Shown here one piece after another: positions 1 to 40,485 of a stretch of DNA of 40,485 bases. The DNA is taken from assembly GCA_014193395.1 (NCBI GenBank), contig BJHT01000025.1, positions 1 through 40,485 on the forward strand, written 5' to 3'. The DNA comes from Verrucomicrobiota bacterium (GTDB lineage: Bacteria; Verrucomicrobiota; Verrucomicrobiia; Limisphaerales; BJHT01). The first letter of the stretch is position 1. Each line of letters starts with the position of its first letter. The notes beneath the pieces were generated by a model that was given only the letters and a program-made list of their open reading frames with translations, made no database searches and was not told the DNA's origin. The translations under genes and the position numbers were made by a program.

Positions 1-134
1 TCAAGGGAAGCTGCCAAGGACCAAGCTCCATGCGAGACGACGATATCTTCACGAACGGCAACAGCGCGGGCCGGGGCACTGGAGCTTGGATTTTGGGGCT
101 TCCCTTGAGCTTTGAGCTTTGAACTTTGAGCTTC
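1..134. repeat. Inverted repeat ending in TTGAGCT-type heptamers
   Basis: The left part holds a sequence starting TCAAGGGAAG and CCAAGCTCC, and the right part holds its inverted counterpart (GGAGCTTGG ... CTTCCCTTGA), followed by four degenerate 7-mers of type TTGAGCT. The element is probably cut by the window edge. A second, complete member of the same family lies at 28589-28790. There is no coding signal. Confidence 0.7.
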
Positions 135-146
135 GCGTTCGGAACT

Positions 147-815
147 TCATCTGGCCGGCCGCGGCTGGATGGCCATGAGCGATTTCGTGAGGGAGCCGAT
201 TTTTTCGGGACGGATTTCGGCGGTGGGGAAGAGTTGGTGCATTTCAGCGGTGGTGAGGAGGCGGATTTCTTCAACCTCGCGGCGGGCACGGACGGGGTCG
301 GGTTGGGCGGGCATCCAGCCGAGACGGAAGCGGCGGTGGAGGGCGGCGCGGAGGGGGACGGGGAGGAATTGCCAGCACGGGAACAGGAAGTGGGGCTCGA
401 GGGGAAACCAGCGGTTGGGGGTTTGGATGAAGAACGCCCGGGCGACGCGCTGAACTTCGCGGGCCATCGCCTGCTGGTCGGCGAAGGTGCCGACGTGTTC
501 GATGACGGAGTTGGAGAAGCAGAGGTCGAAGCTGCCGTCGGCGAACTGGCGAAGGTTGCGGGCGTCGCCGGCGACGGCGACGGTGTTGGGGAGGCCTTCG
601 GTGGCGACGGCGTCGAGGTTCAGGAGCGTGAGGTGGACGGGTTTGGGGAGGGCGGGGGCGTTGCGCAGCCAGAAGCCCGCGGTGCCGCCGACATCGAGAA
701 TGCGGACGGGCGGAGGAAAGGGTGCGAGCAAATCGAGGAAGCCCTGCATTCGCTGCCGGCGCAGGCGCGAGGCGAGTGAGTCTGGGTTGGTGTTGTCGGC
801 GATGCCGGGGATCAC
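147..815 (-). CDS. Class I SAM-dependent methyltransferase
   Basis: Protein of 222 residues with the Rossmann-like methyltransferase fold of the Methyltransf_11 type. Motif I (ILDVGGTAGFW, about residues 38-50) binds S-adenosylmethionine, an acidic residue follows in the LLNLDAV strand, and DLCFSNSVIEHV (about 97-108) is the usual post-motif II/III segment. The C-terminal half has an aromatic stretch (RWFPLEPHFLFPCWQF) typical of enzymes acting on small molecules or lipid/glycan substrates, but the substrate cannot be read from sequence. The gene stands alone: a repeat element lies downstream and about 1 kb of non-coding repeat-rich DNA upstream. The start at 815 is the only ATG before motif I that leaves a full N-terminal helix. 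The family is clear; the function is not. Confidence 0.85.
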   Translation of the reverse strand: MIPGIADNTNPDSLASRLRRQRMQGFLDLLAPFPPPVRILDVGGTAGFWLRNAPALPKPVHLTLLNLDAVATEGLPNTVAVAGDARNLRQFADGSFDLCFSNSVIEHVGTFADQQAMAREVQRVARAFFIQTPNRWFPLEPHFLFPCWQFLPVPLRAALHRRFRLGWMPAQPDPVRARREVEEIRLLTTAEMHQLFPTAEIRPEKIGSLTKSLMAIQPRPAR

Positions 816-1866
816 GCGGCGAGGTTAGCGGCGGGCGGGAGGGGCGGAAGCGCGAAGTTCAAAGCGCAAGATTCCATGAAAGCAACAAGGGCCAAACCTC
901 ACGCGTTGGGCGGTGCTTTTCGACGATTGGGAGCGGCGGCTCCTGCCCTTGCCGCTCGGCCTCCTTGCTCTCGACCAGTTCGACCGTCCTGGTGCCTGGC
1001 CCTTGGTGCTTAGGACGGATCAAACCGGAGCAAACGCCAAGGCGTGCCCGTACTGTGGAAACCGCGGCGGGGACCACCGAAACACGACGAGCGCAGAGCA
1101 AACATCGAGTGACCCCTGGTCCGCGGAGTCACCATTCAGTGAACCCAGTCCCGCCGGCGCATTCTTGCTTTTTCGGCGCTGCAACTCTTCCGCAGCCTCG
1201 CGCGGCGCGACGATTGCGGAGCGCTTGCGGACACGCGCCAACGACTTCGATTTCCCTCCGGCCACGGCAGAAGGCGCTGCTCGGATAACACATCGACCCG
1301 GTTTTGCGCGCGCCAGTTACCACCCCAAAGAATCGGTAATCCCTTCGCCCCTCGTGAACTTTGGCCAGTGCGAATAATCCCGCTGCCGTTGCCGCCGCTC
1401 CCACCAACACCGATTCCGCTGTCCCCATGAAAAACTGACCGGCGCGGAACGCCACCGCAGCGGAGCGCGACCGCTGCCACCGGTCGCGGCGCGAGACGAG
1501 GAAATGGCGCGATAAAATTCCCTGACGTTTTTTTTGCCCCGCGTGCCCGCTGCGGGCGGGGAACGCCCGCGCTCCGCAAGGGTTTTGACACTGCACGTTT
1601 GGCCGGCACACCCCGCCACCAATTCGTCCCCACGCATTCCCCTGCCCCCAAATTCCCCTGCCAACTCATCTGCGTCCCGAGCCGCCGCGTGCGCGCCACC
1701 AGCGAGATCGGGCGGATCCCTTCGCGCCTGTCGCTCGGCTGTGTTCAATCTCCAGACCCGCGGGGTGGCGACAGCTTGTCGCCGCCAGCATGTGGCGACG
1801 AGCCGTCGCCACCGCGATATCGAGCGCCTCGGATAACCGCATTTCTCCGGGCCCGCCAATGCGCGC
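816..1866. repeat. Repeat-rich intergenic region without a convincing gene
   Basis: About 1.05 kb with overlapping open frames on both strands, none with recognisable domains. It contains REP-like palindromes: AGCGGAGCGCGACCG...CGGTCGCGG followed by GCCCGCTGCGGGCGGGGAAC near 1455-1580, the same family as 19513-19640, and a GGCGAC...GTCGCC hairpin pair near 1765-1815. There are also 14-bp-period words of type ATTCCCCTGCC near 1636-1665. The long minus-strand frames here arise from GC-rich repeats and are not called. Confidence 0.6.
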
Positions 1867-2859
1867 TCACGCCCCTGCGCCGACGGACTCGCGCGCGGCG
1901 CGGCGACGGGCGGCGACGCGTTTCACGATTTCGTCCACGACCACGCCGGCGAGGATCACCAGACCGATGATGACGTATTCGAGCTGGCTCGGGATGCCGA
2001 GGAGCTGGATGGCGTTGTTGAGCACGCGCAGCACGGCTGCGCCGATAAGGACGCCGAGGATGGTGCCTTCACCGCCGCGCAGGCTACAGCCGCCGAGCAC
2101 CGCCGCCGCAATGGCGTACAGTTCGTAGCCTTCGCCGAGGCCGGACGGCTGGAGGGAATTGAGGTCGAGCGAAAACAGGATGCCGCCCACGCCGCCGAGC
2201 ACGGAGCAGATGACGTAGGCCAGGATCACCATGCGGTCGGTGTTGATGCCGCTGTAGCGGGCCGCGGTTTCGTTGCGGCCCAGCGCCAGCAGGTAGCGGC
2301 CGTAGATGGTCTGGTTCAGGAAAATCGCGGCGGCGATGGCCACGATCAGCATGGTGACAAATGGCGCGGGCAGCGTGAACGCGTCGGTGAACGGCAGCGG
2401 AATCTTGCCGTCGGCGAGCTTGCTCAGGCCCTTGAAATCACTGCCGAATCCCACGCTCTGGTCATTGGTGATGAACCGCGCCGTGCCGCGGTAAATGAGC
2501 AGTCCGCACAGTGTCACGACGAACGGTTGCAGCTTCATCTTGGTGATGAGCAGTCCGTGCGTGAGGCCGATCAACACCGAGCAGCCGAGCACGAGCGCGA
2601 GCGATGCACCGACGCCCCAGTGCTTTTGTGTAAGCGCCCACGCGAGCAGGCAGCCGGTCAGGCCGATGGTCGAGCCGATGGAGAGGTCAATGCCGCCGGT
2701 GATGATCACGAACGCCACGCCGATGCTGACGATGCCGAAGAGCGACGACCAGCGGATGGTGTTCTGGAGGTTGTAGGCGGAGAGGAACTCCGGCTTTTTG
2801 AGCGCCGTGAACAGGCAGACGAAGACCAGCAGGCCGGTGATACCCAGGATTCTTTTCAT
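1867..2859 (-). CDS. Sugar ABC transporter permease (RbsC/BPD_transp_2 family)
   Basis: Integral membrane protein of 330 residues with about 8-10 hydrophobic helices. GIVSIGVAFVIITGGIDLSIGS is the hallmark of ribose/galactose/autoinducer-type permeases (BPD_transp_2), and the conserved EAA-like region lies around AVLGGCSLRGGEGTILGVLIG. It should form the membrane channel of a carbohydrate importer with the double ATPase encoded just upstream (2936-4444). The start at MKRILGITG (2859) is chosen because it begins directly before the first helix; a longer frame to 3081 runs back into the ATPase gene and gives a basic, non-membrane leader. No periplasmic binding protein gene is found in the window, so the substrate is unknown. 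Confidence 0.88.
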   Translation of the reverse strand: MKRILGITGLLVFVCLFTALKKPEFLSAYNLQNTIRWSSLFGIVSIGVAFVIITGGIDLSIGSTIGLTGCLLAWALTQKHWGVGASLALVLGCSVLIGLTHGLLITKMKLQPFVVTLCGLLIYRGTARFITNDQSVGFGSDFKGLSKLADGKIPLPFTDAFTLPAPFVTMLIVAIAAAIFLNQTIYGRYLLALGRNETAARYSGINTDRMVILAYVICSVLGGVGGILFSLDLNSLQPSGLGEGYELYAIAAAVLGGCSLRGGEGTILGVLIGAAVLRVLNNAIQLLGIPSQLEYVIIGLVILAGVVVDEIVKRVAARRRAARESVGAGA

Positions 2860-2935
2860 AACGTGACGGGTGCGAAAGCGGGTGGCGTTCGTAACGAAAA
2901 ATCGGCGCGCGTGTGTGTTGAAAAAATCATCATGC

Positions 2936-4444
2936 TCAATGTTTCGCCGCGCCGGTGGCCAGTTGCATGATGGCTTCCTCGGACAGTTTCCCGCGCGGCA
3001 CTTCGCCGCTGAGGCGGCCCTCGTGCATGACCAGCGCGCGGTCGGACATGCGGAGAATTTCCTCCATTTCACTGGAGACAAACAGGATCGCCACGCCCTG
3101 CCCGGCCAGCTCCTCCATGAGGCGGTAGATCTCCTGCTTGGCGCCGACGTCGATGCCGCGCGTGGGTTCGTCGAGCAGCAGCAGGCGCGGCTTCAACGCG
3201 AGCCATTTGCCGATGACGATTTTCTGCTGGTTGCCGCCGGAGAGGTAGAGCGCGAGCTGCCGGTCGTTTGGCGTTTTGATGCGCAGCGCGGCGATCATTT
3301 CCTCGGTGATCGCGCCTTCCTTGCCGCGGTCGAGGAAGCCGGAGCGGGCGTCGCGGCGCAGGCTGGCGAGGCTGAGGTTGTGGCGCACGGCCATTTCGAG
3401 GATGAGGCCCTGCTGCTTGCGATCCTCGGGGACGAGTGCGAGCCCCGCGCAGATGGCGTCCAGCGGGCTGTGCAGTCGCACGTCCTGGCCGGCGACGCGC
3501 ACGGTGCCGCCGCGCGCGCGGTCGATGCCGAAGAGGACGCGCAGCAGCTCGGTACGACCCGCGCCAACGAGGCCGGCCATGCCGACGATCTCGCCGGCGT
3601 GAACGGTGAAATTCAGCTCGTGCCGCGGATGCACGGGTGTGCGCAATCCGCGGACCTCGAGCGCGGGCGCGCCCGCCGGATGCGAGGGACGCTGGTAGAG
3701 CCCCGAGATGTCGCGCCCGATCATCAGGCGCACCATCGCGTCGTGGTTGATCTCGTTGCGCTGGAGTTCGCCGGCGTTCTGGCCGTCGCGCAGGACCACG
3801 ACGCGGTCGGAGAGTTCCTTCACCTCGCCGAGGCGGTGGGAGATGTAGATAACGCTTACGCCGGTCGCGCGGAGTTCCTTCACGACCCGATAAAGCTGGT
3901 CGGTCTCGTGCTGGCTGAGGCTCGAGGTCGGCTCGTCCATGATGAGCACGCGCGCGCCGACGGAGAGGGCCTTGGCGATTTCCACCAGCTGCTGGCGGCC
4001 GAGCGGGAGGTTGCGCACAAGTTCGCGTGGCGAGCAGTCGAGGCCGACTTTTTGCAACAGCGGCTCAGCAGCAGCGTAAGTTTTGCGTTTGTCGATGAGG
4101 CCGCAGCGGCGCGGTTCGCGGCCGAGGAAGATGTTGGTGGCGACGTCGAGGTTGTCGCAGAGGTTGAGTTCCTGATGAATCAGCGCGATGCCGAGCGCCT
4201 CGGCGGCGGGCACCGAGTTGATTGTGACGGGCCGGCCGTCGAGCAGGATTTGCCCGCTGTTCGGGGTCTGCACGCCGGCGAGGATTTTCATCAGCGTGCT
4301 CTTGCCCGCGCCATTCTCTCCGATGACCGAAATCACCTCGCCGCGCGCGAGCTTGAGGCTGACGCCGCCAAGCGCCACGACGCCGGGAAAGCGGCGGGTG
4401 AGGTTTTGGACCTCAAGCAGCGGGATGGGGGAGGAGGACGCCAT
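2936..4444 (-). CDS. Sugar ABC transporter ATP-binding protein with two ABC domains (RbsA/MglA type)
   Basis: Protein of 502 residues with two fused nucleotide-binding domains. Domain 1 has Walker [10 protein letters not shown] (about residue 37), the signature-like LPLGRQQ and Walker [12 protein letters not shown]. Domain 2 has a degenerate Walker A (GLVGAGRTE), as is normal for this family, the signature LSGGNQQK, and Walker [12 protein letters not shown]. It powers uptake of a monosaccharide through the permease encoded 76 bp downstream. The start at [15 protein letters not shown] (4444) gives the usual short leader before the first beta strand; the frame continues to 4516 but with a basic, non-conserved leader. 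The missing substrate-binding protein is probably encoded outside the window. Confidence 0.92.
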
Positions 4445-4676
4445 GCCGGAAAAATCACCGCGCCGCCGGGAGCGGTGCCGTCGGCAAAAGCGCGCCGCCG
4501 ACAACTGCGGGCGCACCAGCGTCAGCGGCCATCGGCAAGCGGGTGAGGGCGGGAAAGTTCATGTGCTAAAGCGCGCGCAGTCTTCGAGGTGCGGCGGCAA
4601 AGTCAACTCCGCCAGCGGGTGCGAGCGGACGCGTGGAGTGCTTCAGCCGTAACCAATCAGTCGAACCGAATCTTTT

Positions 4677-4806
4677 GGACCACAGAGACACGATGAACAC
4701 AGAGGAAAACCAAGGACTCGCTGATTGTTCGTCGTTCACTGATCGATGACTTCTTGTAGCCGACGCCGTCCCCCGTTCTTCTCTGTGTTCATCGTGTCTC
4801 TGTGGT
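4677..4806. repeat. Inverted repeat of the CCACAGAGACACG family
   Basis: Arms of 27 bp at 4677-4703 and 4780-4806, perfect inverted copies built on CCACAGAGACACGATGAA, enclose about 76 bp. This is an intergenic repeat type common in Verrucomicrobiota and Planctomycetota. A diverged relative, with other repeats inside it, spans 19474-19775. The rest of 4445-4960 holds no gene I can support. Confidence 0.8.
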
Positions 4807-4960
4807 CGAAATAAAAACGCCTCGACTGAATCGTTACGGCTCAGTGAGCAGACCGGCGGGAGCGGGGCCGCGTTTTGCTGGCAGTTGCTTTCCGCCTTGG
4901 GCAACGGCTTAATGCGCGGGCCTTGGCCGCGGGCTTTTGCGGCGGGGCGGAAGAATCATC

Positions 4961-5737
4961 ATGCTGGCCAAACGTGTCATCCCGTGTCTCGACGTCCACG
5001 ACGGGCAGGTCACCCGCGGGGTGCAGTTCGGCAAGGCCGAGGCGGGCGAGCTGCGCAACGTGGGCGATCCGGTGGCGCTGGCGCTGCGTTACAATGAGCA
5101 GGGCGCGGATGAAATGGTCTTCTTCGACATCACGGCCAGCGCGCATGGGCGGGCCTCGATGGTCGAGGTGATCCAGCGGGTGGCGGATCAGTGTTTCATG
5201 CCGTTGACGGTGGGCGGCGGCATCCGGGCGGTGGCTGACATGAGCGTGATGCTCAAGGCGGGCGCGGACAAGACGAGCATCAATTCGTCGGCATTGGCGA
5301 CCCCGGAGCTGATTCGTGCCGGCGCGGAGAAGTTCGGCAGCCAGTGCATCGTGGTGTCGATTGATTGCAAACGGGTCGCGCCGGGGCGGTGGGAGGTATT
5401 CTCGCACGGCGGGCGCAAGGCGACGGGCCTCGACGCGCTCGAGTGGGCGCAGCGCGCGGTGGCGCTGGGGGCCGGCGAGATCGTGCTGAACAGCATCGAC
5501 GCCGACGGGACGAAGGCGGGCTTCGATCTCGAAATCACGCGACGCGTGAGCGAGAGCGTGGGCGTGCCGGTGGTGGCGAGCGGCGGCGCTGGATCGCTTG
5601 AACACATGGCGGAGGTGCTGCTGGCGGGCAAGGCGGACGCGGTGCTGGCGGCGAGCATATTCCATTACGGCACGTACTCGGTGCGGCAGGTGAAGGAACA
5701 TCTGGCGCAGCGGGGCATTCCGGTGCGGCTGGCGTAG
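4961..5737 (+). CDS. hisF: Imidazole glycerol phosphate synthase subunit HisF
   Basis: Cyclase subunit of the HisH-HisF complex. It uses ammonia from HisH to convert PRFAR into imidazole glycerol phosphate and AICAR in histidine biosynthesis. The 258-residue TIM barrel has the usual length. [15 protein letters not shown] carries the catalytic Asp of strand 1, LTVGGGIR is the first phosphate-binding loop, VSIDCKR carries the second catalytic Asp, and [10 protein letters not shown] is the other phosphate loop. The start at 4961 is supported by the family N-terminus and a GGAAG about 9 bp upstream; the frame upstream to 4937 is not conserved. No other his gene is adjacent, so the pathway is dispersed in this genome. 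Confidence 0.96.
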
Positions 5738-5744
5738 CGACGCA

Positions 5745-5811
5745 GCCGCCGAGGTGACGAGGCGGAGCGCGGGAGCCACGGGGCCGTCCGCCTCCTCGCG
5801 TCGGCGGCCAC
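5745..5811. repeat. REP-like inverted repeat after hisF
   Basis: GCCGCCGAGGTGACGAGGCGGA at the left is mirrored by TCCGCCTCCTCGCGTCGGCGGC at the right, giving a hairpin of about 20 bp with a few mismatches. A near copy of the left arm is at 18502-18524. It may also act as an mRNA 3' end for hisF, but there is no T-run. Confidence 0.65.
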
Positions 5812-5861
5812 GAAGTCCGGGTCCGCCGCACTTCAAAAACTCAAACCAACGGATTCAGACA

Positions 5862-6206
5862 ATGCAAAACTGGTGGCTGCCAATCGCCATGCTGGTGGTG
5901 TCGAACGTGTTCATGACCATCGCGTGGTATGGGCATCTCAAGCACACGCATCGCTCGCTCGGGCTGGTGATCCTGGTGAGCTGGGGCATCGCGTTCTTCG
6001 AGTATTGCCTGATGGTTCCGGCCAATCGCTGGGGCAGCCAGACCTATTCGCCGTATCAATTGAAGATCATCCAAGAGGTCGTGACGCTGGTGGTGTTCAT
6101 CGCGTTTGCGTTCTTCTACTTCGGCCAGAAGCCGCAGTGGAATCATGTCGCAGCGTTCCTCTGCATTCTCGGCGCGGTGGCGTTCACGTTTCTGCCGGGG
6201 AAATGA
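5862..6206 (+). CDS. DMT-superfamily small membrane protein (DUF486)
   Basis: Protein of 114 residues with four predicted transmembrane helices, the usual size and layout of the DUF486 family. Visible family features are an N-terminal helix with VSNVFMTIAWYGHLKH, the motif SWGIAFFEYCLMVPANRWG, and YSPYQLKIIQEV before the third helix. The family belongs to the drug/metabolite transporter superfamily, but its substrate is not established. ATG at 5862 begins just before helix 1; the longer frame from 5754 lies in the preceding repeat and is not used. No operon partner is evident. Confidence 0.88.
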   Translation: MQNWWLPIAMLVVSNVFMTIAWYGHLKHTHRSLGLVILVSWGIAFFEYCLMVPANRWGSQTYSPYQLKIIQEVVTLVVFIAFAFFYFGQKPQWNHVAAFLCILGAVAFTFLPGK

Positions 6207-6476
6207 GCGGCGTCCGGGATTGTGCCCGCGCCCGCGCCGCGCGGGTCAAAACCACTGGCCGGCACGCACCTGCACTCGCTAAAACCAATCCCCGCCGCCT
6301 CCGGTGCATGAGGCCGCGCCGGCTCTTCCCCATTAGTGCCAGTTAGCGCCGGTCAGTGTTTCTTCCTAGTTTGTGATTCATCATCTCCTGTTTCCGGCCT
6401 GAATCGTTTTGCATCTTCGGCGCGGCTGGCCCATCTATTCGCGGTCCCGAATCACCGAGCACAAGACCGAACTGCC

Positions 6477-7799
6477 ATGAAAACCAGCCGCCGCCAATTT
6501 CTCCACTCCACCGCCGCCGCCAGCCTCGCGTTCAGCGCCGCGCCGTTTGTGCGCGCCGCCGAGCCGGGCCGCAAACTGCGCACTGCGCTGATCGGCTCGG
6601 GCTGGTGGGGCAAAAATATTCTCAAGGAAGCCATGGCCAGCGGGCGCTCGAAAGTCGTCGCGCTCGCCGATGTCGATGGCCACGCGCTTGAGGTCGCCGC
6701 CGAGCAGGTGACCGATCTCTCCGGCGACCAGCCCAAGCCGTATCGCGATTACCGCGAGCTGTTGGCGAAGGAAAAACCCGACGTAGTCATCATCTCGACT
6801 CCCGACCATTGGCACGCGCTCCAGAGCATTGATTCCGTGAAAGCCGGCGCGCATGTCTTCGTGGAAAAACCCACCGGTCACTCGGTGAACGAGAGCCGCG
6901 CGATGGTCGCTGCCGCGCGCGCCGCGGGCCGCACCGTGCAGGTCGGGCTGCACCGGCGCATCGGGCCGCATCATGTTTCGGCGATGAAATTTCTGCGCGA
7001 CGGCCACGTGGGCAAGGTCGGGATGGTGCGGTGCTTCGTGCATTACGGCGGCGGACGCGAACTGCCCAAGGGCAACAGCAAGGCGCCGGACAACATGGAC
7101 TGGAACCTGTGGTGCGGCCCCGCGCCGCTGCGGCCTTTCAACACCAAGCTGCATCCCGGCGGCTGGCGGCAGTTCCTCGATTACGGCAACGGCCAACTCG
7201 GCGACTGGGGCGTTCACTGGCTCGATCAGGTGATGCTGTGGACCGACGAGAAATATCCGCGCCGCGTGTATTCCACCGGCGGCCGGGACATCGCCGGTGC
7301 GGCCGTATTGAACGACCAGGAGCAGACCACCGATGCGCCGGATCATCAGGTGGCGGTGGATGATTTTGAGGGGTGCACGATGACGTGGGAGCACCGGAAA
7401 TTCGCCGCGAACAACGCGGAGAAACACAACGTGGGCGCCTATTTCTACGGCACCAAGGGTACGCTCCACATCGGCTGGCGCGATGGCTGGACGTTCTATC
7501 CCGCCGACGGCAAGGAGAAGTCCGTGCATGTGAATTCGGAACTGGCGGAACCCGACGGCCATAATCTCAAACAGCTCTACGCGGACTTCCTCGAAGCCAT
7601 CGACACCGGCCGCAAGCCAGTCGCGGACATCGAGTCCGCGCATCGCTCCTCCGTGCTGCCGATGCTCGGCATGATGTCCCTCAAGCTCGGCCGCAGCCTG
7701 CAATGGGACGGCGCGAAGGAACAGGTCGTCGGCGACGCCGATGCCAACGCGCTGCTCAGCCGCAAATACCGCGGCCCGTGGGAGTATCCGAAAGCGTGA
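6477..7799 (+). CDS. Tat-exported Gfo/Idh/MocA family oxidoreductase
   Basis: Protein of 440 residues. The N-terminus (KTSRRQFLHSTAAASLAFS) is a twin-arginine signal, so export in folded form with bound NAD(P) is expected. The Rossmann domain has LIGSGWWGKNIL (dinucleotide binding), an acidic residue at the end of strand 2 (ALADVDG), and STPDHWHA followed by the family motif VEKPTGH (active-site Lys). The C-terminal alpha/beta domain contains GDWGVHWLDQV. Such secreted oxidoreductases are abundant in Verrucomicrobiota and Planctomycetota and act on sugars or sugar derivatives; the substrate is not deducible. The ATG at 6477 starts the Tat signal; upstream in-frame sequence lacks features. Confidence 0.92.
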   Translation: MKTSRRQFLHSTAAASLAFSAAPFVRAAEPGRKLRTALIGSGWWGKNILKEAMASGRSKVVALADVDGHALEVAAEQVTDLSGDQPKPYRDYRELLAKEKPDVVIISTPDHWHALQSIDSVKAGAHVFVEKPTGHSVNESRAMVAAARAAGRTVQVGLHRRIGPHHVSAMKFLRDGHVGKVGMVRCFVHYGGGRELPKGNSKAPDNMDWNLWCGPAPLRPFNTKLHPGGWRQFLDYGNGQLGDWGVHWLDQVMLWTDEKYPRRVYSTGGRDIAGAAVLNDQEQTTDAPDHQVAVDDFEGCTMTWEHRKFAANNAEKHNVGAYFYGTKGTLHIGWRDGWTFYPADGKEKSVHVNSELAEPDGHNLKQLYADFLEAIDTGRKPVADIESAHRSSVLPMLGMMSLKLGRSLQWDGAKEQVVGDADANALLSRKYRGPWEYPKA

Positions 7800-7842
7800 G
7801 GCGGGCGAGAGAGCGGTGCCGCCACGCGAGGAGCGCACGGTG

Positions 7843-8080
7843 CGCGGCGTTCACGCCGCTTCAATGTCCGAACGTCGCAGCGCGTTCAAACACCCCAGCA
7901 GGTCGAGCGCTGAAGCGGCAGGAATGCCCCGCCCCGACGCGGTCGCACGGGCCGTGGGCGCGGCGGCTCGCGCGCCGTTGCGCACGGAGCGCGGCGTTCA
8001 CGCCGCTTCAACGTCCGAACGTCGCAGCGCGTTCAAACACGTCGGCAGGTCGCACGCTGAAGCGGCATGAATGCCGCGCT
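7843..8080. repeat. Two tandem copies of a ~90-bp palindromic element
   Basis: Copies at about 7843-7931 and 7989-8080 share nearly all positions. Each starts with GCGCGGCGTTCACGCCGCTT and ends with GCTGAAGCGGCA and GAATGCC, so each can fold on itself. They fill the gap between the oxidoreductase and kinase genes. No coding potential is seen. Confidence 0.75.
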
Positions 8081-8091
8081 CCGGCGGGCCA

Positions 8092-10260
8092 TCACGGCCC
8101 CTCGCCGCGTCGCCAGACCTTCACCACACGGTCCGCACCGCCGCTGACGAGGCGTTGTCCGTCACTGGAAAACGCCAGCGTGCTGACCTCGTCTGAGTGG
8201 CCGGCCCAAGTCTGAAGCCGCCGTCCGCTCCCCGCCGCCCACAGCATGATCTCGCCGTGGCGATCACCGCTGGCGACCAGCCCGTCTGCCCCCACCGCCA
8301 CGCTCGCCACGACCGCGCCGTCCGGCGCGGACCACCGCCGCCAGACGGAGCGGCCACGGACATCCCACACCACGATCTCTGTGCCCCTGCTCGTGGCGAG
8401 CAACGATCCATCTGCGGAAAAACCGACCGCGCCCGTCGCCTGATTGGTCACGGAAAACTCGCCGAGGCGGACACCGTTACGCGGGTGCCACACGCGCACC
8501 ATTTCGTCGCGCCCCAGCGTGGCCACCGACGCGCCATCGCTCGCAAAAGCCACCGCCCGCACCGGTCCGCGGTGACCACTCCACGCGGAATTGCTCAGCC
8601 CCGTCGGCATGTTCCACACGGAGATTTTGCCGTCCTGTCCGCCGCTGGCCAGTGCGCCGCCGTCGGGTGAAAAAGCCAGGCAGGTCACCGCGTTCGAGTG
8701 CGCCGGCAGGGTCAACTGGAGCAGCCGCCGTTTCACCTCCCAGACTTTGACCGCATGGTTTACCCCGCCCGCCGCCAGCCACGTTCCGGAAGGAGAAATC
8801 GCGAGCACCTCAAACAACCCGCCGTCGCCGACAAACGTTTTGGGCGTCTTTCCCTCCAGTTCCCAGACGCGGGCGGTGTGATCGGTCGCGCCGCCCGCCA
8901 ACCACTCGCCGGTCCGGGTCACGGCCACCGCGGTGATCGGGTCCTTATTTCCCGTTAATTCCCGCTCCAGCGTGAACGCCGCGTTCGTCAGCGGCGGAAG
9001 CTCCAGTCCGCTCACAGCATTCGGGATTCGCGGCTCCACCTTCATGGCCTGCCTGCCGACCCACACCAGCGCCGCCAAGCCGAGCAGGAGGAATATCCAT
9101 CCGAGCGGCACCGTTCGGGCGCTCCGTGGCTCGGCGCGGTATAAGCTGTCGGGGCTGCCACCCTTGCTCGCCGCCGCAGTCCCGCCGGTCCGCGGCTTGC
9201 GGGTCAAGGTCGGTTTGACCGCCGTCAGCCGCGGCAGTGCTGCGGGCTTCGCCGGGGCCGGCGGGGGCGGCGGGGCGGGAGGAGCGGGCAGCACGCCACC
9301 CGCCGGCAAGCGCTGCGATTTGGGGGCCACGAACGCATTCTCGATCCGTTGCTGGACCTCGCGCGCGGTGATCGGTCGCCGCGCCGGATCCTTGGCCAGA
9401 CAATCCATCACGAGCGCGCTGATCCCCGCCGGAATTTCATTCACGCGACCAAATCGTTGCAGCCGCTCCGCCATCGGCTGCGGCGTGGCGAGGCGAATCT
9501 GGATTTCGAGTTCGCCTTCAAAAAACGGCGGCACGCCCGTGAGCAGTTCGTACAAACTCGCGCCCAGCGAATAGAGGTCATCGCTGGTGGACGGCACGCC
9601 GCCGTCCAGTTGCTGCGGGCTGACATACGCCGGCGTGCCCCAGCCGCGGTGGCGTTCCGCGCCGCGCCCGTACGGTTCGCGGCAACTCGCCGCGATGCCG
9701 AAATCGGCCAGCTTCAACTGCCCCTTTTCGTTGAGGAGCAGGTTGGAAGGTTTCAGATCGCGATGCACCAGGCCCTCGCTGTGCGCATACGCCAGCGCCT
9801 CGCACAGGTCGCGCAGGATGGGCCGCAGGAATTCCCAACTGAGCACTCCCTGCGGCGCGCGTTCGCGCAACGCGTCGAGATTCACCCCCTTCACATATTC
9901 CATCGAGATGAACGGAATCTCGCCCGGCAGATTATGGAAATCGTAGATGCGGATGATGTTCGGATGACTCAGCCGCCGGCTGCGGCGCGTCTCCTGCCGC
10001 AGGTCCTCGAACGCGCCGATGTCGCCCTCCTTCGCCGGCGGCAACAGCTTCAGCGCGCTGGGTTCGCTCAACACCGTGTCGGTTGCCAGCCAGACCTCGC
10101 CCGCGCCGCCGTGCCCCAGCGGCTTGAGCAAGGAATAGCGACCGGCGCCCAGTTTCAGCCCGGGATAAAGCCCCGTGAGAATGTGGGTGGATTCGCCCTC
10201 CGTAACTGGGTCCGCATTACTGTCGCCTTCCGTCATCGGCTGCAAAATCCGTTTCGGCAT
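8092..10260 (-). CDS. Membrane Ser/Thr protein kinase with C-terminal WD40 propeller
   Basis: Protein of 722 residues. An N-terminal Hanks-type kinase domain (about residues 35-300) has a Gly-rich loop (LGHGGAGEVWLA), catalytic Lys in SALKLL, HRDLKPSN, the metal-binding motif LADFG and an activation segment GTPAYVSPQ. A Pro/Ala-rich linker and one transmembrane helix (WIFLLLGLAALVWVG, about 385-400) follow. The rest is a seven-bladed WD40-like propeller with repeated AFSPDG...V(K/R)VW units, presumably periplasmic. The kinase likely senses through the propeller and phosphorylates Ser/Thr targets inside. The start at 10260 (MPKRILQPM) is preferred; an inner ATG at 10236 is also possible. It is divergently transcribed from an FHA-domain gene 64 bp away, a natural phosphothreonine-binding partner. 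Confidence 0.9.
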   Translation of the reverse strand: MPKRILQPMTEGDSNADPVTEGESTHILTGLYPGLKLGAGRYSLLKPLGHGGAGEVWLATDTVLSEPSALKLLPPAKEGDIGAFEDLRQETRRSRRLSHPNIIRIYDFHNLPGEIPFISMEYVKGVNLDALRERAPQGVLSWEFLRPILRDLCEALAYAHSEGLVHRDLKPSNLLLNEKGQLKLADFGIAASCREPYGRGAERHRGWGTPAYVSPQQLDGGVPSTSDDLYSLGASLYELLTGVPPFFEGELEIQIRLATPQPMAERLQRFGRVNEIPAGISALVMDCLAKDPARRPITAREVQQRIENAFVAPKSQRLPAGGVLPAPPAPPPPPAPAKPAALPRLTAVKPTLTRKPRTGGTAAASKGGSPDSLYRAEPRSARTVPLGWIFLLLGLAALVWVGRQAMKVEPRIPNAVSGLELPPLTNAAFTLERELTGNKDPITAVAVTRTGEWLAGGATDHTARVWELEGKTPKTFVGDGGLFEVLAISPSGTWLAAGGVNHAVKVWEVKRRLLQLTLPAHSNAVTCLAFSPDGGALASGGQDGKISVWNMPTGLSNSAWSGHRGPVRAVAFASDGASVATLGRDEMVRVWHPRNGVRLGEFSVTNQATGAVGFSADGSLLATSRGTEIVVWDVRGRSVWRRWSAPDGAVVASVAVGADGLVASGDRHGEIMLWAAGSGRRLQTWAGHSDEVSTLAFSSDGQRLVSGGADRVVKVWRRGEGP

Positions 10261-10324
10261 TGAAAATAACAAGCTGTTTCCCCAGCGTCCGGCCGCCGAC
10301 GAATCCAATCACCAGTCCAGCACG
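10261..10324. promoter_or_regulatory. Divergent promoter region between kinase and FHA genes
   Basis: Only 64 bp separate the two start codons, so promoters for both genes must overlap here or extend into the genes. AT-rich words (GAAAATAACAAG) lie next to the kinase start. No clear -35/-10 pair could be fixed by eye. Confidence 0.4.
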
Positions 10325-11887
10325 ATGCGCATTTTCTACACCTTTCGCGGGACGCGACGAACGGCCGCCTTCCCGCCGGGCGAGATTCTCGTCGGGCGGC
10401 TCAGCGGGACAATCCGCCCGGACCTGGATCTCAGCACGGATATCAACGTCTCGCGCCGCCACGCCCGCATCTGGGAAGACAGCGGCCGGGTCTGGATCGA
10501 AGATTTGGGCAGCCGGGCCGGCACCTTCGTCAATGGCCAGCGCAGCAGCGGTGCCGTCGCCATTCTGCCCGGCGACACCGTTTCGCTGGGCGACACCGTG
10601 CTCCAGATTTTGCCCGGATCACCCGACCCCGAGCGCACGGCAGGCGACGATGACGCCGCCGAGTTTCCGTCCGGCGGCGTCATCTACGCCGAGCCGGTTG
10701 AGGAACCCGAGCGCCCGCCGCCGTCCGTCCCGACGATGGCCGACCCGTATCCGGCGCGGCTCGCGCTGCTGTCCGAACTGCTCGCCCACGTTCCCCGCCG
10801 CCAGTCCCTGGACACCTTCGCTGGAATTTTTCTCACCAAGCTCCTCGCCGCCGTGCCCGACGCCGGGCGCGGCACGCTTCAACTCCTCGATCCGGAAACC
10901 AAGCAACTCGTGCTCAAGGCCTATCTCGCCCCCGGCGAACCCGCCGTCAGTGAAACCCTGTCCCGGCAGGTCCTGATTGAACAGAAGCCCGTCGTCTGGC
11001 GGCGCATCATCGACCGCGCCGACGCCGCCCGCACGGCGCTCCCGCACGACATCAAGGCCGCCCTCTACGTGCCGCTCGTCTGGCAGGAACGCGTCCTCGG
11101 CGTGCTGAGTCTCGACGGCACGGGCCGCGATCTCGGCTTCACCGAAGACGATGTGAAACTCGTCACCGCTGCCGCCCAGATCGCCGCCGTGAGCATCGCC
11201 GCCCAGGACAGTCAGGAACGCGGGCAGTTCAAGACCAGTTTTTATCAGCGCCTCCTCTATCAATTCTCCGCGGAAACCCTCGGCCAGCTTGCCGCCCAAG
11301 CCCGGCGCGATGCCCTCGTGCCCGTGGCCGCCCGGTCCGAGATCACGCTGCTCACCCTGCGGTTTGCCCGCGCCGCCCGCGCGGACGCGGACGCGGACGC
11401 GGCTGCGGAGGCCTGGCCCGAGCCATGGAATCTCGCCCTCGAACTCATTCTGACCGCGCACGGCAATCTGGTGCAGGTGGACGAGCACCAGCTTCTCGCC
11501 GTCTTCGGCAGTCCCGAGCCGGACCCGCACCAGCACGAACACGCGCTGCGCGCCGCCCTGGCCATCCGCACCGAACTCAAGCGCCACCAGACCCGCCTCG
11601 TCACCAGCGGCGAAATCGCGGGGGAATTCCGCCTCGCGCTGCACACCAGCACGGCCCTGCATGGATTCTTTGGCTCGGCGCAACGGATGATTTTTCAAGT
11701 CCTCGGCGAACCTGTCACCCGCGTCACCACGCTCGCCGCCGCCGCCGCACCCGGGGAAATCCTAGCCACGCGCGAGACCTACCAACGCCTCTACCAGCTC
11801 ATCCAAACCCAGCGCCTCATGGTCCCACGCGATCCCGCCGCGCCGATGGAGGCTTTTCGCATCGTTGGGCTGCGCGAAAGGTACTGA
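10325..11887 (+). CDS. FHA-GAF protein with a degenerate class III cyclase-like domain
   Basis: Protein of 520 residues. An FHA domain (about 1-100) shows the phosphothreonine-binding pattern GRL...VSRRHARI and LGSRAGTFVNGQR. A GAF domain (about 150-300) follows, with YVPLVWQERVLGVLSLDGTG. The C-terminal 180 residues resemble class III nucleotide cyclases (LLAVFGSPEPDP; FGSAQRMIFQVLGEPVTRVTTLA). However, the first metal-binding Asp (usual form LFADI) is replaced in ITLLTLRFA and the GD turn by VDEHQ, so catalysis is unlikely. The start at 10325 is chosen because it begins the FHA domain; the frame to 10175 runs into the kinase gene. It probably reads the phosphorylation state set by the divergent kinase. 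The function is inferred from domains. Confidence 0.85.
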   Translation: MRIFYTFRGTRRTAAFPPGEILVGRLSGTIRPDLDLSTDINVSRRHARIWEDSGRVWIEDLGSRAGTFVNGQRSSGAVAILPGDTVSLGDTVLQILPGSPDPERTAGDDDAAEFPSGGVIYAEPVEEPERPPPSVPTMADPYPARLALLSELLAHVPRRQSLDTFAGIFLTKLLAAVPDAGRGTLQLLDPETKQLVLKAYLAPGEPAVSETLSRQVLIEQKPVVWRRIIDRADAARTALPHDIKAALYVPLVWQERVLGVLSLDGTGRDLGFTEDDVKLVTAAAQIAAVSIAAQDSQERGQFKTSFYQRLLYQFSAETLGQLAAQARRDALVPVAARSEITLLTLRFARAARADADADAAAEAWPEPWNLALELILTAHGNLVQVDEHQLLAVFGSPEPDPHQHEHALRAALAIRTELKRHQTRLVTSGEIAGEFRLALHTSTALHGFFGSAQRMIFQVLGEPVTRVTTLAAAAAPGEILATRETYQRLYQLIQTQRLMVPRDPAAPMEAFRIVGLRERY

Positions 11888-11911
11888 GCCGTGACCCCGG
11901 CCAAACAACAA

Positions 11912-11942
11912 GGCCTGAAGCAGCCGTTGACTGCTTCAGGCC
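11912..11942. terminator. Hairpin between convergent FHA and tig genes
   Basis: GGCCTGAAGCAG and its perfect inverse CTGCTTCAGGCC flank a 7-nt loop, giving a 12-bp stem. It lies between two convergent stop codons, so it can serve both directions. A long T-run is absent on either side, so termination efficiency is uncertain. Confidence 0.65.
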
Positions 11943-11966
11943 GTTGACGAAAGGACGGAGAGTTGC

Positions 11967-13301
11967 TCAGGAAGCTGCGGGTGCCGGCTCGGCGACGCTG
12001 CCGTGGACTTCCTCGATCTTCGCGTTGAGCTGGAGAAAATCGAGGACCTTGTTGCACAAGACCTGCTCGCGGATTTCGCCGACCGCATTCCGCTTTTTGA
12101 TGTCCTCGATGAACTTGTCCATCGGCACCTGGTTCTGCTCGGAGAGTTGATAGATGCGCTGCATCAACTCCGATTCGCCCACCTGGATTTTCTCCGCCGC
12201 GGCGATGCGGAGGAGGATGATCTGCAGTTTCACGCGGTCCTTCGCGCTGGCGTTGGCCATCGAGAAGATCTGTTCCTTCTGCGCTTCGATGGTCTCCTGG
12301 GGCACGCCGCGCTTCTGGTTTTCCTGGACGATGCCATAGACCACCCGGCGCGTTTCTTCGAGGACGAGGGATTCGGGCAGGTCGCAGGGAACCCGCGCGA
12401 ACAATTCCCGGATGATCTGCTCGCGCAGCGCGCGGCCTTCTTTGAACTTCAGCTCGGTCTCGAGGTCCGCGCGCACGCCGGCCAGAAGTTTCTCCATGGA
12501 GTCAGCGCCAAAGGTTTTGGCGAACTCGTCGTTGACCTCGGGCAGCGTCTTTTCCTTGAGGCCGACGATCTCGACTTCATACACGCCCGGTTTGCCGGAC
12601 AGCTCGGGGACCACAAAGTCCGCAGGGAAGGTGACGGTGACGGTGCGCTTCTCGCCGGTCTTGGCCCCGATCAACTGTTCGCTGAAGCCGGGAATGAAGG
12701 ACGTGGGCTTGATCTCCACCCAGAAATTCTTCTGCTCGGTCAGCCCGCGCGCCGTGGGGGAAATCTCCGTGATCACCCGGCCCTCGCTGGTGCCGTGATA
12801 ATTCACCACGGCCATGTCGCCAGCCGCCAACGGCCGGTCGAGATCGCGATACTTGATCTGCTGCTCGCGCAACACGGTGATCGCGCGGTCAACGTCCGCG
12901 TCGGTGACCACGCCCTTCTCCAGTTTCAGCGGCAGGTCCTTGTAAACGGGCAGCTCGAAGTCGGGTTCGATCTCGAGCGTGGCGGCAAACTGCAGCGGCA
13001 TCCCGCGGCCAAACTGAATTTCTTCGATGTCCGGATACGTGGCCGGTCGCAGCTTCTCCTGCTCGATCGCCTTGGGGTAATGCTTCGCGATCAACTGGCG
13101 TTTGACCTCCTCGTCGATTTTCCCCGAAAAGCTTTTCAAAATCTGCTCGCGCGGGGCCTTGCCCGGTCGGAATCCCGGCAACTGGGCGGACTTTTGAAAC
13201 TCGCGCGTCACCTCTTGGAACGCGGCATCCACGACGGTGGCGTCCACTTCCACGCGGACGAGTTTTTTGCAGGGGGCCAAATTTTCGACGGTAACATTCA
13301 C
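11967..13301 (-). CDS. tig: Trigger factor, ribosome-associated chaperone and prolyl isomerase
   Basis: Protein of 444 residues. The N-terminal ribosome-binding domain has the signature GFRPGKAPREQI (about 46-57; usual GFRxGKxP), followed by a PPIase-like FKBP domain (about 155-240; GDMAVVNYHG ... SFIPGFSEQLIGAKTGE) and the helical C-terminal chaperone domain. It binds ribosomal protein L23 at the exit tunnel and shields nascent chains. The conserved family start is NVTVENLAPCKK, which fits the GTG at 13301; a TTG at 13331 would add ten non-conserved residues. No clpP/clpX genes follow, unlike the common tig-clpP-clpX order; a hairpin terminator follows instead. Confidence 0.93.
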   Translation of the reverse strand: MNVTVENLAPCKKLVRVEVDATVVDAAFQEVTREFQKSAQLPGFRPGKAPREQILKSFSGKIDEEVKRQLIAKHYPKAIEQEKLRPATYPDIEEIQFGRGMPLQFAATLEIEPDFELPVYKDLPLKLEKGVVTDADVDRAITVLREQQIKYRDLDRPLAAGDMAVVNYHGTSEGRVITEISPTARGLTEQKNFWVEIKPTSFIPGFSEQLIGAKTGEKRTVTVTFPADFVVPELSGKPGVYEVEIVGLKEKTLPEVNDEFAKTFGADSMEKLLAGVRADLETELKFKEGRALREQIIRELFARVPCDLPESLVLEETRRVVYGIVQENQKRGVPQETIEAQKEQIFSMANASAKDRVKLQIILLRIAAAEKIQVGESELMQRIYQLSEQNQVPMDKFIEDIKKRNAVGEIREQVLCNKVLDFLQLNAKIEEVHGSVAEPAPAAS

Positions 13302-13685
13302 AGGCAAATCTTTTGTAAAATACTGAAACAAGGCGCTGACCGACGATGAGTTTGGTCCCCGCGCGGAAACGAGCGCGGCACACTAGGACGCACCCCCCCA
13401 AGCGTCAAGCACCCGCTCGGGACGGCAAAAAATCGGTTCTGCCAGGCATCGCTGAACGCCGATGCCCGGCCGTCAACCGGTCCAATTCTCCGCCGCCAAC
13501 CAAAGCCAGTGCCTCTTAAAAATGGGAGTGGACAGAGGTCCAAGGTGTCCGCGCCAATGGTTGCTCGGAGGTTGCGCAGAATGGCTTTTTTCTAAGTCCG
13601 AACGGCTGCTGGTGCGGATGAGAATTGTCAAAGGATCCAGAGCCGGTGAGGAGGCTCGTACCGTGCAGATCACCTGCGGCTCCAG
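13302..13685. other. Intergenic region without a supported gene
   Basis: It should contain the tig promoter (minus strand). Short open frames lack domains and ribosome binding sites. A 7-C run at 13394-13400 and dispersed GC-rich segments are visible, with no stable repeat family identified. Confidence 0.5.
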
Positions 13686-14261
13686 CTACGATCGGTCCGC
13701 CAGAATGGCCGCCGCCACGTCCGCCAGCCCATCCACCACTGTTGCGCGCATCACCTTCTGCGGCTCCTTCTTCTCCACCTCCGCGCCGTAGCCTGTGCGC
13801 ACCAGAAAGCTCCGCTTCACGCCCGCGTTCCATCCACACTCCAGGTCGAGCAGCTTGTCCCCCACCATGTAGCTTTGCGCGAGGTCGATCCCGAATTCAT
13901 CCCGCGCATCGAACAAAAACTGCGGCGACGGCTTGCGCCCGCGGCTCGGCTGCTCCGGCGCTTCGGGCGCAAAGTAAATCTTCTCAAACCGCACGCCCTC
14001 CCGCGCCAGTTCGTCTGTCACCCGCTCGTTCACGCGGTGCATGTCCTCGAGCGTGTAGTAGCCGCGCCCGATGCCGGACTGGTTCGTGACAATGATGAGC
14101 ATGAAACCCGCCTCCCGCAGCCGCCGCAACGCCGCCGCCGCGCCGGGAAAGAACACCACGTCCTCGGGGCGGCTGAGATAATTCTTCTCGATCACCAGCG
14201 TGCCGTCGCGATCCAGAAAAACGGCGCGCTTCGTCAGCGCGGCCTCATGGGGGTGGAACAT
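13686..14261 (-). CDS. gmhB: D-glycero-beta-D-manno-heptose-1,7-bisphosphate 7-phosphatase
   Basis: HAD-superfamily phosphatase of 191 residues, the family's normal length. Motif I is FLDRDGTL with nucleophile and acid/base Asp, motif II is IIVTNQSGIGRG, and motif IV is SYMVGDKLLDLECG. The zinc-binding Cys-X-His loop usual in GmhB is replaced by YFAPEAPEQPSRGRKPSP, so this is a zinc-loop-less or diverged form. It removes the C7 phosphate on the route to ADP-L-glycero-D-manno-heptose for lipopolysaccharide core. It lies 8 bp downstream of the heptose kinase gene, clearly one operon. ATG at 14261 gives a normal N-terminus; the frame extending to 14504 overlaps the kinase gene and is not used. 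Confidence 0.88.
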   Translation of the reverse strand: MFHPHEAALTKRAVFLDRDGTLVIEKNYLSRPEDVVFFPGAAAALRRLREAGFMLIIVTNQSGIGRGYYTLEDMHRVNERVTDELAREGVRFEKIYFAPEAPEQPSRGRKPSPQFLFDARDEFGIDLAQSYMVGDKLLDLECGWNAGVKRSFLVRTGYGAEVEKKEPQKVMRATVVDGLADVAAAILADRS

Positions 14262-14269
14262 GACGTGGC

Positions 14270-15289
14270 TCACCCCTCGCGCTCGAAACTCGCGAGCAGT
14301 TCCGCCGGCGTGACCGTCGCCGTTCCGAGCTTGCCCACGACCACGCCCGCCGCGTGATTGGAAAAGATTGCCGCCTCGAGCGGCGACGCCCCCGCCACAA
14401 TCGCCAGCGTGAACGACGCAATCACCGTGTCGCCCGCGCCGGAAACCTCGAACACCTCCCGCGCCGCCGTCGGAATGTGAAAGGGCTGCTGACCGCGCTG
14501 GCACAGCAGCATCCCCTTCTCGCCGAGCGTGATGAGCAGCACGGCCGGCTGCATCTCCGCCAGAATCTTTTCCGCCACTGCCAGCAACGCGGTGTCCCTC
14601 AGCGGATCGGCGCCGCGCCGCCCGTCGGCCATCCCGGCCAGTTCAAACGCCTCCTTGCGATTCGGCGTGATGAGCGAGAGGCCCGTGAGATTGAGCTGAT
14701 GCACCGGCTTCGGATCGAGGCTCAGCCAGATGCCCCGCGCCCGGCAGCGCTTCTTGATTTCATCGAGCAATGGCTGCGTGACGACGCCCTTGCCGTAATC
14801 CCCGATGATCAGCGCGTCCGCCTTGGCCAGCCGGTGATCCAGAACTTTGAGGACCCGTTTTTGCGTCGCCCGATCAATGTCCGTCCGTGTCTCCCGATCC
14901 ACGCGCGCGACCTGCTGGCGCTGGGCGATGATGCGGGTTTTGCGCGTCGTCATCCGGCCGGGCACCGGCAGCAAACCGCGGCAATCCACCCGATTCTCAG
15001 TGAGCAGCGTGTGCAGTTGCTGGCCCGCAGGATCGTTGCCACAGACCCCGAGCAGCTCGGTCGCCGTGTTAAAGGCCGTGAGGTTCCGCGCCACGTTGGC
15101 CGCGCCACCGGGCATGAAACTCTCGCGCTCAAACTCAACCACCGGCACCGGCGCCTCGGGCGAAATGCGGCTCACGTTGCCCCAGATGAACTGGTCGAGC
15201 ATCACGTCACCGAGCACGAGGACGCGGGCCTTCGCGCAGCCGGCGAGCAGCGCGTGGAGACGGTCGGTGGGGATGGAGGGAGCAGGCAT
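14270..15289 (-). CDS. rfaE1: D-glycero-beta-D-manno-heptose-7-phosphate kinase (single domain)
   Basis: PfkB/ribokinase-family protein of 339 residues corresponding to the N-terminal half of HldE. VLVLGDVMLDQFIWG and GGAANVARNL are the N-terminal substrate motifs, LSLDPKP lies in the core, and VSGAGDTVIASF carries the catalytic Asp and anion hole. It phosphorylates heptose-7-phosphate at C1; GmhB, encoded directly downstream, then removes the 7-phosphate. The cytidylyltransferase-fold domain (HldE C-terminus, RfaE2/HldC) is absent, so a separate gene must supply it elsewhere. Implies a Gram-negative outer membrane with heptose in its lipopolysaccharide or S-layer glycan. Confidence 0.9.
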   Translation of the reverse strand: MPAPSIPTDRLHALLAGCAKARVLVLGDVMLDQFIWGNVSRISPEAPVPVVEFERESFMPGGAANVARNLTAFNTATELLGVCGNDPAGQQLHTLLTENRVDCRGLLPVPGRMTTRKTRIIAQRQQVARVDRETRTDIDRATQKRVLKVLDHRLAKADALIIGDYGKGVVTQPLLDEIKKRCRARGIWLSLDPKPVHQLNLTGLSLITPNRKEAFELAGMADGRRGADPLRDTALLAVAEKILAEMQPAVLLITLGEKGMLLCQRGQQPFHIPTAAREVFEVSGAGDTVIASFTLAIVAGASPLEAAIFSNHAAGVVVGKLGTATVTPAELLASFEREG

Positions 15290-15332
15290 GTTGAAAAGTT
15301 CGGGTGGTTATGGGGGTGGGACAGTGGATGGC

Positions 15333-15836
15333 CTACCCCTTCGCCACCGGTCTGCGGGAAGTTTTTCTTGCTCGTGGCACCGGCTGCGCCCGCGCTCCGC
15401 GCACCTCCGCGGAGCGCCGAGCATCGCTCGGCTTGGGCGAGAGCCGGCGCCTCGTGCCGGGCAATGCCCGGCGCTCCGCCGCGCTGGTATCGCAGGCGTC
15501 CCTGCCTGCGAGTTCCGGCGGCGTCTCGCCGCCCGGACCTGTCACGCGTGACGACACCCGGGGTACTCGCGGGCGAGCCGCCTGCCCTCCTGCGGCCGAT
15601 CTCCGAACGGCTCCGGCCACGAACTCCACGCCCGCCACCGCCTCCGTATGCACGATCTCCGCCAAGCCCCCGTCCTCACCCCACAACAACAAGGTTCCCC
15701 CATCCGGCGACAAGGCGGCAAGCTCCGGGCGTTGAACCTTGAGCGCCCGGCCATTTTCCAGACGCAGACTGAATCGTCGAAACGGGACGGCCCCCAGATG
15801 AGCGCGAAGGCGAGCGGGTTTCATGGGCGGCAACAT
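15333..15836 (-). CDS. Small conserved protein with a repeat-derived C-terminal tail
   Basis: The first ~75 residues (from MKPARLRAHLG; inner ATG at 15824) match a small family common in PVC bacteria, recognisable by VPFRRFSLRLENGRALKVQ, the phrase PELAALSPDGGTLLLW and EDGGLAEIV. The function is unknown. The remaining ~90 residues are low-complexity and Arg/Ala-rich and are encoded by palindromic DNA at about 15400-15560 (for example CGCAGGCGTCCCTGCCTGCG), so the original stop was probably lost when repeats inserted. It sits 21 bp downstream of thiG on the same strand. The true functional length may be about 75 residues. Confidence 0.55.
   Translation of the reverse strand: MLPPMKPARLRAHLGAVPFRRFSLRLENGRALKVQRPELAALSPDGGTLLLWGEDGGLAEIVHTEAVAGVEFVAGAVRRSAAGGQAARPRVPRVSSRVTGPGGETPPELAGRDACDTSAAERRALPGTRRRLSPKPSDARRSAEVRGARAQPVPRARKTSRRPVAKG
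15400..15560. repeat. Cluster of REP-like palindromes
   Basis: Several back-to-back hairpins are visible: GCTCCGCG...CGCGGAGC near 15395-15415, GCGAGAGCCGGCGCC with GGCAATGCCCGGCG near 15450-15472, CGCAGGCGTCCCTGCCTGCG near 15492-15511, and GGCGGCGTCTCGCCGCC near 15518-15534. They lie inside the open frame at 15333-15836. Confidence 0.65.
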
Positions 15837-15857
15837 TTTCAAATCAATGTGCCCGCT

Positions 15858-16640
15858 TCAATCCAAGAACGCCGTCAGCGGACTCGTCGCGCTCGCCGTG
15901 TCCAGCGGCGCGCCGAGGCCGATCTCGTAGGCGACGCGGCCCGCCTCGACCGCCATTTTGAAGGCCATGGCCATGCGGTTCGGATCGTTCGCGATGGCAA
16001 TCGCAGTGTTCACCAGCACCGCGTCCGCCCCCAGTTCCATCGCCTCGGCCGCGTGGCTTGGCGCGCCGATGCCGGCATCGATCACGACCGGCACGACGGC
16101 TTGCTCGATGATGATGCGAAGCTGGTCGCGGGTCTGCAGCCCGCGGTTCGAGCCGATGGGCGAACCGAGCGGCATGACCGTCGCCGTGCCCACGTCCTGC
16201 AAGCGCTTCGCGAGCACCGGATCGGCGTTGATATACGGCAGCACGATGAAGCCCTCCTTCACCAGAATCTCCGCGGCCTTGAGAGTCTCGATCGGGTCCG
16301 GCAGCAGATAGCGCGGGTCGGGATGAATCTCGAGCTTCACCCATTTCGGCAGCCCGGCGGCCACCGCCAGGCGCGCCAGCCGCACCGCCTCCTCGGCGTT
16401 CATCGCCCCGCTGGTGTTGGGCAGCAGCAGGTATTTTTGCGGATCGATGAACTCGAGGATGTTCGCGAACGGATCTTTCTTTCCGCTCAAATCGGCGCGC
16501 CGCAGCGCCACGGTGACGATCTCCGTTCCACTGGCCGCCAGCCCGTCGCGCATGGCCTCGGGCGAGGCGAACTTGCCCGTGCCCAGCAGCAGCCGCGAGC
16601 GAAACGTGCGCCCGGCAATTGTTAAAAGTCCTTCGGACAT
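15858..16640 (-). CDS. thiG: Thiazole synthase ThiG
   Basis: Forms the thiazole phosphate moiety of thiamine from 1-deoxy-D-xylulose-5-phosphate, dehydroglycine and the ThiS thiocarboxylate. The 260-residue TIM barrel has family features: [16 protein letters not shown] at the start, [29 protein letters not shown], the Schiff-base Lys in [21 protein letters not shown], and [21 protein letters not shown] with phosphate-binding Gly. The start at 16640 ([10 protein letters not shown]) is conserved; the frame to 16907 crosses repeat DNA. No thiS, thiH/thiO or thiC is adjacent. Confidence 0.95.
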
Positions 16641-16679
16641 TGGGCGCGGACGATAGGAGCGCCCTGCGCGCTTGTCTAA

Positions 16680-16865
16680 CCCCGATTGCACGCCGTCCCG
16701 TAGCGCAGGTTTCCCAACCTGCTGTATCGCCGATTTCCAAATCGGCGGGCGCGACCCCGTTCGGGGCGTGATCGACCAGTCGGGGCGTTTGGATTCTCCG
16801 GACGGTCTGCGGGTTTGGAAACCCGCGACACGGCAGACTTGGAAGTCCGCGCTACACGGAGGCAA
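16680..16865. repeat. Palindromic repeat cluster of the GCAGGTTT-AACCTGC type
   Basis: Consecutive hairpins include GCAGGTTTCCCAACCTGC (16703-16720), CCGATTTCCAAATCGG (16728-16743), GCGGGTTTGGAAACCCGC (16809-16826) and GCAGACTTGGAAGTCCGC (16832-16849). The same family fills 22755-22870 between tRNA genes. It separates thiG from the divergent glycosidase gene. Confidence 0.75.
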
Positions 16866-16924
16866 CGTGCTCGTGCGCCACCCCGCATTTGCCCGCGCCC
16901 GAATCATCCCGCTATGGTGCCCCG

Positions 16925-18097
16925 ATGTATTTCCAACCGCACCATCAGCCTCCGTTCATCCACTCAGCGCGCCGCCCCGCGTGGCTGAATCCTCTGCGCC
17001 TCGCATCCTTGCTGCGGATCATCGGCATGCTGGCCTCTCTCGCTCTCCCCCTCGCTCTCCTCTCCGCCGAACCGCCGCCCCTCGAACCCGTCCGCGTCGC
17101 GCCCGACCAGCGCGGATTTGTCCTGCACCCTTCCGGCCGTCCCTTCCAACCGTGGGGCTTCAACTACGATCACGACGACCGCGGCCGCCTTCTCGAAGAC
17201 TACTGGCACGCTGAGTGGCCCACCGTCGCGGAGGACTTTCAGGAAATGAAAGAACTCGGCGCGAACGTTGTGCGCGTGCATTTGCAGCTCGGCCGCTTCA
17301 TGACCACCGAACACGAGCCCGACCGCGCGCAACTGGCGCAATTCCAAAAACTCGTCCGCCTCGCCGAGACCACCGGCCTCCGTCTCGATGTCACCGGCCT
17401 CGGCTGCTACCACAAACGCGACGTGCCCGCGTGGTACGACACCTTGTCCGAACCGCGCCGCTGGGCCGTGCAGGCACGCTTCTGGGAAGCCGTCGCCCGC
17501 GCGGGCCGGGGCAGCCCCGCGATCTTCTGCTACGACCTGATGAATGAGCCGGTCGCCCCCGCCGGCCCGCCCGCGAGCGACTGGCTCGGCCCCGCGTTCG
17601 CCGGCAAACACTTCGTACAACGCATCTCCCTCGATCTCGCCGGACGCCCGCGCACCGCCGTGGCTCAAGCCTGGATTCGTCAACTCACGCGTGCGATTCG
17701 CACCGTCGATCCCGCCACGCCCATCACCGTCGGCCTCGTCCCGTGGAGCCTCGACCGCCCCGGCCTGACCTCGGGCTTCGAGCCCAAAGCCATTGTCCCC
17801 GACCTCGATTTCATCAGCGTCCATCTCTATCCCGAGGCCGGAAAAATCGTCGAGGAACTCGCGACCCTGCGCGGTTTCGCGTTCGGCAAGCCTGTCGTAA
17901 TCGAAGAGACCTTTCCCCTCAAATGCTCCGGCCCCGAATTCGCGCGCTTCCTCACCGAATCACGCGCCGTTGCCTCCGGCTGGGTCGGTTTCTACTGGGG
18001 CAAAACGCTGGCCGAATGCCGCCAATCCAAAACCATCGCCGACGCCCTGATGGCCGGCTGGCTCGAGGTCTTCCAACGCGAACGTCCAGCGAAATGA
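16925..18097 (+). CDS. Secreted glycoside hydrolase family 5-like protein
   Basis: Protein of 390 residues. A basic N-region and hydrophobic stretch ([19 protein letters not shown]) form a signal peptide with an unusually long N-region. The (beta/alpha)8 domain resembles cellulase/mannanase-type GH5: FNYDHDD after strand 1, [15 protein letters not shown], acid/base Glu in [17 protein letters not shown], and nucleophile Glu in [11 protein letters not shown]. It likely hydrolyses a plant or algal polysaccharide outside the cytoplasm; specificity is unknown. The start at 16925 is an ATG; an upstream alternative at 16889 is a TTG in unconserved sequence. The stop overlaps the start of the next gene (ATGA). 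Confidence 0.85.
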
Positions 18098-18477
18098 AGC
18101 GCCGCAATGTCTTCGAGGAACGCCGCCGCCTCGCGCGCCAGACCACGCACGAAGCCTGCTTCCATCACAGTGTCTATGTCGTGCTTCTGCGCCCCGCGAT
18201 CGCGCGCGTCCGCAAAGTCCTGCGCGAAAACCCCGCCCGTCAGCCCGCCCAGCCCTGCGTCTATGTCGGCATGACCGGCCTCACGCCCGCGGAACGCTTC
18301 GCCAATCATAAGAACGGCATACAATCCGCCTGGGCCGTGAAAAAGTTCGGCCTCCGATTGCTCCCCGAACTCTACGCGCATCTGAACCCAATGCCCTACG
18401 AAGCCGCGCTTGTGATGGAACAAGAACTGGCCGAAGACCTCCGCCGCCAAGGCTACACCGTCACCGGCGGCCATTAA
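18094..18477 (+). CDS. GIY-YIG-like small nuclease-fold protein
   Basis: Protein of 127 residues. VYVVLLRP near the N-terminus and CVYVGMTGLTPAERFANHK resemble the two beta strands and Arg/His-containing helix of the GIY-YIG domain, and EAALVMEQELAEDL carries a Glu at the place of the metal ligand. It starts within the stop of the hydrolase gene (4-bp ATGA overlap), so the two are co-translated, although a functional link between a polysaccharide hydrolase and a nuclease fold is not obvious. Activity is uncertain because the first motif is degenerate. Confidence 0.65.
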   Translation: MKRRNVFEERRRLARQTTHEACFHHSVYVVLLRPAIARVRKVLRENPARQPAQPCVYVGMTGLTPAERFANHKNGIQSAWAVKKFGLRLLPELYAHLNPMPYEAALVMEQELAEDLRRQGYTVTGGH

Positions 18478-18497
18478 GCTACGAGACGGCCGATGCT

Positions 18498-18660
18498 TGT
18501 AGCCGCCGAGGTGACGAGGCGGATCTCCGGCCACCGAAACCGCCCAATGCCCGAAGCTGACTCGGCAAAGAAATGGAGGCAAAGGAATGGGCAATCGGAA
18601 ACCTTGTAGCTTCATTCCTTTGCCCCCATTCCTTTGCCCCAAATTCCTCTGCAAAAATCA
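18498..18660. repeat. REP arm plus imperfect 14-bp-period repeat
   Basis: AGCCGCCGAGGTGACGAGGCGG at 18503-18524 repeats the left arm of the element after hisF (5745). It is followed by GAGGCAAAGGAATGGGCA and the mirrored direct words CATTCCTTTGCCCC twice, near 18614-18645. No gene. Confidence 0.6.
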
Positions 18661-18782
18661 CCTGTTCAGTCCTACTCCCAACTTAGACACCCATCTGTAC
18701 CCATGACTTAGGTAACCCCACCAATCCCACCTTTAACCACCACTGCAAACGCATTAATTCCAAGCTACCTACCCCTTGCCGC

Positions 18783-18841
18783 AACAAATGTTGAAATATT
18801 TTCAACAATTTGTTGACGCACTCTAAATATCACCGTAGAAA
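18783..18841 (+). promoter_or_regulatory. Operator-like palindrome and sigma70-type promoter of the structured RNA locus
   Basis: A palindrome at 18783-18814 has arms AACAAAT-GTTGAAA and TTTCAAC-A-ATTTGTT around TAT, that is 14 paired bases with one extra A. It runs directly into a -35 box TTGACG at 18813-18818, and a -10 box TAGAAA lies at 18836-18841 after exactly 17 bp. This layout suggests a regulator binding just upstream of the polymerase. Transcription should start near 18848. Confidence 0.65.
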
Positions 18842-18847
18842 TACAGC

Positions 18848-19081
18848 CAGATTCAAACATTACCTGTATGAACCAATCGAAATCACAACTGACCAGAATG
18901 ACGGTCGCCTCGGCGAACCGTCAGGAGTGGACGCGTTGTGATGGCGCGTTCAGTCTGGGGCGCCATATCGGTCGGCCGGGATACCTTTCCGGCTCCAACC
19001 CGAAGGCCCCCCCAGTAAGCAGGTAACGAGAGAACTCATTTTCGACCAACCCTGCTTACTGAAAAGTGAGCAGGGTTTTTT
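18848..19081 (+). ncRNA. Putative structured non-coding RNA upstream of the tRNA array
   Basis: A ~235-nt transcript is bounded by the promoter above and the strong terminator at 19050. It has no convincing open frame. Visible pairings are CACAAC (18884-18889) with GTTGTG (18935-18940), which encloses hairpin TGACGGT/ACCGTCA (18899-18923). Next comes hairpin ATGGCGC/GCGCCAT (18941-18966), then a CCGG/CCGG hairpin near 18976-18992. The nested and successive helices look like a designed fold, not coding DNA. I do not recognise the Rfam family. Large structured RNAs next to tRNA clusters (GOLLD, ROOL) are the nearest known context. Confidence 0.55.
19050..19081 (+). terminator. Intrinsic terminator with GAAA tetraloop
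   Basis: CCCTGCTTACT pairs with AGTGAGCAGGG (one G-T pair) across a GAAA loop, followed immediately by six T. This is a textbook rho-independent terminator. A segment upstream (19013-19022, AGTAAGCAGG) can pair with the same 5' arm, so an alternative antiterminator fold is possible. Confidence 0.8.
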
Positions 19082-19139
19082 ATTGGTCGGATGACATTCA
19101 ACCCATGTGATGACCAGCAACACATACAAACCGAAAGGC

Positions 19140-19430
19140 CCAGCACAGTGACGAGTAGTCTGATGACATCAATATGATGTCGGTCCCGCCAGAACAGTTT
19201 AGCCGGAGGCGAGCCATGGTGCTCTACCGGTGCGGTGTGTCCATCCGTAGTCAGGATGGCCGCCAGCGAGACTTTGATACGCTTTTACATTCTAAAGGCT
19301 TCCTAGAAGGTGTGCCTCAAACACCGAAAGATCCGCCGTGAACCCGCGGGTTGGCATCGTAAGATGACCAAGAGGTGTTTGTTCTTTGTTAGTATGGCAC
19401 GGGTCGGGAGCACGAACGCTCCCGGCCCTC
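19140..19430 (+). ncRNA. Second putative structured RNA segment
   Basis: No open frame of note, but many helices: GACATC/GATGTC (19165-19181), CCATCC/GGATGG (19241-19259), and CAAACACC (19318-19325) with GGTGTTTG (19374-19381). The last pair closes a junction holding AACCCGCGGGTT (19341-19352) and CATC-GTAA-GATG (19355-19366, a GNRA tetraloop). It ends in a very stable hairpin GGGTCGGGAGC/GCTCCCGGCCC (19401-19428) followed by a pyrimidine-rich tract. It may be the 3' domain of a larger RNA that reads through the terminator at 19050, or a separate RNA. The fold is inferred by eye. Confidence 0.45.
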
Positions 19431-19473
19431 TTACTTTACGCCGTCACCATTCAGTCGAACTGATTCAATTTAC

Positions 19474-19775
19474 CCACAGAGACGCGATGAAAACAGGGCG
19501 GCCGGGCCGCAACCCAAGCGGAGCGCGACCGGTCCCCGGTCGCAGCGGCACCATCGGAGCCAGGGCGCTCGGGTTTTCTTGCGCCTTCGCAGGTGCGGAG
19601 CCGCTGCGGGCGGGGACCGCCCGCGCGCCAAAATCCTCGCGGGGCGCGAGGAATCTGCAGGGTTGTAGTGTAGAGAAGAACAGAAACTCGTCGCTCGCGA
19701 CAGGTTCGCTGATTCGTGAGTTCCTGCTGGCTCCACCTGCTCTTGTTGTTCTCCGTGCTCATCGGATCTCTGTGG
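19474..19775. repeat. Composite repeat: CCACAGAGA inverted repeat with REP elements inside
   Basis: CCACAGAGACGCGATGAAAA at 19474 is mirrored by CTCATCGGATCTCTGTGG ending at 19775, a diverged copy of the 4677-4806 element. Inside are AGCGGAGCGCGACCGG/CCGGTCGCAGCGG and GCCGCTGCGGGCGGGGACCG, the family also at 1455-1580. It lies immediately before the first tRNA gene. Confidence 0.7.
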
Positions 19776-19798
19776 TGAAAACGGCCCCCCTATTTTTC

Positions 19799-19872
19799 GC
19801 GGTTGTGATTTAACAGCAGAATAGCTTCCCGCCACGGAGCACGTCCGGGTGCAACTCCCGGCAACCGCACCA
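19799..19872 (+). tRNA. tRNA-Gly(GCC)
   Basis: Acceptor GCGGTTG pairs with CAACCGC, discriminator A, CCA encoded. D-loop TAACAGCAG has A18 G19; T-loop TGCAACT has G55. Anticodon stem GCTTC/GGAGC; loop CCGCCAC gives GCC, but position 33 is C instead of the near-universal U. Confidence 0.85.
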
Positions 19873-19920
19873 ATCCCTTCGCGACTCCGAGCTGCGAGTC
19901 GCTTCTTTCCATCTTACTAC

Positions 19921-19994
19921 AGGCCGCGCGCCAGCTTGCGCCACAGAGTCTCCAAAACTCCGTCGGCTTGGGGCAGCACCAAGGCGGCCTGCCA
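19921..19994 (+). tRNA. tRNA-Trp(CCA)
   Basis: Acceptor AGGCCGC/GCGGCCT, discriminator G (a Trp identity base), CCA encoded. Anticodon loop CTCCAAA with U33. T-stem CTTGG/CCAAG closes an aberrant T-loop GGCAGCA (G54 G55 C56). The D-region contains AG in place of GG. The first anticodon-stem pair is A-C. Confidence 0.8.
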
Positions 19995-20073
19995 TTCTTT
20001 AATTTGAAATCTCAAATCTCAGATTTCAAATCTCAGAGTCGCCCTCGGCGTCTTGGGGGCGCATCCCATCTCC

Positions 20074-20275
20074 TTGCAGCTGATTCCCCATCTCATTAGC
20101 ACCCGGCTTCAGCCGGGTGTCTAGGCACGGGGATGATCACAACCGCTTTAGCGGCTTTTCGGCCTTGCCGCAGAGGTTGGAGCCTCCGCCAAAGCCGCTA
20201 AAACGGCAGCCCGATTCTCTTCCCCGGCAACACCCGGCTGAACCCGGGTGCTAATGAGAATTGCAAGAAACTGAA
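20074..20275. repeat. ~200-bp palindromic element, copy 1
   Basis: Outer arms contain CTCATTAGCACCCGGCTTC and ACCCGGGTGCTAATGAGAA, with inner hairpins CCGCTTTAGCGG and GCCGCTAAAACGGC. A second copy in the same orientation, including the flanking words GATTCCCCAT and GCAAGAAACTGA, is at 25054-25256. MITE-like, no coding capacity. It occupies the spacer between Trp and Met tRNA genes. A degenerate heptamer run (AAATCTC) lies just before it at 20004-20036. Confidence 0.85.
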
Positions 20276-20304
20276 CGGCACCCCACCGACTCCACCCCTT
20301 TCAC

Positions 20305-20382
20305 TGCGGGAAACTCGACCAATGCACAGAGAGAAGCCTCATAAACTTCTACAGGTGGGTGTGACTCCCACTCCCGCTACCA
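20305..20382 (+). tRNA. tRNA with CAT anticodon (Met, or Ile2)
   Basis: Acceptor TGCGGGA/TCCCGCT has a mismatched 1-72 pair (T-T), which resembles initiator tRNAs; discriminator A, CCA encoded. Anticodon loop CTCATAA. D-loop contains CCAATGC (A18 A19), and T-loop TGTGACT has G55 and U56, so the 19-56 pair is A-U. It lacks the three G-C pairs of initiator anticodon stems, so elongator Met or lysidine-type Ile cannot be excluded. Confidence 0.75.
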
Positions 20383-20389
20383 GTTTTCC

Positions 20390-20479
20390 GGGAAGCGATC
20401 CGGCCGTCCGACTGTAAATCGGATGTCGCAAAACAAGGCCGGAAGCGACGAACTGGAGCATTCCCAGCGCTTCCCACCA
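20390..20479 (+). tRNA. tRNA-Tyr(GTA) with reduced D-arm
   Basis: Acceptor GGGAAGC/GCTTCCC, discriminator A, CCA encoded. Anticodon stem TCCGA/TCGGA with loop CTGTAAA. Long class II variable arm closed by GTCGC/GCGAC. Only 10 nt separate acceptor and anticodon stems, so no normal D-arm can form. T-loop AGCATTC carries G55 and C56. Confidence 0.75.
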
Positions 20480-20481
20480 GA

Positions 20482-20557
20482 GGACTTGTAGCTCAAGTAG
20501 CAGAGCGCCCCGTTGTCTGCGGGAGGGTTGAGGGTGCAACTCCCTTCAAGTCCGCCA
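20482..20557 (+). tRNA. tRNA-Asp(GTC)
   Basis: Acceptor GGACTTG/CAAGTCC, discriminator G (Asp identity), CCA encoded. D-stem GCTC/GAGC with loop AAGTAGCA (A18 G19). Anticodon loop TTGTCTG with an unusual T37; first anticodon-stem pair mismatched. T-loop TGCAACT (G55). Two bases after tRNA-Tyr. Confidence 0.85.
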
Positions 20558-20644
20558 CTTTCCCATCTTACCGCGAGGCCGATTCCAGGGAATCCATGCC
20601 CCGCGACTCCACCGCCCCGGTCTTCTCCCAAGGCCGGGGCGCAA

Positions 20645-20720
20645 CAGCGCGTAGCGTAGCAGCCAACGCACCCGGCTTGGGACCGGGGGACCGCAGGTGC
20701 AAATCCTGCCGCGCTGACCA
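20645..20720 (+). tRNA. tRNA-Pro(TGG)
   Basis: Acceptor CAGCGCG/CGCGCTG has the C1-G72 pair typical of bacterial Pro tRNA, with discriminator A and CCA encoded. Anticodon loop CTTGGGA on a perfect stem CCCGG/CCGGG. D-loop AGCAGCCA (A18 G19), T-loop TGCAAAT (G55). The spacer before it holds a GCCCCGG/CCGGGGC hairpin. Confidence 0.88.
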
Positions 20721-20729
20721 TTTTCCCAT

Positions 20730-20805
20730 GCTGCCGTGGCCGAACACATCAGGCATCCACCTTCTAAGTGGACCAATGCGGGTGGAACTCCTGCCGGCAG
20801 CACCA
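20730..20805 (+). tRNA. tRNA-Arg(TCT)
   Basis: Acceptor GCTGCCG/CGGCAGC, discriminator A, CCA encoded. Anticodon loop CTTCTAA on TCCAC/GTGGA. D-loop GAACACATCA reads A18 C19, and T-loop TGGAACT reads G55 G56. The 19-56 pair is therefore C-G, reversed from the usual G-C. Confidence 0.87.
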
Positions 20806-20806
20806 T

Positions 20807-20880
20807 TGCCAGATGGTGTCAAAGTAGCACGGCGGCCTGTTAAGCCGCTTGTCTTGGTGCGAGTCCAAGTCTGGCAGCCA
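20807..20880 (+). tRNA. tRNA-Asn(GTT)
   Basis: Acceptor TGCCAGA/TCTGGCA, discriminator G, CCA encoded. D-loop TCAAAGTAG (A18 G19), anticodon loop CTGTTAA on GCGGC/GCCGC, T-stem CTTGG/CCAAG with loop TGCGAGT (G55). One base after tRNA-Arg. Confidence 0.88.
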
Positions 20881-20885
20881 TTCTC

Positions 20886-20974
20886 CAGGGTGAAGTATCC
20901 GAGGCGACAGTGTCGCTGAAAAAGCAAGGGCGATCCGGCATTTCAGCTCCGAAGCGCGAGTGGCATTCACCCTG
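20886..20974. repeat. Spacer hairpin between Asn and Ser tRNA genes
   Basis: CAGGGTGAA is mirrored by TTCACCCTG across 71 nt, with an inner CGACA/TGTCG hairpin. The size (about 90 nt) resembles a class II tRNA, but no anticodon stem, D-arm or CCA end can be fitted, so I treat it as a palindromic spacer element or a decayed tRNA. Confidence 0.45.
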
Positions 20975-20984
20975 ATCATCCAAC

Positions 20985-21073
20985 GGAAGGCAGGCAGATA
21001 TAAGCTGGCTGCACCTGTCCCGAAAACAGGATCGGCATCGCCGAGGTCGGAGCATTACCGACGCCTTCCGCCA
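20985..21073 (+). tRNA. tRNA-Ser(CGA)
   Basis: Acceptor GGAAGGC/GCCTTCC, discriminator G (Ser identity), CCA encoded, class II variable arm CGGC/GCCG. Anticodon loop CCCGAAA on CCTGT/ACAGG, with C33 instead of U33. D-stem GCAG/CTGC with a loop containing AAG. T-loop AGCATTA (G55 C56). Confidence 0.85.
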
Positions 21074-21264
21074 TTTTGCCCCCGACCCAACACTTATCCC
21101 TCAACCAAAGGCATCGATATGAAACCTCCCCTCCGATTCCAAAGTCAGTTGCCGCTGCGCCGCAGCTACAAACCGCGCCGCCCGCTTCGCATCCCGCGGG
21201 TGACTCGCGCAACACTCGTCTTTCGCCCAGCCAATCGCTTCGGCGAAAAACCCCAGATCACCAT

Positions 21265-21338
21265 CGTCCCGTAGCTCAATAGCAGAGCACTCGCCCGATA
21301 AGCGAGAGACCGCGGAGCGTTACCGCGCGGGACGACCA
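21265..21338 (+). tRNA. tRNA-Ile(GAT)
   Basis: Acceptor CGTCCCG/CGGGACG, discriminator A, CCA encoded. D-stem GCTC/GAGC with loop AATAGCA (A18 G19). Anticodon loop CCGATAA with C33. T-stem CGCGG/CCGCG with loop AGCGTTA (G55 C56). The ~190-bp spacer before it has a GCTGCG/CGCAGC hairpin and no firm gene. Confidence 0.86.
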
Positions 21339-21378
21339 TTTACGGGCGCCGGACTCCGGTCCGTCGCCTTCCGACAAT

Positions 21379-21453
21379 CCCCGGGTAGCTGAGACAGATT
21401 AGCGCCTCCCTGAAGAGGAGGAGACGCAGGTGCGATACCTGCCTCGGGGACCA
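21379..21453 (+). tRNA. tRNA-Phe(GAA)
   Basis: Acceptor CCCCGGG/CTCGGGG (C1-G72, one G-T pair), discriminator A, CCA encoded. Anticodon loop CTGAAGA on CCTCC/GGAGG. D-loop GAGACAGATT has A18 G19; T-loop TGCGATA has G55. Confidence 0.82.
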
Positions 21454-21459
21454 CTTCTC

Positions 21460-21537
21460 GTCCGTGAATGCAAAGCAGCTCGCGCAACCTGCCCTTCAAG
21501 CAGGTCCTAGCCGGTGCGAGTCCGGCCACGGACGCCA
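21460..21537 (+). tRNA. tRNA-Glu(TTC)
   Basis: Acceptor GTCCGTG/CACGGAC, discriminator G (Glu identity), CCA encoded. Anticodon loop CCTTCAA on CCTGC/GCAGG with C33. Long D-loop (12 nt) containing CAGC (A18 G19). T-loop TGCGAGT (G55). Confidence 0.85.
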
Positions 21538-21539
21538 AC

Positions 21540-21619
21540 GCTCTCAAGGTGTAACGAGAACCCTGCACGCCGCCCTGCGAAGGCGGAGGTTCGTGGTGCA
21601 AATCCACGTGGGAGCACCA
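21540..21619 (+). tRNA. tRNA-Arg(GCG)
   Basis: Acceptor GCTCTCA/TGGGAGC (one T-G pair), discriminator A, CCA encoded. Anticodon loop CTGCGAA on CCGCC/GGCGG gives GCG, reading CGC. Bacteria normally read CGC with inosine (ACG), so this anticodon is unusual. D-stem GTG/CAC with a 14-nt loop containing GAG; T-loop TGCAAAT (G55). Confidence 0.83.
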
Positions 21620-21621
21620 TT

Positions 21622-21730
21622 TCAAATGGCGAATTGAGAATGGCGAATGACGAACGCCCACCCCGCTCGCCGACCTAACCGGTGACGCCCCTCTCATTCG
21701 CAATTCGCAATTCTTGATTCCCCATTTCCA
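21622..21730. repeat. Inverted degenerate heptamer repeat between Arg and Thr tRNA genes
   Basis: The left side reads as successive 7-mers GAATTGA, GAATGGC, GAATGAC, GAACGCC. The right side (21693-21728) reads CTCATTC, GCAATTC, GCAATTC, TTGATTC, their inverted counterparts. Together they can form a long imperfect hairpin. Confidence 0.7.
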
Positions 21731-21732
21731 GC

Positions 21733-21808
21733 GCCCCTGTGCCTCAGCAGCCACAGGGCGGGTTTTGTAAACCCGTATTCGTCGGTGCGAGTCCGACCAG
21801 GGGCTCCA
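21733..21808 (+). tRNA. tRNA-Thr(TGT)
   Basis: Acceptor GCCCCTG/CAGGGGC, discriminator T, CCA encoded. D-stem CCT/AGG with loop CAGCAGCCAC (A18 G19). Anticodon loop TTTGTAA on CGGGT/ACCCG. T-stem GTCGG/CCGAC with loop TGCGAGT (G55). Confidence 0.87.
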
Positions 21809-21814
21809 GCTTCC

Positions 21815-21893
21815 GTCAGGATTGTGGTGTAACAGCAGCATCTCTCCCTGTGAAGGAGACGGTCCGGGTGCGAATCCCGGCTTCCTGACCCCA
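21815..21893 (+). tRNA. tRNA-His(GTG)
   Basis: Acceptor GTCAGGA/TCCTGAC, discriminator C as expected for His, CCA encoded. Anticodon loop CTGTGAA on TCTCC/GGAGA. D-loop ends TAACAGCAG (A18 G19); T-loop TGCGAAT (G55). The base at -1 is C, not the encoded G-1 that bacterial HisRS normally needs opposite C73. Confidence 0.86.
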
Positions 21894-22003
21894 AGTAAGA
21901 ATGCGCCACGATGGTTTGTCTGTGCATGCCGCACGAATTACCAACCCCGAGGCGAACCCAGCAGCTCCAGCCGTGACTGCGTTCGCCTGCACTTTCATAT
22001 TCT

Positions 22004-22078
22004 GTCCCGTTGGCCGAGCAGCCGAGGCAATGGTCTGCAAAACCATCCAGGCGGGTGCAACTCCCGCACGGGACTCCA
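22004..22078 (+). tRNA. tRNA-Cys(GCA)
   Basis: Acceptor GTCCCGT/ACGGGAC, discriminator T (Cys identity), CCA encoded. D-stem GCC/GGC with loop GAGCAGCCGA (A18 G19). Anticodon loop CTGCAAA on ATGGT/ACCAT. T-stem GCGGG/CCCGC with loop TGCAACT (G55). The spacer before it contains an AGGCGAAC/GTTCGCCT hairpin. Confidence 0.88.
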
Positions 22079-22131
22079 TTTTTCCCAAGTGAATCCGGCG
22101 CGCCGGGAGAGACCACGCACGGTCGAAGTAA

Positions 22132-22293
22132 AGGAGCCGGCAATAAGTTGCGGTGGCAAGATCGCGCAGGGTTTTTGGCGAGGGACAAGGCGCGAGTGAG
22201 GCGCATATCCGCAGGGATCTGTAACGAGCGAGCAACGCCGTCCCTGGGCAAAAGACCAAGCGAGATTGCCACCGCTATTTGTTGCCGGCTCCT
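22132..22293. repeat. ~160-bp palindromic element between Cys and Arg tRNA genes
   Basis: GGAGCCGGCAATAAG... at the left and its inverted, slightly diverged copy ...TTGTTGCCGGCTCC at the right form arms of about 27 bp (about 24 matches). Pairing continues inward (AGGGAC with GTCCCT). MITE-like, no coding capacity. Confidence 0.75.
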
Positions 22294-22336
22294 GATGGCC
22301 GGGTGCCGGATTCAGTGCGCTTGGGAGACGCCCTTC

Positions 22337-22412
22337 GCATCCGTGGTGAAACTACAATCATACTCCGCTTCGAACGGAGAGTTTGCAGGTGAGAGTCCTG
22401 CCGGATGCACCA
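22337..22412 (+). tRNA. tRNA-Arg(TCG)
   Basis: Acceptor GCATCCG/CGGATGC, discriminator A, CCA encoded. Anticodon loop CTTCGAA on CTCCG/CGGAG. D-loop AAACTACAAT reads A18 C19, and T-loop TGAGAGT reads G55 A56, so the 19-56 pair is not maintained here (C with A). This is the one exception in the set. Confidence 0.85.
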
Positions 22413-22482
22413 ATCCCTTCAAGGGAGCGCAGGCTGGCGGCGGTCGAACACGGCCGACAGTCAGTCTGCGCTACATTTTTCC

Positions 22483-22566
22483 GGGCATGTGGTTAAACCC
22501 GAATAGCAGAGAGTCCAGACTCAGAATCTGGTAGCCTTGGGGGTGCAATTCCCTCCATGCCCACCA
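22483..22566 (+). tRNA. tRNA-Leu(CAG) with short variable arm
   Basis: Acceptor GGGCATG/CATGCCC, discriminator A (Leu identity), CCA encoded. Anticodon loop CTCAGAA on CCAGA/TCTGG. D-region has AATAGCAGAGA (A18 G19) but is about 25 nt, longer than normal. The variable region is only about 7 nt, against 12 or more in ordinary bacterial Leu tRNA. T-loop TGCAATT (G55). Confidence 0.8.
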
Positions 22567-22635
22567 TTTTGCGGCAACTGACTTTGGTGGGTGGATAAGT
22601 CATCCATTGAGAAGAGTTGCCACGCCTATCTATTT

Positions 22636-22723
22636 GGAATGTCAACCGGACAAGCGAGCCGGGCCTCGGTGCTAACGAGCGCGTGCCTGCGGGCAAGTGG
22701 TGCAAGTCCACGACATTCCGCCA
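22636..22723 (+). tRNA. tRNA-Ser(GCT)
   Basis: Acceptor GGAATGT/ACATTCC, discriminator G, CCA encoded. D-stem CCGG/CCGG with loop ACAAGCGAG (A18 G19). Anticodon loop GTGCTAA. Class II variable arm TGCC/GGCA. T-stem GTGG/CCAC with loop TGCAAGT (G55). The spacer before it holds a GGCAACT/AGTTGCC hairpin. Confidence 0.85.
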
Positions 22724-22726
22724 TCT

Positions 22727-22919
22727 AACCAGGATATTTCATGCTCGTTTTGCACCGCAGGCTTCCAAGCCTGCTGTATCGCGGGTTTCTAAACCCGCGG
22801 GGCGTCCGGCGAGGCCGACACCCTGCCGACTTAGAAGTCGGCGATACAGCAGGTTTGGAAACCTGCGCTAACAGGGCGGGAGAGCTATGGCTGCGAAGGG
22901 ACCATGAAATATCCGGGTT
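22727..22919. repeat. Nested inverted repeat: GGATATTTCATG arms around a GCAGGTTT-type cluster
   Basis: Outer arms GGATATTTCATG (22732-22743) and CATGAAATATCC (22903-22914) are perfect, extended by AACC and GGTT. Inside are GCAGGCTTCCAAGCCTGC, GCGGGTTTCTAAACCCGC, GCCGACTTAGAAGTCGGC and GCAGGTTTGGAAACCTGC, the family of 16680-16865. It may be one element inserted in another. Confidence 0.8.
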
Positions 22920-22950
22920 AACTGATCGGCGGGTTTGCGACGACGTCGTT

Positions 22951-23610
22951 TTAGTGTGTTCGCACTCCCGCGACCTGTTTCAAGGCCCGGAGGAGAAACT
23001 CCCGGCGGGGACCCGAAAGTTGCGAGCCGAAGCGCAGGGACTTGGCTTCGAGTTCGATCTCGATCTGCGGAACACTCCGGTTGTTCTGCTGCCACTTTGT
23101 CAGGGACCGCCGCACCGCTTTAACTTCGCTCCAGCGGAAGCGCCGGGTCCATCCTATCGGCCCGATCCCGGTGAAAACTGCTCCCCGATCCCCTTCGCGC
23201 CGGACCGTGATTTTGCCGCAGACACACATCAATGCGAATGGCACCAGAAACAAACTGCCGAGTAGAAACGGCAAACCAAACAGACAGAGCTTCCAATCCA
23301 GTGCTCCCTTGTAGATTTGTGTCCCGTAGATTCCACCCAATGAACCGCCCGACCACAGCACGGTAAAAGGAACGAGGAAAAACGCGATGGCCGAGCGGGT
23401 CGTGGCACCTACCTCGAAGCCTCCACCCATCTGTCGCAACCACGTCCCGGTCGGCGGACGCGACATATCCATCGGCGGCTCCGCCTGCTCCTTCGCCAAC
23501 TCAGCGAAACTAAAGGTCTGCGAGCACGACCGGCACAATGCCACGTCGGTTGAGACATTCACATCCTCCAACGGGATGGCGCGCCGGCATTTCGGGCAGG
23601 AGATATTCAT
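22951..23610 (-). CDS. Zinc-ribbon membrane protein of unknown function
   Basis: Protein of 219 residues. An N-terminal zinc ribbon has CPKC (about residues 4-7) and CRSC (about 26-29). Two hydrophobic segments follow (IAFFLVPFTVLWSGGSLGGIYG; LFGLPFLLGSLFLVPFALMCVCG), then a basic C-terminal beta-rich domain (KITVRREGDRGAVFTGIGPIG; FRWSEVKAVR). Proteins with this layout occur in PVC bacteria, but I know no function for them. It lies between the Ser and Lys tRNA genes on the opposite strand. ATG at 23610 is chosen because the ribbon starts there; a TTG at 23640 adds ten residues. Confidence 0.7.
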   Translation of the reverse strand: MNISCPKCRRAIPLEDVNVSTDVALCRSCSQTFSFAELAKEQAEPPMDMSRPPTGTWLRQMGGGFEVGATTRSAIAFFLVPFTVLWSGGSLGGIYGTQIYKGALDWKLCLFGLPFLLGSLFLVPFALMCVCGKITVRREGDRGAVFTGIGPIGWTRRFRWSEVKAVRRSLTKWQQNNRSVPQIEIELEAKSLRFGSQLSGPRREFLLRALKQVAGVRTH

Positions 23611-23690
23611 AGGTTCAGTATTATCCTTCGGGGTAATCAAGGCGAGTTATTCCTCACCGACACAGACCCAACCGCCGCCACCCATTTTCC

Positions 23691-23764
23691 GGCCTGCAAG
23701 CATTAAAGTGATGCATCGGACTTTTAATCCGAGGAACAGGGAGCGTTACCCTGGCGGGCCACCA
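23691..23764 (+). tRNA. tRNA-Lys(TTT)
   Basis: Acceptor GGCCTGC/GCGGGCC (one T-G pair), discriminator A, CCA encoded. D-stem GCAT/ATGC with loop TAAAGTG (A18 G19). Anticodon loop CTTTTAA on TCGGA/TCCGA. T-stem CAGGG/CCCTG with loop AGCGTTA (G55 C56). Last tRNA of the array, separated from the others by the zinc-ribbon gene on the other strand. Confidence 0.87.
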
Positions 23765-23854
23765 GCTATAGCCTCGTGGTCTTAACCTTCATGCTTTTCG
23801 GCAAAGCCGTTCCCCTGAACCCTGAGGCGGCAAGCGCGGGTGCCGCGGCTCTCG

Positions 23855-24075
23855 GCAACCCCAACGGGGTTGTGGACTCCAGCCCAGGGTTGCGAGGAAC
23901 GAACTACCCTGGGTAGGCATCGGCAAGGTTCTTCAACCCCAACGGGGTTGCGGCACACCAGCATCGACGGGACACAACCCCGTTGGGGTTGTTGAATTGA
24001 GGACCTCTTTCCCCGGGTTAGCTCGTCCCTCGCAACCCTGGGCTGGAGGCCGGAATCCCGTTGGGATTATTCGTG
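23855..24075. repeat. CAACCCCAACGGGGTTG palindromic repeat cluster
   Basis: Copies of CAACCCCAACGGGGTTG at 23858 and 23935 and an inverted form CAACCCCGTTGGGGTTG at 23978, interleaved with GCCCAGGGTTGCGAGG / CCTCGCAACCCTGGGC words at 23882 and 24030. Typical multi-copy intergenic repeat; it separates tRNA-Lys from the HNH gene. Confidence 0.75.
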
Positions 24076-24213
24076 GAAATTACCGAAAGGCATTAGGGTT
24101 GGCGCCATCTAACAAGGAACAAACACCAACCACGGGACCGCCGCTTGGTGCGCGCAAGTCTTGCCCAAGGCGGCGGACTACCGCATCTTCACCGCCGTTC
24201 CCCCAGTCGTTTT

Positions 24214-24798
24214 ATGTCCGACATACTTAACAAGAACATCGTTCTCGTGCTCAACCGCAACTGGCAGGCGATCAACATCCGCACGCCGGCCGATGCGTTC
24301 TGCCAGATGGCCACCCAGGTCGCCACCGCGCTGGACATCACGGGCGAGGAACAAATCCGTCCGGTTTCCTGGGCTGAATGGATCACCCTGCCCATCCGCG
24401 ATGGAGACCACTCCGTCCGCACGGTGCGCGGGGAAATCCGCGTGCCTGCGGTAATTATCGCGGTGAACTACGCCAAGGTGCCCCAGCAGCGTCCGCGGCT
24501 CTGTGCCCGCTCGATCCGCGAGCGCGACGGCAACCGCTGCCAATACACCGGCCGCGTGCTTCATCCCGACGAGGGCAGTCTCGACCACGTTGTGCCCCGC
24601 TCGCGTGGTGGTGCGGACTCGTGGGAGAATCTCGTCTGGTCCGCCAAGGACGTGAACCAGCGCAAGGCCGACCGTCTTCCGCACGAAGCCGGTCTGCGGC
24701 TGCTCAGCATTCCGCGCGCGCCGAAGGAACTGCCGGCCACGGCGTTCATCCGTAACTCGCACGGGATTCCGGCGTGGAAGCTGTTTCTGAAGACATGA
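24214..24798 (+). CDS. HNH endonuclease
   Basis: Protein of 194 residues. The C-terminal half contains an HNH core: RDGNRCQYTG (first zinc-ribbon-like Cys), SLDHVVPRSRGG (the catalytic D-H pair, about residues 125-136), and WENLVWSAKDVNQRKADRLP (N and final H/K positions). The N-terminal half (VLVLNRNWQAINI ... DAFCQMATQVATALD) is typical of the HNH family spread in cyanobacteria and PVC bacteria. It should be a metal-dependent DNA nuclease; whether it homes, restricts or repairs is unknown. It lies 450 bp after the last tRNA of the array on the same strand. ATG at 24214 begins the conserved domain. Confidence 0.88.
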   Translation: MSDILNKNIVLVLNRNWQAINIRTPADAFCQMATQVATALDITGEEQIRPVSWAEWITLPIRDGDHSVRTVRGEIRVPAVIIAVNYAKVPQQRPRLCARSIRERDGNRCQYTGRVLHPDEGSLDHVVPRSRGGADSWENLVWSAKDVNQRKADRLPHEAGLRLLSIPRAPKELPATAFIRNSHGIPAWKLFLKT

Positions 24799-25053
24799 AC
24801 ATACGGGAGGGTGGAGGTAAAACTCCGCCCTCCTGACAAAAGAGTCAGTGAGTTCAACTAGCCTCTCATTTCCAGATAACCCATGACACCATGGAAAAGT
24901 CGTAGGGCATCGTTGACCCTAAGGGCCGAGAGTGGGTAGCAAGCTGTGCCAACCGGTCGGTTCGGATCACAGATTCCGATTCGCAATTGGGTTCCTAGCA
25001 GGCTTACCAGTAGAGAATACGAGTCTCCCCGGTTCTAAGGCCGCATCTCAGCT
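24799..25053. other. Unexplained non-coding segment, possibly structured
   Basis: No gene is seen. Pairings such as TTTCCA...TGGAAA (24869-24898), AGGGCATCGTTGACCCT and AACCGGTCGGTT suggest an RNA fold. A stretch at about 24949-25012 ends in GGCTTACCA and holds a TCGGA/TCCGA stem around TCACAGAT, which faintly resembles a decayed tRNA-Val, but the T-arm does not pair. Confidence 0.35.
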
Positions 25054-25256
25054 TTGTGCAGTCGATTCCCCATCTCATTAGCACCCGGCTTTAGCCGGGT
25101 GTTCGGGAGTGAGAATTCGGGCAGCCGTTTTAACGGCTTTGCGCGATGCACCAGCGCCAGCACCAAGGCCGATAAACCGCTAAAGCGGTTGTGCCGCTTT
25201 CCCTTCCCAAACACCCGGCTGAAGCCGGGTGCTAATGAGAAGTGCAAGAAACTGAG
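25054..25256. repeat. ~200-bp palindromic element, copy 2
   Basis: Same element and orientation as 20074-20275: outer CTCATTAGCACCCGGCTTT and GCCGGGTGCTAATGAGAAG arms, inner GCCGTTTTAACGGC and CCGCTAAAGCGG hairpins. The two copies lie on either side of most of the tRNA array and the HNH gene. Confidence 0.85.
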
Positions 25257-25334
25257 CTGCGCCCCGGTGCTAACTGGCAGTCACCGCCCGCTTGACGCAT
25301 GAGTGGCTCCCGCGCAGCTTCCAGTCACTCCGCT

Positions 25335-25976
25335 ATGAAAACCAATCTCTACCTCTCTCTTCTTGCTGGCTGTCTTCTCGCGGCGGGTGCGTCGTTCGCA
25401 GCCGACGCCGCGCCGAAACTGGAGCCGCCCTTGGATGCGACTTATCGGCTGATCTATTACGCCGTGCTCGAGGGTGCGTTTGAGGACGGTTTGGGGAATG
25501 CGGACGTGGATCGGATTCTCCTGCGTGGGCCGGATGGCAAGGGCTTTCTGCATTTCATCTATGCCTGTCCGCTGTGCATGCCGACCATCAATGCGTTGCA
25601 GAACTACCGGCAGCGGGCACCGATTTTTGGCTACAAGATTCACGGCAATCAGGCGGCGGAAAATACTCACGGCCCCGGTTTGTCGGCTGAACTTCGCGTT
25701 CAACTCGGCAGCCCCGACCAGGCTGCCCGTCTCGGCGCGGTCAACCAGCTCGTCAAGCGCTGGGTCGAGCGTCGGCTGACCTCGCAGCGGTTGACTCCCG
25801 AGGAACGCAAAGCCGTCCAGGCGCAACTCGAGGAGGGCCGCAAACGGGGCATGGAGATGCTCACACGATTCAAAACGGATAATTCCTTCGCCGTCTTCGC
25901 CCCCGGCTTCGCGGGAATCGAGGAGTGCGCCGTGTGCAACGGCGCGGTGGGCATGGGTTTCAAGGTGAAGCCATAG
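25335..25976 (+). CDS. Secreted protein with two Cys-X2-Cys motifs, function unknown
   Basis: Protein of 213 residues. A clear signal peptide (TNLYLSLLAGCLLAAGASFA) with cleavage near residue 23 is followed by a mature domain with CPLC (about 79-82) and CAVC near the C-terminus, which could bind heme, metal or form disulfides. A central charged helical segment includes LTPEERKAVQAQLEEGRKRG. I recognise no named family. The start at MKTNLYLS gives the signal peptide; the longer frame from 25299 is not supported. It sits between the repeat element and the esterase gene. Confidence 0.7.
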   Translation: MKTNLYLSLLAGCLLAAGASFAADAAPKLEPPLDATYRLIYYAVLEGAFEDGLGNADVDRILLRGPDGKGFLHFIYACPLCMPTINALQNYRQRAPIFGYKIHGNQAAENTHGPGLSAELRVQLGSPDQAARLGAVNQLVKRWVERRLTSQRLTPEERKAVQAQLEEGRKRGMEMLTRFKTDNSFAVFAPGFAGIEECAVCNGAVGMGFKVKP

Positions 25977-26046
25977 ACAAGTGGATGCGGAGATATTTCA
26001 TGGGCTTTGCCATTGACCCGCCCCGCGCGGCCGGTTGAATCGCGCG

Positions 26047-27606
26047 ATGAAATTCACACCCCGGCCAGTTCGTTGTTTCCCGAAATTCTCCGTTACCACC
26101 GCCGCCGTGGCCGCCGCGTTGCTCGCCAGCGCGTGCGGCGCGTTCGCGGACGTGAAGCTGCCCGCGATTTTCTCCGATCACATGGTTTTGCAACAAGGCA
26201 TCCCGCTCACGGTCTGGGGCTGGGCCGATGACGGCGAGGAGGTCACGGTGAAACTCCAGGGCCAGGAGGCCACCACCACGACGCGCGGCACTAAATGGTC
26301 GGTGAAACTCAAGCCGCTGACCGCCACGGCCACGCCGTGCGTGCTCACGGTCGCGGGCAAGACGCGCGTGCAGTTGCAGGACGTGCTTGTCGGCGAGGTG
26401 TGGATTTGCAGCGGGCAGTCGAATATGGAATGGCCGCTGCGCGCGTCGTTCCAAGCCGAGGCGGACATCGCCGCGGCGGCCAATCCGAACATCCGCCTCT
26501 TCACGGTCCCGCGCGTCAAAGCCGACGCGCCGTTGGCGGACATCAAGGGCAGTTGGACCGCGTGCAATCCTGGCAGCGCGCCGGGCTTCTCGGCCGTTGG
26601 TTATTATTTCGGACGCGATCTGGAAAAGGCGCTCAAGGTGCCGGTCGGGCTGATTCACACATCGTGGGGTGGTTCGCCGGCGGAGGTCTGGATGAGCAAC
26701 GACGTGCTCGCGGGCAATCCCGCCTACAAACGTGACATCCTCGACGGCTACACCGCCGCGCTGGAACGCGCGAAGGAAGCCAAGGCGAAGTTCGATGCCG
26801 ACGCCGCCAAGCTCGCCGCGCAAGGGAAGAAACCCGCCGGTCGTCCGCCCGGCGGCCCCGGTTGGAAACCCTCGGAACTCTACAATGCGATGATCGCGCC
26901 GCTCATCCCGTTCGGCATTCGCGGCGCCATCTGGTATCAGGGCGAATCCAATGCCGGCCGCGCGCACGAATACCGCACGCTCTACGCCGACATGATCACC
27001 AACTGGCGGCGCGACTGGGGCGTGGGCGACTTCACCTTCCTCGGCGTGCAGCTCGCGCCGTTCACCAAGATTTTGCCCGAACCCGCGGACAGCAACTGGG
27101 CGGAACTCCGCGAAGCGCAATGGCTCGCCACGCAAAAACTCCCGAACGTCGGCATGGCGGTCATCACCGATGTCGGCGACGAGGCGGACATCCATCCGCG
27201 CAAGAAAGGCCCCGTCGGTGCGCGCCTCGTGCTCGCTGCACGCGCCATCGCGTATCAGGAAAAAATCGTTTCCTCCGGTCCCATCTATAAATCGCTGAAG
27301 GTGGACGGCGCGCGTGCGCTCCTCAGTTTCGACCACATCGGCAGCGGTCTCGAAGCGCGCGGCGGCGAACTCAAAGGTTTCGCCGTGTGTGGCGACGACA
27401 AGAAGTTTGTCTGGGCCAAGGCGGAAATTCTCCCTGACAACACCATCGCCGTCAGCAGTCCGGCGGTGGCGAAACCCGTCGCCGTGCGCTTCGGCTGGGC
27501 GAACTTCCCGGTCGTGAATCTCTGGAACAAAGACGGCCTGCCCGCGTCGCCGTTCCGCACGGATGATTTCCCGATGATCACCGCGCCGAAACCGGCGGCG
27601 AAGTAA
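26047..27606 (+). CDS. Secreted sialate O-acetylesterase-like enzyme
   Basis: Protein of 519 residues. Signal peptide (VTTAAVAAALLASACGAFA), then an N-terminal beta domain (LPAIFSDHMVLQQG...VWGWADDGEEV) and an SGNH-type esterase domain. The nucleophile Ser is in EVWICSGQSNMEW (about residue 123), the oxyanion Gly/Asn regions include HTSWGGSPAEVW and IWYQGESNA, and the catalytic Asp/His are in EADIHPRKKG. These enzymes remove acetyl groups from sialic acids or plant/algal polysaccharides and are expanded in Verrucomicrobiota. The C-terminal strand region (RFGWANFPVVNLWNKDGLPASPFRTD) is the usual family end. It precedes a smaller esterase gene on the same strand. Confidence 0.92.
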   Translation: MKFTPRPVRCFPKFSVTTAAVAAALLASACGAFADVKLPAIFSDHMVLQQGIPLTVWGWADDGEEVTVKLQGQEATTTTRGTKWSVKLKPLTATATPCVLTVAGKTRVQLQDVLVGEVWICSGQSNMEWPLRASFQAEADIAAAANPNIRLFTVPRVKADAPLADIKGSWTACNPGSAPGFSAVGYYFGRDLEKALKVPVGLIHTSWGGSPAEVWMSNDVLAGNPAYKRDILDGYTAALERAKEAKAKFDADAAKLAAQGKKPAGRPPGGPGWKPSELYNAMIAPLIPFGIRGAIWYQGESNAGRAHEYRTLYADMITNWRRDWGVGDFTFLGVQLAPFTKILPEPADSNWAELREAQWLATQKLPNVGMAVITDVGDEADIHPRKKGPVGARLVLAARAIAYQEKIVSSGPIYKSLKVDGARALLSFDHIGSGLEARGGELKGFAVCGDDKKFVWAKAEILPDNTIAVSSPAVAKPVAVRFGWANFPVVNLWNKDGLPASPFRTDDFPMITAPKPAAK

Positions 27607-27611
27607 ACGGG

Positions 27612-27700
27612 GGTGGGGACGGCCCGTCCCCACCAGGCACGCGGGGCTGGGCATTGCAGCTTTCTCCGAGGGATGCGGGGACGAGCCGTCCCCGCCCCTG
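27612..27700. repeat. GGGGACG-CGTCCCC repeat pair
   Basis: TGGGGACGGCCCGTCCCCA (27614-27632) and CGGGGACGAGCCGTCCCCG (27678-27696) are perfect or near-perfect hairpins of one family. Similar GGCGACGAGCCGTCGCC words are at 1795 and 31312. Located between the two esterase genes. Confidence 0.7.
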
Positions 27701-27758
27701 TCCCAAGGTTCCCTTGCACGCGATTCGCTTTCGAGGAATTCTCGCGCCACTTTTATCC

Positions 27759-28568
27759 ATGACCATCAAACCCCTCCTCGCCCTCCGCCACTGCCTCGTC
27801 GCCGCGGCGCTGCTGCTCACCGCCATCACCATCCGCGCCGCCGAGCCGGCCGCGCTGCCGGCGCGTGAGAAACTCCATCTCTATCTCCTCATCGGTCAGT
27901 CCAACATGGCCGGGCGCGGCTTGGTCGAGGCGCAGGACAAGCAGCCGCACCCGCGCGTTCTCACGCTCACGAAGGAGGGCAAATGGGTTCCCGCCGTTGA
28001 CCCGATTCATTACGACAAACCCAACGCGGGCGTCGGCTTGGGCACGACCTTCGGCAAAGTCATGGCCGAGCGCGACGCGACGGTGACCATCGGTTTGATA
28101 CCCTGCGCCGTCGGCGGCACGCCCATCTCGCGCTGGCAAAAGGACGCGGACCTTTACGAAGCCGCGCTGAAACGCGCCCGCGCCGCCGCGCCCCACGGTG
28201 TTTTCAAAGGCATCCTCTGGCATCAGGGCGAAGCCGATTCTGGAAAAGAAGAAACCGCCAAAGTTTACGCCGCCAAACTCGACGCGATGATCGCTGCGTG
28301 GCGCAAAGATTTGGAACAACCGAACCTCCCCGTCGTGGTCGGACAACTCGGGGAATTCTACGCCGGCGGCGCGGGCGTGAAGCTCGTGCGTGAAGCCCAG
28401 CAAACGGTGCCGGAGCGCGTGCCGCACACGGGTTTCGCGCCCGCCACCGATCTCAATCACAAGGGCGACAAGGTCCACTTCGATGCCGCCGCCTATCGTG
28501 AGTTTGGCAAACGGTACGCTACGGCGATGGTGAAGCTGCAGAGTGCCGGGGCGGCGGAGAAGAAATAG
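27759..28568 (+). CDS. Secreted SGNH/SASA-family carbohydrate esterase
   Basis: Protein of 269 residues. Signal peptide (LVAAALLLTAITIRAAEP), nucleophile in LYLLIGQSNMAGRG (about residue 49), IPCAVGGTPISRW, ILWHQGEADS, VVVGQLGEF, and the catalytic Asp/His in HKGDKVHFD near the C-terminus. It matches the CE6/SASA-type acetyl (xylan) esterases. With the larger esterase upstream it suggests removal of O-acetyl groups during polysaccharide degradation. Start at MTIKPLLAL (27759). Confidence 0.9.
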   Translation: MTIKPLLALRHCLVAAALLLTAITIRAAEPAALPAREKLHLYLLIGQSNMAGRGLVEAQDKQPHPRVLTLTKEGKWVPAVDPIHYDKPNAGVGLGTTFGKVMAERDATVTIGLIPCAVGGTPISRWQKDADLYEAALKRARAAAPHGVFKGILWHQGEADSGKEETAKVYAAKLDAMIAAWRKDLEQPNLPVVVGQLGEFYAGGAGVKLVREAQQTVPERVPHTGFAPATDLNHKGDKVHFDAAAYREFGKRYATAMVKLQSAGAAEKK

Positions 28569-28588
28569 CGTCCCGCGCGGTGCCGACG

Positions 28589-28790
28589 GAGAAGCTCAAA
28601 GACTCAAAGCTCAAAGCTCAAGGGAAGGTCCAAGAACCAAGGTCCACCGGAGCCTTTTTGATTCTCGCCGGTCAACTTGAAAACTGAGCGACACCCTGAC
28701 CGAAACGGACACGCCGGTCCCGAGTTGGAGTTTGAGCCTTGTTCCTTCCCTTGAGCTTTGAGCTTTAAGCTTTGAGCTTGCCCCCTCACG
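28589..28790. repeat. Inverted element with AAGCTCA heptamer ends
   Basis: The left end has degenerate tandem AAGCTCA units followed by AGGGAAGGTCCAAG. The right end is the mirror: CTTGTTCCTTCCCTTGAGCT and further TTGAGCT units. Same family as 1-134. Located between convergent esterase and SDR genes. Confidence 0.8.
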
Positions 28791-29571
28791 CCTTCGCGGT
28801 CCGGCGATGCACCTTGTGGATCGCGGCCTGGTCCGTGCATTTGATGAGCAGCTCGTCGATGCACACATGCGGCGGACGGCTCGCGCACCACACGAGCGTC
28901 TCGGCGATGTCCTCGGCGGTGAGCGGTTCGGTGCCCTCGTACACCTTGTCCGACCGGCCCTTGTCGCCTTTGAAACGCACCATGGAAAACTCCGTCTCGG
29001 CGAAACCTGGATCGATGGTTCCGACCCGCACGCCCGTGCCGCACAGTTCGAGCCGCAGCGATTTGGTGATCTGCAACTCCGCCGCCTTCACGCCGCAATA
29101 AACGGAGCCGCCTTCATACGCCACGCGTCCGGCGATCGAGCCGATGTTCAAAATGCTCGAGCCCGGATTGCCGACCATCAGCGGCAGAATCGCGCGCGTC
29201 ACGCGCATGAGGCCGAGCAGGTTTACCTGCACCATCGCTTCCCAGTCTTCATCGCGACCGTTGGCCACCGTGTCCGCGCCGTGCGCGCCGCCGGCGTTGT
29301 TGATGAGCACGTCGATCTTGGGCGTAAGGCCGCGCACCCAGTCCGCGAACGCGTTGGTGCTCGGCGTGGTGGTGACATCCAACCCGTGGAAATGCACCGA
29401 TGCCGCGCCCGCCTTTTTCGTCTCGTCCGCCACCTGTGCCAAGCGGTCCACGCGCCGCGCGCCGAGGATGACATTCGCGCCCTCGGCCCCGAACGCCCGC
29501 GCCGTCGCCGCGCCGAAGCCGCTGGAAGCGCCGGTGACCAGGACCCATTTGTTTTTCAGAGAAGTTTTCAT
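28786..29571 (-). CDS. Short-chain dehydrogenase/reductase (YdfG-like)
   Basis: Protein of 261 residues, classical SDR. NAD(P) loop TGASSGFG, LGARRVDRL (basic residues after strand 2 favour NADP), GLDVTT, INNAGG, catalytic Ser in NIGSIAG, Tyr/Lys in YCGVKAAE, and PGFAETEFS after the active site. Family members of this type oxidise serine/3-hydroxy acids or reduce malonic semialdehyde; the actual substrate is not known. Start at MKTSLKNKWVLVTG (29571); the frame to 29694 lies in non-coding DNA. The 3' end overlaps the heptamer element by a few bases. Confidence 0.92.
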   Translation of the reverse strand: MKTSLKNKWVLVTGASSGFGAATARAFGAEGANVILGARRVDRLAQVADETKKAGAASVHFHGLDVTTTPSTNAFADWVRGLTPKIDVLINNAGGAHGADTVANGRDEDWEAMVQVNLLGLMRVTRAILPLMVGNPGSSILNIGSIAGRVAYEGGSVYCGVKAAELQITKSLRLELCGTGVRVGTIDPGFAETEFSMVRFKGDKGRSDKVYEGTEPLTAEDIAETLVWCASRPPHVCIDELLIKCTDQAAIHKVHRRTAKA

Positions 29572-29690
29572 GCGCGGGGTTGTTAGCGCAGCGGCACCGG
29601 ACTGGCAAACCATTAACCCAAATCGGCCGCCCTGGTGCTCTGGGGCAGGCGGCGACCCTGCCGATTTGCGCCGCGTGCTGCGGTCCGTGC

Positions 29691-31151
<1,461 letters not shown>

Positions 31152-31350
31152 GGGCGGTGCTCAACGCGAACAGCGCGGCGAGCGGCCGGGTAGGGCACCG
31201 CTGTCCTTAGCGCGCCGCTGAAACGTGTGAACGCCGCCGCGGCGCGCTGGGGACAGACGCGCCCTGCCTGTGGCGGGCGGTGTCCTCGGAGTTTCCGCGA
31301 GGATGGTGTTGCGGCGACGAGCCGTCGCCGCCCCCGGTGATGGTGTGTGC

Positions 31351-33720
31351 TCATCCTTTGGTGATCATTTCGTCGAGGTTCAACAGGGCGGTGGCGACGG
31401 CCTGCCAGGCGGCGGATTCGGATTTGGTGGCGGCCAGTTGGTCGGTCAGCAGGCGGCGCAGCGCGGCGAGTTCGGCGGGTTGCGGGGTGCGCGTGAGGCA
31501 GAGGCGGAAGGCGTGGACGAGGCGCGTGTCATTGTCAGCGGTCGGCTGTTCGCGCAGCACGCGGCGGGCGAGCGCGGCGGCGGCCTCGACGTACACGGGA
31601 TCGTTCAGGAGCGTGAGGGCCTGGAGCGGTGTGTTCGAGCGCGAGCGCTGGATCACGCAGGCGGTGCGCGCGGTGGCATCGAAATTCACAAAGCTCGGAT
31701 ACGGCGAGCTGCGCCGCCACACCGTGTAAATGCCGCGCCGCCACGCATCGTCGCCGGCGCTGGTTTCGTAGTTGTATTTCTCGCCGCCGATTTTCGCGCC
31801 CCACAGGCCGGCGGGTTGCGGCGGATAAACGGGCGGGCCGCCGAGTTTCAATTGCAACAATCCGGCAGCGGCGAGGGCGTTGTCGCGCACCAGTTCGGCG
31901 GCGAGCCGGAAGCGCGGGCCGCGCGCGAGCAGCTTGTTTTCATCATCGCGGGCCAGCAGCGCCGGCGTCAGGCGCGAGGACTGGCGATAGGTGGCGCTGG
32001 TCACGATGAGGCGGTGGAGGTGCTTCATCGACCACGGGCGCGGTGGCGCGGCGGCGGCGACGACGGCAGCGGGCGGCAAGGGTGAAGGCTCCATGAATTC
32101 CACCGCGAGCCAGTCGAGCAGTTCGGGATGCGTCGGCGGTTCGCCTTTGAGTCCGAAGTCCTCGAGCGATGCCACGAGGCCGCGGCCGAAAAACTCGGCC
32201 CACCAGCGATTCACCACCACGCGGGCCGTGAGCGGATTCGCGCGGTCGCCGAGCCAGCGGGCCAGATCGAGCCGTGACAGACGCGCCGGCGTCGAGGCGG
32301 CCGCGCCCTCGCCGAGCGCGCCCGCAGCCGCTGCCAGCGGGTGCAGCGCCACGGGCACGCCGGGCGTGACCGCTTCGGCGGGATCGAGGAAATTGCCGCG
32401 CTTGAGGATGGCGGCGGGGCGCGGCGATTCGAGCTCCTGCATCACGAGCGTGCGGGGCGGGGCATCGGCGGGCGCGTTCTTTTTTTTTGCGACGGCGGGC
32501 CGGGTGTCGTTCGGGCGCGCGGGATTTTCTGAAACGAGAGGCGGGAGGCTGAGATAGGGACCGGTGAATTTGAGCGCGGCCATGGCCTTCGCGCTGGTGA
32601 ACTCGGTCTCTCGCGCCGTGTTGTTGAAGAAGGCGAAGAGGCGGTAGTAGTCGCGCTGGGTGAAGGGATCGTACTTGTGATTGTGGCATTGCGCGCACTC
32701 GAGCGTCGTGCCTAGCCACACGGAGGCGGTGGTGTTGACGCGGTCGAAAACCTGGTTGACGCGATTTTCCTCCTGATCGGTGCCGGCCTCGACATTGCAC
32801 GGGGCGCAACGGTGGAAGCCGGTGGCGATGAAAAGATCGGCGTTGGTGCTGCCGGTCGCGCGCGCGAGCAGGTCGCCGGCGAGCTGGTGCAGCGTGAATT
32901 GATCGAAGGGCAGGTCGGCGTTCAGCGCGCGAATCACCCAGTCGCGGAACGGCCAGAGGTCGTGGAGATCGTCGCGTTGGAAGCCGTGGGAATCGGCGTA
33001 GCGGGCGAGGTCGAGCCATTGGCGCGCCCATTTTTCGCCGTAGTGCGGCGACGCGAGCAGGCGCTCGACGACGCGCTCGTACGCGCCGGGAACGCGGTCG
33101 GCGAGGAAGGCGTCGGCCTCGGCGGGCGTGGGCGGCAGGCCGGTCAAATCGAGATAAACGCGGCGCAGCAGGCGGGCGGGATCAGCTTCGGCGGAGGGCG
33201 TGAGACCTTCGCTGCGGAGCCGCGCGAAGACGAAGTGATCGATGGGATTGCGGGCGGGCGCGGCAAGTTCAGCGGCGGCGGGCAGCGGCGGGCGGACGGG
33301 TTTCACGTAGGCCCAGTGCTTGGCGTCCTCGGGCCAGATGGCGCCTTGTTCGATCCAGCGACGGAGCGTGGTGACTTGCGCTGCGGACAGGCGCTCGCCT
33401 TTGGGCGGCATCATTTCGTCGGCATCGGTGGTGGTGACGCGGGCGAGCAGCGGGCTGGCGTCGGGCTGGCCGGCGACGAGCGCGGGCTTGCCCGATTTGC
33501 CGCCGCGCAATGCGGCGGCACGGGAGGCAAGGGAGAGGCCACCCTTCGGTTTCTCCGCGCCATGGCAATCAAGACACCGGCTCGCGAGCAACGGCTGGAT
33601 CTCGCGCGCGAAATCGACCGTCGCCACCACCGCCGCCGCCCGTGCAGCGCCGAGCGGAAACGCGACGCTGGCGCTGATGGCGAGGAGCCGGAGGGGCAGA
33701 AAACGGAGGGTCGCACGCAT
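31351..33720 (-). CDS. PSCyt1-DUF1549-DUF1553 cytochrome c-type protein
   Basis: Protein of 789 residues. Signal sequence (LRFLPLRLLAISASVAFPLG), then a planctomycete-type cytochrome c domain with heme motif CLDCH (about residue 50) and distal Met in MMPPKGERLS. Next are DUF1549 (NPIDHFVFARLRSEGLTPS ... YLDLTGLPPTP ... GEKWARQWLDLARYADS, and a second CxxCH in LECAQCHNHKYDPF) and DUF1553 toward the C-terminus (LARWLGDRANPLTARVVVNR; SRSNTPLQALTLLNDP). It is the usual operon partner of DUF1501 and presumably acts in the periplasm as a redox/hydrolytic enzyme on polysaccharides, though no member's reaction is firmly known to me. Start MRATLRFLP (33720) opens the signal. Confidence 0.93.
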   Translation of the reverse strand: MRATLRFLPLRLLAISASVAFPLGAARAAAVVATVDFAREIQPLLASRCLDCHGAEKPKGGLSLASRAAALRGGKSGKPALVAGQPDASPLLARVTTTDADEMMPPKGERLSAAQVTTLRRWIEQGAIWPEDAKHWAYVKPVRPPLPAAAELAAPARNPIDHFVFARLRSEGLTPSAEADPARLLRRVYLDLTGLPPTPAEADAFLADRVPGAYERVVERLLASPHYGEKWARQWLDLARYADSHGFQRDDLHDLWPFRDWVIRALNADLPFDQFTLHQLAGDLLARATGSTNADLFIATGFHRCAPCNVEAGTDQEENRVNQVFDRVNTTASVWLGTTLECAQCHNHKYDPFTQRDYYRLFAFFNNTARETEFTSAKAMAALKFTGPYLSLPPLVSENPARPNDTRPAVAKKKNAPADAPPRTLVMQELESPRPAAILKRGNFLDPAEAVTPGVPVALHPLAAAAGALGEGAAASTPARLSRLDLARWLGDRANPLTARVVVNRWWAEFFGRGLVASLEDFGLKGEPPTHPELLDWLAVEFMEPSPLPPAAVVAAAAPPRPWSMKHLHRLIVTSATYRQSSRLTPALLARDDENKLLARGPRFRLAAELVRDNALAAAGLLQLKLGGPPVYPPQPAGLWGAKIGGEKYNYETSAGDDAWRRGIYTVWRRSSPYPSFVNFDATARTACVIQRSRSNTPLQALTLLNDPVYVEAAAALARRVLREQPTADNDTRLVHAFRLCLTRTPQPAELAALRRLLTDQLAATKSESAAWQAVATALLNLDEMITKG

Positions 33721-33955
33721 GACGGATTCACGGTGACTTTGGCGGAGGTGGCGGGATTCGGCGATAGCAATTCGGGGGGTTGTCCCGGAGAGCGCCCGTC
33801 CCCGGGCGCAGCAGGGTGGAGCGCAGTGAGATTCGGGGCATTCCAAGACCCCCGAGCGTGCGCACGTCGCTGCGGCCGAGACGGCTGCACTCCACCGCTG
33901 TGTCGCGGGGCATTTGCCGCTTGCCGGAAAAAATCACGACTCCTAGTTTGCGCCG

Positions 33956-34663
33956 ATGAAGCGTTTGATTTTCCTCGGGCTGATGACGTTTTTTGTCAGC
34001 CAGGTTTCCCCCCGGCTGGCCGCGCAGGCCACCGATCCTGCCAAGGCCGCGGCCGAGGCTGCGGACCGGCAAGAGGCGCAGGAGCGGGCCTTGCGGTTGA
34101 AGGCGATCATCGAGGACGTGGTGGCCGCGCAGTCCGCGCAGCAGAAGCGCATGCTGGCGCTGATCGAGGACATGAAGGTGCTGCGCGATGACACCGCCGA
34201 GGCTGTCGGGAAATGCGCCACGACCGCGGACATCAAGAAGCTCGATGAGAAAATCGCGGCGCTCGAAAAGGCGCGCACGGCGGACCGGGAGCTGATTCTC
34301 GGCGAGATCGCCAAACTGGCCAAAACCCTCGCGGCCGCTCCGGCCCCCGCACCCACGCCGCACCCGCCGACACATGTGGGGCCCATCACCGATCGCAAGC
34401 CGCCCACCATCCCCACGCCTGCGATCAAGCCCAAACCGCCGGAAGTGAAACCGACCGAGCCCGCCCCCAAGCTCGAGAAAGGCGTCGAGCATGTGGTCAA
34501 CAAAGGTGAGTTTTTCTCGACCATCCTGGCCGCCTACAACGCCGAGTTCAAAAAGCTCGGCAAAAAGCAGGTGACGCAGAAACAGGTGCTCGCCGCCAAT
34601 CCCGGCCTGAACCCGAACAACGTCCGCATCGGGCAGAAAATCTTCATCCCGGTGCTGGACTAA
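33956..34663 (+). CDS. Secreted coiled-coil protein with C-terminal LysM domain
   Basis: Protein of 235 residues. Signal peptide (RLIFLGLMTFFVSQVSPRLAAQ), a long charged helical region (about 28-125, heptad-like, likely coiled coil), a Pro-rich linker (PAPAPTPHPPT; PTIPTPAIKPKPPE), and a LysM-like domain at the end (VEHVVNKGEFFSTILAAYN ... VLAANPGLNPNNVRIGQKIFIP). It probably binds peptidoglycan in the periplasm. The insertion KKLGKKQVTQKQ inside the LysM unit is typical of PVC versions. Followed after 41 bp by a small membrane protein gene. Confidence 0.85.
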   Translation: MKRLIFLGLMTFFVSQVSPRLAAQATDPAKAAAEAADRQEAQERALRLKAIIEDVVAAQSAQQKRMLALIEDMKVLRDDTAEAVGKCATTADIKKLDEKIAALEKARTADRELILGEIAKLAKTLAAAPAPAPTPHPPTHVGPITDRKPPTIPTPAIKPKPPEVKPTEPAPKLEKGVEHVVNKGEFFSTILAAYNAEFKKLGKKQVTQKQVLAANPGLNPNNVRIGQKIFIPVLD

Positions 34664-34704
34664 GCGGGCGGCGCCCGCACCCCTGCGGTCCTGCTCCTCT
34701 CCCC

Positions 34705-35088
34705 ATGATGAAACTGCTCCGCCGCCTGCATCTTTACCTCGGCTGTTTCTTCGCGCCGCTGCTGCTCTTCTACATTCTCACCGGCTGGTATCAGACGCTG
34801 AATCCGAACCGCCTGAAGTCTCCGAGCGAGGCGGAGACGTTGCTGCAAAAATTCCGCGTCGTGCATTCCGACCAGATTTTCCCGAGCGAAAACGAATTGG
34901 ACAAACCGTCGTCGCCGAAAAAATACCGCGCGTTGGTGGTGGTGATGTCGATCGCCTCGACGGTGATGATTTTGATCGGCCTGGTGCTCGCCTTCAAAAC
35001 ACTGCGTACGCAATGGCCCGTGTGGCTGTCGCTCGTGCTGGGCGTGGTGCTGCCGGCGTTTTTGTTGTGGCTGGGGCAGGGGAGATAA
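34705..35088 (+). CDS. Small PepSY-TM-like membrane protein
   Basis: Protein of 127 residues with three hydrophobic segments: LYLGCFFAPLLLFYILTGWYQ, ALVVVMSIASTVMILIGLVLA and PVWLSLVLGVVLPAFLLWL. The N-terminal RRLHLYLGCFFAPLLLF is characteristic of PepSY-associated transmembrane proteins. Role unknown; it may be co-transcribed with the LysM gene. Confidence 0.75.
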   Translation: MMKLLRRLHLYLGCFFAPLLLFYILTGWYQTLNPNRLKSPSEAETLLQKFRVVHSDQIFPSENELDKPSSPKKYRALVVVMSIASTVMILIGLVLAFKTLRTQWPVWLSLVLGVVLPAFLLWLGQGR

Positions 35089-35154
35089 AGTGCCACGGGG
35101 CGGGCGGCGGGGATTGCCGCAAAGAGGCGCAAAAGACGCAAAAAGAGCGTGAGC

Positions 35155-36309
35155 TTATCGCGACTGAGTCTTGCGCCCGCCGGGAACAATGCTCGCAGCG
35201 ACGTCGGCCGCCGCGTCCGCCAGCGCGCTCCACTCGGCGGCCGTCGTCTCTGGGCCGCTGCTGAAGCGCAGCGCGCGCGCGGCTTCGCTGGCGGGGCCGC
35301 CCATCGCGGCGAGGACGTGCGACGGCTCTTCCTTGCCGCTGGAACACGCCGAGCCGGTCGAGACGGCGAAGCCGGCCTTGTCGAGTTTCACGACCCAGCG
35401 AACGCGGCAGTCGGCGTCGGGCATCACGGCGGAGACGGTGTTCCACAAACGGTCCGCGCCCGCGCCGATGATTTGCACGCCGGGAACTTTCTCGCGCAGC
35501 AACGTCTCGAAATTCGTGCGCAGCCGGAGGCGCACGGCGAGCGTGTCGGGGGTGAGTTGTGCGGTGCGTTCGGCGAGCGCGGCGAGCATCGCGAGCACGG
35601 CGGCGACGCTCTCGGTGCCGGCGCGGCGGCCTTCCTCCTGCGGCCCGCCGAGCAGCAGCGGGTGAACGCGTCCGCGCGCGGGACATTTCAGGAAACCGAC
35701 GCCTTTCGGCCCGCCGAATTTGTGCGCGCAGCCGCTGACGAAATCGCAGTCGCCGAGGCCGCTCGCCGGGAGTTTGCCGAGCCATTGCGCGGCATCGCAG
35801 AGGAAAGGGATGCCGCGCTCGCGACACAGGGCGAGGGTTTCGCGCCAGGGCTGGAGGACGCCGGTTTCATTGTTCGCGGCCATGACCGAGAGCGCGCCGG
35901 GACTTTTTTTTGCGAGCTGCTTTTTCAACCACGCGAGGTCGATCACGCCGTCGCGGGTGACGGGGATCAGGCGCAGGCGTTTTCCGAAATGAAATCGGGC
36001 GGACTCGCGCAGGCACGGGTGCTCGATGGCGGAAATCCATAGTTCCTCGCGCGCCGCGAGCGTACGGGCGAAGTGGTGGATCGCGGTGTTGTTCGACTCG
36101 GTCGCGCCGGAGGTCCAGACGAGATCGAGCGCGTGGCAGCCGAGCAGCGCGGCGAGCTGTTCGCGGGCGTTGGTGAGCGCGGCGTCCGCGCGCGCGCCGA
36201 GGCGGTGCGGGCTGGAGGGGTTGCCGATGAACTGCGCGCTGGCCTGCACCCACGCGTCGCGCGCGGCGGGCGAGAGCGGGGTGGTGGCGTTGTGATCGAA
36301 GTAAATCAC
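35155..36309 (-). CDS. Cysteine desulfurase (NifS/IscS family)
   Basis: PLP enzyme of 384 residues that moves sulfur from cysteine to Fe-S or tRNA thiolation pathways. IYFDHNATTPLSP is the family start, followed by WTSGATESNN, AIEHPC, and ANNETGVLQP. FLCDAAQWLGKL binds PLP, and the Schiff-base Lys is in CAHKFGGPKGVGF. The active-site Cys is in STGSACSSGKEE. The GTG start overlaps the TGA of the upstream nucleotidyltransferase gene (bases GTGA), so the two are translationally coupled. No iscU/iscR is nearby. Confidence 0.94.
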   Translation of the reverse strand: MIYFDHNATTPLSPAARDAWVQASAQFIGNPSSPHRLGARADAALTNAREQLAALLGCHALDLVWTSGATESNNTAIHHFARTLAAREELWISAIEHPCLRESARFHFGKRLRLIPVTRDGVIDLAWLKKQLAKKSPGALSVMAANNETGVLQPWRETLALCRERGIPFLCDAAQWLGKLPASGLGDCDFVSGCAHKFGGPKGVGFLKCPARGRVHPLLLGGPQEEGRRAGTESVAAVLAMLAALAERTAQLTPDTLAVRLRLRTNFETLLREKVPGVQIIGAGADRLWNTVSAVMPDADCRVRWVVKLDKAGFAVSTGSACSSGKEEPSHVLAAMGGPASEAARALRFSSGPETTAAEWSALADAAADVAASIVPGGRKTQSR

Positions 36310-36812
36310 GCGGCGGGCGGCGGCTGATTCTTGATCAGTTCAGTCAGGAACCGCCGGTCGAGGACATCCTTCTCGCGGTAGGTTTGCTTCATGCGCAGGA
36401 GGAGGCGTGGGGTGGCCAGCGGGATGTTCACGCCGCACACGGGCATGACGACCATGTCGCGGCTGGCTTCGGCGTAGTCGATGCCGCAGGCCTGGCGCAT
36501 CAGGTCCACCACGATCTCATCGGCCACGCGCACGACGAGACATTCGTCGAAATCCGTGGCGTTGACCTCGCGCACCGCGCCGTCGGGCAGGCCCATCAGG
36601 GCGGATTGCACCTTGGCGAAATTCTCCGGCGAAGTGTCGATCAGCAAGTCAATGTCCTCGGTGGCGCGGGCGAAGCCGTGCTGGATGATGGCGAACCCGC
36701 CGACCACCAGATACTTCGCGCCGGCCTCATTGAGTCGCCGGCAGAGGAGCAGCAGGTCATCCGTGTCGGGCAGCCGCGGCTCTAGCGGCGGGTTATCATT
36801 CGGAGTGTCCAT
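36306..36812 (-). CDS. MNT/AbiEii-like nucleotidyltransferase
   Basis: Protein of 168 residues with the minimal nucleotidyltransferase fold: YLVVGGFAIIQHG (the GG/S-type motif), ATEDIDLLID (catalytic D-x-D) and a third acidic residue in EIVVDLMR. Such proteins act as toxins or antitoxins by adding nucleotides to tRNA or protein. It overlaps a 66-residue gene upstream by about 31 bp and the cysteine desulfurase downstream by 4 bp. Start MDTPNDNPP (36812). Substrate unknown. Confidence 0.8.
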   Translation of the reverse strand: MDTPNDNPPLEPRLPDTDDLLLLCRRLNEAGAKYLVVGGFAIIQHGFARATEDIDLLIDTSPENFAKVQSALMGLPDGAVREVNATDFDECLVVRVADEIVVDLMRQACGIDYAEASRDMVVMPVCGVNIPLATPRLLLRMKQTYREKDVLDRRFLTELIKNQPPPAA

Positions 36813-36982
36813 GCGTCGGCTTCGGCGGCAGTTTTGAAACGCCACACGCCCTTGGGGATGAAAGGGCGGTTGCCGCGGAGGGTGCGCATGAGTTTGAGAA
36901 ACCCATTGGCGGTCTCCAAGTTGACCTTGGTTTTGCCTTTGCGCCCGAAAATCTTCATCGGCAGTTCATCGCCACGTTGCAT
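36782..36982 (-). CDS. Small basic protein paired with the nucleotidyltransferase
   Basis: Protein of 66 residues, basic, with FGRKGKTKVNLETANGFLKLM and a C-terminal PFIPKGVWRFKTAAEADAW segment that recurs in small proteins next to nucleotidyltransferases in PVC genomes, as far as I recall. Its stop lies inside the nucleotidyltransferase gene, so translation is coupled. It is probably a partner (antitoxin- or adaptor-like). No Shine-Dalgarno sequence is visible before ATG 36982. Confidence 0.6.
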   Translation of the reverse strand: MQRGDELPMKIFGRKGKTKVNLETANGFLKLMRTLRGNRPFIPKGVWRFKTAAEADAWTLRMITRR

Positions 36983-37045
36983 TGTGCCAATCGACCATCA
37001 ATCCCCTTTCATTTCGAGGCTTAATTTGTTTTCTTCCGCGCGCAC

Positions 37046-37534
37046 ATGAACACTGGCAAGCCCGCGACGCTGTTTTACAAGCGCTCGCATTTCTCCACCC
37101 ACCTGCCGGTGGACTATCTCTACAGTCCGTCGCATGCGTGGCTGGCGCGGCACGCGGACGGCTTGTGGCGCGTGGGCCTCACCAAGTTCGCCACGCGGAT
37201 GCTCGGCGAGATGGTGGACCACGGCTTTGAGTTGGAGCCGGGCGCAGTGATCGAGCCGGGGCAGATCGTGGGCTGGATCGAGGGCTTCAAGGCGATCTCG
37301 GATTTGTATGCCATCGCCAGCGGCCAGTTCCGCGGCGGCAATCCGTTGCTGAAGGAAAAGATCGGCGTGGTGAACAAGGATCCGTTCGGCGACGGCTGGA
37401 TTTATCAGATAGAAGGCACACCCGACGCGCGCTGCATGGACGTGACCACCTACCGCGCGGTGCTCGACAAGACGATCGACAAGATTCTCGAGAAACAGAA
37501 GGGCGAAGGGATGGAGGGGGAGGGGGAAAAGTAA
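37046..37534 (+). CDS. Glycine cleavage H-like lipoyl carrier protein
   Basis: Protein of 162 residues. HAWLARHADGLWRVGLTKFATRMLGEMV matches the H-protein fold, and the lipoyl Lys is in GWIEGFKAISDLYAIASG, where ordinary GcvH has VESVKA. The C-terminal extension (YRAVLDKTIDKILEKQKGEG) is longer and charged compared with ~125-130-residue GcvH. No gcvT or gcvP is adjacent, so it may be a GcvH-like protein used for lipoate relay or another lipoyl system. ATG 37046 follows the ATG-proximal segment that is duplicated near 38118. Confidence 0.82.
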   Translation: MNTGKPATLFYKRSHFSTHLPVDYLYSPSHAWLARHADGLWRVGLTKFATRMLGEMVDHGFELEPGAVIEPGQIVGWIEGFKAISDLYAIASGQFRGGNPLLKEKIGVVNKDPFGDGWIYQIEGTPDARCMDVTTYRAVLDKTIDKILEKQKGEGMEGEGEK

Positions 37535-37587
37535 TTAGTAATTAGTGATTAGTGATTAGTAATTAGTAATTAGTAATTAGTAATTAC
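37532..37587. repeat. Eight heptamers of type TAATTAG
   Basis: TAATTAG, TAATTAG, TGATTAG, TGATTAG, TAATTAG (three more), then TAATTAC: eight consecutive 7-bp units directly after the gcvH-like stop codon. The inverted form of the same heptamer is at 38281-38316. Confidence 0.9.
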
Positions 37588-37599
37588 TCGCCACTATCC

Positions 37600-37866
37600 T
37601 CACGGGAAATATCGGTAGATTTCCTTCCGGTTCAGGCAGCGGACGAAGGTGAAAGTATTCTCCGAAAACGTCGCGCCCAGCCGGAATTCACCGATGCGGA
37701 TGCGATAATACTTCCCTGTCGTTTAGAGCCGCTTGAGGTTCGGAATCTCTCCGAACGTCCGCGCCTGCTCGACATTCTCAATCGTCCGCCGGATGCGCTT
37801 CAGCAACGCGGCGTCCGTGATCGTCTCCAAATCCCGCACGAAGCTCTCGCGGAAGGCGACCTTCAT
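37600..37866 (-). pseudogene. RelE/ParE-type toxin remnant with an internal stop
   Basis: Read from ATG 37866, the frame gives MKVAFRESFVRDLETITD and then IENVEQARTFGEIPNLKRL, then TAA (37723-37725). The same frame continues with TGKYYRIRIGEFRLG and then TFVRCLNRKEIYRYFP before a stop at 37600. The part after the internal stop is the conserved second half of RelE-type toxins (YYRIR..G.FR.G ... RKEIYRYFP). One nonsense change therefore splits an otherwise intact ~88-residue toxin. Its start overlaps the antitoxin stop by 4 bp (ATGA), the normal operon arrangement. Confidence 0.8.
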
Positions 37867-38066
37867 GTGCCCCGCTCCAAGTGCCGGAACACCCGCGCGC
37901 GGCTGGCCGGGGGCGTGTCTTCCCCCGCCTTGGTGGCCCGCAGCAACGCGACATCTTCGAGGCTCTCCGCCACAGCTCCACGCAGCAGGTCGGGGCGTTC
38001 CTCCAAGACTTCGATGACAGCGGATTTCAACAGGCCTTTCAACCGGCGTTCTTCAATGGCAGTCAT
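37863..38066 (-). CDS. Antitoxin-like small protein
   Basis: Protein of 67 residues, acidic/helical: LKGLLKSAVIEVLEERPDLL and then AVAESLEDVALLRATKAGEDT, ending with a VFRHLE motif. This layout is typical of small antitoxins encoded just before RelE-like toxins. The toxin gene next to it is broken by a stop codon, so the antitoxin may now be an orphan or protect against related toxins elsewhere. Confidence 0.7.
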   Translation of the reverse strand: MTAIEERRLKGLLKSAVIEVLEERPDLLRGAVAESLEDVALLRATKAGEDTPPASRARVFRHLERGT

Positions 38067-38117
38067 AGCGTCCGCACGCTAGGCAGGGCGGACGGCCAAG
38101 TCAACCGACCGTCCCTG

Positions 38118-38167
38118 CAATCACCTTTCTTTTCGGAGTTGGATTTGATTTCATCGCCGCGCACATG
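38118..38167. repeat. Duplicated leader of the gcvH-like gene
   Basis: About 50 bp ending in CCGCGCACATGAG closely match the region just before and including the gcvH-like start (about 36998-37048, ending CGCGCGCACATGAA); shared words include CAATC-CCTTTC-TTTCG and ATTTG-TTTC-TC. Only a 29-codon frame follows, unrelated to GcvH. It appears to be a copied promoter/leader or a recombination scar. Confidence 0.55.
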
Positions 38168-38240
38168 AGCCACAACCAGTCCGCCACGCCCCACGCCTGC
38201 CACGCTGCGATCGGAGGGTTGTCCGAAGCACGCACGAGAG

Positions 38241-38316
38241 TAATTAGTAATTAGTCCGAACCACCTTTGAACCGCCCCTGCCTTCACTAATCACTAATCA
38301 CTAATTACTAATTACT
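38241..38316. repeat. Inverted TAATTAG heptamer repeat
   Basis: TAATTAGTAATTAG at the left is mirrored by CTAATCACTAATCACTAA and TTACTAATTACT at the right around ~33 bp. It sits just before the CobW-type gene. Together with the run at 37532 it encloses the toxin-antitoxin remnant. Confidence 0.85.
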
Positions 38317-38328
38317 TTTCCCCTCTCC

Positions 38329-39444
38329 ATGCCCCAAGCTCGCTACATCATGATCGGTGGTTTCCTCGGTGCGGGGAAAACCACGGCCGTCGCCAAACTC
38401 GCCGAGCGCCTGCATTCGCAGGGCCGGCGCGTGGGTCTCATCACCAATGACCAAGGGAGCGAACTGGTGGATACGGCCATGCTGCGCTCGCGCGGGTTTG
38501 CCACCGAGGAAATTCCCGGCGGCTGTTTCTGCTGCCGCTTCAACTCGCTCGTGGACGCGGCGAACAAGCTCACGGAAAACACGCGGCCGGATGTTTTCAT
38601 CGCCGAGCCGGTGGGTAGTTGCACTGATCTGGTGGCGACGGTGACTTATCCGTTGCGGCGGATGTATGGCGCGAGTTTCTCGATAGCGCCGCTTAGTGTG
38701 CTCGTGGACCCGGTGCGGGCGCGGCGAGTATTCGGACTGGCCGAGGGCGGGAATTTTTCCGAGAAGGTTACTTACATTTATCGCAAGCAGCTTGAGGAGG
38801 CGGACCTCATTGTCATTAACAAACGTGAGTTGCTGGACACCGCGCAGTTGGCGGAGTTGACCGCGAAACTCGCCGCGGAGTTTCCCAAGGCAGGAGTGCT
38901 CGCCGTATCCGCCCGGACGGGCGCGGGCCTAGATGAATGGTTCGCGCGTATCGCGATCGCCGAGCAGCCGCCGGGAGATGCGATGGCGGTGGATTACGCA
39001 GTCTATGCCGAGGGCGAGGCGCTGCTGGGCTGGCTCAATTGCACGGTCGCACTGACTGCGCCCGCACCCTTCGAGGGCAACGCGGTCCTCCGCGCGCTGG
39101 CGCGGCGCACGCAGGAATTGCTCAATGCCGACGGGGCCGAGATCGCGCATCTCAAGATGACTCTCAGCCCGAACGAAGGTCTCGGGGACATCGCCGTGAT
39201 CAATCTCGTGCGCAACGATTTTGTGCCTGAGTTGTCACAGGAGCTGCCGGAAGAGATCACCAGCGGACAAGTCATCATCAACTGCCGCGCCGAGGCCGCG
39301 CCCGAGACGCTGCGCGCTGCGGTGGAACGCGCGTTGGTCGAGGTTGGCGGGGAATTCCCCGGACTATCTTTGCAGCTCGAACACTCGGAACACTTCCGTC
39401 CCGGCAAACCACAACCGACGCATCGGGATTTGAAACGGGGATAG
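38329..39444 (+). CDS. CobW/P47K-family GTPase, metallochaperone-like
   Basis: Protein of 371 residues. Walker A GGFLGAGKTTAVAKL (G1), IPGGCFCCRF (the family metal-binding CxCC motif, about residues 64-70), AEPVGSCTDL (switch/Walker B region), VINKREL (NKxD-like guanine-binding motif). The C-terminal half is shorter and lacks the usual CobW_C signature and His-rich stretch. It likely inserts or stores a divalent metal (Zn, Co) using GTP, but the partner is unknown. ATG 38329 follows the heptamer repeat. Confidence 0.9.
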   Translation: MPQARYIMIGGFLGAGKTTAVAKLAERLHSQGRRVGLITNDQGSELVDTAMLRSRGFATEEIPGGCFCCRFNSLVDAANKLTENTRPDVFIAEPVGSCTDLVATVTYPLRRMYGASFSIAPLSVLVDPVRARRVFGLAEGGNFSEKVTYIYRKQLEEADLIVINKRELLDTAQLAELTAKLAAEFPKAGVLAVSARTGAGLDEWFARIAIAEQPPGDAMAVDYAVYAEGEALLGWLNCTVALTAPAPFEGNAVLRALARRTQELLNADGAEIAHLKMTLSPNEGLGDIAVINLVRNDFVPELSQELPEEITSGQVIINCRAEAAPETLRAAVERALVEVGGEFPGLSLQLEHSEHFRPGKPQPTHRDLKRG

Positions 39445-39561
39445 GCGTCGGATTGCGATGCCGCTATTTTTCCGGCCAAGGTTTTAACCCTGCGCCAGCG
39501 AGTCAAACTACGTGGTGCGGCGCACCGTCAGGCAACGCACGGCCGGCGCACGAAAACGCGA

Positions 39562-39587
39562 GGCCGGAAGGATTGCTCCTTCCGGCC
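39562..39587. terminator. Hairpin between cobW-like gene and pseudopilin gene
   Basis: GGCCGGAAGGA and TCCTTCCGGCC form a perfect 11-bp stem with a 4-nt TTGC loop between two convergent genes. On the minus strand it is followed by TCGCGTTTTCG, a weak T-tract. Likely shared terminator. Confidence 0.65.
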
Positions 39588-39616
39588 GAACTGGGTCCCG
39601 CCGCCGGACTGGCTAA

Positions 39617-39964
39617 CTAGAGCGTGTGGGCGCCGCCGACTGTGCAGGTGGGCGCACTACTCACGGTGTAGGCCGTGGTGTAGGCACCGCCGGCCGGGCA
39701 GGTGGGCACCGCGCCGCCCTTGATGTAGTCGGTGATCAACGTGGCACTGACGGTGTCGGAGCCGGACTTTTTGTTTTCGAGCGCCCATTGCTGGGTGGCG
39801 CCGTCGAGCTGCTTGAGGTTGGCGATGCAGGCATTGACCTGGGCCGTGGTGCGGGCTTTCACGAAGTTCGGAATCGCGATGGCGGCCAACAGGCCGATGA
39901 TGGCGACAACGATCATGATTTCGACGAGGGTGAAGCCTCGGTCGCGATGAGTGATGATTTTCAT
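39617..39964 (-). CDS. Type II secretion/pseudopilin-like prepilin
   Basis: Protein of 115 residues. RGFTLVEIMIVVAIIGLLAAIAI is a class III prepilin signal: cleavage after Gly, N-methyl-Phe, and Glu5 conserved. A short variable domain with a C-terminal disulfide-like pair (TCPAGG, TCTVGG) follows. Such small pseudopilins occur in very large numbers in Verrucomicrobiota. A purine-rich AAGGAAGG lies about 12 bp before ATG 39964. Its function in secretion or surface pili is unknown. Confidence 0.92.
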   Translation of the reverse strand: MKIITHRDRGFTLVEIMIVVAIIGLLAAIAIPNFVKARTTAQVNACIANLKQLDGATQQWALENKKSGSDTVSATLITDYIKGGAVPTCPAGGAYTTAYTVSSAPTCTVGGAHTL

Positions 39965-40468
39965 AAGTTTCTGACCTTCCTTTACTGAGCGGCGTGAACT
40001 GACCGAAAGCCGGGTTACGAATTTATTATTTTACTACTGCGTTGCGTTCACAGTTTGGCTTTCGGCAACCGCAAGTTCGTAAGAGCAGCGATGATGCCAG
40101 TGGTGTCCGGGGTTGCAGTGCGCCGGTTCGGTGGGCGGATGTCCGGGTGGAATGGCGATCGTGACCAGAGCTTGGCGGACCTGCCGCTGGCGTGTCGGGC
40201 GGCCGGGGAATCGGCTCTGGAAACCGCGGGTGTCGCGGGACGAAACGGCGGCGAAGCGAGATGGCTGTTCGCTGGTGGCGTGGTGAAGTGGCGGCAGACC
40301 GGGGAGGTGTCTGGACTGACTGGTGCGCCCGATGGAGATGCGATCACCAGCCGTTGCCGGATGAAGGAGCGGTCATTTGGCTCGCGCCGTAGTGGCGCTG
40401 GGCCGGCGTAACACCGGCGCCTGGGACATTACGGGGATCGTGCCCATTTTCCCGCGCGAGAGGTGGCA
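39965..40468. other. Promoter side of the pseudopilin gene and unassigned GC-rich DNA
   Basis: About 500 bp. An AT-rich stretch (40018-40040, TTATTATTTTACTACTG) lies upstream of the pseudopilin gene. Two overlapping open frames on opposite strands (40055-40411 + and 40048-40347 -) have no recognisable domain and no ribosome binding site, so neither is called. A GGCCGGCGTAACACCGGCGCC hairpin is at about 40402-40422. Confidence 0.5.
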
Positions 40469-40485
40469 TGTTCCATAATGGAACA
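40469..40485. promoter_or_regulatory. Perfect palindrome TGTTCCATAATGGAACA at window end
   Basis: TGTTCCA and TGGAACA flank TAA. The shape (7-bp arms, 3-bp centre) suits a dimeric repressor. The gene it would control lies beyond the window. Confidence 0.45.

What the first reader, a model, noticed from the sequence alone, without database searches (positions are those of the whole stretch)
19799..23764. A 20-gene tRNA set with a rebuilt elbow: G55 in every T-loop, A18 in the D-loop
All 20 tRNAs lack U55 and have G55 (T-loops TGCRANT, AGCRTTA and relatives). Where the D-loop aligns, G18 is A18 and G19 is kept. In ordinary tRNAs G18 stacks on and pairs with pseudouridine 55. Here both partners have changed together in tRNAs of 17 specificities, with CCA ends, acceptor stems and several discriminator identities (G73 Asp, Asn, Glu; T73 Cys; C73 His) preserved. 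That is not random decay. TruB could not act on these tRNAs, and elbow-binding factors (RNase P, CCA enzyme, L1 stalk) would see a different surface. It could be a parallel, orthogonal or nuclease-resistant tRNA set.
Basis: partly seen in the sequence, partly recalled or inferred. Interest (0 to 1): 0.93.

Follow-up and report, generated by a model that had tools for sequence, protein, structure and literature searches.

The report
tRNA set with a rebuilt elbow
Beside its ordinary tRNA genes, a likely Verrucomicrobiota bacterium carries a cluster of 19 tRNA genes in which the two bases that lock the molecule's corner have changed together, as they have in hundreds of tRNA genes from related bacteria and viral DNA, which likely makes a working spare set that enzymes reading the usual corner would miss.

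Summary
The array has 19 tRNA genes (19 anticodons, 16 amino acids), not 20; all 19 have G55, and A18-G19 can be read in 15. All 45 tRNA hits elsewhere in the genome are ordinary (U54-U55-C56). The change is compensated, not decay: in viral contigs, with the main seed tRNAs removed, position 18 follows position 55 (G18-U55 242, A18-G55 73, crossed 2, other combinations 10), and positions 19-56 and 54-58 covary too. U54-G55-N-R-A58 with an outside A is the published UGNRA triloop that completes a GNRA-like fold, so A18·G55 is probably that pair. Function is supported by largely kept identity elements and by a patescibacterial chromosome whose only tRNA-His is A18/G55. The 59 sampled bacterial arrays that are at least 60% G55 are all verrucomicrobial; an HNH nuclease gene often follows on the same strand. 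The array's tRNA-Tyr lacks a D stem: a covarying helix joins its D region to the variable region. Why a whole set switched is inferred: most likely escape from enzymes that read U55/G18. Neutral drift remains possible; nothing here shows expression.

The parts
19799..19872 (+). tRNA-Gly(GCC), D-loop AACAGCA, T-loop TGCAACT, C33, A73
20305..20382 (+). tRNA-Met(CAT), T-loop TGTGACT (T56); 1-72 is T-T
20390..20479 (+). tRNA-Tyr(GTA) without a D stem: CCGGCC of the D region pairs with GGCCGG in the variable region, then AAGC; T-loop AGCATTC
20482..20557 (+). tRNA-Asp(GTC), A18/G55
20645..20720 (+). tRNA-Pro(TGG), A18/G55
20730..20805 (+). tRNA-Arg(TCT), D-loop AACACATC, T-loop TGGAACT (C19 opposite G56)
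20807..20880 (+). tRNA-Asn(GTT), 7-nt D-loop CAAAGTA, T-loop TGCGAGT
20985..21073 (+). tRNA-Ser(CGA), long variable arm, T-loop AGCATTA (A54/T58)
21265..21338 (+). tRNA-Ile(GAT), D-loop AATAGCA, T-loop AGCGTTA (A54/T58)
21379..21453 (+). tRNA-Phe(GAA), T-loop TGCGATA
21460..21537 (+). tRNA-Glu(TTC), T-loop TGCGAGT, C33
21540..21619 (+). tRNA-Arg(GCG), T-loop TGCAAAT
21733..21808 (+). tRNA-Thr(TGT), T-loop TGCGAGT, T73
21815..21893 (+). tRNA-His(GTG), T-loop TGCGAAT, acceptor end two bases longer than usual
22004..22078 (+). tRNA-Cys(GCA), T-loop TGCAACT, T73
22337..22412 (+). tRNA-Arg(TCG), T-loop TGAGAGT (A56)
22483..22566 (+). tRNA-Leu(CAG), T-loop TGCAATT
22636..22723 (+). tRNA-Ser(GCT), T-loop TGCAAGT, G73
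   Evidence: read by eye; T arm and CCA matched by the pattern
23691..23764 (+). tRNA-Lys(TTT), 7-nt D-loop TAAAGTG, T-loop AGCGTTA
24217..24798 (+). HNH endonuclease gene (Pfam HNH_4, E 1.2e-9), same strand, 453 nt after the array; recurrent partner of such arrays

Best explanation
This is a long supernumerary tRNA gene array whose 19 tRNAs all carry G55, mostly with A18, instead of U55 and G18, a paired change seen across related arrays and viral contigs that likely rebuilds the elbow on another RNA motif and would let the set work in translation while enzymes that read U55 or G18 no longer recognise it. Shown: presence in all 19 genes, absence from the other 45 tRNA hits of the genome, covariation of 18-55, 19-56 and 54-58, largely kept synthetase identity elements, set-wide G55 in most of the verrucomicrobial arrays sampled, and the downstream HNH gene. 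Inferred from a published motif: T54-G55-N56-R57-A58 is the UGNRA lonepair triloop (trans Watson-Crick/Hoogsteen U54·A58), and A18 slots in behind R57 to pair with G55 as the closing A of a GNRA-like fold, while 19-56 keeps the outer tertiary pair. Inferred from an independent lineage: this elbow supports essential decoding, since one patescibacterial chromosome has only an A18/G55 tRNA-His. Inferred, weakest step: because whole sets switched, the driver is probably a factor that acts on all canonical tRNAs through the elbow, such as a T-loop-directed tRNase or a dependence on pseudouridine 55, and the array is a back-up set that survives it. The HNH nuclease is predicted to move or maintain the array.
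For: G55 in 19 of 19 array tRNAs against TTCRA in 45 of 45 other tRNA hits of the genome. 18 x 55 in 7-nt D-loops, D-loop seeds removed: viral 327 tRNAs, G-T 242, A-G 73, A-T 1, G-G 1, others 10; 22 viral loci hold both main types. Bacterial 202: A-G 149, G-T 27, G-G 17, others 9. 54-58 falls in T-A, A-T, G-G, C-A or C-C in 790 of 815 bacterial and 1175 of 1210 viral tRNAs against means of 472 and 890 on shuffling (the five types were chosen). 19-56 also occurs as C-G, A-T and T-A. Published UGNRA motif in which an outside A contacts the triloop G (PMC2258182, passages). Identity elements in bacterial G55 tRNAs: Ala G3·T70 29 of 30, Pro C1-G72 45 of 45, Asp G73 35 of 35, Cys T73 34 of 35, Trp G73 11 of 11. 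Sole tRNA-His among the 44 tRNAs of a patescibacterial chromosome is A18/G55. Of 58 bacterial arrays with 6 or more tRNAs, 49 are at least 75% G55. HNH on the same strand in 22 of 59 mostly-G55 loci, 21 downstream and 1 inside, and on an array contig, 3' and same strand in 11 of the 12 further genomes whose array places were listed.
Against: No transcript, charging or translation data. Some window tRNAs look strained: Met T1-T72 and C31-A39, His acceptor, C33 in Gly, Ile, Glu and Ser-CGA, Arg-TCG without a standard 19-56 pair. U33 is lost in 14% of bacterial G55 tRNAs. Some identity positions are not kept: His C73 in 21 of 37, Phe A73 in 35 of 49, Gly A73 in 37 of 42 where the host has T73. 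17 bacterial tRNAs read G18-G55 (14 are tRNA-Leu, perhaps a register error of mine). Stand-alone A18/G55 tRNAs exist where no array was seen, so the switch needs no set-wide driver. Loci were found by A18/G55 patterns, so set-wide G55 is over-sampled. No nuclease or missing modification enzyme was identified; the genome has TruB.
Confidence: 0.5

Rival explanations
1. Compensated but neutral: A18·G55 is an equally good elbow that an ancestral array acquired, and spread by descent and gene conversion within arrays, with no advantage.
For: A18/G55 also occurs in apparently stand-alone tRNA-His, Thr, Arg or Pro genes of unrelated bacteria; mixed arrays occur in viral contigs; the 59 mostly-G55 arrays sampled are all verrucomicrobial.
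Against: In 49 of 58 sampled bacterial arrays at least 75% of tRNAs carry it, over all 20 amino acids, and most keep the identity elements of their own amino acid, which argues against copying from one gene; neutral double changes in some 20 genes need a common driver.
Confidence: 0.33
2. Decaying array: genes once mobile, now silent and degenerating.
For: Long spacers in places (up to 967 nt), a broken tRNA-like copy near 20888-20975, several mismatches; the Anabaena array is silent under standard culture (PMC10272220, passages).
Against: CCA, acceptor pairing and most identity elements kept; covariation at 18-55, 19-56, 54-58 and in the tRNA-Tyr helix.
Confidence: 0.08
3. The tRNAs serve outside ribosomal translation, for instance as aminoacyl donors or as decoys for nucleases.
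For: Known non-translational tRNAs carry altered D and T loops (recalled, not tested here).
Against: The sampled G55 tRNAs cover all 20 amino acids with mostly standard anticodons, and a patescibacterial chromosome has this elbow in its only tRNA-His.
Confidence: 0.07

Closest known systems
Long tRNA gene arrays (L-arrays, tRNA array units), e.g. the trn operon of Anabaena sp. PCC 7120 and mycobacterial arrays
   Same: Dense clusters of many isotypes beside a housekeeping set; HNH-type endonuclease genes are the most widespread coding genes of mycobacterial arrays (PMC5966550, passages); a silent, stress-induced set in Anabaena (PMC10272220, passages).
   Different: The word T-loop occurs 0 times in either main text; here the whole set has G55. 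The Anabaena plasmid record was not held under the accession I recalled, so its array was not checked.
UGNRA lonepair triloop / T-loop motif of riboswitches and rRNA
   Different: Here it would sit in a tRNA elbow, with the outside A at position 18 of the D-loop; 54-58 also takes A-U, G-G and C-A.
Phage tRNAs proposed to resist host anticodon nucleases
   Same: Extra tRNAs altered where a nuclease would read them (PMC10264068, abstract only).
   Different: There the changes are in the anticodon loop; here in the elbow, and the set-wide form is in bacterial genomes.
Natural D-arm-less tRNAs (mitochondrial type III and nematode)
   Same: No D stem (PMC7609411, passages).
   Different: Array tRNA-Tyr is bacterial and replaces the D stem by a covarying helix between the D region and the variable region; a 2024 paper says that, to its authors' knowledge, no tRNA lacking a loop or stem-loop is known to be used in bacterial translation (PMC11551756, passages).

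Membership tests
Long tRNA gene array (L-array) | High tRNA gene density, many isotypes | tested here: met
   19 genes in 3,966 bp, 16 amino acids, all + strand
Long tRNA gene array (L-array) | Supernumerary to a full housekeeping set | tested here: met
   45 other tRNA hits in the genome, covering all 20 amino acids
Long tRNA gene array (L-array) | At least 20 genes (threshold recalled, comes from no call) | tested here: inconclusive
   19 found; larger arrays in relatives (29 tRNAs found in L065)
Long tRNA gene array (L-array) | Horizontal spread | tested here: inconclusive
   Similar arrays in many verrucomicrobial genomes and some viral contigs, HNH partner; no mobile element boundaries looked for
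Long tRNA gene array (L-array) | Induced by translation stress | not testable with these tools
   No expression data
Canonical elongator tRNA | G18 and U55 | tested here: not met
   G55 in 19 of 19; A18-G19 readable in 15 of 19
Canonical elongator tRNA | Four-arm cloverleaf | tested here: not met
   Readable in 18 of 19; tRNA-Tyr has no D stem
UGNRA lonepair triloop | U-G-N-R-A sequence | tested here: met
   15 of 19 window T-loops; the other 4 have A54/T58
UGNRA lonepair triloop | Outside A contacting the triloop G | tested here: inconclusive
   Supported as covariation only: A18 goes with G55, G18 with T55; no contact can be seen here
UGNRA lonepair triloop | Three-dimensional GNRA-like fold | not testable with these tools
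   Needs a structure or probing
Nuclease-evading tRNAs | Resistance to a tRNase that cuts canonical tRNAs | not tested
   One T-loop-cutting tRNase is described (PMC9086364, passages)

The most novel reading that the evidence does not exclude
Verrucomicrobiota and phages run a second tRNA set built on a different elbow code (A18·G55 on a UGNRA T-loop, with interchangeable 54-58 pairs and even a D-stem-less tRNA-Tyr whose D helix has moved to the variable region), selected wholesale so that the cell or phage keeps translating when canonical tRNAs are cut or lack pseudouridine 55.
Probability: 0.4. Interest if true: 0.95.

Novelty: new variant of a known kind. Interest (0 to 1): 0.88.

Why it matters
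The G18·Ψ55 contact is treated as a conserved lock of tRNA structure (PMC4810234 calls Ψ55 universally conserved; passages). A covarying natural alternative in hundreds of genes shows that the elbow has more than one solution, gives a natural test of what RNase P, the CCA enzyme, TruB, EF-Tu and the ribosome need there, explains why a standard tRNA finder misses such genes (ARAGORN found 10 of 19 here), and points to an unknown pressure on whole tRNA sets. Chthoniobacter flavus Ellin428 and Geminisphaera colitermitum TAV2 (cultured strains, as I recall) carry arrays in which all 19 and all 24 tRNAs found are G55, so it can be tested.

Tried and rejected
Lineage trait: rejected, 45 of 45 other tRNA hits are TTCRA. 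Chance or false tRNAs: rejected. Pure decay: rejected on covariation. Bacterial G18-G55 exceptions (17 of 202): 14 are tRNA-Leu and 12 put C opposite C56; I read most as a register error of my fixed 4-bp D stem, not proved. Paper searches (open-licence PMC library only) returned no paper that I recognised from its listing as describing A18-G55 tRNAs; two L-array papers that I recalled and one on novel cloverleafs were not held, so absence from print is not claimed beyond those searches. A plasmid search with a cyanobacterial array and a phage search with the window array gave only matches of about one tRNA's length. An all-ORF neighbour clustering was muddied by antisense ORFs; replaced by a direct HNH search. 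A relaxed search for D-stem-less tRNAs gave mostly noise and itself required a D-to-variable pairing; I therefore repeated the pair count on the 9 alignable sequences of the 12 that one search had found without that requirement. Three viral rows were left out of both counts because the aligner misplaced them.

Limits: my scanner needs an encoded CCA and misses many long-armed tRNAs (it found 16 of 19 in the window, His in a wrong register). 'Seeds removed' means tRNAs that match the D-loop seed; tRNAs that brought in loci by the T-loop pattern were kept, since it does not fix position 18. Identical tRNAs were counted once (2058 distinct). L067 and L079 are the same contig; L106 and L311 have equal contig length and are probably one, so one 'bacterial' array may be a phage. 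The viral set is as labelled by IMG/VR.
Full report
What is there. ARAGORN finds 10 of the tRNA genes and Rfam's tRNA model 14. Reading the stretch directly and with a covariance model and a scanner of my own gives 19 genes between 19799 and 23764, all on the + strand and all ending in CCA: Gly-GCC, Met-CAT, Tyr-GTA, Asp-GTC, Pro-TGG, Arg-TCT, Asn-GTT, Ser-CGA, Ile-GAT, Phe-GAA, Glu-TTC, Arg-GCG, Thr-TGT, His-GTG, Cys-GCA, Arg-TCG, Leu-CAG, Ser-GCT, Lys-TTT. Ala, Val, Gln and Trp were not found. All 19 have G at position 55. Fifteen T-loops read T54-G55-N56-R57-A58 and four read A54-G55-C56-R57-T58. A18-G19 can be read in 15; in four of these the D-loop is exactly 7 nt, so positions 18 and 19 are not a matter of choice.

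It is not a lineage trait. The genome (7.9 Mb in 730 contigs) has 57 Rfam tRNA hits, 12 of them in the array. All 45 others, read from 30 loci and 15 more stretches, have ordinary TTCRA T-loops and cover all 20 amino acids, including a tRNA-Tyr that ARAGORN reads as ordinary. TruB is encoded. The phylum is inferred: G234, of the same class as the window's genome, holds a contig with the same length, array and HNH positions as a named Verrucomicrobiaceae record.

It recurs. The pattern GGTGCRANTCC-N11-CCA, which needs G55, gives 5 or more hits in 6 of 93 other genomes of the same class and never more than 2 in 194 genomes of other classes of the phylum (my count of the list); the window's genome has 11, 10 of them in the array. 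My scanner, with 0 hits on the opposite strand and 0 in a shuffled window, found 5 or more tRNAs in 70 bacterial loci, the window included; in 59 of them at least 60% are G55, and these 59 are Verrucomicrobiota by record title or by kinship to the window (L067 and L079 are one contig). Of 58 bacterial arrays with 6 or more tRNAs after removing seeds, 49 are at least 75% G55; of 72 viral arrays, 37 are below 10% and 6 above 60%. Because loci were fetched by A18/G55 seeds, these proportions are not population frequencies.

The two positions move together. In 7-nt D-loops with the D-loop seed tRNAs removed, 327 viral tRNAs give G18-T55 242, A18-G55 73, G18-C55 6, T18-T55 3, and one each of G-G, A-T and A-C; 22 loci contain both main types. 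202 bacterial tRNAs give A-G 149, G-T 27, G-G 17, G-C 3, C-G 3, T-G 2, C-T 1. With a wider removal of every tRNA whose loops resemble the seed, the viral counts are 242 and 43 with one crossed each way, and the bacterial 27 and 82 with 17 G-G. Fourteen of the 17 bacterial G-G cases are tRNA-Leu, where my fixed 4-bp D stem probably misplaces position 18. Fisher tests on the main 2x2 tables give 5e-70 and 1e-21, but the sequences are related, so these are not independent events. Position 56 also changes with 19 in some tRNAs of both elbow types (C-G, A-T and T-A beside G-C), though non-pairing combinations occur too. Positions 54 and 58 form T-A, A-T, G-G, C-A or C-C in 790 of 815 bacterial and 1175 of 1210 viral tRNAs (shuffled means 472 and 890; the five types were chosen after seeing the table); forms other than T-A make up 145 of 285 viral G55 tRNAs but 56 of 901 viral T55 tRNAs.

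What it most likely is structurally. A review of the elbow describes residue 18 intercalating between the fourth and fifth T-loop bases and G18 pairing with Ψ55 (PMC4810234, passages). [quoted passage not shown] T54-G55-N-R57-A58 with A18 fits that description letter by letter. That A18·G55 adopts that geometry is inference.

Function. Many synthetase identity elements are kept in the bacterial G55 tRNAs: Ala G3·T70 29 of 30, Pro C1-G72 45 of 45, Asp G73 35 of 35, Asn G73 36 of 37, Cys T73 34 of 35, Gln G73 23 of 24, Trp G73 11 of 11 (which positions count as identity elements is recalled). Others are not: His C73 in 21 of 37, Phe A73 in 35 of 49, and Gly A73 in 37 of 42 while host tRNA-Gly has T73; the genome has a dimeric-type GlyRS (TIGR00389, over its cut-off). 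All 20 amino acids occur among the sampled G55 tRNAs. An independent case suggests that the elbow can carry essential decoding: in Candidatus Daviesbacteria CP066688.1 (820 kb, titled a chromosome), 44 tRNAs were read; 39 are TTCRA, 3 have C55, and the only tRNA-His and the only tRNA-Arg(CCT) are A18/G55; no TruB hit was found there. Similar tRNA-His genes appear in other patescibacterial loci.

The array's tRNA-Tyr. It has no D stem: 10 nt separate acceptor and anticodon stems. CCGGCC in that stretch pairs with GGCCGG in the variable region, followed by AAGC, which may stand in for A18-G19. A search that did not ask for this pairing found 12 such tRNA-Tyr genes, 3 of them in viral contigs; all 12 pair in 5 or 6 of the 6 positions, and 8 more came from a search that did ask for it. 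On the 9 bacterial ones of the first 12, 92.6% of cells pair (shuffled 71.1%, 0 of 500), the covariation score is 0.690 against 0.207 shuffled and at most 0.125 when slid, 5 of 6 pairs change on both sides (3 of 500 shuffles reach that), and the number of pair types is not outstanding (61 of 500). All 17 bacterial ones give 94.1% and 0.664. Three tRNA-Arg(TCT) share the plan: two with G55 and an AG after the helix, one with T55 and GG. A 2024 paper says that, to its authors' knowledge, no tRNA lacking a loop or stem-loop is known to be used in bacterial translation (PMC11551756, passages).

The partner gene. An HNH endonuclease gene (Pfam HNH_4) starts 453 nt after the array. A relative lies on the same strand in 22 of 59 mostly-G55 loci, 21 downstream and 1 inside. 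Of the 37 others, 36 hold at most 4.1 kb on the 3' side; L068 has 8.2 kb and none. I searched the whole genomes of 25 of those 37: 24 have a relative, in two of them only a distant one (33-37% identity). The list of array places was cut and shows 12 of these genomes; in 11 an HNH gene of 54-79% identity lies on a contig with G55 tRNAs, 3' and on the same strand, 58 nt to 15 kb from the nearest listed tRNA. It also follows arrays that are mostly T55 (L071, L187), so it belongs to the array and not to the elbow. HNH-type endonucleases are the most widespread coding genes of mycobacterial arrays (PMC5966550, passages).

Why a whole set would switch. One tRNase that cuts in the T-loop next to pseudouridine is described (PMC9086364, passages), phage tRNAs are proposed to evade anticodon nucleases (PMC10264068, abstract), and a silent tRNA array helps Anabaena under translation stress (PMC10272220, passages). 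I therefore favour a back-up set blind to elbow-reading enzymes, at somewhat better odds than a neutral, inherited alternative. The compensated elbow itself I hold at about 0.9.

Noticed in passing
window 20390-20479: tRNA-Tyr without a D stem; covarying helix between D region and variable region in 20 sequences (the window's, 16 other bacterial, 3 viral: L245, L254, L275).
   Followed up: yes
L154, L158, L086: tRNA-Arg(TCT) with the same D-stem-less plan; in L086 the motif after the helix is GG and the T-loop has T55, in the other two AG and G55.
   Followed up: partly
L081, L084, L087, L088, L091, L092, L104, L123: Patescibacterial tRNA-His(GTG) with A18/G55; in CP066688.1 it is the only tRNA-His, and no TruB was found there.
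   Followed up: partly
L077, L078, L122, L136, L142, L145, L150, L151: In Nostoc and relatives an A18/G55 tRNA-like element starting TACATACT; in six of the eight loci a G18/T55 one lies about 1.5 kb away. They do not look like ordinary tRNAs.
   Followed up: no
window 19799-19872 and arrays in general: tRNA-Gly has A73 in 37 of 42 bacterial G55 cases, host tRNA-Gly T73; the genome has a dimeric-type GlyRS.
   Followed up: partly
window Gly, Ile, Glu, Ser-CGA: C33 instead of U33; 14% of bacterial G55 tRNAs against 2% of viral T55 tRNAs.
   Followed up: no
window 20305-20382: tRNA-Met(CAT) with T1-T72; 12 of 18 bacterial G55 tRNA-Met have T-G or T-T there.
   Followed up: no
bacterial G55 set: Three tRNAs with stop anticodons (CTA twice, TTA once).
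   Followed up: no
window 20888-20975: A 7-bp acceptor-like pairing with no T arm or CCA, perhaps a broken tRNA.
   Followed up: no
window 22079-22300 and 22717-22934: Long imperfect inverted repeats between tRNA genes, seen by eye; the second was also hit, far below the family's cut-off, by a plant microRNA model.
   Followed up: no
genomes of L102 and L132 (G296, G304): More than one contig with a G55 array per genome, at least two of them with their own HNH gene.
   Followed up: no
L475 6005-6078: Xanthomonas phage X1 has a tRNA-Lys with A54/T58 but G18/T55 that its record does not annotate.
   Followed up: partly
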